From the NCBI RefSeq assembly GCF_006159205.1, contig NZ_CP040812.1, forward strand, positions 2,604,001-2,668,000: a stretch of 64,000 bases of DNA, given 5' to 3'. A model generated the notes under the pieces. That model ran no database searches. It was not told the origin of the DNA and saw nothing but the letters and a program-made list of their open reading frames with translations. Source of the stretch: Antarcticibacterium flavum. Lineage in GTDB: Bacteria > Bacteroidota > Bacteroidia > Flavobacteriales > Flavobacteriaceae. Each line of letters starts with the position of its first letter. Positions within the stretch are counted from its first letter, which is position 1. Positions 1-64,000 of this stretch are shown piece by piece. The position numbers were made by a program, and so were the translations under genes.

Positions 1-1
1 C

Positions 2-427
2 ACAAGAGGTCCTGTTGCTTCTATTTATTACCAGGGTCTTGACCGTGCAGATGAGAGCATCGAGGCAGCAGAGAAAGCTGTTGTTGCTTACGGTGGTGTT
101 CAAATGGGACAACTTGAAAAGAACGTTTCCTGGGTATCTCTATTTATCGCTCTTGCTCCTATGCTTGGGTTCATGGGTACAGTAATTGGTATGATCCAGG
201 CCTTTGATAGAATTGAGGCTGCTGGAGATATGCAACCTTCCCTTGTAGCAGGTGGTATTAAAGTAGCACTTCTTACAACTGTATTTGGTCTTATTGTTGC
301 TATTATTCTTCAAATATTTTATAACTACATTATCGCTAAGATAGATAGCATTGTGAATGATATGGAAGATGCTTCCATCCTTCTTATCGACATGCTTGTT
401 GACTATAAAAACAGAAAAAGAATCTAA
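2..427 (+). CDS. exbB: MotA/TolQ/ExbB proton channel protein (5' end cut by window edge)
   Basis: The reading frame is open to the window edge, so the N-terminus is missing; an internal ATG at 104 is not the true start. The visible 141 residues contain the conserved ExbB/TolQ pair of membrane helices: the APMLGFMGTVIGMI segment and a second helix beginning ALLTTVFGLIVAI. The family forms the inner-membrane proton channel that energises TonB-dependent outer-membrane transport or Tol-Pal function. It is followed after 12 bp by a small membrane protein and then two ExbD genes, an arrangement familiar in Bacteroidetes. Family is clear; which TonB/Tol system it serves is not. Confidence 0.92.
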   Translation, partial: TRGPVASIYYQGLDRADESIEAAEKAVVAYGGVQMGQLEKNVSWVSLFIALAPMLGFMGTVIGMIQAFDRIEAAGDMQPSLVAGGIKVALLTTVFGLIVAIILQIFYNYIIAKIDSIVNDMEDASILLIDMLVDYKNRKRI

Positions 428-439
428 GAGCTATAAACT

Positions 440-877
440 ATGACCATTCATAAAATTTTAAAATATTTAGCACTCGTTATTGGTGTCATAGGTCTTATCC
501 TTTTGGGTAGAATTATTATGGCGGGCGATGATGCTATAGAAGCCTCGGCTTCCGAACAGGCAAGTTATCTGGAACCTATGATGTGGCTGGCATATATAGT
601 TATGGCAGTGATCATAGTCCTGGTTCTATTCTTTGTCGTGAAAGGACTGTTCCGTGGAAATATTAAAAACACTCTAATCTCTGTAGGAGCCTTTTTACTT
701 ATTGTTGTTATTGCTTACGTTATCACAGGTGGAGAAGCGATCACATTAAGAGATGGTACCACTGTCTCTGCCAATGCTTCCCATTGGATAAGCACTGGAC
801 TTGTAGTATTCTACATCCTTGCAGCAATTGCAGTAGGCGCAATGGTGCTTTCCGGGATTAGAAAATTAATAAAGTAA
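440..877 (+). CDS. Four-helix membrane protein of the exbB-exbD operon
   Basis: A 145-residue protein with four predicted membrane helices at about residues 9-27, 48-68, 77-95 and 116-140 and no catalytic motif I recognise. The loop between helices 3 and 4 is polar and about 20 residues long. It starts 12 bp after exbB and ends 3 bp before the first exbD, so it is co-transcribed with the proton-channel genes. Its position suggests an accessory subunit of the ExbB/ExbD complex; that role is inferred from context only. Confidence 0.8.
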   Translation: MTIHKILKYLALVIGVIGLILLGRIIMAGDDAIEASASEQASYLEPMMWLAYIVMAVIIVLVLFFVVKGLFRGNIKNTLISVGAFLLIVVIAYVITGGEAITLRDGTTVSANASHWISTGLVVFYILAAIAVGAMVLSGIRKLIK

Positions 878-880
878 ATT

Positions 881-1489
881 ATGGCTAGAAGATCATCACC
901 AGAAATCAATGCGGGTTCGATGGCAGATATTGCCTTCCTTCTCCTTATTTTCTTTCTGGTTACAACAACGATGGAGACGGATATGGGGATTAGCCGAAAG
1001 CTGCCTCCTATCCCGGAGGACAATGTGGAGCCGCCTGTAATTAAGCAAAAGAACATTTTTACGGTAATTGTAAGTCGTGATAATGAATTGCTTGTAGAGG
1101 ATGAGCTTATGGAACTTAGTGAACTTCGCCAGGCGGCGGTAGAGTTTCTTGATAATGGTGGTGGTTTTGGCGAGGAAGCCTGCGATTATTGCCAGGGAAT
1201 TCGTGACCCACAATCATCAGATAATCCTGAGAAAGCTATTATATCCCTGGTGAATGACAGAAGGACCGAGTATAGAACGTATATCTCTGTTCAAAATGAG
1301 TTGGTTGCAGCCTATAATCAATTAAGAAATCGTGAAGCTCAAAGGTTGTATGGAACTTCTTTCACACAGATGGAAGCAAATTACAACAGCCCTAATTTTA
1401 GAGGGGATAAGGAGACACTTAAGGAGCGTATCGATATTATTAAGGAGATGTATCCTCAAAAATTATCTGAAGCAGAACCAACAAGCTAG
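881..1489 (+). CDS. exbD: ExbD/TolR family biopolymer transport protein, long form
   Basis: 202 residues. A short cytoplasmic N-terminus (MARRSSPEINAGSM) leads into one membrane helix (ADIAFLLLIFFLVTTTM) carrying the conserved aspartate that passes protons in ExbD/TolR. The periplasmic part is longer than the roughly 140 residues of a typical ExbD and contains a C-x-x-C pair (EEACDYCQ) near residue 94, which could form a disulfide. It lies 3 bp after the preceding gene and 15 bp before a second exbD. Two unequal ExbD subunits in tandem are common in Bacteroidetes. Confidence 0.92.
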   Translation: MARRSSPEINAGSMADIAFLLLIFFLVTTTMETDMGISRKLPPIPEDNVEPPVIKQKNIFTVIVSRDNELLVEDELMELSELRQAAVEFLDNGGGFGEEACDYCQGIRDPQSSDNPEKAIISLVNDRRTEYRTYISVQNELVAAYNQLRNREAQRLYGTSFTQMEANYNSPNFRGDKETLKERIDIIKEMYPQKLSEAEPTS

Positions 1490-1504
1490 AAAAACACTTG
1501 AACT

Positions 1505-1981
1505 ATGTCTAAATTTAAAAAGAAAAAAGATGGAGGACTTCCGGCTGTAAACACAGCGTCGCTGCCGGATATCGTTTTCATGCTGCTTTTCTTCTTTATG
1601 GTTGCCACGGTAATGCGTCAAAATACATTGATGGTGCAAAATCAATTACCGTTCGCAGACCAGGTTGAGAAGCTGGATAAAAAGGATTTGGTAATGTATA
1701 TCTATGCAGGTAAGCCCAATCCAAGATATCAACAGCGATTTGGTACAGAGGCCCGTATACAGTTAAACGATAAGTTTGCTGACGTGAGTGAAGTACAACA
1801 GTTCATCTATTCTGAAAGAGAATCAAAGCGTGAAGAGCTGGTTCCATACTTGACTACAGCCTTAAAGGTTGATGTTGAAACCAATATGGGTCTTGTTTCT
1901 GATATTAAGCAGGAGCTAAGAAAGGCTGAAGCGCTTAAGATCAACTACACCACTTTAACCGGTGACGTGCAGAAGAATTAA
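1505..1981 (+). CDS. exbD: ExbD/TolR family biopolymer transport protein, short form
   Basis: 158 residues: a lysine-rich cytoplasmic start (MSKFKKKKDG), one membrane helix (ASLPDIVFMLLFFFMVATVM) with the conserved proton-relay aspartate, and a periplasmic domain. It is the second ExbD of the operon and differs clearly from the first, so the complex may contain two kinds of ExbD subunit. It is the last gene before a strong terminator at 2009-2050. Function in energising outer-membrane transport is from family knowledge. Confidence 0.92.
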   Translation: MSKFKKKKDGGLPAVNTASLPDIVFMLLFFFMVATVMRQNTLMVQNQLPFADQVEKLDKKDLVMYIYAGKPNPRYQQRFGTEARIQLNDKFADVSEVQQFIYSERESKREELVPYLTTALKVDVETNMGLVSDIKQELRKAEALKINYTTLTGDVQKN

Positions 1982-2008
1982 TAAATAATTTTATTATTAC
2001 TGTTTAAA

Positions 2009-2050
2009 AACATCCCGCCGGGACTACCGGTTTTGGGATGTTTTTTTTTA
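2009..2050 (+). terminator. Rho-independent terminator of the exb operon
   Basis: AACATCCC at 2009-2016 pairs with GGGATGTT at 2035-2042 and is followed directly by a run of T. It lies 28 bp after the second exbD stop codon. Confidence 0.85.
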
Positions 2051-2084
2051 CTTTTAATCCCGTGGCCTTCAAATTTAGAAATTT

Positions 2085-2789
2085 ATGAAATACTGGTTCC
2101 TGTTTTTATGTAGTATATTCCTGGCTGGTGAGGCCATTGCGCAGGAGCCTGTTAATATCGCGCCTACAGTTATAGACAGTTCATACAGAGAGGACCAGAT
2201 ATATATAGGCCTTACCTTTCATGTTTTGGGTGCTCTCCCTGGTGAGGTGTCACAGCAAGGACTATCGGGAGGGTTTCACGCTGGTTTTATCAGGGATTTT
2301 CCTATCAATAAACGAAGGAATATTGCCATTGGTACCGGCCTGGGGTGGTCAATCAATACTTATGGCCACGAGTTGTTCGTAGGGCAGGAAACAGGGGGGG
2401 CTACTATTTTCAGAGATCTTAATGCCCAGGATGTGATCTATGAAACCAACAGGTTTTCCACGCAATTGGTTGAAGCTCCTATTGAATTTCGATGGAGGAC
2501 TTCCACACCTGAAACCTACAGATTCTGGAGAATATATACCGGTGTACGATTAGGTTATATTTATAACTTTAAATCCAATTTCAAACAGGAAGGCAACCGG
2601 GTGATCCAGCGCGACCTCCCGGAACTCGAGCGTTTTCGCATTGGTACTACTTTTACTTTTGGATATAATACCTTTAACTTTCATGTCTACTACAGCCTTA
2701 ATTCTTTCTTCAGGGATGCTCAACTACCAGACGGGACTGCTGTAGATGTCACGACATTTAAGTTGGGACTTATGTTCTACATCCTTTAA
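2085..2789 (+). CDS. Outer-membrane beta-barrel protein, porin/PorT-like family
   Basis: 234 residues with a cleavable signal peptide (about residues 1-19, ending AIAQ) and alternating aromatic/polar beta-strand segments through the rest, ending in YIL as outer-membrane barrels often do with a terminal aromatic strand. Length and pattern match the small eight-strand-type barrel proteins annotated as porin family or PorT-like in Bacteroidetes. PorT itself is a T9SS component, but neither motif nor context here shows this is the true PorT, so I leave out a gene symbol. It has its own transcription unit after the exb terminator. Confidence 0.75.
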   Translation: MKYWFLFLCSIFLAGEAIAQEPVNIAPTVIDSSYREDQIYIGLTFHVLGALPGEVSQQGLSGGFHAGFIRDFPINKRRNIAIGTGLGWSINTYGHELFVGQETGGATIFRDLNAQDVIYETNRFSTQLVEAPIEFRWRTSTPETYRFWRIYTGVRLGYIYNFKSNFKQEGNRVIQRDLPELERFRIGTTFTFGYNTFNFHVYYSLNSFFRDAQLPDGTAVDVTTFKLGLMFYIL

Positions 2790-2821
2790 AAAATCCTTGC
2801 ACCCTGGCTATAAATAAATAT

Positions 2822-2845
2822 AACACCCGGTTTTCCTGAGGTGTT
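2822..2845. terminator. Weak hairpin between convergent genes
   Basis: AACACC at 2822-2827 pairs with GGTGTT at 2840-2845 in the short gap between two convergent genes. There is no clear T-run on either side, so termination is only suggested. Confidence 0.4.
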
Positions 2846-2870
2846 GAATGTCTTGCCAATACTAAAAATT

Positions 2871-3476
2871 TTATAACCAAAAATTTAAAACTATAATCTG
2901 CGGGAGCAGGCCTATGAAAATTCCAAGCCCAAGCTCAGCCCAGGTATGTGCCTTGAATTCCAGCCTTGAGGTCGCTGTTAAACCTAATGCTGCTACAATA
3001 AAGGAGACCCTGTAAATCAAGTTTATCCTGTAATAGATGCTAAGTGCCAGCAGGAACATTAAAATACCGCTAAGGCCAATCATATGCAGGCTAACTTTAA
3101 AGTTAACCAGTGACAGCAGGAAGGCTGTAAGGGTGGAGAATAGTATTCCCGCAAAAAAATAATAGAGGGCAGGATAGTTAAAAGGGTCAAGGATCTGGTA
3201 AAGATTAAGACCAATAAGAAGATTGTAAAAAAATAAAGGCCACCTGCGCTCCTTCACATCGCCCAGGAACATGGATTGAGCCTTTCCCAGGTTCTTAAGC
3301 AGGAAATAGAAAACTATGGGAATGAACAGGGTTGTAATGGCAATAGCCAGGAGTTTTGCCTTAATTAATGGCAAAGGGAAAAACCGGGGAGTGATAAAAA
3401 AATAGAAAAGGCTTCCTGCAATTGGCATCCATAAAGGATGAAAAATATAGGAGGCACTTCTTAAAACAGCCCGCAT
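2871..3476 (-). CDS. Polytopic membrane protein with PAP2-like traits
   Basis: 201 residues with about six membrane helices. The C-terminal half holds S-R-x5-H-x3-E (SRLEFKAHTWAE), which resembles the third PAP2 phosphatase motif S-R-x5-H-x3-D with E in place of D. SLHMIGLSG could stand where PSGH normally lies and KERRWP where the first motif lies. These matches are partial, so it may be an inactive or divergent relative of the lipid phosphatases. The start codon overlaps the rpoN stop by one base (TAATG on the minus strand), so the two genes are translationally coupled. Confidence 0.65.
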   Translation of the reverse strand: MRAVLRSASYIFHPLWMPIAGSLFYFFITPRFFPLPLIKAKLLAIAITTLFIPIVFYFLLKNLGKAQSMFLGDVKERRWPLFFYNLLIGLNLYQILDPFNYPALYYFFAGILFSTLTAFLLSLVNFKVSLHMIGLSGILMFLLALSIYYRINLIYRVSFIVAALGLTATSRLEFKAHTWAELGLGIFIGLLPQIIVLNFWL

Positions 3477-4939
3477 TAGATCTCTTTTCTCATTCGGGCC
3501 ACAGGAATGTCCAGCTGTTCCCGGTATTTGGCAACGGTACGCCTTGCAATTGGATAACCCTTTTCCTTTAATAATTTCGCCAGTTTCTCGTCTGTAAGGG
3601 GTTTTCGTTTATCCTCATCTTCAATAGACATTTCAAGGATCTTTTTTATCTCCCTTGTAGATACATCTTCCCCCTGGTCATTCTTCATGGATTCAGAGAA
3701 AAATTCCTTTATAAGTTTAGTGCCGTAGGGAGTATCTACATATTTACTGTTGGCCACCCTGGAAACGGTAGAGACATCCATGCCAATTTCATCGGCTATA
3801 TCTTTAAGGATCATAGGCCTTAAATTACGCTCATCTCCTGTGAGAAAATATTCCTTCTGGTAATTCATGATGGAACTCATAGTCACCATAAGAGTTTGTT
3901 GGCGCTGTTTGATAGCTTCAATAAACCATTTTGCCGAGTCCAGCTTCTGCTTAATGAACATCACCGCATCCTTCTGCGCTTTGGTCTTTTCTTTTGACTC
4001 TTTGTAACCCTTGAGCATGTTATTGTAATCATTGGAGATATGCATTTCTGGAGCGTTCCTGCCGTTCAGGCTAAGTTCCAATTCCCCGTCTACGATCTTT
4101 ATGGTAAAATCTGGGATCACATGTTCTACAAGACGTATATTACCGGCAAAGGTGCCGCCCGGTTTTGGGTTTAGATGTTCAATTACATCTATAGCATCCC
4201 TCAATTCATCTTCACTAATATCGTGGCGTGAAAGTAATTTGGAATAATGTTTTTTGCTGAAGTGGTCAAAAGACTTTTCAAGCAGGTCTATGGCCAGGGA
4301 AACATCTTTTTTAGGCTCCTTCCTGTGAAGTTGGATGAGCAGGCATTCCTGAAGGTTTCTGGCTCCAACCCCTGCCGGGTCGAGTTCCTGAACCTGTTTC
4401 AGGACTTTTTCAACAGCTTCCTCATCTGTGTAAACATTTTGGGTGAAGGCGAGGTCATCTACAATATCCTGCACACTCCTGCGTATATAACCGCTTTCAT
4501 CTACACTTCCTACCAGGAAATCTGCAATCTCCTTCTCGGTCTCGCTTAACCTGAAGGTGCTTAATTGTGATTTTAAGTATTGGGAAAATGAGGTCCCGGA
4601 GGCATATGGTACCTGCCTGTCCTCATCATCTGCACTATAATTATTTGCCTGCAGCCTGTAACTTGGGATCTCATCATCACTAAGGTACTCATCAACATCT
4701 ATATCACTCTCTATGGTTTCATTTCCATAGTCATCATCTTCATACTCGCTGTTGGAAAATTCATCATCAAAATCCCCTTCAATATCTTCCTTTCCATCTT
4801 CCAGCGCAGGGTTCTCCTCAAGTTCCTGTTTGATGCGCTGTTCAAAAGCCTGGGTAGGCAATTGTATAAGCTTCATCAACTGGATTTGTTGAGGGGATAG
4901 CTTCTGTGATAATTTAAAATTTAATTGCTGTTTTAGCAT
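3476..4939 (-). CDS. rpoN: RNA polymerase sigma-54 factor
   Basis: 487 residues with the full sigma-54 layout. The glutamine- and leucine-rich region I (KLSPQQIQLMKLIQLPTQAF) binds enhancer-binding ATPases, an acidic region II follows at about residues 45-110, and then come the core-binding and helix-turn-helix domains. The near-invariant RpoN box ARRTVAKYRE close to the C-terminus contacts the -24 element. It directs RNA polymerase to -24/-12 promoters that need activator ATPases. No such activator is encoded in this window. It is the first gene of a two-gene operon with the membrane protein downstream. Confidence 0.97.
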   Translation of the reverse strand: MLKQQLNFKLSQKLSPQQIQLMKLIQLPTQAFEQRIKQELEENPALEDGKEDIEGDFDDEFSNSEYEDDDYGNETIESDIDVDEYLSDDEIPSYRLQANNYSADDEDRQVPYASGTSFSQYLKSQLSTFRLSETEKEIADFLVGSVDESGYIRRSVQDIVDDLAFTQNVYTDEEAVEKVLKQVQELDPAGVGARNLQECLLIQLHRKEPKKDVSLAIDLLEKSFDHFSKKHYSKLLSRHDISEDELRDAIDVIEHLNPKPGGTFAGNIRLVEHVIPDFTIKIVDGELELSLNGRNAPEMHISNDYNNMLKGYKESKEKTKAQKDAVMFIKQKLDSAKWFIEAIKQRQQTLMVTMSSIMNYQKEYFLTGDERNLRPMILKDIADEIGMDVSTVSRVANSKYVDTPYGTKLIKEFFSESMKNDQGEDVSTREIKKILEMSIEDEDKRKPLTDEKLAKLLKEKGYPIARRTVAKYREQLDIPVARMRKEI

Positions 4940-4962
4940 AAATAACTAATTGACTTCTCTTA

Positions 4963-4970
4963 CAAATTTA
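4963..4970 (-). promoter_or_regulatory. Likely -7 promoter element of rpoN
   Basis: On the minus strand this reads TAAATTTG, matching the Bacteroidetes TAnnTTTG element, 24 bp before the rpoN start. No TTG lies at the usual -33 distance. Confidence 0.45.
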
Positions 4971-5053
4971 AGCAAAAACAATGCGAATACAGCTTTGGCA
5001 CAAAGAATGGTGCTGGTAAAATTTTGTTAAGAAGGCGACAGGGCTGTTAAAAA

Positions 5054-5902
5054 CTATAATTTCCTGAATTTCAACGGGCGGTCTAAGCATAGGGAGACAG
5101 GCTCTCCCATAACGGGATGTTCAAATCTAAGCCCTGTGGCCGCCAAATACATTCCTTTAAGAGCGGGATTAGCCTGCGGGTTGCCGTAATCTCCATCTCC
5201 CACGATTGGAAAGCCGTTCATTGACAGGTGTCTTCTAATTTGATGGGTCCTGCCGGTTGCCGGATACGCCTGTACAAGAGAGAAATCCTTTCCGGACTTT
5301 TCGAAGTGTTCCAGGAGTTCTACTAACGTCTCTGCGGGTTTCTCATCGAGGAGGTTGGTATAAACAGCAGTACCCGAAAAATGACCTTCTACCAGTGCGA
5401 GATAGGTCTTTTTAATTTTTCTAAGCTCAAGGTCTTTGGAGAGGTTTGTGTGTGCACCGCGAGTTTTGGCGACGATAAGCATTCCGCTGGTAGGATTATC
5501 CAGCCGGTGGACCGGCATGGGCCGGGGCAGGGTATCGATTTGTGATGAGGGGGATAAATTAATTGGTAAGGCATTCTCAACTGTCCTGAAATAATTTCCG
5601 CTGGTAGGTATACCTGCAGGTTTATTGATCACCGCCATAAACTCATCTTCAAAAATGACCTCCAGTTTAAGTTCAAAGGACTTTTTAAATGCGGTTCTTT
5701 GTTTTAGAAGGAAAATGGTTTGGCCTTCTTTGATCCAGTCTCCTGTAGCGGCAATTTTATTGTCAATGAGGATTTCCTCTCTTTTGATGGCCTTTTTGAC
5801 AGCAGTTCTGGTAGGGAGGGATTTGAATACCAGATGCGCATATTCCTGCAATCTTATATTTTCTGAGATTGCAGGGACTATATGCGTTTCTAAAATATCC
5901 AA
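5054..5902 (-). CDS. RluA-type RNA pseudouridine synthase
   Basis: 282 residues. The catalytic signature HRLDNPTSG contains the aspartate of RluA/RsuA enzymes, and GRTHQIRRHL is the second family motif. An S4-like RNA-binding stretch occupies the N-terminus (about residues 10-70). The enzyme turns uridine into pseudouridine in rRNA or tRNA; the target site cannot be told from sequence. The start is a TTG, 9 bp after the asnS stop and in the same frame, with no ATG close by. The gene follows asnS in one transcription unit. Confidence 0.88.
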   Translation of the reverse strand: MDILETHIVPAISENIRLQEYAHLVFKSLPTRTAVKKAIKREEILIDNKIAATGDWIKEGQTIFLLKQRTAFKKSFELKLEVIFEDEFMAVINKPAGIPTSGNYFRTVENALPINLSPSSQIDTLPRPMPVHRLDNPTSGMLIVAKTRGAHTNLSKDLELRKIKKTYLALVEGHFSGTAVYTNLLDEKPAETLVELLEHFEKSGKDFSLVQAYPATGRTHQIRRHLSMNGFPIVGDGDYGNPQANPALKGMYLAATGLRFEHPVMGEPVSLCLDRPLKFRKL

Positions 5903-5911
5903 TATCTGGTC

Positions 5912-7354
5912 TTAAAATTCAGCATTCTGCGGGGTGCGGGGAAAAGGTATTACATCACGAATGTTTGTCATTCCTGTTACGAACTGCACAAGGCGCTCAA
6001 AACCTAATCCAAAACCACTGTGCACGCAAGTTCCAAATCTCCTGGTATCAAGGTACCACCACAGCTCTTCCTCATCTATATCCAGGGCCTTCATTTTCTC
6101 CTTCAGGACTTCAAGACGTTCCTCTCTTTGAGAACCTCCTACTATTTCACCTATCCCCGGGAACAGGATGTCCATTGCGCGAACTGTTTTTCCATCCTCG
6201 TTAAGGCGCATGTAAAACGCCTTGATATTGGCAGGATAATCAAAAAGGATCACAGGGCTTTTAAAGTGCTTCTCCACCAGGAATCTCTCATGTTCACTTT
6301 GTAGGTCGGCTCCCCATTCTTCAATGATATACTGGAACTTCTTCTTTTTGTTCGGTTTGGAGTTTTTCAGGATCTCAATAGCTTCAGTATAGCTTACCCT
6401 TTTGAAATTGTTTTCTGTAACAAATTTAAGCTTATCCAGAAGGCTCATATCGCTGCGTTCCTCCTTGGGTTTGGTCTTATCTTCATTCTCCTGGCGGGCA
6501 GCAAGGAATTCAAGATCATCCTTGCAATGCTTCAAAGCATAATTTACCACGTATTTTATAAAATCCTCAGCAAGGTCCATGTTCTGGTCCAGATCGCAAA
6601 AAGCTACTTCGGGCTCAATCATCCAGAATTCTGCCAGGTGGCGGGAGGTATTGGAATTTTCAGCTCTAAAAGTGGGTCCAAAGGTGTATATCTGTCCAAG
6701 GCCCATAGCATATGTTTCCCCTTCCAGCTGTCCTGAAACGGTCAAATTGGTCTCTTTTCCGAAGAAATCCTTTTTAAAGTCAATGCTTCCATCCTCATTC
6801 TTTGGTGGGTTTTTTATATCCAGTGCAGTAACCCTAAACATTTCCCCTGCGCCTTCAGCATCACTGCCAGTAATGATTGGGGTGTGTACATAATGAAAAT
6901 TATTCTGCTGGAAATAGCTGTGAACAGCAAAAGAAAGTTTGCTTCTTACCCTCATTACCGCACCAAAGGTGTTGGTACGTATTCTAAGGTGGGCCTGTTC
7001 CCTCAGGAATTCAAGGCTATGACGTTTTGGGGAAAGAATAGTTAATTTTACCTCCTCAGGATTGGCATCACCAAGAATCTCCACGCTTTTCACCTCAACC
7101 TCTACACTTTGCTGGCTGCCCAGGCTTTCTTTAAGTGTTCCAACCACTTTGATCGCGGCTCCTACTGTTATGCGTTTAAGGACCTCTTCCTTTGTATTTT
7201 CAAAATCAATGACACATTGCATGTTGTTAATAGTAGAACCATCGTTTACCGCAATGAAGCGGTTACTACGAAAAGAACGCACCCAACCTTTTACTTCTAC
7301 TTCCTGTAAAAACTGGTTGCTATTTAATAATTCAGCAATCTTTGCTTTGATCAT
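5912..7354 (-). CDS. asnS: Asparaginyl-tRNA synthetase
   Basis: 480 residues. An N-terminal OB-fold anticodon-binding domain (about 1-115) precedes a class II catalytic core. Motif 2 is visible as FRAENSNTSRHLAEFWMIEP and motif 3 as GFGLGFERLVQFV; the AsnRS-specific ending IPFPRTP is present. It charges tRNA-Asn with asparagine in the cytoplasm. The family is easily confused with AspRS, but FRAENSNTSRH and the long catalytic insertion (about residues 190-340) fit AsnRS. It heads an operon with the pseudouridine synthase and has a well-formed promoter. Confidence 0.97.
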   Translation of the reverse strand: MIKAKIAELLNSNQFLQEVEVKGWVRSFRSNRFIAVNDGSTINNMQCVIDFENTKEEVLKRITVGAAIKVVGTLKESLGSQQSVEVEVKSVEILGDANPEEVKLTILSPKRHSLEFLREQAHLRIRTNTFGAVMRVRSKLSFAVHSYFQQNNFHYVHTPIITGSDAEGAGEMFRVTALDIKNPPKNEDGSIDFKKDFFGKETNLTVSGQLEGETYAMGLGQIYTFGPTFRAENSNTSRHLAEFWMIEPEVAFCDLDQNMDLAEDFIKYVVNYALKHCKDDLEFLAARQENEDKTKPKEERSDMSLLDKLKFVTENNFKRVSYTEAIEILKNSKPNKKKKFQYIIEEWGADLQSEHERFLVEKHFKSPVILFDYPANIKAFYMRLNEDGKTVRAMDILFPGIGEIVGGSQREERLEVLKEKMKALDIDEEELWWYLDTRRFGTCVHSGFGLGFERLVQFVTGMTNIRDVIPFPRTPQNAEF

Positions 7355-7376
7355 TTTTGATTGGATTTTTGTGGCT

Positions 7377-7407
7377 CAAATATAAATCTTCCTTTACTGC
7401 TTAGCAA
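7377..7407 (-). promoter_or_regulatory. Bacteroidetes-type promoter of asnS
   Basis: On the minus strand a TTG (7405-7407) and TATATTTG (7377-7384) are separated by 20 bp, matching the TTG/TAnnTTTG consensus of Bacteroidetes housekeeping promoters. It ends 22 bp before the asnS start codon. Confidence 0.75.
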
Positions 7408-7422
7408 GTGACAGAATTTTTA

Positions 7423-9825
7423 TTATTGATTCGTTTCTTTTAATATATCATCTTCTTCTGCTATGATCTCAATAGCAGGTTCTTTTAAAGTTTCCTTGTT
7501 GGCTATGCTTTTCTCCAGGGACAATAATAAGGAAGGCAGTAACAATAAATTGGCCAGCATGGCAAACAAAAGGGTGGCAGATACCAGCCCGCCCAGGGCT
7601 ACCGTACCTCCAAAACTGCTTATCATAAATACAGAGAAGCCAAAGAAGAGTACAATGGAAGTATAGAACATAGATACCCCGGTTTCTCTAAGAGCCGCAT
7701 AGACAGAGCGCTTGATCTTCCAGTTATTGGCCTTTAACTCCTGCCGGTACTTTGCAAGGAAATGTATAGTGTCGTCAACGGATATTCCAAAAGCAATACT
7801 AAAGACCAGTATGGTAGAAGGTTTAATTGGAACTCCTAAAAAGCCCATCATACCAGCGGTTACCAATAAAGGCAGCAGGTTGGGAATAAGCGACACCAGG
7901 ATCATCCTGAAGGAACGGAACATCCAGGCCATAAGCAGGGCAATGAGGAATATGGCCAGTGAAAGCGAGATTATTAGGTTTTTGACTAAATAGGAGGTTC
8001 CTTTTTGAAAAATGAGGGCCTTTCCTGTCATGGTTACATCATATCTATCCTCAGGGAAGATCCTGTTGATCTGTGGCCAAAGGCCTGCCTCGATCCTGTT
8101 CATTTCCTCTGTGCCTATATCTTTCATAAATGTTGTCATCCTGGCGTACTGCGCGGTTGAATCCACATAAGCTGAAAGCAGGTTCCCATCGTTGGAGATT
8201 CCCTTAAGATAAGATGATATGAAATTTTGTTCCTGTGATGTGGGCAGCTGATAATATTTTGGGTTGCCGTTGTAATAGGCCTGTTTGGAATATTTCGCCA
8301 GCCTCACAACAGAGAGAGGGGAAGAAAGTTCAGGTACATCTGTAATAGCCGTTTCCAGCTCTTCCATTCTTTTCAAATTTGACAATGAAAGAGCTCCTCT
8401 TGGACGTTTGGTGTCAATAAGTATCTCCAGTGGCATAACCCCGTTGAACTCCTCCTCAAAGAATTTTACATCCTGAAAAAAATCTGCTTCCTGAGGCATA
8501 TCCTCAAGTAAACTTCCCGAAATGCGAATATTGTAGATCCCTATGATACTTGCGGCGAGCAGTATCACAGATGTTATGTAGATCGTGATGCGGCGGTGCC
8601 GTACCATGCGTTCCATCCAGTCAACAAAACCTCCAATCCACCGTTTATTAAGGTGCTTGAGGTGCTTTTCCTTTGGATGGCGCATATAACTGTAAATAAT
8701 GGGAATAATCACCAGGCTCAAAACGAAGATTGCCAGGATATTTATTGAGGCTACTATACCAAATTCGGTTAGCAGCTTGCTGTCTGTAAGAATAAAAGTA
8801 GCAAAGCCCGATGCTGTTGTAACATTGGTGAGCAGGGTGGCATTTCCCACTTTGGTTATTACTCGCTGCAGTGATTTTGCCTGGTTCCCGTGGTTCTTTA
8901 TTTCCTGCTGATATTTATTGATAAGGAAAATACAGTTGGGGATCCCAATCACAATTATTAAGGGCGGGATAAGTGCCGTAAGGACCGTGATCTCATAATT
9001 GAAAAGCCCAATCACCCCAAAGGCCCACATCACTCCAATCATTACTGTCACCATGGAGATCACTGTCGCACGAACAGACCTGAAAAAGAAAAAGAAGATT
9101 ATAGATGTGACCAGTAAGGCTGCTCCAATAAATAACCCAATTTCATCGATGATGTTTTGAGAGTTAAGGGTTCTTATATATGGCATCCCCGAAACATACA
9201 CCTCCAGGTCATTGTCCTTCTCAAAATTCTCAATAAGTGGCTGTAACTCATCTGTAACAAAGACCTTGCGCTCCTCAGAATTCACGATATCCTCATCCAG
9301 GTACAGAGCAGATTGCACAGTGTTAGACGTTTTGCTGTACACCAGGTTCTCATAGAATGGTAGACGGTTGAAAAGTTCTTCCCTGTAGTTGGCAACATCT
9401 GTACTGTCCCATTCTTTATCCTCAACAAAGGGAACCATTTCGAACCTGTTGGGGTCTTCAAATTTTTCGAGTTTCTGAAGGTTCCCTATAGCTATCACAT
9501 TTTCAACCTCGCTATATGATTGTAGTTTTTTGGTGAGGTCGTTCCAGGCTGTAAATTTTTCAGGAGTAAAAAGAGTAGGATCCTTAACTGCGATAACGAT
9601 AAGATTACCTTCCTCTCCAAACTTTTCAAGGAAATCATTGTAAACAAGATTAATCTCATGTTCATCTGGCAGCAAGTTTGCCTCGGTATAGGAAAATCGC
9701 ATATGCTGCCATTGAGTGGCGAGGAATATGGTTATCCCTATTATGATTGTTATAAAAACTAGCCGGTTTCTAAGAATTACTCGTGCAATTGAATTCCAGA
9801 AGCCAAAACTGAAAATTTTTGACAT
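7423..9825 (-). CDS. RND/MMPL-family transporter
   Basis: 800 residues with two repeats of one helix, a large periplasmic loop (about residues 40-215 and 440-620) and five more helices: the RND superfamily plan, in the shorter MMPL/HpnN-like form. Each repeat carries a polar transmembrane segment: GIPNCIFLINKY in the first and GISVDDTIHFLAKYR in the second, the latter with the paired aspartates used for proton coupling. Members export lipids, hopanoids or other hydrophobic molecules; the substrate here is unknown. No membrane-fusion or outer-membrane partner is adjacent, and a DUF5686 outer-membrane protein lies 78 bp upstream on the same strand. Confidence 0.9.
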   Translation of the reverse strand: MSKIFSFGFWNSIARVILRNRLVFITIIIGITIFLATQWQHMRFSYTEANLLPDEHEINLVYNDFLEKFGEEGNLIVIAVKDPTLFTPEKFTAWNDLTKKLQSYSEVENVIAIGNLQKLEKFEDPNRFEMVPFVEDKEWDSTDVANYREELFNRLPFYENLVYSKTSNTVQSALYLDEDIVNSEERKVFVTDELQPLIENFEKDNDLEVYVSGMPYIRTLNSQNIIDEIGLFIGAALLVTSIIFFFFFRSVRATVISMVTVMIGVMWAFGVIGLFNYEITVLTALIPPLIIVIGIPNCIFLINKYQQEIKNHGNQAKSLQRVITKVGNATLLTNVTTASGFATFILTDSKLLTEFGIVASINILAIFVLSLVIIPIIYSYMRHPKEKHLKHLNKRWIGGFVDWMERMVRHRRITIYITSVILLAASIIGIYNIRISGSLLEDMPQEADFFQDVKFFEEEFNGVMPLEILIDTKRPRGALSLSNLKRMEELETAITDVPELSSPLSVVRLAKYSKQAYYNGNPKYYQLPTSQEQNFISSYLKGISNDGNLLSAYVDSTAQYARMTTFMKDIGTEEMNRIEAGLWPQINRIFPEDRYDVTMTGKALIFQKGTSYLVKNLIISLSLAIFLIALLMAWMFRSFRMILVSLIPNLLPLLVTAGMMGFLGVPIKPSTILVFSIAFGISVDDTIHFLAKYRQELKANNWKIKRSVYAALRETGVSMFYTSIVLFFGFSVFMISSFGGTVALGGLVSATLLFAMLANLLLLPSLLLSLEKSIANKETLKEPAIEIIAEEDDILKETNQ

Positions 9826-9903
9826 GGGTATTTTTTAAGCGAGTGCAAAGTTAAGAAATCAGACAGTATTTATTGATCCTAAGCAGGTTAATCTGGGAAG
9901 GAA

Positions 9904-12345
9904 TTAAAGCTGAAACTCAAATGTGAATTTAAGGGAAAAATTCTCTTTAAAAGTAGGCAGGTGGTAGGCCCCGTAACGATAGGCAGCGCTTAGACCAAAA
10001 CCCAATAGGATCTGGTTAAGTTCCAGCCCGCTTTCAGAATATCCATGTTGCAGGGTATTGAAGCTAATATTTTGATGAGCGGCGGGATTTTGAAAATCTC
10101 CAATAACGTGCCGGGTTACCAGGACAAGTCTTGGATTGGAAATGCTACCGATATTAATTGGCCTGAATTGATGGCGAAGGTGGACTGCCGCCTGCCGGTC
10201 ACTAAAAAATTCGTTGAAGTACATGGTCTCAAAACTTATCTTACCTGCAATAGCAAACCTATCCAGAATATTGGGGCGGTTGGCATTATTGGGAAATGCA
10301 TGGAAGGCATGTGTTAAGGGGAGGTCCCCAAATCCCAGGTTGCCTTCCAGGGTGACCTGGGTGTAGGATTCATCCAGTCTTTCCCGTGCATACTGGACCT
10401 TTAAGCCAACCTTAGTAAAATCAAAATCTCCACCTAATACTCCAGAAAAGGACCTGGAGACCTGCCCGGTGATAAGAGGATAATTGCTCTTATAACTGCT
10501 AAAATCTTCAGGAGTACTTATAAACTGGCTAAATGGCTGCCATAAAAAAGAAAGTGTAGCTTCAGAGATCGTGTAATCCCTATAAATTTCTCCATCATGG
10601 AGAAAAGCATAATCCCTTAACTGGAAGATATCATTGCGGGCAAATTGTAATTCAGTATCCAGTCTTGGAGTAAACCGGTGTTCCAGGCTGCTTTCTAACT
10701 TTCTATAGCCGTAATAATAGCTTATATTCACAGTACGCGGTTCAAAGATGGAGAATTCTCTAACATCCTTAAGGTATTCATAAACCGCGACTTCTCGTAT
10801 ATCATCATTATACCTAAGGTTCCACCAGGTTCCTGTGCGTTGATTGAGTAAAGCCCCAGCGCCCACTCCATATTTGAACCTGTGATCTTTAAAACCGTAT
10901 ACTCCATACCCCTCCAGCCTGAAATTTTCTGAAAAATTGCGATTAGTTTGTCCACCGGCTCCCAGTCTAATCCCCTCGTAATTATTAAAATGGAGAAACC
11001 TGCTAAGTTTAAAATCCCAAATGCCTACCGGGAAAAAGCCATTGGCAATGGCATCATTTATCTCGATCTTTCTAAGGGTGTTATCCCTTAGAATGCGCCT
11101 TCTCACCTGTGGAGCCGTATAATTGTCCCGTGAAGAAAAATCTATCTTTCGGTTTTCCTTCCAAAAGCCGGGGCTCCTATTGACTGCGCTATCCAGAACC
11201 TTGATGTGTGCAGTGTATTTGGGTATTGCGATCTCCTTCTCAAGGTCAAGCCCATAGTAATGGGTTTGAGAAAGCAACGCAAGATCCTCTTCAATCTCTT
11301 CCGGTTGAAGAAGAATATCCAGAGGGGAGAAAGTTTTTTGGACCGTTCCCAGGGAAATACTGGCTCCAAAAATGCTAATATTCTTTCCTCCCGTTCCTGG
11401 ACTAAGTGTTAGGGTTTGTTCCTCTGGAAACCACAGGTCCTCCTCTTCAAGATAGGTATATTGGTGAACTGCTTCCATGGCGATTTTCCCGGCAATGCCT
11501 AGTTTTGCATATTGTATGGCCAGCGAAGAGGTATTGAGAAAAAGAATTCCTTCTACACCAGATATTACCCCTGGCCGTCGGGGTTTGAGGTGAATAACAT
11601 ACACTTCCCTGCCTTTATGAACCAGCGTATCCCGCAGGGTAAATGTATAGTTCTTTAAAGCACGGGATGCCAGGGGGCCGGCGTAGGTGGTGTTATATAT
11701 GGAATATTCCTTTTTATAAAGTGATGGAGGTTCGAGTTCCAGTTCCAGGACCTCATAGGCAGGCTCATCAAAACCTGCAGTTTCAAACCCCTCAATGACC
11801 TGCCTTTTTGGTTCCCCATCTGCATAAAGATAAGTTGCTACCTTCTCGCTTAAAAAGCTATTGCCACCTGTTGGATCCTGATCCCGCAGGTCCTGAGCCA
11901 ATTTGGCCTGCCGTTCAATACTAAGTTTATTGTAACTTTTATGGGAATAGGAATGTAATTTTTGATCTGGATCATTCGCTGCTTTTGAGGCTATTGCTTC
12001 TTTAATGATCTCAATAGCAGGTGTCAAATTTGGTTGAGATTGTACAGGAGCTAATGGATCAAGGCGCACTTCGAGGAAAACCTGTGAAGGTAGAACTTCT
12101 ATAGTTCGCGGTTTATAGGCCGGGTAAGTTATCTTCACCTCCTTCTTCTCTCCAGATTTCCTGAAACGATACTGCCCAAGGCCATCGGTAAAATCGATCT
12201 CACCGGAAGAAAATTCCAGCATGGCATAAGGAAATGCCTCTCCGGTATCATTTACCAATTTAAGGGTTTGGGAGGAAAGGGGAGACAGGCATAGGAAAAA
12301 GATCCCCCAGCTTATAAAAATGCGTCTAATTAATTCCTTCCTCAT
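9904..12345 (-). CDS. DUF5686 outer-membrane protein with carboxypeptidase-like domain
   Basis: 813 residues. A signal peptide (about 1-26) is followed by a carboxypeptidase-regulatory-like beta-sandwich (about 27-105) and then a long region rich in beta strands and aromatic residues, ending FTFEFQL, a terminal aromatic strand typical of outer-membrane barrels. This is the DUF5686 architecture found throughout Bacteroidetes, without an assigned function. It could be a receptor-like or assembly protein; no TonB plug domain is present. Confidence 0.85.
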   Translation of the reverse strand: MRKELIRRIFISWGIFFLCLSPLSSQTLKLVNDTGEAFPYAMLEFSSGEIDFTDGLGQYRFRKSGEKKEVKITYPAYKPRTIEVLPSQVFLEVRLDPLAPVQSQPNLTPAIEIIKEAIASKAANDPDQKLHSYSHKSYNKLSIERQAKLAQDLRDQDPTGGNSFLSEKVATYLYADGEPKRQVIEGFETAGFDEPAYEVLELELEPPSLYKKEYSIYNTTYAGPLASRALKNYTFTLRDTLVHKGREVYVIHLKPRRPGVISGVEGILFLNTSSLAIQYAKLGIAGKIAMEAVHQYTYLEEEDLWFPEEQTLTLSPGTGGKNISIFGASISLGTVQKTFSPLDILLQPEEIEEDLALLSQTHYYGLDLEKEIAIPKYTAHIKVLDSAVNRSPGFWKENRKIDFSSRDNYTAPQVRRRILRDNTLRKIEINDAIANGFFPVGIWDFKLSRFLHFNNYEGIRLGAGGQTNRNFSENFRLEGYGVYGFKDHRFKYGVGAGALLNQRTGTWWNLRYNDDIREVAVYEYLKDVREFSIFEPRTVNISYYYGYRKLESSLEHRFTPRLDTELQFARNDIFQLRDYAFLHDGEIYRDYTISEATLSFLWQPFSQFISTPEDFSSYKSNYPLITGQVSRSFSGVLGGDFDFTKVGLKVQYARERLDESYTQVTLEGNLGFGDLPLTHAFHAFPNNANRPNILDRFAIAGKISFETMYFNEFFSDRQAAVHLRHQFRPINIGSISNPRLVLVTRHVIGDFQNPAAHQNISFNTLQHGYSESGLELNQILLGFGLSAAYRYGAYHLPTFKENFSLKFTFEFQL

Positions 12346-12388
12346 TAGTGTGTCTATAATAAGTCAATACGGAAGAGCAGCAGGTAAA

Positions 12389-12440
12389 TTAAAAAAGCCT
12401 CACGATATTGATCTTTTGTATTCAATATAGTGAAGCCTTA
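12389..12440 (-). terminator. Terminator of the pyrH-frr operon
   Basis: Read on the minus strand, GGCTTCAC-t-ATATTGA pairs with TCAATAT-c-GTGAGGC across a ten-base loop and is followed by TTTTTT. It lies just after the frr stop codon. Confidence 0.85.
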
Positions 12441-12465
12441 TTATTTTTAAAAGAATAGCAGTAAT

Positions 12466-13020
12466 TTATACTGTCATTATTTCTTTTTCCTTGTTCTCAA
12501 ATATGGTATCAACTTTTTTGATGTAGGTGTTGGTTAATTCCTGAATATTCTCTTCTGCGATCTTCATTGCGTCTTCAGAAATATCCACTTTTTTAAGCTC
12601 ATTGTTTGCAACCTTACGGTCATTTCGAATCCCGATCTTTGCCTCTTCAGCCTCAGCCTTAGCCTGCTTGGCCAATTCGCGGCGGCGTTCTTCTGTCAAG
12701 GGCGGCACATTAATGATAACACTTTCACCATTGTTCATTGGGTTAAAGCCAAGATTCGCAACCATGATGCCTTTTTCTATTTGGGGAATTGTTCCTCTTT
12801 CAAAAGGTTGTACTGTAATTGTACGGGCATCTGGGGTATTGACGTTGGCCACCTGGTTCAAAGGGGTCATGCTGCCATAGTATTCTACCATTACGCTACC
12901 AAGCATAGCCGGGCTGGCCTTACCTGCGCGTATATTAAGCAGCTGTTTCTCCAGGTGCTTAATGGCCTTTTGCATATTTTCCTCTGTGCTTTCCAGTATA
13001 AAATCTACTTCCTCGTTCAT
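12466..13020 (-). CDS. frr: Ribosome recycling factor
   Basis: 184 residues, the standard RRF length. The helical-bundle signature IRAGKASPAML and the conserved PPLTEERRRELAKQAK segment are present. It splits post-termination ribosomes together with EF-G. It lies 40 bp downstream of pyrH on the same strand, the usual bacterial pairing, and both share the terminator that follows. Confidence 0.97.
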   Translation of the reverse strand: MNEEVDFILESTEENMQKAIKHLEKQLLNIRAGKASPAMLGSVMVEYYGSMTPLNQVANVNTPDARTITVQPFERGTIPQIEKGIMVANLGFNPMNNGESVIINVPPLTEERRRELAKQAKAEAEEAKIGIRNDRKVANNELKKVDISEDAMKIAEENIQELTNTYIKKVDTIFENKEKEIMTV

Positions 13021-13059
13021 TTTTTTAAAGCTTATAGATGAATAAAGTATTCAGTGAGT

Positions 13060-13767
13060 TTATAAATTTACTTTTGTTCCTATCTTTTCTCCTGAAACTA
13101 CTTTATGTAGATTTCCGGGGGTGTTCATATCAAAAACTATAATTGGCAACTGGTTTTCCTGGCTAAGAGTAAATGCAGTGGTATCCATCACTTTCAATCC
13201 TTTTTTAAGAACATCGTCAAAAGAGATATAATCAAATTTGGTTGCCATTTTGTCCTTTTCAGGGTCGGCAGTGTAAATTCCGTCAACTCGTGTTCCTTTT
13301 AAGATGACATCTGCATGGATCTCAATTGCCCGCAACACTGCAGCAGAATCTGTTGTGAAATATGGATTCCCGGTACCACCGCCAAAAATTACTACTCTTC
13401 CTTTTTCCAGGTGGCGTATAGCTTTCCTTCTTATAAATGGTTCTGCCACTTCATTGATCTTGATGGCAGATTGCAGCCTGGTTTGCACCCCTGCATCTTC
13501 CAAAGCACTTTGCAAGGCAAGCCCGTTGATCACAGTGGCCAACATTCCCATGTGATCCCCCTGTACACGGTCCATACCCTTGCTGGCTCCTGCTACTCCC
13601 CTAAAAATGTTTCCTCCACCAATTACTATAGCGACTTCAACACCAAGGTCTGTTACTGATTTTATTTCTTCAGCATACTCGCTAAGGCGTTGTGGGTCTA
13701 TTCCATATTGACGGTTTCCCATTAAAGCCTCGCCAGATAACTTCAGAAGAATTCTATTGTATTGCAT
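13060..13767 (-). CDS. pyrH: UMP kinase
   Basis: 235 residues, the usual length. I place the start at the ATG giving [15 protein letters not shown], the family's normal N-terminus; an upstream in-frame ATG at 13803 would add 12 residues and run into the promoter element. The amino-acid-kinase motifs are present: KLSGEALMG near the N-terminus, [10 protein letters not shown], and the nucleotide-binding [15 protein letters not shown]. It phosphorylates UMP to UDP in pyrimidine biosynthesis as a homohexamer. It is the first gene of a pyrH-frr operon; the tsf and rpsB genes often found upstream are absent. Confidence 0.96.
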
Positions 13768-13790
13768 ATATATTTTATGGATGAGTGATG

Positions 13791-13798
13791 CAAATATA
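13791..13798 (-). promoter_or_regulatory. -7 promoter element of pyrH
   Basis: The minus strand reads TATATTTG, an exact TAnnTTTG match, 23 bp before the pyrH start. This supports the shorter start, because the longer reading frame would begin upstream of it. Confidence 0.6.
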
Positions 13799-13949
13799 GA
13801 CAATATCTTAATTTGAGGATAATCGTGTGGAATGGTTTGTATTCATATTCAAAATTTTAGGATATATTTTGCATTATGGGGGCAGCAGACGTAGTAATTT
13901 GGCGCTTTTCACACCCCTGTCATCCCGATCAATTTGGCGGGATTTTTGC

Positions 13950-13957
13950 TATCTTTG
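13950..13957 (+). promoter_or_regulatory. -7 promoter element of the Zn peptidase gene
   Basis: TATCTTTG matches TAnnTTTG and lies 27 bp before the start codon. Confidence 0.5.
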
Positions 13958-13984
13958 ATCTGACTAAAATTTAAAGATAAATCT

Positions 13985-14677
13985 ATGTTAGGATATTATG
14001 TTATTGCCGGGCTCATTTTTATAGTGAGCTTATATGTGAGTAATAAATTGAAGAGCAAATTCAAGAAATATTCACAGGTTCATTTGCAAAATGGACTTAG
14101 CGGGAAGGAGATCGCTGAAAAAATGCTGCGGGATAATGGTATTACAGATGTGAAGGTTATCTCGACCCCTGGAATGCTAACAGATCATTACGACCCTTCC
14201 AAAAAAACGGTTAACCTTAGTGAAGGTGTATATAGCCAGCGCAATGCAGCAGCAGCTGCCGTCTCTGCCCACGAGGTAGGACACGCGGTGCAACATGCAA
14301 AGGCCTATGATTGGTTACAAATGAGGAGTAAGCTTGTGCCGGTAGTGAGTGTAGCCTCCAAATTTTCACAATGGGCTATTATGGGTGGTTTGATCCTTAT
14401 GACAATGGTATCTGTAGGTGTTGGACAAACTGTCCTGCTTATAGGAATCATATTATATGGTATGGGGACGCTCTTTAGTTTTGTGACCCTACCTGTAGAA
14501 TATGATGCGAGTAAAAGAGCACTGGTTTGGTTGGAGAATGAGAATATGCTTACAGCACAGGAACATGAAGCTGCAGAGGATTCCCTAAAATGGGCCGCAC
14601 GTACTTATGTAGTGGCGGCAGTTGGTTCCCTTGCGACTCTTTTATACTTTATTAGTATATACCTGGGAAGGGATTAA
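13985..14677 (+). CDS. Membrane zinc metallopeptidase (Zn_peptidase_2/YugP family)
   Basis: 230 residues. One membrane helix at the N-terminus, a cytoplasmic domain carrying the zinc motif HEVGH (in SAHEVGHAVQHA, about residue 96), and two or three C-terminal helices. This layout matches the YugP-type family. The fully conserved YDASKRA segment lies near residue 175. It is expected to cleave membrane or unfolded proteins; substrates are unknown. It forms a single-gene unit ended by a bidirectional terminator. Confidence 0.9.
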   Translation: MLGYYVIAGLIFIVSLYVSNKLKSKFKKYSQVHLQNGLSGKEIAEKMLRDNGITDVKVISTPGMLTDHYDPSKKTVNLSEGVYSQRNAAAAAVSAHEVGHAVQHAKAYDWLQMRSKLVPVVSVASKFSQWAIMGGLILMTMVSVGVGQTVLLIGIILYGMGTLFSFVTLPVEYDASKRALVWLENENMLTAQEHEAAEDSLKWAARTYVVAAVGSLATLLYFISIYLGRD

Positions 14678-14700
14678 TATCCCTGGATGAAATAAAAAAA

Positions 14701-14730
14701 TGGGCGGTTGAAAAACCGCCCATTTTTTTT
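14701..14730. terminator. Bidirectional terminator between Zn peptidase and ferritin genes
   Basis: TGGGCGGTT (14701-14709) pairs perfectly with AACCGCCCA (14714-14722) around a GAAA loop. T-runs follow on the plus strand and A-runs precede it, so it can stop transcription from both sides. Confidence 0.92.
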
Positions 14731-14744
14731 GCTTTTAAGTATTA

Positions 14745-15272
14745 TTACGGCTGGTCCTCCCTAATTCCGGGAATCCTTTCATCGATAAATTTTAATGCCA
14801 TTCCCTCTGTTCCCATAAGGTCAAACAGCTCAAGTGCTCTCCTAAAGGTTTGCTCTTCTTCCATTTGTTCCTTTACGAACCACTGTAGGAAATACTCAGA
14901 TGTTAGGTCCTGTACCTTTCTACACTTGAGAACTATGTTATGAATGGATTTGGTGATGGCAATCTCCTGGTCTAATGCGTTTTCAAAGATCTCCTCAAGA
15001 GAGTTATAATCGTGTGAGATATTAGAAACTTCAGGTGAGTAAGCCGTACCTCCATTGTCATTTATGAAGTGGAAGATCCTCATCATGTGCTCCCTTTCTT
15101 CCTGGGATTGCTCATAGAAGAATTTCGCACTGTTTATGAGTCCGTTTTGATCGCACCAGGATGCCATCGCCAGATATACCGATGATGAATGTGCTTCTTT
15201 TTTTATCTGTTCATTCAGCAGGTCCATGATATCCACATGGAGGCTGAGTTTTTGTCTTACCAGGTCTTTCAT
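14745..15272 (-). CDS. Ferritin
   Basis: 175 residues with the four-helix ferritin fold. Ferroxidase ligands are visible in EQIKKEAHSS (helix A), EEREHM (helix B, E-x-x-H) and the later EQMEEE segment. I start at the ATG giving MKDLVRQKLS; an in-frame TTG eight codons upstream is less likely. The protein oxidises and stores iron as a 24-subunit cage in the cytoplasm and is of the non-heme FtnA type, since no heme-binding methionine is evident. Confidence 0.93.
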   Translation of the reverse strand: MKDLVRQKLSLHVDIMDLLNEQIKKEAHSSSVYLAMASWCDQNGLINSAKFFYEQSQEEREHMMRIFHFINDNGGTAYSPEVSNISHDYNSLEEIFENALDQEIAITKSIHNIVLKCRKVQDLTSEYFLQWFVKEQMEEEQTFRRALELFDLMGTEGMALKFIDERIPGIREDQP

Positions 15273-15384
15273 TTCTTTTTTTTTAAAGTTAAACAAATTT
15301 GAAGAAGGCGCACAAATATGCCCTTAATTTAGAAATAGTCTTGGTAAGCTTACAGGAGAGTTTGATGTGGTTACAAATAGAAGG

Positions 15385-15693
15385 CTAGGTGGTAACCAGG
15401 GAATTTAACTCCAGCATTGCAAAAGTGCCACGCACAGATTCTTTAAGATCTACAGTTTCCAGGGTGTTGAAGATGAACATATGTTCCCGGTTGCATAACA
15501 TTAGGATCTCCATCCCGTGGGGATTAGTTCCATCAAAATGAGAATCAAGATCTATTTTTCTAACCTGCTGTCGAAGGGCCAGTAACTGGCAAAAGCTAAG
15601 TTTTACAACCTTATGGCCAAAATCAAAATAAAAGCACCGTCCGCGATCAGACTGATAGGAGGTGAAGAATTGAGACTGGTGAAGTAATTTCAT
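15385..15693 (-). CDS. Small protein of unknown function
   Basis: 102 residues, mixed composition, no signal peptide or membrane helix, no motif I recognise. The N-terminus has a CFYFDFGHKVVKLSFCQL stretch suggestive of a small alpha/beta domain. It lies 43 bp downstream of the Lrp regulator on the same strand and may be co-transcribed with it. The compact size and continuous frame support a real gene. Confidence 0.65.
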   Translation of the reverse strand: MKLLHQSQFFTSYQSDRGRCFYFDFGHKVVKLSFCQLLALRQQVRKIDLDSHFDGTNPHGMEILMLCNREHMFIFNTLETVDLKESVRGTFAMLELNSLVTT

Positions 15694-15736
15694 TTCGGGG
15701 ACAAAAATATTTCTTATTTAGAATTAATCCAAATAT

Positions 15737-16207
15737 TTATACTTTAATTTGTCGCTGAATTTGTTGATTAAGGGAAATAAATGTCTCAGTCCTTGATACG
15801 CCTTCTATGGCCTGGATATTTTTGTTTAGCACATTCATAAGATGTTCATTATCGCGGCATAGGATCTTCAGGAAAATTGACCAGTTTCCTGTGGTATAAT
15901 GACATTCCAAAACTTCGGGGATCTCGTTTAATTTCTTCACCGCCTGCGGGTTGCTTACAGCCTTGTCGAGATATACTCCTACAAAAGCAAGGGTGGTATA
16001 TCCAAGTATCCTTGGGTTTATCATTAGCTTGGAGCCCTCGATCAATCCCGCCTTTTCCAGCTTTCTAAGTCGCTGGTGAATAGCCGCTCCACTAATCCCA
16101 ATACTCCTGGCGATCTCAAGAATTGGTTTTCTCGCATCTTCCATGAGATAATTAAGGATGGTTTTGTCTATCCCATCTATACTTACTTTTTCATCTACTA
16201 TTTTCAT
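15737..16207 (-). CDS. Lrp/AsnC family transcriptional regulator
   Basis: 156 residues. An N-terminal helix-turn-helix (DKTILNYLMEDARKPILEIA, then GISGAAIHQRLRKLEKAGLI) is followed by the RAM effector-binding domain, with HYTTGNWSIFLKI as its central strand. These regulators sense amino acids and assemble as octamers. The gene sits 23 bp after the saccharopine dehydrogenase-type gene, so control of lysine-related metabolism is a reasonable inference. The effector is unknown. Confidence 0.93.
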   Translation of the reverse strand: MKIVDEKVSIDGIDKTILNYLMEDARKPILEIARSIGISGAAIHQRLRKLEKAGLIEGSKLMINPRILGYTTLAFVGVYLDKAVSNPQAVKKLNEIPEVLECHYTTGNWSIFLKILCRDNEHLMNVLNKNIQAIEGVSRTETFISLNQQIQRQIKV

Positions 16208-16230
16208 ATCCCGATCTTATTCTTGATTTT

Positions 16231-17604
16231 CTAATTACCCACTTCGCCCAGTGGGTTATAACCCAGGTATTCGGTTTGCGTCTCTTTAAAAACAATTCCG
16301 TTTGTTTCCAGCTCCTTTAAAATTGGCTCATAAACTTCTTTGGTAATAGGCACCTGTACCCCGGGAGTCACGATCTTTTCATTCAGGATGGCAAGGGCTG
16401 CTATGGCAACAGGTAAGCCTACTGTTTTGGCCATCGCAGTCTTTTGCTGGTCTTCTCCTATGTGCACCATGGTGGAATCGATTTGTTTCTTTTCCCCATT
16501 GAGTTCATAGCCAAATTTATGATACATTACGATCATATCCTTGTCATCTTCAGCCAGGGACCATTTTTCCTCAAGAATCTTTTGAAGAGCCTGTGCCGGG
16601 GTAGCATTGGCGATACCCAATTTCTTTTCAGCATTAAAAAGGTCCAGCTCCAAAAGCTTTTCCCACATAATATCGTCCTGGTCGATCTTAAGGTTGTGAC
16701 GTAACTTTAGCTCAACAGAATCTGTAGGGGAATAGGGGAGGAAGGAATTTACAAAATCCCGGTAACTCATATTCTCACTATCCTCCAGCTCATACGTATC
16801 ATCTGTCATTCCCAGCTGCACAAACATATTCCATGCCCTGCTGAAGCCTACACGGCGAATGGTACCACGGTAAAGGGTGTGAATATCTTCCAGCCCATAG
16901 ACACTCCTGTAGTCAAGGGAATTCCTGTTGGCATAGCCTTCAAATTTCCCGTAGCCTTCAATTTGAAAGAATTCGGTGCGGCGAAATAATCTGTGATATG
17001 GAATATATTTGTATTTTCCTTCCTGGATGAATTTCGCTACCCCTCCCTGGCCAGCAACCACTACATTACGGGGGTTCCAGGTGAATTTGTAATTCCAGAG
17101 GTTGGTGTCACTCTCTGGCGCTACCAGCCCACCGGTAAAGGATTCGAACATGAGCATTTTCCCGCCTTTATCCCTTATTCGATCTATAACCTGCATTGCG
17201 CTCATATGGTCTATCCCGGGGTCAACCCCAATTTCATTCATGAAAATAAGGTTCTTTTCCTTTACTACGGGATCCAGGGCTTTCATCTCCTTGCTTACAT
17301 AAGATGCTGTAACCAGGTTTTTTCCAAATTTGACACAATCTTTTGCCACCTCAACATGAAAACGTGCAGGAAGCATGGAAATAACAAGGTGAGTATTCTT
17401 TACAGCCTCCGCTCTGCTTTCAGCATTAAAGATATCCAGCGCAAGTGGTTTTGCCCTGGGGTGGCTCCCGGCAATTTTTTTTGCCTGGCTCTCATCCTTA
17501 TCGGCTATGGTGAGAAATATATTTTCTTTTTCAGATTTTTCTAGTAAATAGGTAATTAAGACTGAGGTGGATTTTCCGGCTCCAATGACCAGTATATGAC
17601 GCAT
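16231..17604 (-). CDS. Saccharopine dehydrogenase family oxidoreductase
   Basis: 457 residues. The N-terminal Rossmann motif is slightly altered (VIGAGKSTSVLITYL), followed by ISMLPARFHVEVAKDCVKFGKNLVTASYVS and NEIGVDPGIDHM, typical of saccharopine dehydrogenases. The substrate domain spans about residues 130-400. Members interconvert saccharopine with glutamate and aminoadipate semialdehyde, or act in related lysine degradation. It is co-transcribed with an Lrp-type regulator. A glutaryl-CoA dehydrogenase, a later lysine catabolism step, lies elsewhere in the window, so a degradative role fits. Confidence 0.88.
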   Translation of the reverse strand: MRHILVIGAGKSTSVLITYLLEKSEKENIFLTIADKDESQAKKIAGSHPRAKPLALDIFNAESRAEAVKNTHLVISMLPARFHVEVAKDCVKFGKNLVTASYVSKEMKALDPVVKEKNLIFMNEIGVDPGIDHMSAMQVIDRIRDKGGKMLMFESFTGGLVAPESDTNLWNYKFTWNPRNVVVAGQGGVAKFIQEGKYKYIPYHRLFRRTEFFQIEGYGKFEGYANRNSLDYRSVYGLEDIHTLYRGTIRRVGFSRAWNMFVQLGMTDDTYELEDSENMSYRDFVNSFLPYSPTDSVELKLRHNLKIDQDDIMWEKLLELDLFNAEKKLGIANATPAQALQKILEEKWSLAEDDKDMIVMYHKFGYELNGEKKQIDSTMVHIGEDQQKTAMAKTVGLPVAIAALAILNEKIVTPGVQVPITKEVYEPILKELETNGIVFKETQTEYLGYNPLGEVGN

Positions 17605-17621
17605 ATTAAATTTTTCTTAAT

Positions 17622-17629
17622 TAATTTTG
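17622..17629 (+). promoter_or_regulatory. Possible -7 element of the DUF423 gene
   Basis: TAATTTTG matches TAnnTTTG in the short divergent gap, 27 bp before the first candidate ATG. Confidence 0.35.
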
Positions 17630-17656
17630 TAGGCTTGGTTACACGAATGTAATTAA

Positions 17657-18070
17657 ATGTTTACACTTAAAAAACTTGAAATGAGCAGAAGATTCTATAT
17701 TGCAGGACTGGTTTTTGGCGTGGTTGCGGTTATACTTGGAGCCTTTGCTGCTCATGGCCTTAAACCGCTGCTAACTGTAGATGCGATGCTTACATTTGAG
17801 ACCGGCGTACGGTACCAAATGTATCACGCTTTGCTCTTTTTATTAATTGGCAATATGAGAGTAAATCCTGCGCCGGTTTTTAAGTGGATATTTTACCTTC
17901 TTATAATTGGTATTTTTTTCTTCTCGGGTTCCATTTATTTGCTGGCTACCAATGACCTGACAAGCTGGAATTTTAAGTTCTTAGGGCCCGTAACTCCTGT
18001 GGGTGGCAGTTTGTTAATCTTTTGTTGGATTCTTTTACTGTCCTACTTTATAAAGTTAAAAAACAAATAA
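17657..18070 (+). CDS. DUF423 small membrane protein
   Basis: 137 residues from this ATG, or 129 from an ATG at 17681 that gives MSRRFYIAGLVFG, the more usual family N-terminus. Four membrane helices. The DUF423 hallmark GAFAAHGLK is present after the first helix and the RYQMYHALLFL segment in the second. The family is widespread (YgdD-like) without an established function. It is divergent from the saccharopine dehydrogenase gene and upstream of pckA, from which it is separated by a promoter. Confidence 0.88.
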   Translation: MFTLKKLEMSRRFYIAGLVFGVVAVILGAFAAHGLKPLLTVDAMLTFETGVRYQMYHALLFLLIGNMRVNPAPVFKWIFYLLIIGIFFFSGSIYLLATNDLTSWNFKFLGPVTPVGGSLLIFCWILLLSYFIKLKNK

Positions 18071-18073
18071 AAA

Positions 18074-18085
18074 CGAAAATTTTCG
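18074..18085. promoter_or_regulatory. 12-bp palindrome upstream of pckA promoter
   Basis: CGAAAATTTTCG is a perfect palindrome just after the DUF423 stop, 23 bp upstream of the presumed pckA -7 box, in the position expected for a regulator site. Confidence 0.35.
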
Positions 18086-18108
18086 ACGGCATTAAGTATA
18101 AGATTCTA

Positions 18109-18116
18109 TACTTTTG
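18109..18116 (+). promoter_or_regulatory. -7 promoter element of pckA
   Basis: TACTTTTG matches TAnnTTTG, 32 bp before the pckA ATG. Confidence 0.55.
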
Positions 18117-18148
18117 TAGGCCTAAACAAACACACAACCTAAACTTTT

Positions 18149-19747
18149 ATGTTGGCAAATAAACAAATTACGAAATCGATTTCGTTAGAAGATTATGGGA
18201 TCACTGATGCGCAGGTGCACTATCAACTCCCACCCGAAGAGCTTCACAGGATCACAATTGAGAAGGAGCAGGGTGTTGAGGTAAATTCTGGAGCACTTGC
18301 AGTGAACACCGGGGAATTTACAGGAAGATCGCCAAAAGACAGGTTTCTTGTAAAAGATGATGAAACGAGGGACAGAGTATGGTGGGGAGATATAAATATT
18401 CCTTTTGATCCAGATAAGTTTGATGCGCTATATGATAAGGTAGTTGAATACCTTTCAGGCAAGGAAGTTTTCGTAAGGGACTCATATGCCTGTGCCGATG
18501 AAAATTACAAAACAAATATTCGCGTAGTTAATGAGTATCCCTGGTCCAATTTGTTCGCCTATAACATGTTCCTAAGGCCTACGGAGGAGGAATTGAAGAA
18601 TTTTAAGGAAGACTGGATAGTTATCAATGCTCCCGGCTTCAAGGCAGATCCCGATGTGGACGGTACAAGACAGGGAAATTTCTCTATTCTTAATTTTACA
18701 AAAAAAATTGCGCTTGTTGGGGGTAGCGGTTATACCGGAGAGATAAAAAAGGGAATTTTTTCTGCTCTTAATTTTATACTGCCGGTGCATAAAGATACCT
18801 TACCAATGCACTGCTCGGCCAATATTGGACCCGGGGAGGATACCGCTATTTTCTTCGGACTTTCGGGAACAGGAAAAACCACACTTTCTGCAGATCCTAA
18901 GAGACGATTAATAGGGGATGATGAACATGGCTGGACAAAAGAAAACACCATTTTTAATTTTGAAGGTGGATGCTATGCCAAGGTAATAAACCTAACAGAA
19001 GAAAATGAACCCGATATTTACAGGGCGATCAAACCGGGAGCAATCCTGGAAAATGTAATTATTGATGAGCATGGGGATGTAGATTTTGAAAATACTTCCA
19101 TTACTCCAAATACAAGAGTAAGTTACCCAATCCATCATATTGACAATATTGTTACTCCTTCTATTGGTGAAAACCCTAAGAATATTTTCTTCCTTACAGC
19201 CGATGCTTTTGGAGTATTGCCTCCAATAAGTAAACTTACACCGGGACAGGCCGCCTATCATTTTATAAGTGGATACACTGCTAAAGTTGCAGGAACAGAG
19301 GCAGGAGTAGATGAACCACAACCCAACTTCTCTGCTTGCTTTGGGGCTCCGTTTATGCCACTTCATCCAACTGTTTACGGGGAGATGTTAAGCAAGAAAA
19401 TGAAAGATGCAGGGGTGAATGTTTGGCTGGTCAATACCGGGTGGACCGGTGGGCCATATGGAACAGGAAGCAGAATGAAATTAAAGTACACCAGGGCAAT
19501 GATAGATGCTGCGCTTGAAGGTAATCTTAATGAGGTAGAATTCACTACCCACCCAATTTTTGGGTTGAAGATGCCTGTAGATTGTCCAAATGTGCCAAAC
19601 GAGATATTAAACCCAAGGGAAACCTGGAGTGATAAGGAGGCTTATGATGCAAAAGCAAATAAGCTTGCCAATTCCTTTAAAAGCAATTTTTCCAAATTTG
19701 AGGAAAACGCAAATGAAGAGATCCTTTCCGGAGGTCCTTTAGTATAA
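18149..19747 (+). CDS. pckA: Phosphoenolpyruvate carboxykinase (ATP)
   Basis: 532 residues, the usual length of the ATP-dependent enzyme. The P-loop GLSGTGKTTLS and the kinase-2-type LIGDDEHGW motif are intact, with the substrate segment RSPKDRFLV near the N-terminus. It converts oxaloacetate to PEP with ATP at the start of gluconeogenesis, or works in reverse for anaplerosis in some Bacteroidetes. It stands alone with its own promoter and terminator. Confidence 0.97.
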   Translation: MLANKQITKSISLEDYGITDAQVHYQLPPEELHRITIEKEQGVEVNSGALAVNTGEFTGRSPKDRFLVKDDETRDRVWWGDINIPFDPDKFDALYDKVVEYLSGKEVFVRDSYACADENYKTNIRVVNEYPWSNLFAYNMFLRPTEEELKNFKEDWIVINAPGFKADPDVDGTRQGNFSILNFTKKIALVGGSGYTGEIKKGIFSALNFILPVHKDTLPMHCSANIGPGEDTAIFFGLSGTGKTTLSADPKRRLIGDDEHGWTKENTIFNFEGGCYAKVINLTEENEPDIYRAIKPGAILENVIIDEHGDVDFENTSITPNTRVSYPIHHIDNIVTPSIGENPKNIFFLTADAFGVLPPISKLTPGQAAYHFISGYTAKVAGTEAGVDEPQPNFSACFGAPFMPLHPTVYGEMLSKKMKDAGVNVWLVNTGWTGGPYGTGSRMKLKYTRAMIDAALEGNLNEVEFTTHPIFGLKMPVDCPNVPNEILNPRETWSDKEAYDAKANKLANSFKSNFSKFEENANEEILSGGPLV

Positions 19748-19768
19748 GTTATTACCTGATGTTCAATT

Positions 19769-19802
19769 GATCCGGTTCTCTTTTGGGGGCCGGATCTTTT
19801 TT
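19769..19802 (+). terminator. Terminator after pckA
   Basis: GATCCGG (19769-19775) pairs with CCGGATC (19790-19796), followed by six T. It touches the stop codon of the convergent lipoprotein gene. Confidence 0.85.
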
Positions 19803-20232
19803 ATTCCCGTGAATAGTACCTTATTTCTTCCTGGGTGCCGTCACCATCGTGATTGTCGGTGTAAATTAATTCCATGGAATTTGTGTCCAGTCGGGCAATT
19901 TCCATAGAATACTCCCGGTCATTAGCATCGGTTAGTGTAAGTGTGTAGCCTGTGACATTAAAAGTTCCCAAATGGTCTATACGTTCTTCGCAGCTGGTTA
20001 TATTTACATAGGTTATTTTATTATCCACTAAAAACTCCAGGAAATCCCTGCCGCATTCTTCATTTCCTGCATAGGGATAGGTCACGCCTTTATATAAAGT
20101 TTCTACTGGATACCATTTCCCAATGATGGCTTGCCTAAACTCAGGATCGGGATAATCCAGTTCGCTTGTCGGGCCGGAGCAGTTCATCATACCTGCACAC
20201 AGGATCACGATTAGAATGATTAAAGTTTTCAT
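19801..20232 (-). CDS. Small lipoprotein, lipocalin-like
   Basis: 143 residues. A lipoprotein signal peptide ends in a lipobox-like GMMNC (Cys at residue 18). The mature part is strand-rich, with a GKWYPVETLYKG segment resembling the start of lipocalin-like domains common in Bacteroidetes lipoproteins. No specific ligand can be assigned. It converges on pckA and has its own unit. Confidence 0.72.
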   Translation of the reverse strand: MKTLIILIVILCAGMMNCSGPTSELDYPDPEFRQAIIGKWYPVETLYKGVTYPYAGNEECGRDFLEFLVDNKITYVNITSCEERIDHLGTFNVTGYTLTLTDANDREYSMEIARLDTNSMELIYTDNHDGDGTQEEIRYYSRE

Positions 20233-20411
20233 ATTCTTAGTTCATTTTGCATTACTATAGTAATATTAGAATAAGAATAGCAGAAAAAATTTAAGGGAAT
20301 GTGAAGTCTCTCCTGGTACAGGTTAAGCTTTCCTTTTTTAAGTAGGGGGAATGTTAGCTAAATATAAAGAGCTGGTTAAGGGAAGGATACAGGAATGTAA
20401 ACATGGCCCCT

Positions 20412-20459
20412 TTATAAAAAGCGAAAGCCGGCAAATTCGTTACAATTTTACCGGCTTTC
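20412..20459 (-). terminator. Terminator of the DUF4271-hemD unit
   Basis: GAAAGCCGG pairs with CCGGCTTTC around a 19-base loop. Read on the minus strand it is followed by GCTTTTTAT. It lies just after the hemD stop. Confidence 0.7.
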
Positions 20460-20486
20460 AAAATTACAATGTAGGGAAGTTAATCT

Positions 20487-21233
20487 TTATTTCTTGTTGG
20501 CCTCTTTAATATATTTTTGAAGGGCCATGGTCATTGACGGTGTCTCGGGTGTTGGTGCCATAATATTTACAACAAGGCCATGTTCTTTAGCTGCCTTTGC
20601 TGTAGTATTTCCAAATACCGCTATCTTTGTGTCCTTTTGTTCAAAATCGGCAAAATTCTCAAATAAGGATTTGATCCCACTTGGGCTAAAGAAAACCAGG
20701 ATATCATAATAGACATCTCTAAGGTGGGACAGGTCGCTTACAACGGTCTTGTAGAATACTCCCTGTTTCCAGTCCACGCCCAACTTGTTTAAAGTTTTAG
20801 GAACATCTGGCTTCAGCATATCTGAGGCAGGAAGTAAAAATTTTTCATTTTTATATTTCTTAATATATGGAGAAAGTTCAGCAAACGTCCTTTTTCCTAC
20901 ATAGATCTTCCTTTTTCTATATACCACATATTTTTGCAGGTAATATGCCACGGCCTCACTAAGGCAAAAATACTTAAGGGTGTCTGGCACCTTATACCTC
21001 ATTTCCTCGGCTATGCGAAAAAAATGATCTACCGAGTTTCGACTTGTTAATATTACCGCAGTGTATTTGGTAAGGTCAATTTTTTGTTGCCTTACATCTT
21101 TAGAAGATACCCCTTCTACGTGTATAAAGGGAATGAAATCAATTTTTACCTTTTGTTTTTCTTCCAGCTCAGAATACGGTGAGTTTTCTAATTTAGGCTC
21201 TGGTTGAGAAATCAAAATTGTTTTCACTTTCAT
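20487..21233 (-). CDS. hemD: Uroporphyrinogen-III synthase
   Basis: 248 residues with the two-domain HemD fold. Visible landmarks are VILTSRNSVDHFF in domain 1, the VVFFSPSG-type segment (DILVFFSPSGIKSLFE) in domain 2, and AVFGNTTAKAAKEHGL near the C-terminus, all family-typical. It cyclises hydroxymethylbilane to uroporphyrinogen III in heme synthesis. It is downstream of a DUF4271 membrane protein gene with a 20-bp gap, the standard neighbourhood in Flavobacteriaceae. Confidence 0.9.
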   Translation of the reverse strand: MKVKTILISQPEPKLENSPYSELEEKQKVKIDFIPFIHVEGVSSKDVRQQKIDLTKYTAVILTSRNSVDHFFRIAEEMRYKVPDTLKYFCLSEAVAYYLQKYVVYRKRKIYVGKRTFAELSPYIKKYKNEKFLLPASDMLKPDVPKTLNKLGVDWKQGVFYKTVVSDLSHLRDVYYDILVFFSPSGIKSLFENFADFEQKDTKIAVFGNTTAKAAKEHGLVVNIMAPTPETPSMTMALQKYIKEANKK

Positions 21234-21253
21234 ATATTATCACATTTAAAACC

Positions 21254-21913
21254 TTAGCTTGTTGTAATTAGCTTATACAAAATAACATAAGGGGTAATTT
21301 CGAGAGCGCAAAGGTACAAAATAAAATAGAACCAATTACGCGTGATCCAACCCAGATTTTTTTTGGTAATTCTAAAAAATGAGTATAGCGTGGCAACAAG
21401 AAAAAATATAATTATTGTCATTATGGCTGCTCTGGCGGGCTCTTGTGAGTAAATAAGAAATATCACCGCCGGGAAGAATAGCAGGGAAATAAAATTGCGA
21501 TAGGTATGTTTTTGAAATAAATAATGTTCTGCAGTTTCATCTATATCAAAAACGTTAGCAACGATCTTCTCAAGGGTAATTTTAAGCAAGGCAAAAAATC
21601 CATAGGCCGTAAAGATCCTTAAAAGAATGATCCAGGAATCGTGTAGCACCGGGGACACAAAGATCCTGTAAAGCACGAAGAGGAACAGGGTAATAATTAG
21701 GATATGAACCAGGAACATGATCACATTGAACCCAAAGAGCGCCTTGTGCTCCCTATTCTTAATTATTAAGAATTTCCCTGAATTAAAAATTGATATAAAG
21801 TCCTCAAATCTATGCTGGAAGAGCTGTCTTCCCAGTACCAGCAACAATAGCGTGAGTACTATTAAAACTGTGGGGAGGTCATTTGAAGTGCTATATCTTT
21901 CGAGGGCTTCCAA
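21254..21913 (-). CDS. DUF4271 membrane protein
   Basis: 219 residues with six or seven membrane helices and a family-typical N-terminus (MEALERYSTSNDLP). The start is a TTG; no in-frame ATG is placed better. DUF4271 proteins have no known function, but are regularly found next to hemD in Bacteroidetes as here, so a role linked to heme synthesis or membrane porphyrin handling is possible. This is inference from gene order only. Confidence 0.85.
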   Translation of the reverse strand: MEALERYSTSNDLPTVLIVLTLLLLVLGRQLFQHRFEDFISIFNSGKFLIIKNREHKALFGFNVIMFLVHILIITLFLFVLYRIFVSPVLHDSWIILLRIFTAYGFFALLKITLEKIVANVFDIDETAEHYLFQKHTYRNFISLLFFPAVIFLIYSQEPARAAIMTIIIFFLVATLYSFFRITKKNLGWITRNWFYFILYLCALEITPYVILYKLITTS

Positions 21914-21929
21914 ACATAATTATTTTATG

Positions 21930-21937
21930 CAAAGGTA
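21930..21937 (-). promoter_or_regulatory. -7 promoter element of DUF4271-hemD
   Basis: The minus strand reads TACCTTTG, matching TAnnTTTG, 16 bp before the TTG start. Confidence 0.45.
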
Positions 21938-21968
21938 TAATTTATAGGGTTAAAAGTTGAAAGTTATT

Positions 21969-22002
21969 TTGAATGTCTAAACCTCAAAAATAGTTACATT
22001 TG
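21969..22002 (+). promoter_or_regulatory. Bacteroidetes-type promoter of the glycosyltransferase-pyrC operon
   Basis: TTG at 21969-21971 and TACATTTG at 21995-22002 are spaced by 23 bp. The transcription start would fall just before the ATG at 22018. Confidence 0.6.
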
Positions 22003-22017
22003 TGCAAAAATCCAGAC

Positions 22018-22749
22018 ATGTCAAATGGGATAATCATTATACCCACTTACAATGAAATTGAGAATATTGAGCGTTTAATAAGGAATATTTTTTCCCTGCA
22101 GCGTAAATTTCATATTTTGGTGGTAGATGATAATTCTCCAGACAATACTGCACTTAAAGTGAAGACCCTGCAAACCGAATTTTTTGGGGCATTATTTTTG
22201 GAAGAACGTACAGGAAAACAGGGGTTAGGCACAGCTTATATTCATGGGTTTCGATGGGCACTTGCAAGGGATTACCAGTATATATTTGAAATGGATGCCG
22301 ATTTTTCCCACAATCCCAATGATCTTATACGTTTATATAATGCCTGTTCGAGAAAAGGAGCCGATGTTGCTATTGGATCTCGTTATAAGACCGGGGTTAA
22401 TGTGATAAACTGGCCTATGAGCCGGGTACTTATGTCCTGGCTTGCATCAAAATATGTAAGGCTCATTACCGGTATGGATATACACGATACCACTGCCGGT
22501 TTTGTATGTTATAAGCGTGGGGTGCTGGAGAAGATCAATTTGGATAAGATCCAGTTCGTTGGGTATGCGTTCCAGATCGAAATGAAGTTCAAGGCACATT
22601 TAATGAAATTTAAAATAAAGGAAGTTCCCGTAATCTTTACAGACAGGACGAAAGGAACATCAAAAATGAGTGGAGGAATAATTTCTGAAGCTGTCTTTGG
22701 GGTAATAAATATGAAATTTAAAAGTCTTTTTAATAAGATGTCAACGTAA
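22018..22749 (+). CDS. Polyprenol-phosphate mannosyltransferase-like GT2 glycosyltransferase
   Basis: 243 residues from the ATG giving MSNGIIIIPTYNE. GT2 motifs are present: IIIPTYNEIENIE, VVDDNSPDNTA (first acidic pair), FEMDADFSHNP (the D-x-D metal site) and the VAIGSRYK/GFVCYKR segments typical of DPM1-like enzymes. It should transfer mannose or a similar sugar from a nucleotide donor to polyprenyl phosphate at the inner membrane. No C-terminal membrane helices are present, as in DPM1. Its stop overlaps the pyrC start (TAATG). Confidence 0.92.
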   Translation: MSNGIIIIPTYNEIENIERLIRNIFSLQRKFHILVVDDNSPDNTALKVKTLQTEFFGALFLEERTGKQGLGTAYIHGFRWALARDYQYIFEMDADFSHNPNDLIRLYNACSRKGADVAIGSRYKTGVNVINWPMSRVLMSWLASKYVRLITGMDIHDTTAGFVCYKRGVLEKINLDKIQFVGYAFQIEMKFKAHLMKFKIKEVPVIFTDRTKGTSKMSGGIISEAVFGVINMKFKSLFNKMST

Positions 22750-24095
22750 TGAAGAAGGTTTTAATTAAGAATGCACGAATCGTTAATGAAGGAACGATCA
22801 CAGAGGGAGATGTTTTTATTGAAAATGGGGTTATTGCTGAAATTGCAGATAGCATAAGTGCCAAGTCTCCAGATGTGAACATTATAGATGCAGAAGGGAA
22901 TTACCTGTTGCCAGGGATCATAGATGACCAGGTGCACTTTCGGGAACCCGGTCTCACTCATAAGGATACTATCGAAACTGGCTCCATGGCAGCAGTGGCA
23001 GGAGGGATTACTTCCTTTATTGAAATGCCAAACACCCTGCCGAACACTACTACTATTGAAAAGCTAGACGAAAAATTTGAAATTGCCAGGAAAACCTCCT
23101 ATGCGAATTATTCCTTCATGTTTGGCGGTACCAACGACAACCTGCAGGAGATCCTCAAAGTTGATCCCAAGACCACGGCAGCTATAAAATTATTTCTGGG
23201 TTCCTCCACGGGTAATATGCTGGTAGATGATCAAAAAGTGCTGGAGGAGATCTTTACGAAATCCCCTTTGCTAATTGCGGTGCATTGTGAAGATGAAGCT
23301 ACTATTAAAAAGAATTACGAGGAGCAACTCGAAAAATACGGGGAGGATATTCCAATAGAAAATCACCCGAAAATAAGAAGTGAGGAGGCTTGTTATTTGT
23401 CCTCTTCCCGCGCAGTAGCACTGGCAAAGAAAACCGGCGCGAGGCTTCATGTTTTTCATCTTTCTACGGCTAAGGAATTATCTCTCTTTGATAATAAAAA
23501 AGCCCTTAAAGATAAAAAGATCACGGCAGAGGTGTGTATTCACCACCTTTGGTTTAACGATCAGGATTATGCGAAAAAGGGAACCTTTATTAAATGGAAC
23601 CCTGCTGTAAAAACCAAAAAGGACCAGGAAGCACTGCTGCAGGCATTGATCGATAATCGTATAGATGTTGTGGCTACAGACCATGCACCGCATACCAGGG
23701 AAGAAAAGAAAAATAAATATCCTAATGCTCCAAGTGGAGGGCCATTGGTACAGCACGCCCTGCCGGCGATGTTGCAGCTCTACCACCAGGAGAAGATCAC
23801 CCTGGAAAAGATCGTGGAAAAGATGTGTCATAATCCGGCAATTTTATTCCAGATCGAAAAACGCGGCTTCATAAGGGAAGGATATAAAGCCGATCTTGTT
23901 CTTGTGGATCTCAACTCTCCATGGGCAGTGCAGCCAAATAATATACTTTATAAATGTGGATGGTCTCCTTTTGAAGGCGTGACATTTAAATCACGGGTAA
24001 CCCATACTTTTGTTAATGGAAGGCTGGTCTATAAGAATTTCAAAGTGTTGCCATTTTCTCCTATTGCAGAGCAATTAACCTTTGACAGAAAGTAA
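22749..24095 (+). CDS. pyrC: Dihydroorotase
   Basis: 448 residues, amidohydrolase fold. Present are VHFREPGLTHK, the FIEMPNTLPNT segment, FLGSSTGNM and the metal/catalytic ATDHAPHT. In the first motif the usual H-x-H is Q-V-H (DDQVHFREPG), so one canonical metal ligand is replaced. I believe this is usual in Bacteroidetes dihydroorotases, but could not check. It cyclises carbamoyl aspartate in pyrimidine synthesis. The gene is coupled by one-base stop/start overlaps to its neighbours on both sides. Confidence 0.92.
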   Translation: MKKVLIKNARIVNEGTITEGDVFIENGVIAEIADSISAKSPDVNIIDAEGNYLLPGIIDDQVHFREPGLTHKDTIETGSMAAVAGGITSFIEMPNTLPNTTTIEKLDEKFEIARKTSYANYSFMFGGTNDNLQEILKVDPKTTAAIKLFLGSSTGNMLVDDQKVLEEIFTKSPLLIAVHCEDEATIKKNYEEQLEKYGEDIPIENHPKIRSEEACYLSSSRAVALAKKTGARLHVFHLSTAKELSLFDNKKALKDKKITAEVCIHHLWFNDQDYAKKGTFIKWNPAVKTKKDQEALLQALIDNRIDVVATDHAPHTREEKKNKYPNAPSGGPLVQHALPAMLQLYHQEKITLEKIVEKMCHNPAILFQIEKRGFIREGYKADLVLVDLNSPWAVQPNNILYKCGWSPFEGVTFKSRVTHTFVNGRLVYKNFKVLPFSPIAEQLTFDRK

Positions 24096-24628
24096 TGAGG
24101 AGATTGTGGATCATTTTTCTGGTTTTTGCGATTTTTTCCTGTCGGGATAGCGATAGGGTAAAAGAACCGGAAAACCTGATTCCCGAGAATAAAATGGTAG
24201 AGGTACTTACAGACCTTTCCCTGTTGAATTCTGCAAAGAACTATAACAGGCGGCAATTGGAAAATACCGGGCTTAGGCCAATTGAATACTTATATGACAG
24301 GCACGGTATTGACAGTGTAAGCCTTGCCCAAAGCACCAGGTACTATGCCAATTTCCCATCAGATCTGGAGCGTATCTATTCCCGTGTTAAAAGTAATCTT
24401 GAAAAACTTAAATCTACTTTGGAACACCAAAGAGAGGAAGAGAGAAGAGTGCAGGATTCCATACGGGAGGCTGAAAGTGATTCCCTTCGGGAACAACCAC
24501 AGGATTCCATCCTGCAAATAAACAGGTTTGGGGATTCTATCTATGTAAATCCAGAGATCTTCAGGAGAAATCCGCAGGATTCTCTACCTCCTGCGATGGA
24601 GGTGGAATTTGAGGAAAGCGATCAATAA
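24095..24628 (+). CDS. DUF4296 lipoprotein
   Basis: 177 residues. A lipoprotein signal with lipobox AIFSC (Cys about residue 16) precedes the DUF4296 domain, recognised by ENKMVEVLTDLSLLNSAKN and by YLYDRHGIDSVSLAQS. The C-terminal third is charged and probably coiled coil (about residues 100-135), followed by a disordered acidic tail. Function is unknown, but it regularly follows pyrC in flavobacteria, as here with stop/start overlap. Its last 7 bp overlap the convergent epimerase gene. Confidence 0.85.
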   Translation: MRRLWIIFLVFAIFSCRDSDRVKEPENLIPENKMVEVLTDLSLLNSAKNYNRRQLENTGLRPIEYLYDRHGIDSVSLAQSTRYYANFPSDLERIYSRVKSNLEKLKSTLEHQREEERRVQDSIREAESDSLREQPQDSILQINRFGDSIYVNPEIFRRNPQDSLPPAMEVEFEESDQ

Positions 24629-25644
24629 TCAATGCTGTTCCACTTTCTGTAATAGCCTGCTGTTTCCTTTATAACTTCTTCCAGGGGTGTAAATTTAAAA
24701 TCCAGCTGCTCTTTGATCTTTTTATTTGAGTAGTAGGTATTTTCAAAGAGGCTTTTGTGATCACCTTTCCTAATGAGCTTTTTTCCGCCAAACCAGGTAG
24801 TTATACTCTGGAGGATCCAGCCTATATAGACCATCCAGGGTTTAAGTTGCTTCCCTGGTGCTGGTTTATTTAGGTGTTTGGCAACAAACTGCAGGACTTT
24901 CTTAAAGCTTATATTTTCTGTGATAACAATAAATTGTTCATTCTTTACGGGAGAGTCCATTGCTTTAATAGCTGCTGCTGCCACATCCTTTACACCAACA
25001 AACCCTGTGACCTTCGGGAAATGATAGTTGAGACCCTCATCCACCTTTTTAAATATTAGGCTGCTGCCTTTTTTCCAGGATCCCGCACCAAGAATAACCC
25101 CGGGGTTAAGGATCACCACGGGTACTCCTTCCTGTGAGGCTCTCCACACTTCAATCTCTGCCCCATGTTTGGAAATGGCATATTCGGTATGATCATTCTC
25201 TGGATGCCAGGTGAAATTTTCTGTAACATATTCCTCGCCAATAGTCAAACCCATAGTTGCTACAGAACTTATATAGCATAGCTTTTCCACTTTAAAGGCT
25301 ATACACAGGTTCGCAATATTGGCTGTGCCTTCAATGTTGGTTTTCCTTAATTCGGCTGTATCTGCAGGATTAAAGGAAACCAGTGCTGCGCTGTGATAAA
25401 CACTGGTTATTCCTTTAAAAGCTTTATTAAGGGCGGGTATGTCATCCAGCGGTGCCTTTACCCAATCTATTTTCTTATAGAGTTTTTCACCTTCAGTCTT
25501 ACCAAGGTTTAAGGCAAAGATCTTTTTTACGGCATCAAAACTGCTGCCCTCCCTGTAAATAGCTCTTATATATTCTTCGGTTTGAGTAAGATCGAGCAGG
25601 AGATGGGATCCTACCAAACCGGTTCCTCCTGTAACTAGTATCAT
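24622..25644 (-). CDS. NAD-dependent epimerase/dehydratase family protein (extended SDR)
   Basis: 340 residues. The N-terminal NAD(P) motif TGGTGLVGSHLLLDL and the catalytic Y-x-x-x-K (YAISKHGAE, about residue 153) define an extended SDR. Members include sugar epimerases and dihydroflavonol reductase-like enzymes; the substrate is not evident. It converges on DUF4296 and reads away from tyrS. Confidence 0.88.
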   Translation of the reverse strand: MILVTGGTGLVGSHLLLDLTQTEEYIRAIYREGSSFDAVKKIFALNLGKTEGEKLYKKIDWVKAPLDDIPALNKAFKGITSVYHSAALVSFNPADTAELRKTNIEGTANIANLCIAFKVEKLCYISSVATMGLTIGEEYVTENFTWHPENDHTEYAISKHGAEIEVWRASQEGVPVVILNPGVILGAGSWKKGSSLIFKKVDEGLNYHFPKVTGFVGVKDVAAAAIKAMDSPVKNEQFIVITENISFKKVLQFVAKHLNKPAPGKQLKPWMVYIGWILQSITTWFGGKKLIRKGDHKSLFENTYYSNKKIKEQLDFKFTPLEEVIKETAGYYRKWNSIDY

Positions 25645-25804
25645 AAGGTAAATATAGCACTTTCAGCTTAGGAAAAATGCGAGTTATTGGTATCTTTACC
25701 GCTGTTTTCCTAAATGGGCAGGTATTTAAAAAAGACAAGAAGTGCGGTTAGAGAATAGCCATATTTGAAAGGGAAGACACGTGATTAATTAAGAATTAAG
25801 AGAT

Positions 25805-27094
25805 ATGAATTTTGTAGAAGAAATTACCTGGAGAGGCATGCTGCACGATGTGATGCCCGGGACAGAGGAACATTTAATGGAAGGAATGAGAGCTGCGTAT
25901 GTAGGTATAGATCCCACGGCAGATTCCCTTCATATTGGACATCTTGTTGGGGTGATGATGCTCAGGCATTTTCAATTGTGTGGACATAAACCCTATGCCC
26001 TTGTAGGAGGAGCTACAGGTATGATAGGTGACCCCTCTGGTAAGTCGGCAGAACGTAATTTGTTGGATGAAGAAACCCTTAGACATAACCAGGAATCCCT
26101 AAAAAAACAGCTGGGGAAATTCCTTGATTTCACAGGAAATAAGGACAACACTGCTGTACTGGTGAATAACTATGACTGGATGAAGGATTTCTCTTTCCTT
26201 GATTTCATAAGGGACGTGGGAAAGCATATCACGGTTAATTACATGATGTCCAAGGATTCGGTTAAGAAAAGGTTGTCATCTGATGCTTCTGAAGGTATGT
26301 CGTTCACCGAGTTTACCTACCAGCTGGTACAGGGATATGATTTCCTTCACCTTTACCGGGAATTTGACTGCACCCTGCAAATGGGGGGCAGCGACCAGTG
26401 GGGTAACATCACTACAGGAACTGAACTCATACGTCGCATTGGAGGCGGTAAAGGTTTCGCCCTTACCTGTCCTTTAATCACAAAAGCCGATGGAACAAAA
26501 TTTGGCAAAACTGAAAGTGGGAACATTTGGCTGGATCCTAATCTTACTTCCCCATATAAATTCTACCAGTACTGGCTCAACACCAGCGATGAGGATGCTG
26601 AAAAATATATCAAAATATTCACTTTCCTTACAAAGGACGAAGTGGAACAGCTGGTAGAAGACCATAAAGAAGAGCCGCATTTAAGACAATTGCAAAAGAG
26701 GCTGGCAGAGGAGATCACAATAATGGTACATTCAAGGGAGGATTTTGAAAATGCTGTAAAGGCATCTGAAGTGCTGTTTGGAAAAAGCACTGCCAGTGAC
26801 CTGCGGGAACTAAACGAGGCTACCTTTCTGGATGTCTTTGAAGGAGTGCCGCAGGCTGAGATCCCAATTAATGAGGTGGAAGAGGGGCTGGATATGATCG
26901 CAGCACTTTCAGCACAAACTGGCTTTTTAAAATCCAACGGGGAAGCGCGACGTGCACTTAAAGAAAATTCTATCTCTGTAAATAAAGAGAAAGTGGGTGA
27001 AGATTATAAGATCACCCGGGATGACCTTATAAATAACAAATTTGTGATCCTTAATAAGGGTAAAAGGAATACCTATATAATTAGAGTGGTTTAG
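25805..27094 (+). CDS. tyrS: Tyrosyl-tRNA synthetase
   Basis: 429 residues, class I synthetase of the bacterial TyrRS type. The HIGH motif appears as SLHIGHLVG and the KMSKS loop as [18 protein letters not shown] in the tyrosine-binding region is characteristic. A C-terminal S4-like RNA-binding domain (about residues 360-429) is complete. It charges tRNA-Tyr. It is a single-gene unit with a GC-rich terminator. Confidence 0.97.
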
Positions 27095-27099
27095 AATAC

Positions 27100-27133
27100 A
27101 AAACCCCTCCAGGCGAGAGCCTGAAGGGGTTTG
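27100..27133 (+). terminator. Terminator after tyrS
   Basis: AAACCCCTCCAGGC pairs with GCCTGAAGGGGTTT (one mismatch) around a short loop. The following T-run is only three bases, so efficiency may be moderate. Confidence 0.75.
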
Positions 27134-27154
27134 CAACTAACTAACCAATCTAAT

Positions 27155-27217
27155 ATGAAAAAACTTCAATTAGCTGTAAACAAAAACCTAACCAAAAATT
27201 ATGTTTACATTATATAG
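27155..27217 (+). other. Very short reading frame or remnant behind tyrS
   Basis: An ATG opens a 20-codon frame starting MKKLQLAVNKN and ending YVYII. Its upstream stretch (AACTAACTAACCAATCTAAT) resembles leaders of secreted or outer-membrane genes in flavobacteria. Too short to call as a gene; it could be a leader peptide or the 5' remnant of a lost gene. Confidence 0.25.
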
Positions 27218-27486
27218 GTCGGGAGATTATGCTTTCATTACAGGACGAACTGTTAAATTTTAAATTTTTTAATCTTTTGATATTTAGTTCTTTGACTGCT
27301 GTTTTTATCGGCTTGTGAGCTCCCCTGTCCATGCGGGTTTTGGAGCCTTTAGCACTTTTGATCCTTCTTGGAATAATGTGAAAATATTCTCAGAAGAATC
27401 TGGTAACATTTAATTGAGGATTATATAAAGTTGAAAATCAATTAGTAAACTGTCATTTGGGTAATTTTAATTCCAATCTGGCAGCT
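27218..27486. other. Intergenic DNA without a supported gene
   Basis: An AT-rich stretch with no convincing gene on either strand. A 40-codon minus-strand frame starting near 27338 has no support. Confidence 0.5.
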
Positions 27487-27663
27487 ATGGAATATAGAAA
27501 ATCCTTTAAGTTTCTCTCCTTTACTCTTTTCACAATCACCTATCTTTTTGGGATGTGGAGTATTATGTACCTTGAAAACTCATTTTTAATAATAGTAATG
27601 GGTGCTGGATGTGCACTGTTTCTATCTCTGTTTTTAATTTCTCACTTTATATGCTCCAAATAA
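27487..27663 (+). CDS. Small two-helix membrane protein
   Basis: 58 residues from the ATG giving MEYRKSFKF (an upstream TTG would add ten residues). Two hydrophobic segments (about residues 10-27 and 31-53) predict a hairpin membrane protein. The frame is followed within 10 bp by a perfect rho-independent terminator, which supports real transcription. I do not recognise the family and propose no function. Confidence 0.55.
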   Translation: MEYRKSFKFLSFTLFTITYLFGMWSIMYLENSFLIIVMGAGCALFLSLFLISHFICSK

Positions 27664-27671
27664 ACCAGGAG

Positions 27672-27701
27672 ATTTACTTTCGTATGAAAGTAAATTTTTT
27701 T
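27672..27701 (+). terminator. Terminator after the small membrane protein gene
   Basis: ATTTACTTTC (27672-27681) pairs perfectly with GAAAGTAAAT (27686-27695) around GTAT, followed by a T-run. Confidence 0.85.
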
Positions 27702-27712
27702 AATCAGGTTCT

Positions 27713-28690
27713 TTAGACAACCATTAAGTTACATCCTCTAATATCGCTGTTGTCAAACCTGCCAAGGATCTCAATTTGATTTCGCCCTTTGACCTTTCCC
27801 AGGTCCTGCGTAGCGATAAAAGAACAGGAATTGATATTCGCGAGGTCAATGACATTGACGCCTCCGGTTTTTCCTTCCGGCAGGTAGGTTAGGGCATCTT
27901 CAGGATCCCTTATAAGGATCTTCAGCCAGGGAGGACATTGGAATATTCCGTGGCCTCTTGAGTAGGCTTGTGATAAGAGTTCGGTCATGCCATATTCACT
28001 ATGTATGGCATCTACTCCAAATCCTTTTTTTAGGATTGCATGAAGTTCCTCCCTAATCATTTCCTTACGCCGGCCTTTCATTCCACCGGTTTCCATCACA
28101 ATTGTATTTTCTAGTTGAAAAGAAGAGCTTTCCACCAGGTCCAGAAGGGCAAAGGATACTCCCAAAAGCAGCACTTTGGTACCAGCTTTGTCAAGGCGGT
28201 TAAGATTATGTCTTAGAATGTCCAGGTCGTCCAGGTAAAATCCGCTCTCGGGATGTTTGCTTTTCAAAATAAGATCGTTGGCCATATAAATGAGCGAGGA
28301 GCCATCTCTTTCAAGATAAGAGGGTAGCAGGGCAAGTACCACATATTCTTCAACGTTGCCGTAAAATTGCCTGAAAGCCCTGTTGTAACTCTCTTCGTAA
28401 ATCTCAATATCCTTTATAAGGTGTTTACTGGTATTGCTACCTGTGGTGCCGCTGCTGGTAAATACCTTTTGAACCTCACCTTCAGCAGGAAAAATTTTTA
28501 GGCTTTTAAAGAATTCAATGGGAAGGAATGGTATTTCCTGCAGGGAAGTTACTGCTTCCGGCATAACCTTCAGCAGGTCACAAAATTCCCGGTATACCTC
28601 GATGGTATTATATTGATAATTGAAAACCTCCAGTGCCGTTTTCAGGAAATCTTTATCAGAAGTAATAGAAAAAATTCGGTTTTTGTCCAT
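27713..28690 (-). CDS. LuxE/PaaK-like acyl-protein synthetase or acyltransferase
   Basis: 325 residues from the ATG giving MDKNRIFSIT. An in-frame ATG at 28732 lies inside the upstream gene's terminator and is rejected. FTSSGTTGSNTSKH is the adenylate-forming nucleotide-binding motif, and MTELLSQAYS is the second conserved region of LuxE-like proteins. LuxE activates fatty acids as acyl-AMP and transfers them. No lux genes are present, so this is one of the common flavobacterial relatives of unknown substrate. Confidence 0.85.
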   Translation of the reverse strand: MDKNRIFSITSDKDFLKTALEVFNYQYNTIEVYREFCDLLKVMPEAVTSLQEIPFLPIEFFKSLKIFPAEGEVQKVFTSSGTTGSNTSKHLIKDIEIYEESYNRAFRQFYGNVEEYVVLALLPSYLERDGSSLIYMANDLILKSKHPESGFYLDDLDILRHNLNRLDKAGTKVLLLGVSFALLDLVESSSFQLENTIVMETGGMKGRRKEMIREELHAILKKGFGVDAIHSEYGMTELLSQAYSRGHGIFQCPPWLKILIRDPEDALTYLPEGKTGGVNVIDLANINSCSFIATQDLGKVKGRNQIEILGRFDNSDIRGCNLMVV

Positions 28691-28716
28691 AGCGTGGTAA
28701 TGGCAAAAATAGAAAT

Positions 28717-28741
28717 AAAAAAAGCTTCTCATTTGAGAAGC
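28717..28741 (-). terminator. Terminator of the T9SS mini-protein gene
   Basis: On the minus strand GCTTCTC pairs with GAGAAGC around AAAT, followed by seven T. It separates the mini-protein gene from the LuxE-like gene downstream. Confidence 0.88.
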
Positions 28742-28764
28742 CGTATAATTATGGGCAGTAAATT

Positions 28765-29103
28765 TTATTTTACCACAAGCTTTCTGGTTGCCTGGGTGTT
28801 CCCCTCCCTTATCTTCAAAATATAAATGCCCGGAGTTAATTCTGAAACATCCAGTTCCTTTCCAATTAATTTAGCAGAAAGTACCACCTTACCCAGCACA
28901 TTATAGACCTCTATCTCCTTTGACTGATTTTTATCTGAAGTGATATAAACCTTATTCCCGGTTACCGGGTTAGGATAAATAGATAGCCCGGAAATAGGCT
29001 TTTCCTGCACGCTTGCAGGAAATGTATTGCTTTGAGCTGCCACCACATTGGAAAACAGCAAAAAACAAACCAATAAGAAACTCAATAAGTAGTGCTGCTT
29101 CAT
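28765..29103 (-). CDS. Secreted mini-protein consisting mainly of a T9SS type A sorting domain
   Basis: 112 residues. A signal peptide (about 1-23, ending VVAAQ) is followed by a linker of about 17 residues and then a complete type A C-terminal sorting domain: LSIYPNPVTGNKVYI, IEVYNVLGKVV, LTPGIYILKI and the final RKLVVK. There is no room for a catalytic domain, so nearly the whole mature protein is the secretion/attachment signal. It has its own -7 box and terminator, which argues against a degraded gene. In the T9SS the domain would be cleaved and the cargo attached or released. Confidence 0.88.
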   Translation of the reverse strand: MKQHYLLSFLLVCFLLFSNVVAAQSNTFPASVQEKPISGLSIYPNPVTGNKVYITSDKNQSKEIEVYNVLGKVVLSAKLIGKELDVSELTPGIYILKIREGNTQATRKLVVK

Positions 29104-29123
29104 GCTTTTTGGTATGGTTATTA

Positions 29124-29131
29124 CAAACTTA
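29124..29131 (-). promoter_or_regulatory. -7 promoter element of the T9SS mini-protein gene
   Basis: The minus strand reads TAAGTTTG, matching TAnnTTTG, 20 bp before the ATG. Confidence 0.55.
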
Positions 29132-29487
29132 CATAAAATTATTCAAAAATGGTACCAAATATTTTTAGCGATTTCGTTAAAACAGAGTTATTTAGGAATG
29201 TGAAAAAAGAACCTGGTCTGGATTGCGAGATCGCTAAACTTAAGATGCAATAGTGGTTGAGAGATTAAAATACATAAGATTTTCCTGAAATCTTCAAAAG
29301 GTTAGAAAAAACGCTTTACATTTTTCTCTGCGATTTTCCGGGGAATAGGATAATTTATGAATTTTTCATTGGCAACTGAACTGGTGTTGAATAATGGCTT
29401 TTCGGCCTTACTACAGGCTCTAAGAGTTGGGAGCCGATGGTGCCTGGACTTCAAAATCGATAAGCTTAAAGCATAATCTTTATTCCA
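29132..29487. other. Intergenic DNA between mini-protein and arsenic operon
   Basis: No supported gene. A 39-codon plus-strand frame (29357-29476, starting MNFSLATEL) is open but unsupported. A short GGCTC/GAGCC inverted repeat lies near 29416-29435. Confidence 0.5.
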
Positions 29488-30516
29488 CTAATATTTCTGC
29501 TTGTTGGCATAATTTACCAGGGAGAGCATCACAGGTACTTCTACCAGGACTCCTACTACACACACCAGGGCAGCCGGACTATCCAGTCCAAATAAGCCAA
29601 TTGCCACAGCAACTGAAAGTTCAAAGAAATTACTTGCCCCTATCATTGCCGCGGGAGCACAAACCTTGTGTGAGAGATTTAATTTTTTCCCCGTGAACCA
29701 GGTGGCAAAGAATATGAAATAGGTTTGAATGATAAGGGGTACTGCTATAAGAAAAATTACCAGCGGATTGTTTAGAATATTTTCCCCCTGGAAGGCAAAG
29801 AGCAAAATGAGGGTTAAAAGCAGCGCAATAATGCTTACAGGCTTAAATTTTGGAAGAAAATCCTTCTGAAACCAATTTGTCCCATGTCGTTTAATAAGCA
29901 GGTTGCTGGTGAGTATTCCTGCAATGAGAGGTACTACAACATATATTAAAATGCTAAGGATGAGAGTTTCATAAGGCACCACAACGTCTGTAATCCCTAA
30001 CAACAAACCTACTATAGGTACGAAAGCAAAGAGAATGATGAGATCGTTTACAGAGACTTGCATTAGGGTGTAATTTGGGTCTCCATCTGTGAGGTAGGAC
30101 CATACAAATACCATTGCAGTGCAGGGGGCGGCGCCCAGAATAATGGCACCTGCAATGTATTCCCCGGCAAGTGCGGGATCGATAAAGGCAGCAAATATCT
30201 TCGTGAAGAATATCCAGGCAAAGAAAGCCATGGTGAAAGGTTTTATGAGCCAGTTCATTATCAGGGTAAGTACAATCCCCTTTGGTTTTTTACCTATTTT
30301 CTTAATGCTGGTAAAATCAATTTGCAGCATCATGGGGTATATCATCATCCAGATAAGGACTGCGATTGGGATATTCACCTGGTAGATCTCCCAGGTGCTC
30401 ATTATCTGCATGGCGTCGCCCGCCATATATCCTATAAAAATTCCTGCGGCTATGCAAAGAGCAACCCAAAGGCTTAAATACTTTTCAAAAAATGCGATTT
30501 TCTTCTTTTCTGCCAT
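29488..30516 (-). CDS. arsB: ACR3-family arsenite efflux permease
   Basis: 342 residues with ten membrane helices. Family landmarks are MMIYPMMLQIDF in the second helix region, AAPCTAMVFVWS with the conserved thiolate cysteine, and the GASNFFELSVAVAIGLFG segment. It extrudes As(III), and possibly Sb(III), across the inner membrane, driven by the membrane potential. No ArsA ATPase is encoded nearby. Its start overlaps the stop of the arsenate reductase (TAATG), the last pair of a four-gene operon. Confidence 0.96.
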   Translation of the reverse strand: MAEKKKIAFFEKYLSLWVALCIAAGIFIGYMAGDAMQIMSTWEIYQVNIPIAVLIWMMIYPMMLQIDFTSIKKIGKKPKGIVLTLIMNWLIKPFTMAFFAWIFFTKIFAAFIDPALAGEYIAGAIILGAAPCTAMVFVWSYLTDGDPNYTLMQVSVNDLIILFAFVPIVGLLLGITDVVVPYETLILSILIYVVVPLIAGILTSNLLIKRHGTNWFQKDFLPKFKPVSIIALLLTLILLFAFQGENILNNPLVIFLIAVPLIIQTYFIFFATWFTGKKLNLSHKVCAPAAMIGASNFFELSVAVAIGLFGLDSPAALVCVVGVLVEVPVMLSLVNYANKQKY

Positions 30517-31151
30517 TATTTTAGGTTGATTTGAGAGAATACATAAAAAAGTTCTGCTGCTATTTGGCGGCTTCGCTCCCTATATTTTTCTTCCTGTTTC
30601 GGGCTGCCGTCGAATTCTTTCGGATCCTCATAGGTAACAGGGATCCTTTTTTCGGCACCGGGAATAAAGGGGCATCCTACATCGGCCTGGGAGCAGGTCA
30701 TGATAGCAGCAAACGCGGTCTGTGGATTGAAACTATGGTCATAGGTCTTCGAAAATCCAATAACCGGGTGCTCATTAGTATTATATTTTATACTGTGTAC
30801 AGGATTTTTGGAATCAGAAAGTTTTTCAATTTTAAAACCCGAATTTTCCAGGGTTTTTGCTGCAGCAGAAAAAAGTGCTGTGGCCTCTGTCCCGCCAGAG
30901 TAACAACTTACCTGCGGCACCTTAAAGTAACAGGCCAGAGCCTGCGCCCACACCTGGGACAAGTGGCTCCTCCGGGAGTTGTGTGTGCAAATGAAATTAA
31001 GCCGAACAGGCTCCAATGATCCTACCTTACTTTGAATGTAGTCGATAAGTGGTTGTAAAATATTTTTTCGATCCTCAGCTACAGGTATGTTTATGAGTTC
31101 TTTTATTTCCCTTTCTATTTCGGGAAAGAGTTGGGTCGAATCTCTGGTCAT
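30516..31151 (-). CDS. Arsenate reductase, low-molecular-weight phosphatase type
   Basis: 211 residues, longer than the roughly 130 of Gram-positive ArsC, with an extra N-terminal helical segment (1-48). The phosphatase loop CTHNSRRS (Cys55) is intact; further cysteines lie at IMTCSQADVGCPF and could form the disulfide cascade. The family reduces arsenate to arsenite using thioredoxin or similar thiols. It lies between DUF6428 and ACR3 in the operon. A pure protein phosphatase function is unlikely given context. Confidence 0.92.
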   Translation of the reverse strand: MTRDSTQLFPEIEREIKELINIPVAEDRKNILQPLIDYIQSKVGSLEPVRLNFICTHNSRRSHLSQVWAQALACYFKVPQVSCYSGGTEATALFSAAAKTLENSGFKIEKLSDSKNPVHSIKYNTNEHPVIGFSKTYDHSFNPQTAFAAIMTCSQADVGCPFIPGAEKRIPVTYEDPKEFDGSPKQEEKYRERSRQIAAELFYVFSQINLK

Positions 31152-31179
31152 AAATTCGTTTATTTACTGTTATTTAACC

Positions 31180-31632
31180 TTAGCAACAGCCGGAATTTGG
31201 GGCGCAGGAATTTGATTTCTCAATCTGCAACCTTTCAACAGGAACGTTGCACTTTTCTTTTGCAAGGCAATTGGTATTTTTTGGGACCAACAAGAAATTC
31301 CAGCCATCATAATCCAGCTCAAATTTTTCAATTGTTTGTCCCTGGTACTCTACTTCAATTTCCAGGTCGTCCAGGCCAAGGATTTTTTCAGACAGTTGGA
31401 TGATATGTACTAATTTCTCCGGGTGCAATCTGTGGTCATAATCATTGGCATTCCAAAGTTGAAAATTGGCAACTTCTTCTTTCCTTACCGTCCCGCCACA
31501 GTCAATGAAATGTTTTGAAACTCTACCCACCTCTGTCACGTGAAAATGGCGGGGCACAAGCTCCCCGTTAGGAAGTTCAAATTGAATAGTCTCTGTAGCT
31601 GTAAGGATCTTTTTAATTTCTGAAAGTTTCAT
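31180..31632 (-). CDS. DUF6428 arsenic-operon protein with Cys-rich tail
   Basis: 150 residues. The core (about 1-125) fits DUF6428, found in arsenic operons of Bacteroidetes: PRHFHVTEVGRVSKHFIDCGG, then LWNANDYDHRLHPEKL. The C-terminal 30 residues contain NCLAKEKC and the end NSCAPNSGCC, giving five cysteines that could bind As(III). Histidines in the core could also bind metal. Function is not established; a metallochaperone handing arsenite to ACR3 is a context inference. It lies between arsR and the arsenate reductase gene. Confidence 0.82.
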   Translation of the reverse strand: MKLSEIKKILTATETIQFELPNGELVPRHFHVTEVGRVSKHFIDCGGTVRKEEVANFQLWNANDYDHRLHPEKLVHIIQLSEKILGLDDLEIEVEYQGQTIEKFELDYDGWNFLLVPKNTNCLAKEKCNVPVERLQIEKSNSCAPNSGCC

Positions 31633-31664
31633 AGCGGTAAATTTTTATCAGTTTAATTCTCAAA

Positions 31665-32000
31665 CTAACAGCAGTTGTTTGCTGGAGGGGGCATGTATTG
31701 GTCAAAGATTTTATTGAATTGTTCTTTTATTTCTTCCCATCGCCCGGGGTTGATACAGTAATTTACCCGGGTCCCTTCAATAGTACCCTGGATCACACCT
31801 ATTTCCTTTAATTCCCTTAAATGCTGGCTTATAGTAGCCTGGGCCAGGCCCAGTTCATTTACCAAATCGCCATTGATACAACTGCTGGATTTCAAGAGAT
31901 ATTCAATTATGGCTATGCGGGCGGGATGAGCAAATGCTTTTGCAGCAAGGGCCAGTTCATTTTGAGTCTCAGAGAAAAGATCGCTTTTTGTAACTCCCAT
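31665..32000 (-). CDS. arsR: ArsR/SmtB family arsenic-responsive repressor
   Basis: 111 residues with the winged-helix segment LVNELGLAQATISQHLRELKEIGVI. The classical ELCVCDL metal site of the alpha-3 helix is not present. Cysteines lie at SSCING, VNYCIN and a terminal NNCC pair, so arsenite sensing probably uses the C-terminal cysteines, as in other ArsR variants with end-placed sites. It heads the operon and is preceded by a palindrome that fits its operator. Confidence 0.93.
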   Translation of the reverse strand: MGVTKSDLFSETQNELALAAKAFAHPARIAIIEYLLKSSSCINGDLVNELGLAQATISQHLRELKEIGVIQGTIEGTRVNYCINPGRWEEIKEQFNKIFDQYMPPPANNCC

Positions 32001-32026
32001 ATTAATCCTTCGTCAACTTAATTTTC

Positions 32027-32040
32027 TACAAATATTTGTA
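32027..32040. promoter_or_regulatory. Putative ArsR operator
   Basis: TACAAATATTTGTA is a perfect 14-bp palindrome 27 bp upstream of the arsR ATG, in the arsR promoter region. Binding by ArsR is inferred from position. Confidence 0.6.
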
Positions 32041-32131
32041 TATAGCAATATTACGATGAATAAAATTAAAGCGGAATTTTTTCAGCAGAAAAAGTTTAAA
32101 AAAAATAATTTGTGAGGGCTGGAAATTTTAC

Positions 32132-32161
32132 AAAAAAAAGGGCGATCATTTCTGATCGCCC
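32132..32161 (-). terminator. Terminator of the lipoprotein-TonB receptor operon
   Basis: On the minus strand GGGCGATCA pairs with TGATCGCCC around GAAA, followed by eight T. It lies 20 bp after the receptor stop. Confidence 0.92.
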
Positions 32162-32180
32162 CGGCCAAATTAAACAAAAT

Positions 32181-35009
32181 TTAAAATTTATATGAATAGC
32201 TAAGGGAAATGGGGGTCCCCGGATTTCTGATCGCGAATATTTGGTCCTCTGCATTAAATGACTGGAACCTGCTTTCAATATCATCATTCAGGATATTCTG
32301 TACCTTAAGGCTAATTGTGGAATTTCTGGCCTCCCCAAAGGTTTTACTGAAGTTGAAATTCAAACTATGGAAAGGCATTGTGTAAACATCTGGAACCGTA
32401 CCAATACCTACAACTTCAAGTGTTTTACCCTGAACATTATAGTAGATCCCGGTTTGCCAGCCAGCATTCTCACTTGTATAATTCAGGCCTGTATTGATAA
32501 GGTAAGGCGATTGCCCCTGCAGCGGCCTTTTGCCGTCAAATTCCTCACCTGTTCGTAAGTTTCGTTGTTTTGATTCATACTCCCCATTAGGGCTCCGGTC
32601 CATTTCAACCTGGGAGTCTATTACAGATACATTTAAGTTCAGGTCAAAATTAGAAAGACCGGCATCAAGAAAGCCAAGATTGCGGCGTATCTCAACTTCA
32701 GCTCCATAAACAAGTGCATCATTCACATTACGTGGCTGCAGGTTATCTGAAGCAAAATCACTAAAGATGGTAAGTTCAATAGGATCTTTGAAAGACTTTA
32801 CAAATCCGCTGAAGGCGATTAACTGCGCCTGGTCACCATAGATCTCATACCTTAGATCGAGGTTGTTAATATACGTTGGCCTAATATCAATATTTCCAAT
32901 GAAGGTCCTGTTGGTCAAAGGATCATAGATCTGTGCGATAGAGGCTTCTTTAAAGGAAGGCCTTGCAGTGGTGCGGGCATAGGAAAATCTTAAATTGGCA
33001 TTCTCTGTAGTGCTCAAGATGAAGTTGGCAGAAGGGAAAAAGTCTGCTTTGTCAATGAGGTGCGCATTATCCAGCCGTTGATCTCCAAGGTTATTTTGCC
33101 CGGTATAGAACAGGTCAAATTTCTCGAACCTTACTCCCAGGATCGTCTTTAATTTTTCTGAGATCCTGAATTCCTGGGAGGCATAAGCTGCTGCATTTGT
33201 ATTATAGGCTTCAAAGGTGTTCGCCGGCTCATAAAAACCGTTGATGTAAGATCCTGTTCTTCTCTCGGGCGTCCAAATGTTGCCGGGTGCAAGGATCTCA
33301 TTTGCATCACCGTTATAGTTCTGGCTTACACTTCCCTGAATAAGGATCTGGTATTGATCAATACTAAAATCCCTTTGCTTATAGGTGTAACCTCCTCCAA
33401 ATTTAAGGATGGCATCCCTGTTAAATAGCTGGTGTCTTTTGGTTAGATCAAGTTTACCTACCAGGTTGATCTCCTCAAGGTCCCGCCATATTCGGGTAGG
33501 GCTTTCAGAAGAACTTGGACGTATGCTGTAGGTGTCATTGTTCCTGTTATATTCAAAGGCGGTGATCCTAACATCCTTATCATTGACCCTTGCAAGGGTA
33601 GGGGAAAGTTTCCACTCTGTGGTCCAGGAGGCATCTTCATTGCTGTGCTTCCCTGTCAACATAGCATTGGTAATAGAACGTTGAGAATACTCAAGGTTAT
33701 CCCTAAAGGCTTCAATAGCATCTGCAAGGATCACGTTCTCATAAAAATATCCTGCTCTTGATTCCCCGTTTTGCAGGTGAAGAACGTTGAATTGATATTT
33801 AGACTGTGATGTTTTAAATGCAGTTCCTGCCATGGCGCTTATAAGAACATTGTTGGTGCCGTAATCACCGGTTAGGGTCCTGGCCGGCCTCAGCTCAAAC
33901 TCGCTTGTAGCACGGGGTTTAAGATAAGAGTTGCTTTCAAAATCCTCATAGAACTCTGTTTCGTTTTTATAAGAGATAGATGCGAAGTAGCCAAGTTTAT
34001 TATTATCACCAACAGTGTATTGGTTACCTGCAGTTAAACCGGCACTAAAGTCGATTGGACTGGTTGATGTTGTGGCACCAAGCGTTGGATTGAAACGTTG
34101 TGTTAACCTTGTAAGTGCTGCGTCATTATCAAATGGCCTTGGAAACGGCTGATTCCTTCTTACAGGCATATCCCTGGTGCCATCATCAAATCCAAGGAAA
34201 TCTGTGCTGCTGCCATCATATTGGAGGTAGTTAGAATTAAAATGCATGGAAGGATTATAGGTTCCTCCAATAGAGAGGCTGTACTCTTCCCTTGATGGAA
34301 AATCCTTGGTAACTATATTTACCATTCCCCCTGTAAAATCGGCAGGAAGATCTGCAGTAGAGGATTTCACGACCTGGATATTATCCAGAATATTGGTTGG
34401 AAATAGGTCGAGCTGTATGGTATTCCTGTCGGGGTCCAGTCCCGGGATATCCATCCCATTGAGTATTGATTTGGTATACCTGTCTCCAAGTCCCCTCACA
34501 TACACATATTTTCCATCCTGTACAGAGACTCCCGGCACTGTTTTAACGGCCGATGATACCTCTCCTGCACCAATTTTCGCGAAAGTTTGCGATGCCAGGC
34601 CATCCATTAAATTCACAGAGTTTCGCTGCAGGGTTAGAACAGATGCTTCTGTATCCCTTGCCGTCGTTGTAGTGATGATGATCTCATCCAGGGCCCCGGC
34701 AGATGATTTCATAGTGACATTAAGGGGTGTAGTCTCCCCGGCTTTTACTATTACATCGCTTACCTCAAGAGTTTCATAACCTACAAAGGAAAATACAACA
34801 GTGTAGGTTCCTTCCTGAACTTCAAGAACATAATCTCCTTCAAAATCTGAGGTGGTACCCGTGGTGGTGCCTTTTATATAAGCGTTTGCAAAGGGTAGAA
34901 TGTCATTTACTTCTGCATCATTGATCACTCCTGCTATTTTCCCTTTTTGGGCGTATGAAAAATTGAACAAAAAACTTAAAATTAAAACCAGTGTGAATTT
35001 AGTATTCAT
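32181..35009 (-). CDS. TonB-dependent outer-membrane receptor
   Basis: 942 residues. Signal peptide (1-20, ending SYAQ), a carboxypeptidase-regulatory-like domain (about 22-110), a plug domain (about 115-240, with ISSAVKTVPGVSVQDGKYVYVRGLGDRY) and a 22-strand barrel to the terminal SLSYSYKF. It lacks the SusC signature, and no SusD gene is adjacent. Instead it pairs with a beta-helix lipoprotein gene upstream. Substrate unknown; the nearby phoB-phoR pair suggests, without proving, a phosphorus compound. Confidence 0.93.
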   Translation of the reverse strand: MNTKFTLVLILSFLFNFSYAQKGKIAGVINDAEVNDILPFANAYIKGTTTGTTSDFEGDYVLEVQEGTYTVVFSFVGYETLEVSDVIVKAGETTPLNVTMKSSAGALDEIIITTTTARDTEASVLTLQRNSVNLMDGLASQTFAKIGAGEVSSAVKTVPGVSVQDGKYVYVRGLGDRYTKSILNGMDIPGLDPDRNTIQLDLFPTNILDNIQVVKSSTADLPADFTGGMVNIVTKDFPSREEYSLSIGGTYNPSMHFNSNYLQYDGSSTDFLGFDDGTRDMPVRRNQPFPRPFDNDAALTRLTQRFNPTLGATTSTSPIDFSAGLTAGNQYTVGDNNKLGYFASISYKNETEFYEDFESNSYLKPRATSEFELRPARTLTGDYGTNNVLISAMAGTAFKTSQSKYQFNVLHLQNGESRAGYFYENVILADAIEAFRDNLEYSQRSITNAMLTGKHSNEDASWTTEWKLSPTLARVNDKDVRITAFEYNRNNDTYSIRPSSSESPTRIWRDLEEINLVGKLDLTKRHQLFNRDAILKFGGGYTYKQRDFSIDQYQILIQGSVSQNYNGDANEILAPGNIWTPERRTGSYINGFYEPANTFEAYNTNAAAYASQEFRISEKLKTILGVRFEKFDLFYTGQNNLGDQRLDNAHLIDKADFFPSANFILSTTENANLRFSYARTTARPSFKEASIAQIYDPLTNRTFIGNIDIRPTYINNLDLRYEIYGDQAQLIAFSGFVKSFKDPIELTIFSDFASDNLQPRNVNDALVYGAEVEIRRNLGFLDAGLSNFDLNLNVSVIDSQVEMDRSPNGEYESKQRNLRTGEEFDGKRPLQGQSPYLINTGLNYTSENAGWQTGIYYNVQGKTLEVVGIGTVPDVYTMPFHSLNFNFSKTFGEARNSTISLKVQNILNDDIESRFQSFNAEDQIFAIRNPGTPISLSYSYKF

Positions 35010-35038
35010 AGAAATTTTATAATTATATATCTTATAGT

Positions 35039-35070
35039 AATTGCCCGTCCCTTAAAAGAGACGAGCAATT
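35039..35070 (-). promoter_or_regulatory. Hairpin between lipoprotein and receptor genes
   Basis: AATTGCCCGTCCCTT (35039-35053) pairs with AAGAGACGAGCAATT (35056-35070), with only two non-Watson-Crick positions. No T-run follows, so it may set mRNA stability or partial readthrough rather than stop transcription. Confidence 0.55.
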
Positions 35071-35097
35071 GCAGTCATTTTTTACTATTGACCTTAA

Positions 35098-36426
35098 TTA
35101 AAATGCGCCACGCATTTTGGCAAAGGTCCAGTCAAATACAGAAAGATCTGCACCAACGGTCTCTTCTCCATCATTAATGGCGGTTGCAAAATTTGCAGTA
35201 TCGGCTTTTAACGTGGTACTTGTGGTAGTGTCGTTGAAAATATCGGCAACATTTGATACCCCTTCAGGAAGAACAATTTCCCAGGCATCAAACACAAGGC
35301 TGCCGCTATTGTAGTTTCCTGCAGATCCTGCATCATCAAGTTCCACATCCTGTGCGGGACCAAAACCTTTGATAAATACGTTTTTTATGGTACCCATGGC
35401 TCCATCCCTAAAGTCGGCTATTTCACCATCTGGAGCAGTTGGATCCCCAATGATCGTAAGTCCATCTATGATGAAAGCGCCTTGTAAAGTTCCCTCCGGG
35501 CCATCTATTTCAAGGGCGTGATCAGAAATATTTCCCTGTATCACAAGGGCATTAGTGATTGTGCCGGAGTAAGCCTGGTCTATATCAAGACCATCATCTC
35601 CACCTGCGAATACCACTATATTGCTGGAATTAACATTACCTCCAAACCATTCAACACCATCATCTACATTTCCAACAATTTCAATATGGTTAATAGTTGT
35701 ACCTCTACCTACGCCTCCAAGGGTAAGGCCATTGATCTCGTTACCCGATCCAATAAGGGCTCCCCCGTGACGTATTGAAACGTACTCAAGAAAACCTGAA
35801 TTATCCTCGGGATCGCTGCCGCCATATCTTCCAAAGTCATCATCGGCCGGGATTCCTTCTATTTGTGAGATCTCAGAATCCCCTTCAAATGAACTTGGTG
35901 CATAGCCCAGGATGATAACACCGCCCCATAGCCCCCTGTCATTCTCGTCCAGGTTTGTGCCGGCCAACTGGCCAATTTGGATATTGTCATTAACTGAAGT
36001 AAAAATTATAGGCTGCTCGGCAGTACCCCTGGCATCTATCATTCCCCCTCTTGCAACGATTAAGGCAGAAGCCAGAGACCCTGTCCCTTCACCTCCTTTA
36101 ATAATGGTTCCCGGTTCTATTGTTAATGTCACTCCATTACCTACTACCACTTTTCCATTCAATTCCCATATCACGTCATTGGTTAAGGTAAGGTCCTGTG
36201 CAATAAGGCCGGCAAGGTCTTCATCTACAACAGCGCCTCCTCCATTGCCTCCACCATCACCAGGACAGGCAGCACACGGCCCGCCGCAATCAACTCCAGT
36301 TTCAAGTCCATTTTGAATACCATCTGTACAGGTGGCAAGTTGCTCAATGCTGGTGTCATCATCACTGTTACAGCTCGTGAAAACTAGAGCTGATAAGGCA
36401 AATGCGGTTAGAATTAATTTTTTCAT
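35098..36426 (-). CDS. Beta-helix surface or periplasmic lipoprotein, receptor partner
   Basis: 442 residues. Lipobox FTSC (Cys19) followed by NSDDD, an acidic pattern seen in surface-exposed Bacteroidetes lipoproteins. Residues 30-60 hold a cysteine motif (CTDGIQNGLETGVDCGG, then CAAC) and a glycine-rich linker. The rest has repeating strands and asparagine/glycine turns typical of a right-handed parallel beta-helix (about 75-400). It is the first gene of the operon with the TonB receptor, so it probably captures or processes the ligand. Enzyme activity cannot be assigned. Confidence 0.82.
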   Translation of the reverse strand: MKKLILTAFALSALVFTSCNSDDDTSIEQLATCTDGIQNGLETGVDCGGPCAACPGDGGGNGGGAVVDEDLAGLIAQDLTLTNDVIWELNGKVVVGNGVTLTIEPGTIIKGGEGTGSLASALIVARGGMIDARGTAEQPIIFTSVNDNIQIGQLAGTNLDENDRGLWGGVIILGYAPSSFEGDSEISQIEGIPADDDFGRYGGSDPEDNSGFLEYVSIRHGGALIGSGNEINGLTLGGVGRGTTINHIEIVGNVDDGVEWFGGNVNSSNIVVFAGGDDGLDIDQAYSGTITNALVIQGNISDHALEIDGPEGTLQGAFIIDGLTIIGDPTAPDGEIADFRDGAMGTIKNVFIKGFGPAQDVELDDAGSAGNYNSGSLVFDAWEIVLPEGVSNVADIFNDTTTSTTLKADTANFATAINDGEETVGADLSVFDWTFAKMRGAF

Positions 36427-36722
36427 ACTTGGTTTACGTTTAAAATTCTATTTTTTGGTTTTTAATACAGGACAAATTAACGGGCTTAATCCCTCCTGAA
36501 GCTTATCTAAACTTTAACCTTGGGTTAAAAGCGGCATCCGGTATGTTATCTTTGGGTTTAGAAATAGGGGTTTTTAACCGGGGGTGGAAAAGGGGCGTAC
36601 CCCCGTGAAATGAGGAAAACCATTGAAGTCAGAGGAATACGAAGGAGAAGGCAGTAGGTCGTTTGTTAACCCAGTGTTACTTCCTGTACAGGTGCTTAAG
36701 GTGAAATCCCCAATTTTATATA
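36427..36722. promoter_or_regulatory. Divergent regulatory region with palindrome, lipoprotein gene versus phoB
   Basis: The intergenic region has no gene. It contains the perfect inverted repeat TTTAACC-TTG-GGTTAAA at 36513-36529, a position suited to control the lipoprotein-receptor operon. Further TTAAC half-sites lie near 36575 and 36668. Whether PhoB or another factor binds is unknown. Confidence 0.5.
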
Positions 36723-36730
36723 TACATTTG
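36723..36730 (+). promoter_or_regulatory. -7 promoter element of phoB-phoR
   Basis: TACATTTG matches TAnnTTTG, 24 bp before the phoB ATG at 36755. Confidence 0.6.
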
Positions 36731-36754
36731 TGTAAGTTAGTTTACAATGTTCCT

Positions 36755-37437
36755 ATGAAGAAAAAAGACATTTTGATCCTTCTGGTAGATGATGAGCCAG
36801 ATATCCTGGAGATCGTAAGTTACAATCTTACTGCTGAAGGTTACAAAGTAATCACGGCCGAGAACGGTAGCAGAGCGGTCCAGCTTGCCAAAAAGAAAAA
36901 GCCCCACCTTATCATCCTGGATGTAATGATGCCAGAGATGGATGGGATTGAGGCCTGTGAACAAATAAGGAAAATGCCCGAATTAAGCGAGACTATCATT
37001 ACCTTCCTTACCGCCCGGGGGAGGATTACTCCCAAATGGCAGGATTTGATGCGGGGGCAGATGATTATATTACCAAGCCTATTAAGCCTAAGGTTCTTGT
37101 AAGCAAAGTTAAAGCCCTGCTTAGAAGATTTCGCGATAATACCGACAGTTCAAATATTGTAACTATAGGGGATCTTGTGATCAACCGTGATGAATATAAG
37201 ATCATAAAGGATGATGAGGAAATTGTCCTGCCAAGAAAGGAGTTTGAACTGCTCTCCCTGCTTGCCTCAAAACCCGGAAAAGTATTTAAAAGAGAAGAGA
37301 TCCTTGATAACGTGTGGGGAAATGAAGTGGTTGTTGGTGGTAGGACCATAGATGTACATATTAGAAAACTACGCGAAAAAATTGGGGATGACAGCTTTAA
37401 AACCGTGAAAGGTGTAGGATATAAGTTTGTGGAATAA
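36755..37437 (+). pseudogene. PhoB-type response regulator, frameshifted as given
   Basis: The receiver domain starts at ATG 36755 (MKKKDILILLVDDEP) with phospho-acceptor Asp56 in ILDVMMPEMDG. At 37017-37021 a run of five G breaks the frame: one more G would restore TARGEDYSQMAGFDAG and join the receiver to KPIKPKVL and the OmpR/PhoB winged helix (about residues 130-227, ending VKGVGYKFVE). So it is a full-length PhoB/OmpR regulator in two frames, from a sequencing error in a G-run or a real mutation. The downstream kinase overlaps its stop codon, which would be odd for a dead gene. Confidence 0.88.
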
Positions 37438-38513
37438 TGCCAAATTTTAAAAGATCATACAAGTTTGCTATAAAGACTTCTTTGTTCATAACCGTACTGT
37501 TAACGCTCCTGGTGAGCGTTTTTTTGTGGATGAGATATGAGTTTGAATGGGAGCCGGTTGCTGTATTTGGGTTAATTTCTTACATGTTCTCCTTCTTTAT
37601 CATTCAATACAGGGTAGAGCACTTTATATACAAAAGGGTTAAAAAGATTTATGATAATGTAACCTTGCTGGATGCGAGCACTCTGCGGCCCAACCAGATC
37701 ACTACAGATATGGCAACCCTTACCCGGGAGGTGGAAAAGTTTGCTGAAGATAAAAAACTTGAAATTGAGACCCTAAAAGTTAGGGAGACCTATCGTAAGG
37801 AATTTATGGGGAACGTCTCACATGAGCTTAAAACCCCATTGTTCACAGTGCAGGGTTATATCCTAACATTGCTGGATGGTGCTCTCAAGGACAAATCTGT
37901 GAGAAAAAAATATTTACAACGGGCCAATAAAGGGGTGGAAAGGCTTATTTATATAGTGAAGGACCTGGATATGATCACCAAACTGGAAACAGGAGATCTC
38001 CACCTGGTGATGGAGAACTTTAATGTGGTAGAGGTTATACAAAACTCCTTCGACCTCCTTGAAATGAAAGCTGCCAAAAAAGATATTACCCTCACTTTTG
38101 ATATGGATTATGAAAAACCAATTTGGGTGTATGCAGACAGGGAGCGTATACAGCAGGTAATCACAAATCTGGTTGTGAATTCCATTAAATATGGTAAAAA
38201 GGGCGGGACTACAGAGATTAGTATTGAGAACCTTATCAAGAATAAAGTGATCGTAAGGGTTACAGATAACGGGGAGGGAATTGAAAAAACACATATTCCC
38301 CGGCTTTTTGAAAGATTTTTCAGGATAGATAAAAGCGGTTCAAGAAAAGAGGGAGGCTCCGGGCTGGGGCTTTCTATTGTAAAGCACATTATTGAGGCCC
38401 ATAATGAAAAGATCTATGTGGAGAGTGTTTTTGGTGTAGGGAGTGAATTCTCATTCACTCTGGAAAAGAGCAAAAGCAGCCTTAAAGGAACTAAGGCCGT
38501 TAAGACCCAGTAA
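37437..38513 (+). CDS. PhoR-type sensor histidine kinase
   Basis: 358 residues. Two membrane helices close together (about 12-30 and 37-56) leave almost no periplasmic sensor, as in PhoR. There is no clear HAMP. The HisKA phospho-acceptor is His129 in NVSHELKTP, and the ATPase domain has VTDNGEGIEK and GGSGLGLSIVKHI. It overlaps the phoB stop by one base (TAATG). Phosphate sensing is inferred from similarity to PhoR. The last 63 bp overlap the convergent glycosyltransferase gene. Confidence 0.92.
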   Translation: MPNFKRSYKFAIKTSLFITVLLTLLVSVFLWMRYEFEWEPVAVFGLISYMFSFFIIQYRVEHFIYKRVKKIYDNVTLLDASTLRPNQITTDMATLTREVEKFAEDKKLEIETLKVRETYRKEFMGNVSHELKTPLFTVQGYILTLLDGALKDKSVRKKYLQRANKGVERLIYIVKDLDMITKLETGDLHLVMENFNVVEVIQNSFDLLEMKAAKKDITLTFDMDYEKPIWVYADRERIQQVITNLVVNSIKYGKKGGTTEISIENLIKNKVIVRVTDNGEGIEKTHIPRLFERFFRIDKSGSRKEGGSGLGLSIVKHIIEAHNEKIYVESVFGVGSEFSFTLEKSKSSLKGTKAVKTQ

Positions 38514-39506
38514 GCCCTTGTAATTCTTTGATTCCAGGTATTTCTCAACAGTGAATTCCTTTTGTTTACAGCTCCCGGCAAGATGGTTTTCTTCCAGCCG
38601 TTTCGCCAGGTACTCCTGCTCAAATTGTCCGGGCGTAGGGATAACAAAGAGCTTCTTTTCGAGCTTTGCAAGATCCATTAGACTTGTATATCCGGGCCTG
38701 CAAATCACATACAGGCTTTGGTTGATCACCTTCTCCAGCTCTATGGTAGTCATAAAATTATAAATACGAATATTATTTTGTTGTCGCATGCTCTGTTCCT
38801 TTTCAATTATCCCTCTTACCATAATAATGCTTCCCTTAAGGTCATTTAATTCGGTTAAAAGTTTTTTTTCCAGCAAGCTGCGTTGGGGTTCGGGGCCAGA
38901 GAGTATTAAAGCCAGGTCGTAAACAGGTTCCAGATCCAACTTTTCAAAACGGCTTAAAACCCCAAGATAGCGTACGGGAAAATCAACTGAAGTGTGACCC
39001 ATTCTTCCACTCAGGGAAGGTTCTTCAGCAACATCGGGTACCCAGCATTCATCAAATTTTTTTATATAATTCTGCTGAATTTTACTGCTGAAGAAAGTGG
39101 CAAGCCCAGATAGTACTTTTATTTGATGGGTAATGAATACTGAAGGTACTTCGACCGATCTTACTCCCCATCTGTTATCTGAAATTATTCCTGAAATCCC
39201 GGCTGTTCTTACCAGTTTCTCTGTAGCAGCTTTTTCAGCCTTAATTGTCCTGAGGATATGAGGGGTCTTCAAGAGGAGTTTCCAGGGGAAAAAGAAGCTA
39301 CTACGGGAATAGGTAATATCATAGGAAGGGAGTCCATGCCTTTCGAGTAAGGGAAATTCCTTTTCCAGCAGCCGCAAAGCTTCCCCGTCTGATGCCAGTA
39401 CAGGTGTAAATCCATTTTCCTGAAGTTCCCTTATAATTGGAATACAGCGCGTTGCGTGGCCCAGGCCCCAATTGAGAGGGGCAACCAGAATTTTTTTTTC
39501 ATGCAT
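38451..39506 (-). CDS. Glycosyltransferase, GT28/MGDG-synthase-like fold
   Basis: 351 residues from the ATG giving MHEKKILVAPLNWGLGHATRC; an upstream TTG would add only two residues. The N-terminal GLGHATR loop and the C-terminal CRPGYTSLMDLAKLEKKLFVIP segment, with the donor-binding proline/glycine motif, match the GT-B family of undecaprenyl-linked or glycolipid enzymes. Donor and acceptor are unknown. Its 3' end overlaps phoR by 63 bp on the opposite strand. Confidence 0.85.
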   Translation of the reverse strand: MHEKKILVAPLNWGLGHATRCIPIIRELQENGFTPVLASDGEALRLLEKEFPLLERHGLPSYDITYSRSSFFFPWKLLLKTPHILRTIKAEKAATEKLVRTAGISGIISDNRWGVRSVEVPSVFITHQIKVLSGLATFFSSKIQQNYIKKFDECWVPDVAEEPSLSGRMGHTSVDFPVRYLGVLSRFEKLDLEPVYDLALILSGPEPQRSLLEKKLLTELNDLKGSIIMVRGIIEKEQSMRQQNNIRIYNFMTTIELEKVINQSLYVICRPGYTSLMDLAKLEKKLFVIPTPGQFEQEYLAKRLEENHLAGSCKQKEFTVEKYLESKNYKGLLGLNGLSSFKAAFALFQSE

Positions 39507-39509
39507 ACA

Positions 39510-39517
39510 CAAATATA
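39510..39517 (-). promoter_or_regulatory. -7 promoter element very close to a start codon
   Basis: The minus strand reads TATATTTG, ending only 3 bp before the glycosyltransferase ATG. If functional, the transcript would begin at or near the start codon. Confidence 0.4.
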
Positions 39518-39612
39518 ATCTAAGGTCGCAGTAGACCGCATAAAAACCAATTTACAGGTTTTTGTCCCAGTCTATCCTATTTTATTTAATTTTACCGCAA
39601 ATTGTCAAGAGC

Positions 39613-40287
39613 GTGGGGAGTAAGAATAAATTAAAAAGGTTCAGGGAAAACGAGAGTTTTCAAAATGTCGTCCAACCCTCCAGGGAGGAAATCACACAGG
39701 GCAATTTCAGCCTGAAAGGAAACTGGAATAAAGATTTCTTTAAAAATGAATTCCCAATAGTCCTTGAACTTGGTTGTGGAAAAGGGGAATACAGTGTGGC
39801 ACTCGCACAGGCGAACCCCGGCAAGAATTTCCTTGGGATCGATATTAAAGGAGCGAGATTTTGGAGAGGTGCAAAAACGGCTCTTGAGGAAGATTTGGAT
39901 AATGTGGGATTCATGCGTACGCAAATAGAGCTTATCGATCTTTTATTTGAGGAAAATGAAATTGATGAAATATGGATCACCTTTCCAGACCCTCAAATTA
40001 AATATAAACGAACCAAGCACAGGCTAACAAATTCGCAGTTCCTGCAAAAGTATAAGCACGTGCTTAAACCGGGGGGGATGGTGAATTTAAAGACAGACAG
40101 TGAATTCATGCACGGTTATACCCTGGGGCTATTGCACGGCGAAGGCCATGAGATCATACAGGCCAACCACGACGTTTATAAGAACGAATATTCTCCCAAA
40201 GACGTCACCGGGATACAGACTTTCTATGAAAAACAGTACCTTGAACAGGGAAAACCTATAACCTACATCCAATTTAAGATCAAATAG
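39613..40287 (+). CDS. trmB: tRNA (guanine-N7-)-methyltransferase
   Basis: 224 residues from the GTG start giving MGSKNKLKRFREN, the usual flavobacterial N-terminus; an upstream TTG is rejected. The SAM motif is VLELGCGKGEYSVALA and the catalytic region IWITFPDPQIKYKRTKHRL. It methylates G46 of tRNA. It is 4 bp upstream of the LysE-type exporter gene and probably co-transcribed. Confidence 0.95.
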   Translation: MGSKNKLKRFRENESFQNVVQPSREEITQGNFSLKGNWNKDFFKNEFPIVLELGCGKGEYSVALAQANPGKNFLGIDIKGARFWRGAKTALEEDLDNVGFMRTQIELIDLLFEENEIDEIWITFPDPQIKYKRTKHRLTNSQFLQKYKHVLKPGGMVNLKTDSEFMHGYTLGLLHGEGHEIIQANHDVYKNEYSPKDVTGIQTFYEKQYLEQGKPITYIQFKIK

Positions 40288-40291
40288 CACA

Positions 40292-40915
40292 TTGGAGGAA
40301 ACAAAAATTTTCCTTATTACCTACGTCGCGGCCCTTATTGGGGTGGTGCCCCCGGGTCTGGTCAATATGACCGTGGCCAAGACTTGTGTGGAGCATGGAA
40401 AAAGGAATGGGCTTTATGTGGCAATTGGGGCCTCTATAGTAGTTTTCTTCCAGGCGCTGGTTGCAGTGCTGCTGGCCAAATATATCTTCGATAACCCATA
40501 TGTGCGCAATATTCTCCTGCGGGCAGGCCTGGTTATCTTTGTAATCCTTGGAATTTACTTCTTTATAAAGGCAAGGCAGGATCGCGGGATCGTGGAAGGT
40601 TCTACAAAGGCAAACAAGCACAGTATTTTAAAAGGGATGATCATTGCCGTACTCAATGTTTTTCCCATTCCCTATTTTGTCGCTCTTGGAGCTGCTCTTA
40701 ATGTTGGAGGTGCAGTATCCTATGACGTTTCAATCATCATAACCTTCGTTTTTGCGGCCTCCCTTGGATCATTTACAACTCTTTATTTTTATGTGCTCTC
40801 CTTTGACAGGATAGAGGATAAGTCGGCAATGTTTGCCAAATATTCCAATTATTTTATGGCAGCACTTATGCTGGTGCTGGTAATTATCACGCTGCTGCGA
40901 ATATTCTATTATTGA
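40292..40915 (+). CDS. LysE-family amino-acid exporter
   Basis: 207 residues with six membrane helices and the family motif GVVPPGLVNMTVAKT near the N-terminus. The start is a TTG (MEETKIFLIT); no suitable ATG is nearby. LysE members export lysine, arginine, threonine or homoserine lactones; the substrate here is unknown. It lies between trmB and an alkyltransferase-like gene with 4- and 1-bp gaps, so the three are one operon. Confidence 0.87.
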   Translation: MEETKIFLITYVAALIGVVPPGLVNMTVAKTCVEHGKRNGLYVAIGASIVVFFQALVAVLLAKYIFDNPYVRNILLRAGLVIFVILGIYFFIKARQDRGIVEGSTKANKHSILKGMIIAVLNVFPIPYFVALGAALNVGGAVSYDVSIIITFVFAASLGSFTTLYFYVLSFDRIEDKSAMFAKYSNYFMAALMLVLVIITLLRIFYY

Positions 40916-40916
40916 T

Positions 40917-41258
40917 ATGGCAACCGGAGACGATAATTTTTTTGAAAAGGTTTACCGGGTTGTACGACAAATACCACGGGGGCGAGTTACCTCCTATGGT
41001 GCAATTGCCAGGTACCTGGGTGCTGCCGGTAGTGCACGCATGGTTGGATGGGCCCTGAACAGCTCTCATTCCCGGGAAGATGTGCCCGCTCAAAGGGTAG
41101 TGAACAGGATGGGAATGCTCACGGGAAAACATCATTTTAGCGGTACCAATGCGATGCAGCAATTGCTCGAGGCAGAGGGAGTGAAGATAAAGGAGAACAA
41201 GGTTGTGGGGTTTGAAAAGCTTTTTTGGGACCCGGCAGAGGAATTACGGGAATTGTAG
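40917..41258 (+). CDS. Alkyltransferase-like (ATL/MGMT family) DNA repair protein
   Basis: 113 residues, the C-terminal DNA-binding domain of MGMT only. RVTSYGAIARYLG and ARMVGWALNSS match the family. The active site PCHRV of the methyltransferase is PAQRV here, without the acceptor cysteine, so it cannot take an alkyl group. ATL proteins bind alkylated guanine and hand it to nucleotide excision repair; this role is inferred from family knowledge. Confidence 0.88.
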   Translation: MATGDDNFFEKVYRVVRQIPRGRVTSYGAIARYLGAAGSARMVGWALNSSHSREDVPAQRVVNRMGMLTGKHHFSGTNAMQQLLEAEGVKIKENKVVGFEKLFWDPAEELREL

Positions 41259-41338
41259 GCCGGAATATGTGAAATAAATCGGGTTGTTACGAGGGTATCA
41301 ATTATAAATAAATCCTTCGTTTTCTTGACATTTACACC

Positions 41339-41346
41339 TATATTTG
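41339..41346 (+). promoter_or_regulatory. -7 promoter element of the mrp operon
   Basis: TATATTTG matches TAnnTTTG. The mRNA would have a leader of about 125 nt before the mrp ATG. Confidence 0.55.
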
Positions 41347-41477
41347 CATTTTAGAATCAGTCTATATAAGAAGCTGGATCTTAATTAATTCGCACCGGGA
41401 GAGTCGGTTTTAATTTGTCCTTACCTGGATGATTTCTTCTGAGGATTACCGGAGCAGTATTTGAAAAAAGCTATTCA

Positions 41478-42611
41478 ATGAAATTAAACAGAAAAGATAT
41501 ACTGAATGCGCTGGAGACTATAACTGTTTCTGGAGAAGGAAAGAATATGGTTGAGAGTGGCGCGGTTCAAAATGTAATGACATTTGGAGACGAAGTAGTA
41601 GTAGATCTTGTACTATCAACTCCAGCCTTACATATCAAGAAAAGAGCTGAGGTAGATATTCTTAAGACCATTCACGAGAAGGTATACGAAAAAGCAAAAG
41701 TTAAAGTAAATATTAAAGTTGAAAGCAGTAGCGCGAAGCCGGAGATCAAAGGAAAAGCAATTCCCGGTATAAGCAATATCATCGCAGTTGCCTCTGGTAA
41801 AGGGGGGGTAGGTAAATCTACCGTAACTGCCAACCTTGCAGTATCGCTTGCAAAAATGGGCTTTAAAGTAGGGTTGCTGGATGCCGATATTTATGGGCCT
41901 TCCATGCCAATGATGTTTGATGTTGAGGTAGAGCGACCACTATCTGTAAACGTAGATGGAAAATCCAAAATGAAGCCTGTTGAGAATTACGGTGTGAAGA
42001 TGCTTTCTATAGGATTCTTTACCAAACCAAGCCAGGCAGTTGTTTGGAGAGGGCCAATGGCTTCCAAAGCCCTTAACCAAATGATCTTTGACGCAGCCTG
42101 GGGAGAGCTTGACTTTATGTTGATTGACCTGCCTCCGGGAACAGGGGATATTCACCTTTCGATTATGCAATCCCTGCCAATCACAGGAGCTGTGATCGTG
42201 AGTACACCCCAAAAGATCTCCCTGGCAGATGCTAAAAGAGGTGTCGATATGTTCCAGCAGGAGAGTATCAATGTTCCTGTTTTAGGGATCATAGAGAATA
42301 TGGCATATTTTACCCCGGCTGAATTACCTGATAATAAATACTACATTTTTGGACAGGAAGGTGCCAAAAGGCTTTCTGAAGACCTGGGAGTACCATTCCT
42401 TGGAGAGTTGCCACTGGTTCAAAGTATTCGGGAAGCCGGGGACATTGGAAGACCTGCTGCCCTGCAGGTTGGTACGCCATTGGAAAGCGCTTTTGAAAAG
42501 CTTACTCAAAATGTGGTACAGGAAACAGTGAACAGAAATAAGAGCCTACCTCCAACAGAAGCTATAAAGATTACGACCATGGCGGGGTGCAGTGCTGTAA
42601 AAACCAAATAG
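41478..42611 (+). CDS. Mrp/ApbC-type iron-sulfur carrier ATPase
   Basis: 377 residues. An N-terminal DUF59/MIP18-type domain (about 1-90) precedes the P-loop ATPase with ASGKGGVGKSTVTANLA, LLDADIYGPS and DLPPGTGD. The family carries Fe-S clusters to target proteins. The following NifU-type gene starts at the next base after its stop, supporting joint Fe-S cluster assembly. Reductase and ferredoxin genes also follow. Confidence 0.95.
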   Translation: MKLNRKDILNALETITVSGEGKNMVESGAVQNVMTFGDEVVVDLVLSTPALHIKKRAEVDILKTIHEKVYEKAKVKVNIKVESSSAKPEIKGKAIPGISNIIAVASGKGGVGKSTVTANLAVSLAKMGFKVGLLDADIYGPSMPMMFDVEVERPLSVNVDGKSKMKPVENYGVKMLSIGFFTKPSQAVVWRGPMASKALNQMIFDAAWGELDFMLIDLPPGTGDIHLSIMQSLPITGAVIVSTPQKISLADAKRGVDMFQQESINVPVLGIIENMAYFTPAELPDNKYYIFGQEGAKRLSEDLGVPFLGELPLVQSIREAGDIGRPAALQVGTPLESAFEKLTQNVVQETVNRNKSLPPTEAIKITTMAGCSAVKTK

Positions 42612-42851
42612 ATGACAACAGAAGAGATAAGATTGAATGTTGAAAGAGCCCTTGATGAGATAAGGCCTTTTTTACAAAGTGACGGTGGGGATATTTCCCT
42701 TGTCTCTATTGAGGATGACCGGCTGGTCAAAGTACAGTTGCTTGGCGCCTGTGTAGGATGTCATGTGAATACCATGACCCTTAAATCTGGCGTGGAAATG
42801 ACAATTAAAAAATATGTACCACAAATCGAAGAGGTGGTGAATATAGCCTAG
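42612..42851 (+). CDS. NifU-like iron-sulfur scaffold (C-terminal domain)
   Basis: 79 residues, a free-standing NifU C-terminal domain. The cluster-binding C-x-x-C is in GACVGCHVNTMTLKSGVE. It transiently holds Fe-S clusters for delivery. It starts immediately after mrp with no gap, so it is translated from the same message. The small size is normal for this class. Confidence 0.94.
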   Translation: MTTEEIRLNVERALDEIRPFLQSDGGDISLVSIEDDRLVKVQLLGACVGCHVNTMTLKSGVEMTIKKYVPQIEEVVNIA

Positions 42852-42892
42852 GCACTCTTCTTGCTTAGTCTCAAATATTAAGTGATAAAAGA

Positions 42893-43954
42893 ATGATCAA
42901 AACAGATATAATAATTATAGGCGCGGGGCCTACCGGCCTTTTCGCTGTCTTTGAAGCAGGATTATTAAAATTAAAATGTCATCTTATTGACGCCTTACCG
43001 CAGCCGGGAGGACAGTGTTCTGAGATCTATCCAAAAAAACCTATTTACGATATCCCGGGCTTCCCTGAAGTCCTTGCAGGGGACCTTGTAAAGAACCTTA
43101 TGGAGCAAATCAAGCCTTTTGATCCCGGGTTTACTTTAGGAGAAAGGGCAGAGACTCTTGAGAAACTGAATGATGGCAGTTTTATTGTTACCACTTCCAG
43201 GGGAACTAAACATCATGCTCCAATTGTGGTAATCGCAGGGGGCCTTGGAAGTTTTGAGCCCAGAAAACCACCTATTCCCGTAATTGGAGAATATGAGGAT
43301 AAAGGCGTGGAGTATATTATTCGGGATCCAGAAGTTTACCGCGATAAGCGGGTGGTGATTGCCGGCGGAGGAGATTCTGCCCTGGACTGGTCTATATTTC
43401 TGGCCGATGTTGCCAGCGAGGTTTCCCTTGTTCACAGAAGAAAAGATTTTAGAGGTGCCCTGGATTCAGTAGAAAAAGTGGAGGAGCTCTCCAAAATTGG
43501 CAAGATCAACCTTATTACTGAAGCAGAGGTAGTAGACCTTAAAGGTGAGGGTAATCTTGATTCGGTTGTTATTAGGCATAAAGGCCAGGCGAGCGATGAG
43601 GAAGTGAAGGTAACAGATCATTTTATTCCGTTATTTGGGCTTTCCCCTAAACTTGGGCCTATAGGCGACTGGGGGCTGGAGATAGAGAAGAACGCCATTA
43701 AAGTTGATAATACCTACGATTATCAAACCAACATTCCCGGCGTATATGCCATTGGTGATGTCAATACCTATCCAGGCAAATTAAAATTGATTCTTTGTGG
43801 TTTCCACGAGGCAGCTATAATGTGCCAGAGTGCCTATCAGCGTATTTTTCCTGATAAGAAGTATGTAATGAAGTATACCACTGTGAGTGGAGTTGACGGT
43901 TTTGACGGATCCCGTAAGGAGGCCAAAAGAGAAGTTGTAAAAAGTATAAATTGA
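42893..43954 (+). CDS. Ferredoxin--NADP reductase, thioredoxin reductase-like type
   Basis: 353 residues. FAD-binding IIGAGPTGLFAVFEAG, the LPQPGGQCSEIYPKKPIYDI segment typical of YumC-type FNR, and the NADPH-binding VIAGGGDSALDW are present. The redox C-x-x-C of thioredoxin reductase is missing, so it is the ferredoxin reductase type. The next gene codes a 2Fe-2S ferredoxin, a likely partner. A strong hairpin lies between them. Confidence 0.93.
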   Translation: MIKTDIIIIGAGPTGLFAVFEAGLLKLKCHLIDALPQPGGQCSEIYPKKPIYDIPGFPEVLAGDLVKNLMEQIKPFDPGFTLGERAETLEKLNDGSFIVTTSRGTKHHAPIVVIAGGLGSFEPRKPPIPVIGEYEDKGVEYIIRDPEVYRDKRVVIAGGGDSALDWSIFLADVASEVSLVHRRKDFRGALDSVEKVEELSKIGKINLITEAEVVDLKGEGNLDSVVIRHKGQASDEEVKVTDHFIPLFGLSPKLGPIGDWGLEIEKNAIKVDNTYDYQTNIPGVYAIGDVNTYPGKLKLILCGFHEAAIMCQSAYQRIFPDKKYVMKYTTVSGVDGFDGSRKEAKREVVKSIN

Positions 43955-43958
43955 GAAC

Positions 43959-43995
43959 AGACCTCACAGGTTTCAAAAACCTGTGAGGTCTTTTG
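43959..43995 (+). terminator. Long perfect hairpin between reductase and ferredoxin genes
   Basis: AGACCTCACAGGTTT (43959-43973) pairs perfectly with AAACCTGTGAGGTCT (43977-43991) around a CAA loop, then TTTT. It looks like a terminator, but lies between two related genes. Confidence 0.7.
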
Positions 43996-44009
43996 ATATA
44001 CCTGTATCA

Positions 44010-44345
44010 ATGTCTGATATTAAAATTACCATTATAGACCGTGAGGGTGAGGCACACGTTGTGGATGCTCCTACAGATATGAATATGAACCTTATGGAGG
44101 TGGTACGCTCCCACGAGCTGGCTCCCGAAGGTACTATTGGAATTTGTGGCGGGATGGCCATGTGCGCATCCTGCCAGTGCTACGTATTGAGCCACCATCA
44201 CCTGCTTTCCGAAAAGAGTTTTGAAGAGGAGGATATGCTGGACCAGGCGTTTTATGTAGAAGATAACAGCCGCTTAGGCTGCCAGATCTTTATGACTAAG
44301 GAATTGGAAGGACTCGCAGTTAAACTTGCACCGGAATCTACTTAG
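44010..44345 (+). CDS. 2Fe-2S ferredoxin
   Basis: 111 residues from the ATG giving MSDIKITIID; an upstream reading frame start at 43983 lies in the hairpin region. Cluster ligands are visible in GICGGMAMCASCQC (C-x5-C-x2-C) and a later LGCQIF cysteine, the adrenodoxin-type plan. It carries single electrons, probably from the upstream reductase, to Fe-S assembly or oxygenases such as the downstream DUF3050 protein. Its last 4 bp overlap that convergent gene. Confidence 0.92.
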   Translation: MSDIKITIIDREGEAHVVDAPTDMNMNLMEVVRSHELAPEGTIGICGGMAMCASCQCYVLSHHHLLSEKSFEEEDMLDQAFYVEDNSRLGCQIFMTKELEGLAVKLAPEST

Positions 44346-45115
44346 GAAAAGCTATGTTCTGCCAGCAGTTCCTCGCGAATGCCGTTCCAGAGCAGCATTC
44401 TGCTTTTTAAACAGCTAAGGGAAACCTCCCGCACCTCTTCCCATTTTTGTTCATCTGTACCGCAAAGTTCTTCCACCAGTGCTGTGGCAGGTTCTTCCAG
44501 GCATCTCAGATCATTCAGTCTATCAAAAAAGTAGACTGTTTGTTCCAGGTTATCTTCAGGAAATCTATGCTGAAATTCTTTTATTTTTTCTGAAAAGTTT
44601 TCAGGAATAATACCGGTCCGGCCCAGGGTAAATGCGGCTGCGATCTTATGAGGTTTTCCTTCAGAAATAATATCGAAAGTATTTTTAATGAATTGGCGGA
44701 TGCTTACCGGTAGATCGCACGTAGCTATTACCAGGAAAATATCTGTTCCGTGAGTAACCTGCTTCAGGAAAGAATCTATTTTTAAGGTGCTGGCTCCATT
44801 GGCCTGCATCGCATCAAGGTACATTTCAAACTGGCTTTGTCTTTGGCCGTTATAATTTCTTCCGGTTTCATAGGCGAGTACCAGTTTATTGATAAGATAT
44901 CTTACTTCCGGATCTCCCACGGGAAACCAGGGGCTGTTAGTTTTTGTAAAATGTTCCTGTAAAAATTTGAGGAGGGACATGAAATCCCACACGGCATAGA
45001 CGTGATGCTCCATAAAACATCTAAGATCGTCTGGATGGCTTATTTCCCGGTAGAGTGGATGCCGCAGTAGCTGCTCCACATGTGGCTTAATGGTAAAATT
45101 TATGTCTCGCATCAT
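44342..45115 (-). CDS. DUF3050 heme-oxygenase-like protein
   Basis: 257 residues, all-helical. Histidines and acidic residues spaced along the helices (FMEHHVYAVWDFMSLLK; VLAYETGRN; VTHGTDIF) resemble the di-iron heme-oxygenase-like fold. DUF3050 has no assigned reaction. It starts with a strong Shine-Dalgarno (AAGGAGGA before ATGATG), unusual for this phylum. It converges on the ferredoxin gene, a possible electron source if it is an oxygenase. Confidence 0.83.
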   Translation of the reverse strand: MMRDINFTIKPHVEQLLRHPLYREISHPDDLRCFMEHHVYAVWDFMSLLKFLQEHFTKTNSPWFPVGDPEVRYLINKLVLAYETGRNYNGQRQSQFEMYLDAMQANGASTLKIDSFLKQVTHGTDIFLVIATCDLPVSIRQFIKNTFDIISEGKPHKIAAAFTLGRTGIIPENFSEKIKEFQHRFPEDNLEQTVYFFDRLNDLRCLEEPATALVEELCGTDEQKWEEVREVSLSCLKSRMLLWNGIREELLAEHSFS

Positions 45116-45131
45116 AATCCTCCTTGTGATG

Positions 45132-45139
45132 CAAATGTA
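45132..45139 (-). promoter_or_regulatory. -7 promoter element of the DUF3050 gene
   Basis: The minus strand reads TACATTTG, 16 bp before the start codon and just ahead of the strong ribosome-binding site. Confidence 0.5.
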
Positions 45140-45354
45140 AAATCCATAAAAGGAAAATTAAAATCTTAGCGTATTTTTGTAAATATTTATTACCTGTTCC
45201 AGGTAAAAGATTTATTTTATAATATGAGATTGCAACAGGGATATTTCGTAGGTGTTTTGATATTTTACTCTAAAAAGTCCAAAGACTATTTAAGGGTAGA
45301 TGGGGTTATGGCAAAAACTCCTAAAGCTCTTAAAACTGAATGCTGCGAAAAATA
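45140..45354. other. Intergenic DNA without a supported gene
   Basis: AT-rich sequence with no gene I can support. A 68-codon plus-strand frame beginning at 45300 runs through a terminator and an antisense remnant and is rejected. Confidence 0.5.
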
Positions 45355-45386
45355 CAAAAAGGGCAAACGTTGTAAACGCTGCCCTT
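45355..45386 (-). terminator. Terminator downstream of the GNAT remnant
   Basis: On the minus strand AAGGGCA pairs with TGCCCTT (45380-45386 with 45359-45365), followed by TTTTT. It suits a gene that once ended near 45420. Confidence 0.6.
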
Positions 45387-45419
45387 GTTTTGATCTCTTA
45401 TAAATTTCCTTTCAAACTC

Positions 45420-45581
45420 CTATTCCCGGTATATCAGAACCCCATTCTCTATTTTACTAAAGCCAATTTTGGGATAATATTCCACCGCCCCGGGGGCAGA
45501 GAGTAATAATAGGGAGGTGGAAATAGGCCTTCTAATTCCTGAGCTGTTATAGACTCCAATGGTCGCTGTTGTTCCAGGATT
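45420..45581 (-). pseudogene. C-terminal remnant of a GNAT N-acetyltransferase
   Basis: A minus-strand frame ending at the TAG at 45420-45422 reads LLLLSAPGAVEYYPKIGF, then SKIENGVLIYRE, very like the last strand and helix of Bacteroidetes GNAT acetyltransferases. It is blocked upstream by an in-frame TGA at 45582-45584, and no start or acetyl-CoA motif precedes it. It is followed by an intact terminator. I read it as a decayed gene. Confidence 0.5.
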
Positions 45582-45617
45582 TCACCCATTTATAGGTCCA
45601 CTTCTTTCTCCCCTGGT

Positions 45618-46796
45618 TTATTTGAAAGCGGGTATACCTGTAATATCGTTCCCGGTGATCAACAAATGAATGTCGTGTGTGCCTTCATAAGTAATCACAC
45701 TCTCAAGGTTCATCATATGTCGCATTATACTGTATTCCCCGGTAATACCCATGGCACCTAAAACCTGTCTTGCTTCCCTGGCCACGGTAAGAGCCATATC
45801 CACATTATTTCGCTTTGCCATAGAGATCTGGGCTGTGGTCGCTTTGCCCTCATTTTTTAATACTCCAAGACGCCAGGCAAGAAGTTGGGCCTTGGTGATC
45901 TCTGTGATCATTTCAGCAAGTTTCTTTTGTTGTAACTGGAAGCCGGCAATTGGTTTACCAAACTGTGTCCTTTCTTTAGCATAACGCAGTGCTGTGTCAT
46001 AACAGTCCATCGCGGCACCAATAGCGCCCCAGGCTATTCCATACCTGGCCGAGTCAAGACATCCAAGGGGAGCACCAAGTCCGCTTTTATTTGGAAGCAG
46101 GTTTTCCTTTGGTACCTTTACGTTGTCAAAAATAAGTTCTCCTGTGGCGCTGGCTCGCAGGGACCATTTATTATGAGTTTCAGGAGTGGAGAAACCTTCC
46201 ATTCCGCGTTCCACGATGAGCCCGTGAATACGGTCGTTTTCATCCTTGGCCCACACTACAGCAACCTGTGCAAAAGGGGAGTTGGAGATCCATAATTTTG
46301 CTCCATTGAGCAGGTAGTGATCCCCTTTATCCATGAAATTTGTAGTCATTCCTCCGGGATTGGAACCATGGTCCGGTTCTGTTAGGCCAAAGCAGCCCAT
46401 CCATTCCCCACTGGCAAGTTTTGGAAGATATTTTTTACGTTGATCTTCGTTCCCGTATTTGTAAATAGGATACATCACCAGGGAGGATTGAACAGAAGCC
46501 GTCGAGCGAACTCCACTGTCCCCTCTTTCAATTTCCTGCATGATGAGTCCGTATGAGATCTGGTCCAGACCTGCGCCACCGTATTCTTCAGGAATATAAG
46601 GTCCAAAAGCCCCAATTCCTGCAAGCCCGTCTATGATCGATTTGGGGAATTTGGCTTCCTGTGCCGCTTCTTCTATAATCGGGGAAACGTCTCGTTTCAC
46701 CCATTCACGTGCGGCATCCCGCACCATTTTATGTTCATCGGTAAGCAGGTCGTCCAGCTGGTAATAATCTGGCGCCTGAAAAAGATCCTGTTTCAT
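45618..46796 (-). CDS. Glutaryl-CoA dehydrogenase-type acyl-CoA dehydrogenase
   Basis: 392 residues, complete acyl-CoA dehydrogenase fold. FAD/substrate motifs GCFGLTEPDHGSNPGGM and KLWISNSPFA are present. The ending TYEGTHDIHLLI places the catalytic glutamate as in glutaryl-CoA dehydrogenases, which oxidise and decarboxylate glutaryl-CoA in lysine and tryptophan breakdown. This fits the saccharopine dehydrogenase-type enzyme elsewhere in the window. No partner electron-transfer flavoprotein gene is nearby. Confidence 0.9.
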   Translation of the reverse strand: MKQDLFQAPDYYQLDDLLTDEHKMVRDAAREWVKRDVSPIIEEAAQEAKFPKSIIDGLAGIGAFGPYIPEEYGGAGLDQISYGLIMQEIERGDSGVRSTASVQSSLVMYPIYKYGNEDQRKKYLPKLASGEWMGCFGLTEPDHGSNPGGMTTNFMDKGDHYLLNGAKLWISNSPFAQVAVVWAKDENDRIHGLIVERGMEGFSTPETHNKWSLRASATGELIFDNVKVPKENLLPNKSGLGAPLGCLDSARYGIAWGAIGAAMDCYDTALRYAKERTQFGKPIAGFQLQQKKLAEMITEITKAQLLAWRLGVLKNEGKATTAQISMAKRNNVDMALTVAREARQVLGAMGITGEYSIMRHMMNLESVITYEGTHDIHLLITGNDITGIPAFK

Positions 46797-46939
46797 TGTT
46801 GGTTTAATTTTGGTTAATCCTGAGAAGTAAATTTAAGGAAACAGAAATTAGGGACAAGCAGGAAATGAGAACGAATTGAGGAAAGAGGTTCTTTTTAAGG
46901 TAATATTTATATATTGTTTGTTTAAACCCACTCCTCTGT

Positions 46940-47770
46940 ATGAAAAAAGTGATCCTTCTGTTTGGAATATTGGCAGCAACCGGATGTAAAGAGCCTAAGG
47001 CAAATGAACTTGCTTTTGTAAATCGAGGCTTACCTGTTTCCGAAGAAAAGGAGGCGCAACAAAAAGAGATCATTGAGGAACATCTTTATAACTGTGCAAA
47101 TAAATATCCGTTATATTCTCAGGAGAGACAGAAGTGTCTTGATGCGGGATTGGAAAAAGATCCCTCAATAGCTTATCTATGGCAGCAAAAAGCGATGCCG
47201 CTCTTTAAGCAGGGGAAATATGAAGTGGGAATGGAACACATAGATAAAGCTGTAGAGATTGATCCTGAGCGCTGGCAACCCTATAGAGCTTTTATTAAAG
47301 TTATCTTTGCAAAAACGTACAAAGCTGCAATAGTAGATTTCGAAGATTTGCTTGAAAAATATGGTAACGGCTATGTTATGGACCATTCTTATCAATTTCA
47401 TATAGCTCTTTCGTACTTGCAGTTAAACGAATTTGAAAAAGCAGAAAAGATCTTTGCTGAAGATATCGAGGAGCAGGTAGCAGATTGGGGAGAGGACGGG
47501 CAGCACCATCTTGATCTTTTCTATTTAGGCATCGCAAAATATGAACTGGGGAAATGGGAAGAGGCTATTGAAGTTTTCGAGAAGGCTTTAAAGATTTACC
47601 CTGAATTTGCTGAGGTACAATATTATAATGCTGTATGTTTAATCAAGCTGGAACGGCAGGAGGAAGCAATAGAATTGATTAAAATCGCTGAGGAAAACGG
47701 AAAAGCCGGTTTTACCATCAATGAGGATAATGTAATTTATGAAAGATATCCTTATCAGGTGAGGTGGTAG
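46940..47770 (+). CDS. TPR-repeat lipoprotein
   Basis: 276 residues. A lipoprotein signal ends in AATGC (Cys16). Four to five tetratricopeptide repeats follow (about 60-260), clearest at AYLWQQKAMPLFKQGKYEVGMEHIDKA and LFYLGIAKYELGKWEEAIEVFEKA-like segments. TPR repeats mediate protein-protein contacts; the partner is unknown. It is divergent from the acyl-CoA dehydrogenase. Confidence 0.85.
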   Translation: MKKVILLFGILAATGCKEPKANELAFVNRGLPVSEEKEAQQKEIIEEHLYNCANKYPLYSQERQKCLDAGLEKDPSIAYLWQQKAMPLFKQGKYEVGMEHIDKAVEIDPERWQPYRAFIKVIFAKTYKAAIVDFEDLLEKYGNGYVMDHSYQFHIALSYLQLNEFEKAEKIFAEDIEEQVADWGEDGQHHLDLFYLGIAKYELGKWEEAIEVFEKALKIYPEFAEVQYYNAVCLIKLERQEEAIELIKIAEENGKAGFTINEDNVIYERYPYQVRW

Positions 47771-47882
47771 AGCGGAAGCAATTTAGTTTTGTTGAATATC
47801 TTTCCCCGTCATCCATTCTTTGGTCTAAATTCCAGATTCCAGCAGCGTAGCGGTCCAGACTCATTTTTTGAGAAGCAATGCT

Positions 47883-48599
47883 CTACATCTTCAAATAAAA
47901 ATCTTTCACCAGCTCCACATACTCCGCGGTATATTCGTGGCGGGCGGTTTCGATAATCAGCTCCTCAATTTCCACTTCTGTTTCTGAAAATCCCAATTCC
48001 ATCAGACTTCTTTTTGACGGAGATTCCGGGGTGCCTTTTACGTGTGTAATTCGCCGGGGAAATAATTTATAGGTATGTGCAAGTTTTAGAAATGCATCTT
48101 GTTCCATTCGCGGAATGATGACATTGAAAGTACCTGTTTCTGAAAGTAATTGAGAAACCCCGTCCAGCAGTTCTTCAAACGGAAGGGCTTCCTGAAACCT
48201 TGCAATTTCCCTGTTCGTAGCGGCAGATGCAGCTTCAGAATTAAAAAATGGCGGATTGCTCACAATGAGATCATACTTCTCCTCCTGCATCTCCTCCACA
48301 AACTCATCAAAAGCAGCATGGTAACAAAATAACCTGTCACCCCATGGACTGTTCTCGAAATTATCGACAGCCTGCTCATAAGCATCCTCATCGATTTCCA
48401 GTGCATCAATAAGGTCGGCATAGCTTCTTTGAGCCAGCATAAGTGCTATAACCCCGGTTCCCGCTCCTATGTCAAGGATCGAAGCGACCGAATCGTCTAT
48501 CCTTGTCCACGCACCCAGCAGCACTCCGTCTGTGCCTATTTTCATAGCGCATTTGTCTTGTTGGATTGTGAATTGCTTAAATTTAAAGGGAGAAGACAA
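47883..48599 (-). CDS. tRNA1(Val) A37 N6-methyltransferase-like protein (YfiC family)
   Basis: 238 residues. The SAM site is LDIGAGTGVIALMLAQ and the amino-methyltransferase NPPF motif is in LIVSNPPFFNSE, followed by the family's TNREIARF-type segment. The family methylates A37 of tRNA-Val. The start is a TTG; no in-frame ATG is near the family N-terminus. The upstream sequence is a five-fold 7-bp repeat. It lies downstream of rimM on the same strand. Confidence 0.88.
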   Translation of the reverse strand: MSSPFKFKQFTIQQDKCAMKIGTDGVLLGAWTRIDDSVASILDIGAGTGVIALMLAQRSYADLIDALEIDEDAYEQAVDNFENSPWGDRLFCYHAAFDEFVEEMQEEKYDLIVSNPPFFNSEAASAATNREIARFQEALPFEELLDGVSQLLSETGTFNVIIPRMEQDAFLKLAHTYKLFPRRITHVKGTPESPSKRSLMELGFSETEVEIEELIIETARHEYTAEYVELVKDFYLKM

Positions 48600-48600
48600 A

Positions 48601-48635
48601 GTATTGAGTATTGAGTATTGAGTATTGAGTATTGA
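48601..48635. repeat. Five tandem copies of a 7-bp repeat
   Basis: GTATTGA is repeated five times without change, directly before the TTG start of the tRNA methyltransferase gene (read TCAATAC on its coding strand). Confidence 0.95.
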
Positions 48636-48680
48636 GAATTCGTTTCCTGGCTTTTCCTTCTCCCCCTTCGGGGTCGGGGG

Positions 48681-49208
48681 CTAGTCTAGATAAATCTCCA
48701 ACAACCCCGGAGGCGTATTAAAGAATATAGTCTTATTCTTCTTATCAAGTTTAGAGATGAAATCGTCATTGACAGGGATAAGGATCTCCTTACCGTCCTT
48801 CTCAATTTCAAAAAGCGGTTGAGCCCGGTTTTCATTGATCGACTTGATGATTCCTATATTTCCATAATTAGTGTCCTCTGCAGTGAAACCTATAACTTCG
48901 TGAAAGTAGAATTGATCTTCTTCCAGCTCGGGTAGTTCAGATAGAGGTAGGTAGATGTCGCATTTCATAAGATCATCTGCATCTTCCTCTGTATCTACAT
49001 CTTCAAATTTTACACGCAGCAGGTCGCTTTTTTGAAGGGAACTTTTTAAAATAAAAAATGGAACCAGATTATCGTTATAGTCAACGAAAACCGATTCCAT
49101 TTTTGTGTAAGCTTCAGGTTCATCGGTATCGAGTTTGATCAATACCTCCCCTTTAAAACTGAATTTACTAACGATTTTTCCTAAATAAAAACATTCATCT
49201 TTGGTCAT
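48681..49208 (-). CDS. rimM: 16S rRNA processing protein RimM
   Basis: 175 residues from the ATG giving MTKDECFYLGKIVSKF; a TTG two codons upstream is less likely. The N-terminal barrel (about 5-90) and the PRC-barrel region (about 95-170, with FYFHEVIGF and the ILIPVNDDFI segment) are typical. RimM helps mature the 30S head near S19. It is 14 bp after rpsP, the standard pairing. Confidence 0.95.
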   Translation of the reverse strand: MTKDECFYLGKIVSKFSFKGEVLIKLDTDEPEAYTKMESVFVDYNDNLVPFFILKSSLQKSDLLRVKFEDVDTEEDADDLMKCDIYLPLSELPELEEDQFYFHEVIGFTAEDTNYGNIGIIKSINENRAQPLFEIEKDGKEILIPVNDDFISKLDKKNKTIFFNTPPGLLEIYLD

Positions 49209-49222
49209 CGTCAATCTGTAAA

Positions 49223-49816
49223 TTACTTCATGTTTTCACCAGCCTGCTTCTCGTCTGCTTTTGCTTCTTCAGCAGTTTGTGCATCTACTTCATTAGAAAG
49301 ATCTGCCTCTGGCTCTCCTTCTTCAGTTTTTGCAGCAGCATCGTTGGCAGCAGCTTCAGCTTCAGCAGCAGCATTTGCTTCAGCTTCACGCTTGGCATTA
49401 GCTTCTTTCTCAGCATCAAGAGCTTTCTTCTTTTCAGCTTCCTGCTCTTTGCTTAAACCTTCTTTCTTAGCAGTAACTTTTCCTTCTTTTTCTTCCAACC
49501 ATGCCTGGAATTTCTCTTCGGCTTGTTCTTCAGTAAGAGCTCCTTTTCTTACTCCACCTGCAAGGTGATGCTTAAGAAGTACTCCTTTGTAAGAAAGGAT
49601 CGCACGTGCAGTGTCTGTTGGTTGCGCTCCGTTCTGTAACCATTTTACCGCTCCATCTACATCCATTTCGATAGTAGCAGGGTTGGTGTTTGGATTGTAA
49701 ATACCTATTTTCTCAAGGTATTTTCCATCTCGTGGTGCACGAGCATCGGCAGCAATAATCCAGTAAAATGGTTTCCCTTTTTTACCGTGTCTTTGTAATC
49801 TTATTTTTACAGGCAT
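49223..49816 (-). CDS. rpsP: 30S ribosomal protein S16 with acidic tail
   Basis: 197 residues against about 80-90 in most bacteria. The first 85 residues are a normal S16 ([24 protein letters not shown], then [12 protein letters not shown]). The rest is a long, low-complexity, alanine-, glutamate- and lysine-rich tail, predicted helical or disordered. Such tails occur in Bacteroidetes S16; their role is unknown. Its neighbour rimM is co-transcribed. Confidence 0.96.
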
Positions 49817-49830
49817 AAAAATTAATTTGT

Positions 49831-49845
49831 GAGGTTCGCGACCTC
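49831..49845 (-). promoter_or_regulatory. Leader hairpin of rpsP
   Basis: GAGGT (49831-49835) pairs with ACCTC (49841-49845) around TCGCG in the 5' untranslated region. A possible regulatory or stability structure. Confidence 0.35.
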
Positions 49846-49862
49846 GGTTATTAATAAGTGTG

Positions 49863-49870
49863 CAAAGATA
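49863..49870 (-). promoter_or_regulatory. -7 promoter element of rpsP-rimM
   Basis: The minus strand reads TATCTTTG, matching TAnnTTTG, 46 bp before rpsP. Confidence 0.6.
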
Positions 49871-50080
49871 CTATAATAATTTATTCCCGCACATAAAATC
49901 TTCAGTTAAAGATAATTATCACTCCGCAGATTAATTCAAGTCTTTTTTCTCTTTTTCTTGCGACCTCCTGCTGCCTGTTAAAACCAGTTAATTAATGCTA
50001 AAGCTTGTTAAATAGGTTGATTGAGAGTGGGTTAACCTGTAAATTTAATTCAGAAAAAAGCTAAACAAAAACAGGTTGTT

Positions 50081-50527
50081 ATGAAATTCACAGAGAAGAT
50101 CTCCGGGATGTTGAATGATCTTTTGGAAAAGAACTATGATACAGAGAAAAATTATCGCTATGCAGGGGAGAATGCACAGGATCCGCAGCTAAAATCCTTT
50201 TTTAACGAAAGGGCACAGGAGCGTTATGATTTTGGACATGAGCTTAAAAGTGAAATAAGGACTTTTGGTGAAAGCCCCGAAAAAGGTAGTAGTATAGGAG
50301 GAGATATACAGCGTTCCTGGATGAACCTAAAAACTACCTTCTCCGCTAACAAGAACGAGGCGTTGCTTGAAGAGGTTGTAAAGGGTGAAAAAGCTGCAGT
50401 AGATGAATATAATGAGGTCCTACAACATACAGATTTACCTCCTTCAACCCAAAATGTGTTGATGAAACAACGTAATGCCATAACAGCGGCACTTAATAAA
50501 GTAAAATCACTGGAACAAAGAGCTTAA
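50081..50527 (+). CDS. DUF2383/PA2169-type four-helix protein
   Basis: 148 residues, all helical, ferritin-like four-helix-bundle family of PA2169-type proteins. Landmarks are LNDLLEKNYDTEKNYRYAGENAQD near the N-terminus and the LLEEVVKGEKAAVDEYNEVL helix. It is often stress-induced in other bacteria; function here is unknown. It has its own terminator. Confidence 0.85.
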   Translation: MKFTEKISGMLNDLLEKNYDTEKNYRYAGENAQDPQLKSFFNERAQERYDFGHELKSEIRTFGESPEKGSSIGGDIQRSWMNLKTTFSANKNEALLEEVVKGEKAAVDEYNEVLQHTDLPPSTQNVLMKQRNAITAALNKVKSLEQRA

Positions 50528-50556
50528 GACAAAATATTAAGATTTGAATTAGCCCG

Positions 50557-50603
50557 AAGCCTTCAGGTTGTGCATTATGTTTGACGCTGAAGGCTTTTTT
50601 TTA
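50557..50603 (+). terminator. Terminator of the DUF2383 gene
   Basis: AAGCCTTCAG (50557-50566) pairs perfectly with CTGAAGGCTT (50587-50596) followed by a long T-run. Confidence 0.9.
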
Positions 50604-50813
50604 TTAAAAATTTTCGTTAATAAATCCCTTCCTCAAATTTGAATAGCATCTTCAAATTTTCCTATTTTTAAGCCTGAAGTTATTCCTAATAGAAAATTTT
50701 TATTTCTCTCATTATAAACGAGGTAGCGGGTATGGTAATACTTTTTACAGCTCCCGGAAGAATAGAATTTTGTTTTATTGGACTTCTGTCATGTTGCACA
50801 GCAAAACCTGTAT

Positions 50814-53800
50814 ATGTACTTAATTTTTGATACCGAGACCACCGGATTGCCCAAGCGCTGGGATGCGCCTTTAACCGATTTTGATAACTGGCCGCGCTGT
50901 ATACAGATCGCCTGGCAGTTGCATGATGATATGGGGAACCTGGTGGAAAACCAGGATTTTCTTGTCCAGGCAGATGGGTTTAATATACCTTTTGATGCAG
51001 AAAAGATCCACGGAATTTCTACCGCTTTGGCAAATGAAGAAGGGGTGCCTTTGCAGGAGGTGCTGGATAAGTTTGAAAAGGCGCTGCAACAAGCCAAATA
51101 TGTGGTAGGTCAAAATGTAGGTTTTGACCTGAATATTATGGGAGCTGAATTCCTTCGGGAAAACCGCGAGAATCCGCTGCAGGATTTCCCTGTGCTTGAC
51201 ACCTGTACAGAAAAAACAGCCGACCTTTGTAAACTTCCCGGTGGTAGATACGGTAGGTTTAAACTCCCTACTCTTACAGAACTTCACGAGATCCTTTTCA
51301 ATGAGCCTTTTGCTGAAGCGCATAACGCTACGGCAGATGTCGAGGCGACCACCAGGTGTTTCCTGGAACTCATACGTAAGGATGTTTTTACAAAAGAAGA
51401 ACTTGATGTGCCGGCAGATTATGTCAGAAATTTTTCTGAAGCAAATCCGCAGCCTATAAAGTTAATAGGATTAAAGCACATCAACCTGAAAAAAGCTTCA
51501 GCAGCCATAAGAGAAAGGCTGAAGAAGGAGCAGGCGCCAGAGAAGATTTCTACAGAAGAGATTAAGGAGAATATGGAGAAGATGGACGAGGTGAGATTCT
51601 CTCATCTTCACAACCATTCCCAGTTCTCAATCCTGCAGTCCACCATAAGTATTCCGAAGCTGGTGGAGGCCGCCGGAAAGGAAAATATGCCCGCCGTAGC
51701 GCTTACAGATCACGGAAATATGATGGGCGCTTTCCACTTTGTAAAAGAGGTAGGTAATTATAATAAGGGGGTGCGTGCCAAAAATGAAGCCGCCCTTGCC
51801 AATGATGAACCTGCGGTAGCTAAGGAGCTGAAGGCTATTCTGGGTTGTGAATTCTTTGTTTGTGAGGATCATAATGATAAATCCCGGAAAGACAACGGGT
51901 ACCAGATCGTACTCCTGGCAAAGACCAAAAAAGGATATCATAACCTTGCTAAAATGGCTTCCATTGCCTATACCGAAGGGTTTTATTACGTCCCTCGAAT
52001 AGATCGGAAAGTTATAGAGCAGTATAAGGAGGATATTATTGTACTTACAGGAAACCTGTATGGGGAAGTTCCGGGGAAGGTGCTAAATGTAGGTGAAAAT
52101 CAGGCAGAAGAAGCTTTACTCTGGTGGAAGGAAACCTTTGGGGAGGATCTTTATATAGAATTGATGCGTCACAACCAGGAGGAGGAGAATCGGGTGAATG
52201 ACGTGCTGGTGAAGTTTGCAAAGGAGCATGAGGTCAAGCTTGTCGCTACCAACAACACATATTATTGTGCCCAGGAAGACGCTAATGCCCATGATATTTT
52301 ACTTTGTGTGAAGGACGGTGAAAAACAAGCCACCCCAATAGGTCGTGGCCGCGGTTACCGCTACGGCTTGCCTAACAACGAATATTATTTCAAGAGCGAT
52401 GCAGAGATGAAGTCGCTCTTTAAGGACCTTCCTGAAGCTATTTCAAACATCCAGGAGGTTGTGGATAAAATTGAGCCTTACGAGCTGGCAAGGGATGTAC
52501 TTTTACCGGCATTTGATATCCCGGAAGAATTCCTGGTAGAGGAAGATAAGGTCGATGGTGGAAAACGGGGGGAAAATGCCTTCTTAAGGCATCTTACTTA
52601 TGAAGGTGCGAAAAAGAGATACGGGGAGCTTACAGAGGAAATAACCAGCAGGCTGGATTTTGAGCTGGAGGTTATTGAAAACACCGGTTATCCCGGGTAT
52701 TTCCTTATAACCGAGGATTTCATCCGGGCCGCGAGGGAGATGGATGTGTCGGTAGGTCCCGGGAGGGGATCGGCTGCGGGAAGCGTGGTGGCATATTGTC
52801 TCTGGATCACCAATATTGACCCAATCAAGTACGATCTGCTTTTTGAGAGATTCTTAAATCCAGACAGGGTGAGTATGCCCGATATTGATATTGATTTTGA
52901 TGATGAGGGGCGTAGCCGGGTAATGGATTATGTTATCAACAAATACGGAGCAAATCAGGTGGCCCAGATCATTACTTATGGTACCATGGCGGCCAAGTCG
53001 GCTATCAGGGATACTGCGAGGGTACTGGACCTTCCGCTCAATGAGGCAGACAGGATCTCGAAGCTTATTCCTAACATGTCCAAACTGGGCAAGATCTTCG
53101 GGGTAGACCAGAAAGAGCTTAAAAAGAAATTCCGCAGTGAGGACCTGGATAAGGTAAACGAACTGCTTAATATAGCCGATGGGGATGACCTGGAGGCGCA
53201 AACAGTGAACCAGGCCAGGATCCTGGAAGGATCTGTTAGAAACACGGGGATACATGCCTGTGGGGTGATCATTACCCCCAGTGATATTACCAATTTTGTG
53301 CCTGTTGCCCTTGCCAAGGATTCAGAACTTTATGTGACGCAGTTTGATAACTCGGTCGTGGAAAGTGCAGGGCTACTTAAGATGGACTTCCTGGGTCTTA
53401 AGACCCTTACCCTAATTAAGGATACCGTAAAGATCGTTAAAGGAAGACACGATATCACGCTGGATCCCGATAGTTTCCCACTGGATGATGAAAAGACCTA
53501 CGAACTTTTCCAGAGAGGGGAGACAGTAGGTATTTTCCAGTATGAATCCCCCGGGATGCAGAAGCATATGAAGGATCTTAAACCCACGGTTTTTGATGAC
53601 CTTATCGCAATGAACGCACTTTACAGGCCGGGGCCAATGGAGTATATCCCAAGTTTCATCGCGAGGAAGCATGGAAATGAAGAAATCGCTTATGACCTTC
53701 CGGAAATGGAAGAATACCTGCAGGAAACCTATGGGATCACGGTATACCAGGAGCAGGTGATGCTTCTTTCGCAAAAGCTGGCCGGTTTTTCCAAGGGTGA

Positions 53801-55202
53801 AGCAGATATGCTGCGGAAGGCAATGGGTAAGAAGCTGGTAGACCTGCTGGCAAAACTGAAACCTAAATTCATTGATGGCGGGGAAGCAAAGGGTCATCCA
53901 AAGGAGATCCTGGAAAAGATTTGGAAAGACTGGGAGGCCTTTGCATCCTATGCCTTTAACAAGTCTCACTCTACCTGTTACGCCTGGATCGCGTACCAGA
54001 CCGCTTATCTAAAAGCACATTACCCGGCAGAATATATGGCGGCCGTGCTTTCCAATAATATGAATGACATCAAGCAGGTGACTTTCTTTATGGAAGAGTG
54101 CAAGAGAATGAAATTAAACGTTCTGGGGCCAGATGTGAATGAATCCTACTATAAATTCTCTGTAAATAAAGAAAATGCAGTAAGGTTTGGAATGGGGGCA
54201 ATTAAAGGTGTGGGGGCCGGGGCTGTTGCCACGATCGTGGAAAACAGAAAAGGAGATAAAGGTCATTACAAGTCAATCTTTGATATGGCCAAGCGAATAG
54301 ACCTACGGGCTGCAAATAAAAAGGCATTTGAAAACCTTGCGCTGGCAGGAGGATTTGATGCATTTGGGAACCACCGCGCTCAGTATTTCCATGACGAGGG
54401 AGACGGGATCACCTTTTTGGAAAAGGCCATAAAATATGCGGCGAAATTCCAGGAAAGTGAGAATTCCTCGCAGGTAAGTCTTTTCGGTGAAGCAAGTGAT
54501 GTACAAATCCCGGAGCCTGTTGTTCCTCCCTGCGAAGAATGGGGAACGATGGAGAAATTAAAACGAGAAAAGGAAGTGGTGGGGATATATATTTCTGGCC
54601 ACCCTCTGGACGATTTCCAGGCAGAGATCAATTATTTCTGTAATGCAAAAGTTTCAGATTTTAATAATCAGGAGAATTTCGTGAACCGCGAGCTGGCATT
54701 TGGAGGAGTGATTAGTGATGTGCAGCACAGGGTTTCCAAAATGGGAAAGGGCTGGGCGGCTTTTACGGTCGAGGATTACTGGGATTCTTATGAGTTCAGG
54801 ATCTTTGGGGAAGAATATCTCAAATTTCAGCATTTCCTGGTGCCAAATTCCTTTGTGTTCATTAAAGCGCTTGTCAAAGAAGGTTGGACAAATAAGGAGA
54901 CCGGGGCTAAGGGTGATCCAAGGCTTCAGTTCAATAATTTTCAGCTGCTGCATGATGTGATGGATATGTACGCAAGGAAACTAACTATTCAGCTTGATAT
55001 AAACCATCTTGAAGATGGATATATAGATACCTTAAAGGATATAATTAGGGCACATCGCGGAGACCATAATCTTAATTTTGTGGTATATGAAATGAAAGAG
55101 CAAATGAAGGTAAGTATGGCAAGCAGGAAGCAAAAAGTAAAGATCTCACAGCAGTTGCTCAATGCCCTGGAGGATGCCCAGGTGCATTACAAGCTTAATT
55201 AG
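50814..55202 (+). CDS. dnaE: DNA polymerase III alpha subunit with fused N-terminal exonuclease
   Basis: 1462 residues from the ATG giving MYLIFDTETTGLP; a longer frame is rejected. Residues 1-185 are a DnaQ-like DEDDh exonuclease (FDTETTGLP; HNATADVEATTRCFL). A PHP domain follows (HLHNHSQFS), then the polymerase core with GPGRGSAAGSVVAYCL, PDIDIDFDD, and a helix-hairpin-helix and OB-fold end. A replicative polymerase with its own proofreader saves a separate epsilon subunit. I know this fusion as a common Bacteroidetes form. Confidence 0.95.
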   Translation: MYLIFDTETTGLPKRWDAPLTDFDNWPRCIQIAWQLHDDMGNLVENQDFLVQADGFNIPFDAEKIHGISTALANEEGVPLQEVLDKFEKALQQAKYVVGQNVGFDLNIMGAEFLRENRENPLQDFPVLDTCTEKTADLCKLPGGRYGRFKLPTLTELHEILFNEPFAEAHNATADVEATTRCFLELIRKDVFTKEELDVPADYVRNFSEANPQPIKLIGLKHINLKKASAAIRERLKKEQAPEKISTEEIKENMEKMDEVRFSHLHNHSQFSILQSTISIPKLVEAAGKENMPAVALTDHGNMMGAFHFVKEVGNYNKGVRAKNEAALANDEPAVAKELKAILGCEFFVCEDHNDKSRKDNGYQIVLLAKTKKGYHNLAKMASIAYTEGFYYVPRIDRKVIEQYKEDIIVLTGNLYGEVPGKVLNVGENQAEEALLWWKETFGEDLYIELMRHNQEEENRVNDVLVKFAKEHEVKLVATNNTYYCAQEDANAHDILLCVKDGEKQATPIGRGRGYRYGLPNNEYYFKSDAEMKSLFKDLPEAISNIQEVVDKIEPYELARDVLLPAFDIPEEFLVEEDKVDGGKRGENAFLRHLTYEGAKKRYGELTEEITSRLDFELEVIENTGYPGYFLITEDFIRAAREMDVSVGPGRGSAAGSVVAYCLWITNIDPIKYDLLFERFLNPDRVSMPDIDIDFDDEGRSRVMDYVINKYGANQVAQIITYGTMAAKSAIRDTARVLDLPLNEADRISKLIPNMSKLGKIFGVDQKELKKKFRSEDLDKVNELLNIADGDDLEAQTVNQARILEGSVRNTGIHACGVIITPSDITNFVPVALAKDSELYVTQFDNSVVESAGLLKMDFLGLKTLTLIKDTVKIVKGRHDITLDPDSFPLDDEKTYELFQRGETVGIFQYESPGMQKHMKDLKPTVFDDLIAMNALYRPGPMEYIPSFIARKHGNEEIAYDLPEMEEYLQETYGITVYQEQVMLLSQKLAGFSKGEADMLRKAMGKKLVDLLAKLKPKFIDGGEAKGHPKEILEKIWKDWEAFASYAFNKSHSTCYAWIAYQTAYLKAHYPAEYMAAVLSNNMNDIKQVTFFMEECKRMKLNVLGPDVNESYYKFSVNKENAVRFGMGAIKGVGAGAVATIVENRKGDKGHYKSIFDMAKRIDLRAANKKAFENLALAGGFDAFGNHRAQYFHDEGDGITFLEKAIKYAAKFQESENSSQVSLFGEASDVQIPEPVVPPCEEWGTMEKLKREKEVVGIYISGHPLDDFQAEINYFCNAKVSDFNNQENFVNRELAFGGVISDVQHRVSKMGKGWAAFTVEDYWDSYEFRIFGEEYLKFQHFLVPNSFVFIKALVKEGWTNKETGAKGDPRLQFNNFQLLHDVMDMYARKLTIQLDINHLEDGYIDTLKDIIRAHRGDHNLNFVVYEMKEQMKVSMASRKQKVKISQQLLNALEDAQVHYKLN

Positions 55203-55358
55203 GCCGGTCGTCTTTAAGACAGTGCGTAACTGGATTTAAGCCTCCCGGAATAACGGCAGGTAATAGATTTATAGCCAAATCCTATGCTGCAACTGTAAGG
55301 AATGGAATAAAAATTGACTATTTTTACATATTAAACATAACAGAAAAACAAATATATT

Positions 55359-55676
55359 ATGGCTTTAGAGATAACAGATGCTAATTTCGAGGAAACGGTT
55401 TTGAAAAGCGAAAAACCTGTAATGGTAGACTTCTGGGCTGCGTGGTGTGGACCATGTAGAATGGTAGGTCCAATCATTGATGACATTAGCAAAGACTATG
55501 AAGGTAAAGCAGTTGTTGGAAAACTTGATGTTGACGCCAACCAGGAATTTGCCGCTAAATACGGAGTAAGGAATATTCCAACTGTTCTAATTTTCCAAAA
55601 TGGAGAAGTTGTGGGACGCCAGGTAGGTGTTGCTCCTAAGAATACTTATGCAGATGCTCTGGACGCACTATTGTAG
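55359..55676 (+). CDS. trxA: Thioredoxin
   Basis: 105 residues. The active site WCGPC is in VDFWAAWCGPCRM and the cis-proline loop is NIPTV. It reduces disulfides in cytoplasmic proteins and could feed electrons to the arsenate reductase elsewhere in the window. Single-gene unit with a bidirectional terminator. Confidence 0.97.
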   Translation: MALEITDANFEETVLKSEKPVMVDFWAAWCGPCRMVGPIIDDISKDYEGKAVVGKLDVDANQEFAAKYGVRNIPTVLIFQNGEVVGRQVGVAPKNTYADALDALL

Positions 55677-55693
55677 TCCTTTTTAATAAAAAC

Positions 55694-55737
55694 AAACAGG
55701 CCCGGGAATTATATTCACCGGGCCTGTTTGTTTTCTC
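55694..55737. terminator. Bidirectional terminator between trxA and the response regulator
   Basis: AAACAGGCCCGG pairs perfectly with CCGGGCCTGTTT around a 12-base loop, with T-rich DNA after it and A-rich DNA before it. Confidence 0.92.
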
Positions 55738-55742
55738 CTTTT

Positions 55743-56090
55743 TTAGGCGAGCTGCCTTTCTATTCTTACCACTAAATCGTCCACATCAAATGGTTTGGCT
55801 ATAAAGTCATTGGCTCCTTCCAAACTGCTTATATGAGCGTGTGCAGACATTAAGACTACAGGGATGTTGCGTGTGGAGGAGGCATCCTTGAGTTGCTTAC
55901 AAATATCCAGCCCGTTCCCATCTGGCAACATTATATCCAGCAGGAATAGATCAGGTTTTTTATCAGGCTGTCTGTTTTCGAAAGCCCTTGCCGTTGGGAA
56001 GGTCTGCACAGCATAATCATTGCTCATTAGCAGGAACTCCAGGAGTTCCCTTATTCCGTCGTCATCTTCTACTATAAATATCTCTTTCAT
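55743..56090 (-). CDS. Single-domain CheY-like response regulator
   Basis: 115 residues, receiver only. The acid pair EDDDG, the phospho-acceptor Asp in LFLLDIMLPDGNGL, the conserved VVLMSAHA segment and the DFIAKPFD lysine are all present. There is no DNA-binding output, so it acts by protein contact. It starts 32 bp after the PAS-GAF kinase stop, in one operon, and is the likely phosphate acceptor of that kinase. Confidence 0.94.
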   Translation of the reverse strand: MKEIFIVEDDDGIRELLEFLLMSNDYAVQTFPTARAFENRQPDKKPDLFLLDIMLPDGNGLDICKQLKDASSTRNIPVVLMSAHAHISSLEGANDFIAKPFDVDDLVVRIERQLA

Positions 56091-56122
56091 TTTAAATTCG
56101 CATTGTTACAGTTTAGAACTGC

Positions 56123-58513
56123 CTATGAGGGATTCATCTTTGTTGTTTTCTTCTTCTTTTGGAGAAGGGGTAAAGTGATAATAAATTCTGAACCTTTGCC
56201 ATAATCACTTAAAACTTCTATGTAACCTTTGTGTCTGTCTATTATTTGTTTGGTGATGTATAATCCCAGTCCAAGCCCGTTTATACCCTTTGTTGTCTCT
56301 GCCCTGTAAAAACGGGTAAACAATTCTTTTTGCTGTTCCGGGGTTAAGCCTATTCCTTCATCCCTAACCTTAATTTTTGCAAGTTTTTTATCAATCTTGA
56401 GATCAAGATAAATGCAATTTGCTCCCGGGGAATATTTAATGGCATTGGTCATAATATTTAGAATCGCCTGTTCTATCCGTTGTTTGTCACCCTTTATTAT
56501 AACCGGGAGCTCCCCCAGGTTGCTCTCTACTTTGTGAGTGTGTATTGAATATCCAAAGGTTTCAATGATTTCCAGCAAGAGCTCCCTAAGATCGAAGTTC
56601 TCCAGGTTAAAATCCAGTTTTCCTTTCTCGATCCTTGACATATTCAGGATATCTTCAACCAAAGTATTGAGTTTATCTACCTGGTGGAGGGCTTTGTTCA
56701 CGAATAGTGTTGGCGTATTTCCTATCTCCAGTTTTGAAAGTACCTGCAAATATCCTTTGATCGTAGTAAGAGGTGTTTTTAGTTCATGGCTAGCCAGGGC
56801 AATAAACTCATCCTTTTTATCACTAAGGGATTTAACCTGCTCAAATAATCGTGAATTATCAAGAGAGACTGCAGCCTGTGCTGCAATGTTCACCACCAGT
56901 TCCTCGTGCTCTTCATTGAACCTTTCTTTTTCAGGATGCCCGTATAGCAATCCACCAATGACCTCCCCGGTCTTAGAAACCACGGGTACTGCCATATAGC
57001 TGCTTACATCAAAATGTCCGGACGGCAGTCCCTGGTGCGGTGTATTCTTCCCATACGCATTGTGCTGCCGTATATCATCCAGGCGCACCACTTTCTTTTC
57101 TACAAAAGTAGGAATGAACATATCTGTATGGCGAGGCATTGCCAGGCTTTTGATAGCTTCTTTTGGAACCCCTGAAATTGTAAAAAGCCTGAAACCTTTA
57201 CCTTTCTCATCCTTACTATTATAGAAGAAAGCTCCAAAAGCTGCGCCGGTTAATTTTGTGGTAACATCAGTTACGCGTTGCAGGATACCTTTAAGATCAA
57301 GATTTTCAGAGATGCTTTTTCCTACCGTATTTAATACTTCAAGACTGCGGGTGTATTTAGCAAGGGTTTCCTGTGCCTGTACCTGCATAGTTATATCACG
57401 GGCTACTTTTGAGGCTCCAATGATCCTCCCCTTGCCATCTTTAATAGGGGAGACAGAAAGTGAAATATTAATTAATTTCCCGGTTTTACTTTTTCGCACC
57501 GTTTCAAAGTGGTCTACTTTTTCACCCCGGCGTAATTTATTAAGAATAAGCTCTGCTTCCTGCTGGCGGTCCTCGGGTATTAATAATTTAATCGATTTTC
57601 CAACGGCTTCAGTCTCGGTATAACCAAACATAATTTCAGCCCCACGGTTCCAGCTCATAATAATACCGTTGAGGTTTTTGCTGATGATTGCATCGTCTGA
57701 TGATTCTACAATGGCTGAAAGTATTGCCTGTTTTTCTTCAATTTTTATCCTTTCAGAAATATTGCGGGCAACTTTGGAGGCTCCCACTACCTCTCCGTGG
57801 GCATTCTTTACCGGGGAAACTGTTACAGATATTGGAATTTCCCTCCCTGTTTTATCGAGCCTTATGGTCTCTATGTGGTCTACTCTTATGCCGTTCCTAA
57901 TATTATTTAGAATATCCTTTTCCTCCTCCTGCCTGTTTTCGGGAATTAAGCGAAGGATAGATTGACCAATGATCTCCTCCTCCGTATAACCAAAAATTCG
58001 CTCTGCTCCTGCATTCCAGCTTGTTATTATTCCATTGAGGTCTTTGCTTACAATAGCATCTTCAGACGATTCAATGATGGCAGAAAGTGTTGCCTGTTTA
58101 ATATGGTCCTTTTCCTGTCGACTTATATCAATAAGGGAAAAGGCGGCACCACAAACCTTTCCGAATTCATTACATCGCCGCTGTGCAAATACCAGGACGT
58201 TCTTATAGGTCCCATCTGGCCTTTCTATACGAACTTCTGTTGATGGGGAGTGATTGGTTTCATTTATTGCTTTGAGGGCGGGAAAATCTTCAAAATCCAT
58301 AGGTGTACCATCTGGGAAAAAAAGTTTCCACGATCCACACCACTTGTCTTTTCCCAGGACAGGTTTTCTACCCCAAATTTTTGCCGCTGCTGGATTATAA
58401 TAAGTGATCACCCCAAGTTCGTTACAGGTGTAAAAAGCAACAGGAGCGCTTTCCAGAAGATGCTCAAGATCTAAAGGAGAGGTCCCCGGGGATGGTTGCG
58501 AATTAAATTCCAT
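56123..58513 (-). CDS. PAS-PAS-PAS-GAF sensor histidine kinase
   Basis: 796 residues, no membrane helix, so probably cytoplasmic. Order: PAS 1 (about 15-135), PAS 2 (about 145-260), PAS 3 (about 268-385), GAF (about 405-560), HisKA with His576 in ASHELKTPLTT, ATPase with RDEGIGLTPEQ and GLGLYITKQI. PAS 2 and PAS 3 are near-duplicates (SSEDAIVSKDLNGII versus SSDDAIISKNLNGII). Signal unknown. The CheY-like gene follows in the operon. Confidence 0.93.
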   Translation of the reverse strand: MEFNSQPSPGTSPLDLEHLLESAPVAFYTCNELGVITYYNPAAAKIWGRKPVLGKDKWCGSWKLFFPDGTPMDFEDFPALKAINETNHSPSTEVRIERPDGTYKNVLVFAQRRCNEFGKVCGAAFSLIDISRQEKDHIKQATLSAIIESSEDAIVSKDLNGIITSWNAGAERIFGYTEEEIIGQSILRLIPENRQEEEKDILNNIRNGIRVDHIETIRLDKTGREIPISVTVSPVKNAHGEVVGASKVARNISERIKIEEKQAILSAIVESSDDAIISKNLNGIIMSWNRGAEIMFGYTETEAVGKSIKLLIPEDRQQEAELILNKLRRGEKVDHFETVRKSKTGKLINISLSVSPIKDGKGRIIGASKVARDITMQVQAQETLAKYTRSLEVLNTVGKSISENLDLKGILQRVTDVTTKLTGAAFGAFFYNSKDEKGKGFRLFTISGVPKEAIKSLAMPRHTDMFIPTFVEKKVVRLDDIRQHNAYGKNTPHQGLPSGHFDVSSYMAVPVVSKTGEVIGGLLYGHPEKERFNEEHEELVVNIAAQAAVSLDNSRLFEQVKSLSDKKDEFIALASHELKTPLTTIKGYLQVLSKLEIGNTPTLFVNKALHQVDKLNTLVEDILNMSRIEKGKLDFNLENFDLRELLLEIIETFGYSIHTHKVESNLGELPVIIKGDKQRIEQAILNIMTNAIKYSPGANCIYLDLKIDKKLAKIKVRDEGIGLTPEQQKELFTRFYRAETTKGINGLGLGLYITKQIIDRHKGYIEVLSDYGKGSEFIITLPLLQKKKKTTKMNPS

Positions 58514-58828
58514 ACTCTTTTAGTTAAATAGATCGCCTGGTTAAAGGCCTGCTTTTCCCGGAAGCGTGGGGTTATTGAAAGGTAAATATAAACCCAATGA
58601 TCAAAAATCCTCCCTTTCCTATAAAATCTTATAATCTCTTTAACATCTACTGCTTGAGATTCTACTAATTCCGTTTTGGATACGCGGTTTCAGCAATCAT
58701 ATGAAAATATTATTGCTATTGTAAACAGGCCCAATAAAAACGCTGGAATAGCTGCTTTTAAAAAGCTAATTTTTAAGGGGCTTTTTCACTTCAGAATCTT
58801 TAATTTAGTAAACTACGGTAAAAGCGAT
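58514..58828. other. Divergent intergenic region, kinase versus DUF58 gene
   Basis: No supported gene. A longer DUF58 reading frame from a TTG at 58676 would add 51 residues without family similarity, so I treat this as non-coding. Confidence 0.45.
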
Positions 58829-59758
58829 ATGGACTTACAAGAGGAAATACACCGGGCAGGAGGATTTGCCAATCTGGAATTACTGGCCAAACAGGTAGTG
58901 GAAGGTTTTATTTCCGGGATGCATAAGAGTCCGTTCCACGGTTTTTCTGCAGAGTTTGCAGAACATAAGATCTATAATAACGGGGAAAGTACCCGTCATA
59001 TTGACTGGAAACTATTTGCCAGGACAGATAGGTTGTATACCAGGCGATATGAAGAGGAGACGAATTTGAGATGTCATATGGTGATAGATAATTCTTCTTC
59101 GATGCATTATCCACCCGTAAAACATCTGGAGCATCATAATCTCAATAAAATAGGATTTTCAGTATTGGCAGCAGCTTCAATAATGGAAATACTTAAAAAA
59201 CAGCGGGATGCTGTAGGTTTAAGTGTATACAGTGATACATATGAATTCTATGCACCCGAAAAGGGAAGCGAACGGCATCATCAAATGTTGCTTGGCCAAC
59301 TAAACCAAATTGTGGCAGGGGAGCCTGGGACAAAAGCCACCGATAGTTTTACATATCTGCATCAAATTGCTGAAAAACTTAAGCGAAGGTCCCTGGTGTT
59401 TTTATTTACTGATATGTTCCAGGCAGATAAGGAAGAGAAGGAGTTGTTTGAGGCGCTGAAGCATTTGAAGTACAATAAGCACGAGGTTGTTTTATTTCAT
59501 GTACTGGATAAGCAAAAGGAATTGAACTTTGATTTTGATAATGCTCCCAGGCGCTTTACCGATGTAGAGACAGGTGAGCATATTGATCTATATGCCGAAA
59601 ACTTCAGGGAAAATTATACGACCGCTGTTGCCGGGTATTTTAATGCACTCAAGTTACAATGTGCCAGGTACCGCATTAAGTATGTGCAGGCCGATGTTAG
59701 GGGGGATTTCAAGAAGATCCTTACAACTTACCTGGTGGAGCGGCAGAAATTTGGCTAA
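58829..59758 (+). CDS. DUF58 domain protein (VWA-like)
   Basis: 309 residues from the ATG giving MDLQEEIHRAGGFANLELLAK, the usual family start. The DUF58 core is seen in GESTRHIDWKLFARTDRLYTRRYEEETN, followed by a von Willebrand factor A-like region with a DNSSSM metal site. Such proteins usually sit with a MoxR ATPase and VWA membrane proteins; none is adjacent here. It probably acts in protein complex assembly or envelope stress, by analogy only. Confidence 0.9.
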   Translation: MDLQEEIHRAGGFANLELLAKQVVEGFISGMHKSPFHGFSAEFAEHKIYNNGESTRHIDWKLFARTDRLYTRRYEEETNLRCHMVIDNSSSMHYPPVKHLEHHNLNKIGFSVLAAASIMEILKKQRDAVGLSVYSDTYEFYAPEKGSERHHQMLLGQLNQIVAGEPGTKATDSFTYLHQIAEKLKRRSLVFLFTDMFQADKEEKELFEALKHLKYNKHEVVLFHVLDKQKELNFDFDNAPRRFTDVETGEHIDLYAENFRENYTTAVAGYFNALKLQCARYRIKYVQADVRGDFKKILTTYLVERQKFG

Positions 59759-59891
59759 ACCCGGAAGTTTTTAAATAGAATTCAGGGAGGATTTTATAAA
59801 ATTGAAAAAAAAGATTTGATCCTAGTTGGTTGAGAAACAATTTTTTGCCCACTGTCCCGGGGGAAACTGAAAATAAAATTGAAAAAAATGT

Positions 59892-59921
59892 TTGCGTAAT
59901 GTAAAAACTGCTGTATATTTG
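59892..59921 (+). promoter_or_regulatory. Bacteroidetes-type promoter of tRNA-Asp
   Basis: TTG (59892-59894) and TATATTTG (59914-59921) are separated by 19 bp, close to the ideal consensus, and lie 18 bp before the tRNA. Confidence 0.82.
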
Positions 59922-59939
59922 CCCTCGCAATCAAGCAAC

Positions 59940-60013
59940 GGTCTGGTAGTTCAGTTGGTTAGAATACCTGCCTGTCACGCAGGGGGTCGCGAGTTCGAGT
60001 CTCGTCCAGACCG
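59940..60013 (+). tRNA. tRNA-Asp (anticodon GTC)
   Basis: 74 nt cloverleaf: acceptor arm GGTCTGG/CCAGACC with discriminator G, D arm with GTTCAGTTGGTTAGA, anticodon arm CCTGC-CTGTCAC-GCAGG giving GTC, and T arm with TTCGAGT. No CCA is encoded. A mobile element begins directly after its 3' end. Confidence 0.97.
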
Positions 60014-60038
60014 CTTATTACATAGCAAAATTACACTA

Positions 60039-60074
60039 AAAGCCTCTAAATCAATGATTTAGAGGCTTTTTAAT
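60039..60074 (+). terminator. Terminator after tRNA-Asp
   Basis: AAGCCTCTAAAT pairs with ATTTAGAGGCTT around a short loop, followed by T-rich DNA. Confidence 0.8.
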
Positions 60075-60122
60075 TTTATTTAATGTCAAAAAATGGCATT
60101 TAAATGTAAGTATTTGGTGCTC

Positions 60123-60165
60123 AATTCGGTGCGTCTTTTTAGCTTTAAAAAAGACGCACCGAATT
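60123..60165. repeat. 18-bp perfect inverted repeat before the integrase gene
   Basis: AATTCGGTGCGTCTTTTT (60123-60140) is repeated in reverse at 60148-60165 with a 7-bp spacer. The core AAAAGACGCACC recurs once more at 60253-60264, just before the integrase ATG. Likely integrase arm-type or autoregulatory sites. Confidence 0.8.
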
Positions 60166-60232
60166 TCTCGTAAAGTAGTGTTAATAAAGGCGTAGCAAAG
60201 ATCCTTTAACACTTTTCAACCCCCTCTTTTTG

Positions 60233-60245
60233 TACCTTATAGGTA
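60233..60245. promoter_or_regulatory. Small palindrome in the integrase leader
   Basis: TACCT-TAT-AGGTA is a perfect palindrome 20 bp before the integrase ATG. Confidence 0.4.
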
Positions 60246-60265
60246 AGTTTTTAAAAGACGCACCT

Positions 60266-61495
60266 ATGGCAACTTTATTAAGCATTTTATTTTTTCCTAA
60301 AAAAGGAAGGTCCACTTCCTCAGGATCCGCTGTATTATATACCAGAATTACTTATAAAGGTAAACGGGCGGAGTTCAGTACGAGCCGCAAAATTGATCTT
60401 CAAGTGTGGAATAGCAAAAGCGGAAAGGCCCGAGGGACATCAGAAGAAGCCCGGTCTGTTAATAGATTTCTTGAAACTATTCGCGCTTCTTTATATGAGG
60501 TGCATGATAGACTTCTCCGGGAGGATCGACCTATTTCGGCAACTGCTATTAAAGATATCTATTTAGGCAAAGAGGAGAAGCAGTATATGTTGCTGGAGAT
60601 CTTTCAGGATCACAATGATCAAATGAAAAGTTTGATAGGAAAAGGATTTACGAAAGGAACCTTACAGAGGTATAATGCATGTAAGCAGCATATTGAAGAT
60701 TATCTCGCGTTCCGGGGCAAGGGAAAAGATATTCCTGTAGTGGATGTGGATCACAAATTTATTACGGGCTTTGATCATTATTTAAGGTCAGAGAAAGATT
60801 GTGCGCATAATACTGCTCAAAAGTATATCGTTAATTTCAAAAAGATCATTCGTATAGCTCATGCCAATCAGTGGATCCAAAAAGATCCTTTTTTTCACTG
60901 GAAGGGTAGCTGGAAATCTTCAGAACGTGAATTTCTTACTGATCTTGAGCTGCAGGAAATGGCTGAGAAGGATTTTGATATTCCCCGCCTGGAATTAGTG
61001 AGGGATATTTTCTTATTCTGTTGTTATACCGGATTGGCATTTGCTGATGTAAAGAAACTTTCTTCAGAGGATATTGTCATTAATATAAGCGGTAAGAAAT
61101 GGATCAAAACCAAAAGACAGAAAACTAAAAGCTTAAGCAGTATTCCTTTGCTGGAGCTTCCGGAGGCAATACTCCAAAAATATGCCGATCATCCCCATGT
61201 TACATCCGGTAAAGGAGTGCTGCCGGTGTTGACAAACCAAAAGTCCAATTCATATTTAAAGGAAATAGCAGATGTTTGCGGCATCAAAAAGAACCTCACC
61301 ACTCATTTAGCCCGGCACACTTTTGCCACTACTGTAACGCTTTCTAAAGGTGTACCTATAGAAAGCGTGGGGAAGATGCTTGGGCATAGGTCTCTTAAAA
61401 CCACCCAAATTTACGCCAAGGTGCTGGATGAGAAGGTGGGGAGGGATATGGAAATTTTGCAACAGCAAAATAAGGTTGTGGAGGGCATGAAATAA
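60266..61495 (+). CDS. Tyrosine recombinase (integrase) of a Bacteroidetes mobile element
   Basis: 409 residues from the ATG giving MATLLSILFFPKK; a start upstream would read through the repeat core. An arm-binding domain (about 1-95), a SAM-like core-binding domain (about 110-200) and a catalytic domain. Catalytic residues: HLARHTFATTV (H-x-x-R) and the tyrosine in TTQIYAKVL; CYTGLAFADV stands at the first box, where some family members lack the usual arginine, as in other Bacteroidetes elements. It integrates circular DNA at attachment sites, here presumably the tRNA-Asp end. Confidence 0.93.
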   Translation: MATLLSILFFPKKGRSTSSGSAVLYTRITYKGKRAEFSTSRKIDLQVWNSKSGKARGTSEEARSVNRFLETIRASLYEVHDRLLREDRPISATAIKDIYLGKEEKQYMLLEIFQDHNDQMKSLIGKGFTKGTLQRYNACKQHIEDYLAFRGKGKDIPVVDVDHKFITGFDHYLRSEKDCAHNTAQKYIVNFKKIIRIAHANQWIQKDPFFHWKGSWKSSEREFLTDLELQEMAEKDFDIPRLELVRDIFLFCCYTGLAFADVKKLSSEDIVINISGKKWIKTKRQKTKSLSSIPLLELPEAILQKYADHPHVTSGKGVLPVLTNQKSNSYLKEIADVCGIKKNLTTHLARHTFATTVTLSKGVPIESVGKMLGHRSLKTTQIYAKVLDEKVGRDMEILQQQNKVVEGMK

Positions 61496-61550
61496 GAAAA
61501 ACTTAATAATAAGTAGAAGCCCATTCTTTTGCCAATTAAAAAACAGAGTA

Positions 61551-61565
61551 AAAAACGCGCACCTA
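61551..61565. repeat. Degenerate copy of the integrase-leader motif
   Basis: AAAAACGCGCACCTA resembles AAAAGACGCACCTA at 60253-60266 and lies 56 bp after the integrase stop. It may be a further recombinase site. Confidence 0.35.
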
Positions 61566-61579
61566 CCAAAAAACTCTTT

Positions 61580-61610
61580 ATGAGCTATAAAAATCATTTT
61601 TATAGCTCAT
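61580..61610. promoter_or_regulatory. First palindrome of the fic operator region
   Basis: ATGAGCTATAAAAA (61580-61593) is perfectly repeated in reverse at 61597-61610 around TCA. It shares the core AGCTATAAA with the next palindrome. Confidence 0.7.
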
Positions 61611-61626
61611 TTATTGTGTGTATATT

Positions 61627-61653
61627 GGGCTATAAATTTTAATTAATAGCCCA
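61627..61653. promoter_or_regulatory. Second palindrome, touching the fic start codon
   Basis: TGGGCTAT (61627-61634) and ATAGCCCA (61646-61653) form an inverted repeat overlapping a -7-like TATATTGG at 61621-61628 and ending at the A of the ATG. A repressor here would block the promoter. Confidence 0.6.
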
Positions 61654-62744
61654 TGTCGTGGAACTGGCAACTTAAAAACTGGCCTGATTTTGTATTCACC
61701 TCCGAAGTTTTGCTTCCCTATGAAAAAGCATTTTTGCAAAAAGCGGGTATGTTGTATGGTAGTATAAAGCATATTAATAATGAGGATCATGATGAGTTAA
61801 AAGTAATGCTGCTTAGTGATGAAGCGTTTCAAACATCTAAAATTGAAGGTGAGTTCCTGGATAGGGATTCATTGCAATCCTCAATTCGTAAACATTTTGG
61901 CCTTCAGGGCGATAAAAGTAAAGTGTCACCTGCTGAACACGGAGTTTCAGAAATGATGGTTGATCTTTATAAGAATTTTTCAACACCTTTAACTCATGAG
62001 CAATTATTTTTATGGCACGAAATGTTGATGAGCGGTCGTCGGGATCTTCAGAATATAGGTGGTTATAGAACCCATTCAGATCCCATGCAAATAGTCTCAG
62101 GGTCTATGGGGCGGCCTATAGTTCATTTTGAAGCTCCACCATCTAGTCGAGTTAAAAAAGAAATGGATAAGTATATTTTATGGTTTAATGAAAAAGGCAG
62201 TAAAAATCCCGGCCCTTTGGTTAAATCTGGTATTGCACATTTGTATTTTGAAAGTATTCATCCTTTTGAAGATGGAAATGGAAGAATTGGTCGTGCGCTA
62301 TCGGAGAAAGTATTATCGCAATATTTGGAGCAGCCTACTTTGATTGCTCTTTCACATATCATAGAAAACAATAAGAAGCTTTATTACAAATCTTTGCAAC
62401 TCAATAGTAAGGAAATTGATATCACTGGGTGGTTAGAATATTTTTCTGAATCGATACTTCTTGCTCAGGATTATACGCAAAGAATGATTGATTTTCTAAT
62501 AGATAAAACGAAGTATTTTCAGGAATTTGATGGAAAATTCAATGAGCGCCAAAAGAAAGTGGTGCATCGAATTTTTCGGGAAGGAATAGAAGGATTCAAA
62601 GGAGGTTTAAGTGCAGATAATTATATTAAGATAACCGGGACTACAGCTTCAACTGCCACCAGAGATTTGAAAAAAATGGTTGATTTAGGAGCTTTGAGAA
62701 AAACTGGCGAAAGAAAAAGTACTCGTTATCATTTAAATCTGTGA
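61653..62744 (+). CDS. Fic-domain protein with C-terminal winged helix
   Basis: 363 residues. An N-terminal DUF4172-like domain (about 1-95) contains TSKIEGE, matching the inhibitory (S/T)xxxE(G/N) motif that blocks ATP binding. The Fic core has HPFEDGNGRIGR, the catalytic AMP-transferase motif with its histidine. A winged-helix-like C-terminus follows (TTASTATRDLKKMVDLGALRKTGERK). The complete inhibitory motif suggests self-control. No antitoxin gene is adjacent. AMPylation is from family knowledge; the target is unknown. Confidence 0.9.
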   Translation: MSWNWQLKNWPDFVFTSEVLLPYEKAFLQKAGMLYGSIKHINNEDHDELKVMLLSDEAFQTSKIEGEFLDRDSLQSSIRKHFGLQGDKSKVSPAEHGVSEMMVDLYKNFSTPLTHEQLFLWHEMLMSGRRDLQNIGGYRTHSDPMQIVSGSMGRPIVHFEAPPSSRVKKEMDKYILWFNEKGSKNPGPLVKSGIAHLYFESIHPFEDGNGRIGRALSEKVLSQYLEQPTLIALSHIIENNKKLYYKSLQLNSKEIDITGWLEYFSESILLAQDYTQRMIDFLIDKTKYFQEFDGKFNERQKKVVHRIFREGIEGFKGGLSADNYIKITGTTASTATRDLKKMVDLGALRKTGERKSTRYHLNL

Positions 62745-62746
62745 GA

Positions 62747-62757
62747 TGCGTGTTACC
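62747..62757. repeat. First copy of TGCGTGTTACC
   Basis: An 11-bp direct repeat also found at 63480-63490, just outside both ends of the mobilization gene region. Confidence 0.6.
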
Positions 62758-62863
62758 TAAAAGAACAGATATCAACCCCAGCGGCGCAAAATGGAATTTT
62801 GTGATAGGTGACCCCACCAAAAGTTGTAGGCCTTTCAAATATTATCCCGATTCCACCTTCCAT
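62753..62863 (-). CDS. Possible 36-residue reading frame
   Basis: ATG at 62861-62863 opens a frame MEGGIGIIFERPTT... ending DICSFR before TAA. Unusual cysteine-containing ending (PFCAAGVDICSF). No start signal is obvious; it could be a remnant of a longer gene or a real small peptide of the element. Confidence 0.25.
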   Translation of the reverse strand: MEGGIGIIFERPTTFGGVTYHKIPFCAAGVDICSFR

Positions 62864-62867
62864 AACA

Positions 62868-62885
62868 TACACCTTTACGGGTGTA
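62868..62885. repeat. Short inverted repeat
   Basis: TACACC and GGTGTA around TTTACG, just upstream of the 62901-62945 inverted repeat. Confidence 0.35.
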
Positions 62886-62900
62886 ATATGCTTAATTTTT

Positions 62901-62945
62901 AATATTCTATACTAAAAGGTACATTAATATTTTTTATAGAATATT
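62901..62945. repeat. 11-bp inverted repeat with internal direct repeat
   Basis: AATATTCTATA (62901-62911) is perfectly repeated in reverse at 62935-62945. AGGTACATT lies inside it at 62917-62925 and again at 62956-62964, near the 3' end of the mobilization gene. Unexplained; possibly an origin or protein binding region. Confidence 0.55.
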
Positions 62946-62968
62946 ATACCTGACCAGGTACATTTAAT

Positions 62969-63331
62969 TTACCTATTGAACTCCCGGTAATTAGGCTTGT
63001 TCCCAGTAAGTCGTTTCTTCTCCACCAGCAAGGGCTTCTTTTTTGGCTCTTCCTGTTCCAGTAGTGCCTGGAGAATGCCAATTGTAGGTTTGGTTTGGTT
63101 CTTCTCAATCTCTTTCATAACAGCTATTACTGCATTGATCCTTTTCTTAATCAAATTTTCAATTGTCCTTGCCCTGGGCCCCAATTTTTCCTTTGGTGAA
63201 ATTTCGTTGTAAAGGAAAAAATCCAGCATAGTTGACAAGGCTTCGGTATGGGTTTTAAAATGGCTTCTGGAAAATTCCTGAAACCTTGCTGCAGTTGTTT
63301 TTTTAAATCGAATATTTTTAAATGGTTCCAT
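62969..63331 (-). CDS. BfmA/BtgA-type mobilization protein (ribbon-helix-helix)
   Basis: 120 residues from the ATG giving MEPFKNIRFKKTTAARFQEF, the family's N-terminus; a TTG or ATG further upstream is rejected. The N-terminal strand-helix-helix (NIRFKKTTAARFQEFSRSHFKTHTEALSTMLDFF) fits a DNA-binding ribbon-helix-helix. BfmA/BtgA-type proteins are small mobilization accessories in Bacteroidetes. A relaxase gene is not seen in the window and may lie beyond it. It ends near the 62901-62964 repeats. Confidence 0.85.
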   Translation of the reverse strand: MEPFKNIRFKKTTAARFQEFSRSHFKTHTEALSTMLDFFLYNEISPKEKLGPRARTIENLIKKRINAVIAVMKEIEKNQTKPTIGILQALLEQEEPKKKPLLVEKKRLTGNKPNYREFNR

Positions 63332-63342
63332 AAATTTTACTA

Positions 63343-63395
63343 TTTGCCGCAAAAAATTGCTGTTTATTAGGGAGTTTAGGGACATTTGCCGCAAA
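63343..63395. promoter_or_regulatory. Two TTTGCCGCAAA sites upstream of the mobilization gene
   Basis: TTTGCCGCAAA, a near-palindrome, occurs at 63343-63353 and 63385-63395, 42 bp apart (four helical turns), directly before the start at 63331. This spacing suits cooperative binding by the ribbon-helix-helix protein. Confidence 0.65.
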
Positions 63396-63455
63396 TCCTG
63401 TTTTTTGAATTTATACCTTATATTTTAATATATTGACAATCAACTACTTGAAATA

Positions 63456-63508
63456 GAAAAGGAATGCTTAACATCGCTCTGCGTGTTACCCTCTTGCTAT
63501 TCCTTTTC
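63456..63508. promoter_or_regulatory. Candidate origin-of-transfer region
   Basis: GAAAAGGAAT (63456-63465) and ATTCCTTTTC (63499-63508) flank TGCGTGTTACC (63480-63490) and a small AACAtCGC/GCGTGTT hairpin. A repeat with a hairpin beside a mobilization gene fits an oriT, but no nick-site match could be verified. Confidence 0.4.
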
Positions 63509-64000
63509 CTTTCTTAAATCGAATTTAATTCAATGTCGAAAGGGTTTAAATTCAGTGGAGAATTTTAAGAAAAAATCTTGTGTAGAATTATTATATCTTT
63601 AAGGAAGAAGTAGTTTCTATAGGAAAAACTAAATCCCTTTGCCATCTACATTGTTTTGAAAAGACGTAGTTTTTGTAAACTATAGTGATTAAATAAATTT
63701 ACTTTCCATATCCAAAGCGTTTTCCATTTTTTGATCAATCTATCTTTGGATTTGATAATTCCTTCATCAGCTTAATTTACTTCCCATAGAGCCATGGCTG
63801 TTACCATTTTTTGATGCCTTATAATTTGTGATTTAGAATTAGGATAGGCCGTAGGAGAGGAAAGATGCGGATCAAATTTTATCTTCAAGGCCGGCTAACT
63901 TCTAAATCACATTCTTTTGCTTCCCAAAAAATGGTTTTTCAGAGATGGTCTGGAGTGGAACTTTGCAGTGAAGTGACAGCCGGTGAATCTAATTTCGAAT
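63509..64000. repeat. Repeat-rich DNA without a gene, to the window end
   Basis: No supported coding frame. AATTTACTTTCCATA (63696-63710) returns with one change at 63774-63788, and CCATTTTTTG occurs at 63724-63733, 63804-63813 and inverted at 63925-63934, giving a degenerate repeat of about 80 bp. GTGATTTAGAA (63828-63838) is inverted at 63900-63910. Confidence 0.5.

Follow-up and report, generated by a model that had tools for sequence, protein, structure and literature searches.

The phoB gene of Antarcticibacterium flavum is found in two reading frames in the window (the whole 64-kb stretch of DNA analyzed, part of a single contig of 4,353,683 bases), and the break between them is very likely a homopolymer-length error in the assembly rather than a mutation or a switch. 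From comparison with related sequences, the gene most likely encodes an ordinary OmpR-family PhoB, paired with PhoR and intact in the cell. We favor an error at phoB because the same type of lesion recurs in unrelated genes of the same assembly. The break itself most likely tells us nothing of the strain as it lives and is of little biological interest; what it carries is a warning about the assembly, a one-contig genome in which clear one-base losses split 10 of the 377 genes matched.

The phoB reading frames

The receiver half of phoB is open from the ATG at 36755 up to a run of five Gs (Table 1), as read from the sequence and from the list of open reading frames (ORFs); the ORF as listed (36623–37102) starts at a TTG upstream of that ATG. 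Just after the G run, the receiver frame leaves the frame of the protein. The rest of the receiver domain and the DNA-binding half continue in a second frame, and the TAA that ends it (37435–37437) shares one base with the ATG of the following kinase ORF (TAATG). No single continuous frame of about 227 codons is found for phoB in the window. The initial annotation had described the two-frame split, its coordinates, and the coupling to phoR, and all are correct as judged from the sequence, the ORFs, and the domain matches.

Table 1. Features around the phoB break (positions in the window)
Feature	Position	Strand	Basis
TonB-dependent receptor gene, beyond the lipoprotein gene	32181..35009	-	Plug, TonB_dep_Rec_b-barrel (Pfam); context
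Probable lipoprotein gene, divergent, upstream of phoB	35098..36426	-	No Pfam match; context
phoB, receiver piece (N piece)	36755..37021	+	Frame open as far as the G run; PF00072
Five-G run, one-base contraction relative to the frame of the aligned relatives	37017..37021	+	Sequence, alignment of relatives
phoB, rest of receiver and winged-helix DNA-binding domain (C piece)	37036..37437	+	Other frame, 133-aa ORF; PF00486, TIGR02154, NF053854
phoR-like sensor histidine kinase	37437..38513	+	HisKA and HATPase_c (Pfam); start overlaps the phoB stop

In the N piece, residues 8–88 of 89 match positions 1–79 of the 111 in the Pfam receiver profile PF00072 (E = 8e-22). The C piece ends with a match to PF00486 (Trans_reg_C, the winged helix; E = 3e-24). 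Among the NCBIfam matches, the PhoB models TIGR02154 and NF053854 are the top two for the C piece, and for the N piece, PhoB models rank second and fourth. All these PhoB scores lie below the full-length cut-offs, as they must for pieces of a protein. Since the two adjoining pieces jointly cover the protein at high identity, the split arrangement is more than a chance one: the amino acid identity to seven relatives is 83%–91% for the N piece and 86%–93% for the C piece. The gene thus resembles those of known PhoB/PhoR systems of the OmpR/PhoB family in its receiver and winged helix, in the overlapping phoR downstream, and in the PhoB models that best match the C piece; it differs from them in the frame loss that splits it and in the pieces that score below the full-length cut-offs.

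phoB in relatives

A search of 60 relatives gave a match in 52. The loci examined number 109 and comprise 29 loci for the best matches of that search and the best 80 of 559 loci (with some genomes in both sets). The initial annotation had proposed a comparison of this kind, and the frame is unbroken at every locus examined: in 109 of 109, the match to the 227-residue PhoB spans 215 or more residues in a single frame without a stop. In an alignment through the site, none of 29 relatives has the frame loss (the window itself is the thirtieth row). The 109 loci hold 101 distinct phoB sequences, with the motif TARGEDY in 95 and TARSEDY in six. Over the seven codons of the site, the longest G run is one or two bases in 65 of the distinct sequences, four in 35, and six in one. 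The sequence with six Gs belongs to Salegentibacter sediminis (L034), and the run there is in frame at the same place in phoB. The PhoB of one genome (G013) is identical to that of Antarcticibacterium sp. 1MA-6-2.

The two phoB pieces do not differ in decay when their nonsynonymous divergence (dN) from seven relatives is compared. For the window gene, dN is 0.062–0.106 in the N piece and 0.060–0.103 in the C piece (means of 0.079 and 0.083); in six pairs of intact phoB genes, it is 0.035–0.085 in the N part and 0.055–0.085 in the C part (means of 0.067 and 0.072). The phoB of the window is slightly more diverged than the intact pairs, and equally so on either side of the break. In most pairs, the synonymous distances (dS) are saturated or could not be computed, and they were left unused. 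The view that the operon was intact until recently fits these values, insofar as neither piece has decayed with respect to the other.

Split copies of phoB seem to recur in public assemblies. The N and C pieces are found as the database entries P0053 and P0167 (longest contig of 319,944 bases each) and P0016 and P0124 (541 bases each). The loss of frame in P0167 precedes the TARGEDY motif.

One-base losses elsewhere in the assembly

The genome of the window (G000) was compared with G001, its nearest relative among the 60 searched (phoB 80% identical), over seven regions, around phoB, rpoC, the S10 operon, valS, ileS, atpB, and leuS. The regions cover 584 kb of G000 (window included) and 560 kb of G001. 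The ORFs of each genome were matched to the other genome by tblastn, and a change of frame inside a match was scored. Ten of the 377 matched G001 ORFs have a clear net −1 break in G000; in the reverse direction, one of the 383 matched G000 ORFs has a clear frame change in G001 (at G001:C2:1301111-1301738, a MarC-like gene by eye). For the clear cases, the Fisher p is 0.006, and it is 0.011 without phoB, which was known beforehand. The difference shrinks when every raw candidate is counted: 12 of 377 for breaks in G000 vs. 5 of 383 for breaks in G001 (Fisher p of 0.09). None of the 12 raw G000 candidates has a net gain of one base. An 81-residue ORF (net 17) and a 225-residue ORF of low identity (net −4) were left out of the ten clear cases, and on the reverse side four of the five raw candidates were left out, being short ORFs (106–183 residues), each with in-frame stops in the target. 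The script for frame changes also lists in-frame stops; most of these lie near ORF ends.

The broken genes are phoB, the genes for a ClC channel, recR, a 375-residue membrane protein (no family match), an AI-2E family transporter, enolase, and a Mur ligase, and three named by eye as a glycosyltransferase, a glutamate dehydrogenase, and a patatin-like protein. The nine breaks outside the window lie in G000 at about 2580538, 3566325, 3503570, 1666075, 1687100, 1726337, 3194130, 2133395, and 2112295. Their distribution is uneven: the clear cases are 2 of 72 in the phoB region, 2 of 66 around rpoC, 3 of 73 in the S10 region, 1 of 49 around valS, and 2 of 28 around ileS, with 0 of 55 around atpB and 0 of 34 around leuS (jointly 0 of 89). 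Within the 64-kb window, a reading of the ORF list by eye gave no other obvious split gene. All seven measured gaps are no more than 6 bases away from a run of 4 or 5, against 33% of random positions taken from three of the regions; the remaining three breaks are, by eye, at runs of four, three, and five.

The break in enolase carries particular weight. Over the whole genome, the enolase family has only two matches, and these are the two halves of one split gene. A growing flavobacterium can hardly do without enolase. Since this is the sole enolase gene, without which a living cell of this kind would hardly be viable, its break is very probably an error; the break in phoB is of the same kind and, for that reason, is best read in the same way. 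The assembly as a whole very probably contains such one-base errors, and, by extrapolation, there would be roughly a hundred of them genome-wide if the sampled rate holds. The recurrence favors errors in general, not at the phoB site in particular, and is no proof for phoB.

A shortage of long G/C runs was considered as a mark of collapsed homopolymers and gave no support for the error reading. Relative to the expectation from codon shuffling, G/C runs of six occur at 0.36 in G000 and at 0.16 in G001, so that G000 is no shorter in such runs than its relative. Runs in G000 are thus not under-counted in every case.

Origin of the break

In the favored reading, the phoB of the cell would be unbroken, and a base would have been dropped from the G run when the homopolymer was counted for the assembly. 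The shortened run would shift the frame, so that the receiver and DNA-binding halves would appear as separate ORFs. We infer an error of base calling or of the consensus as the cause. A wrong count of bases in the homopolymer was the first of three causes that the initial annotation had put forward, and it is well supported by the recurrence of the lesion type, the sole enolase gene included. Real mutations also favor homopolymers, so the position of the break is not decisive on its own.

Errors of this type are known. In the excerpts available of a report on Kastor, deletion errors in a long-read assembly are associated with homopolymers two to eight bases long, occur mostly after four to five equal bases, and inflate the counts of pseudogenes (PMC12007338). 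Excerpts of two other reports give indels in 664 of 2116 aligned genes of an unpolished nanopore assembly (PMC8306402) and name homopolymer-length errors as the commonest residual error (PMC8812927). The present losses resemble the deletions described in the Kastor excerpts in being of one base, mostly at runs of four to five, and in splitting several genes of a one-contig genome (PMC12007338).

A recent and real loss-of-function mutation, arising for example during cultivation in a phosphate-rich medium, would leave PhoR without its regulator. It was the second cause proposed, and we consider it possible but unlikely. The deposited sequence does lose the frame, and the absence of decay in one piece with respect to the other is expected of a very recent mutation as well as of an error. 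Against such a mutation, the same type of lesion occurs in nine further genes of the sample, among them the sole enolase gene, whose loss a living strain would hardly survive; phoB is kept at all 109 relative loci examined. Nor is there a second PhoB in the genome that could stand in. A search with PF00486 gives four OmpR-type regulators in G000 and three in G001. The three in G000 other than PhoB were considered as substitutes and rejected, as their identity to an intact PhoB is 31%, 31%, and 34% (L130, L134, and L136) and none is a second copy. Were the loss true, the strain would be a flavobacterium lacking the PhoB kept at all 109 relative loci examined. It is very improbable that PhoB is truly lost and that the inner ATG yields a DNA-binding fragment, without the phosphorylation site, beside an intact PhoR, the regulon being then uncoupled from the sensor.

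The third cause proposed, a phase-variable switch in which slippage in the G run would toggle PhoB within the population, is unsupported and highly implausible. The break does sit in a G run, but a run of five bases is neither long nor unusual here (184 kb contain 105 G/C runs of five). In 100 of the 101 distinct relatives, G runs at the site do not exceed four bases and, thus, there is no conserved tract; neither a long nor a conserved repeat tract is found in the comparison of the five bases here with those relatives. Among the titles listed in a literature search (8 of 175 papers), none is about a switch of phoB. It is similarly hard to credit that programmed or leaky ribosomal frameshifting at GGG gives some full-length PhoB, or that the ATG at 37036 yields a separate DNA-binding fragment: on a reading of the sequence, a tRNA slipping by −1 on GGG would fully re-pair, and an ATG does follow shortly after the G run, but the 109 relative loci examined have a single frame and the codons of the aligned relatives contain no shared slippery run.

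Given the ten clear one-base losses among the 377 matched genes, apparent pseudogenes of this assembly, phoB included, are not to be taken as biology unchecked. Nine further split genes, with the only enolase gene and recR among them, deserve a quality flag on the assembly.

phoR and the neighboring genes

For the kinase downstream of phoB, the best NCBIfam models are PnpS and PhoR, both below cut-off, and the best relatives of this PhoR are in Gillisia, Salegentibacter, and Christiangramia. At all 109 relative loci, phoR lies downstream from phoB on the same strand, at a distance of no more than 60 bases in 100 of them and never above 257. Upstream, on the minus strand, a relative of the lipoprotein gene occurs at 45 of 80 phoR loci (median identity of 33%), and a relative of the TonB-dependent receptor gene also at 45 of 80 (median identity of 28%). 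On account of this recurrence, the divergent receptor and lipoprotein genes (32181–36426) may be targets of PhoB. A cluster not found in the 80 phoR loci, whose 5-kb flanks would not extend to it, lies beyond the receptor gene (29488–32000); its ORFs, read by eye, resemble those of arsenic resistance, with a transporter and an ArsR-type regulator.
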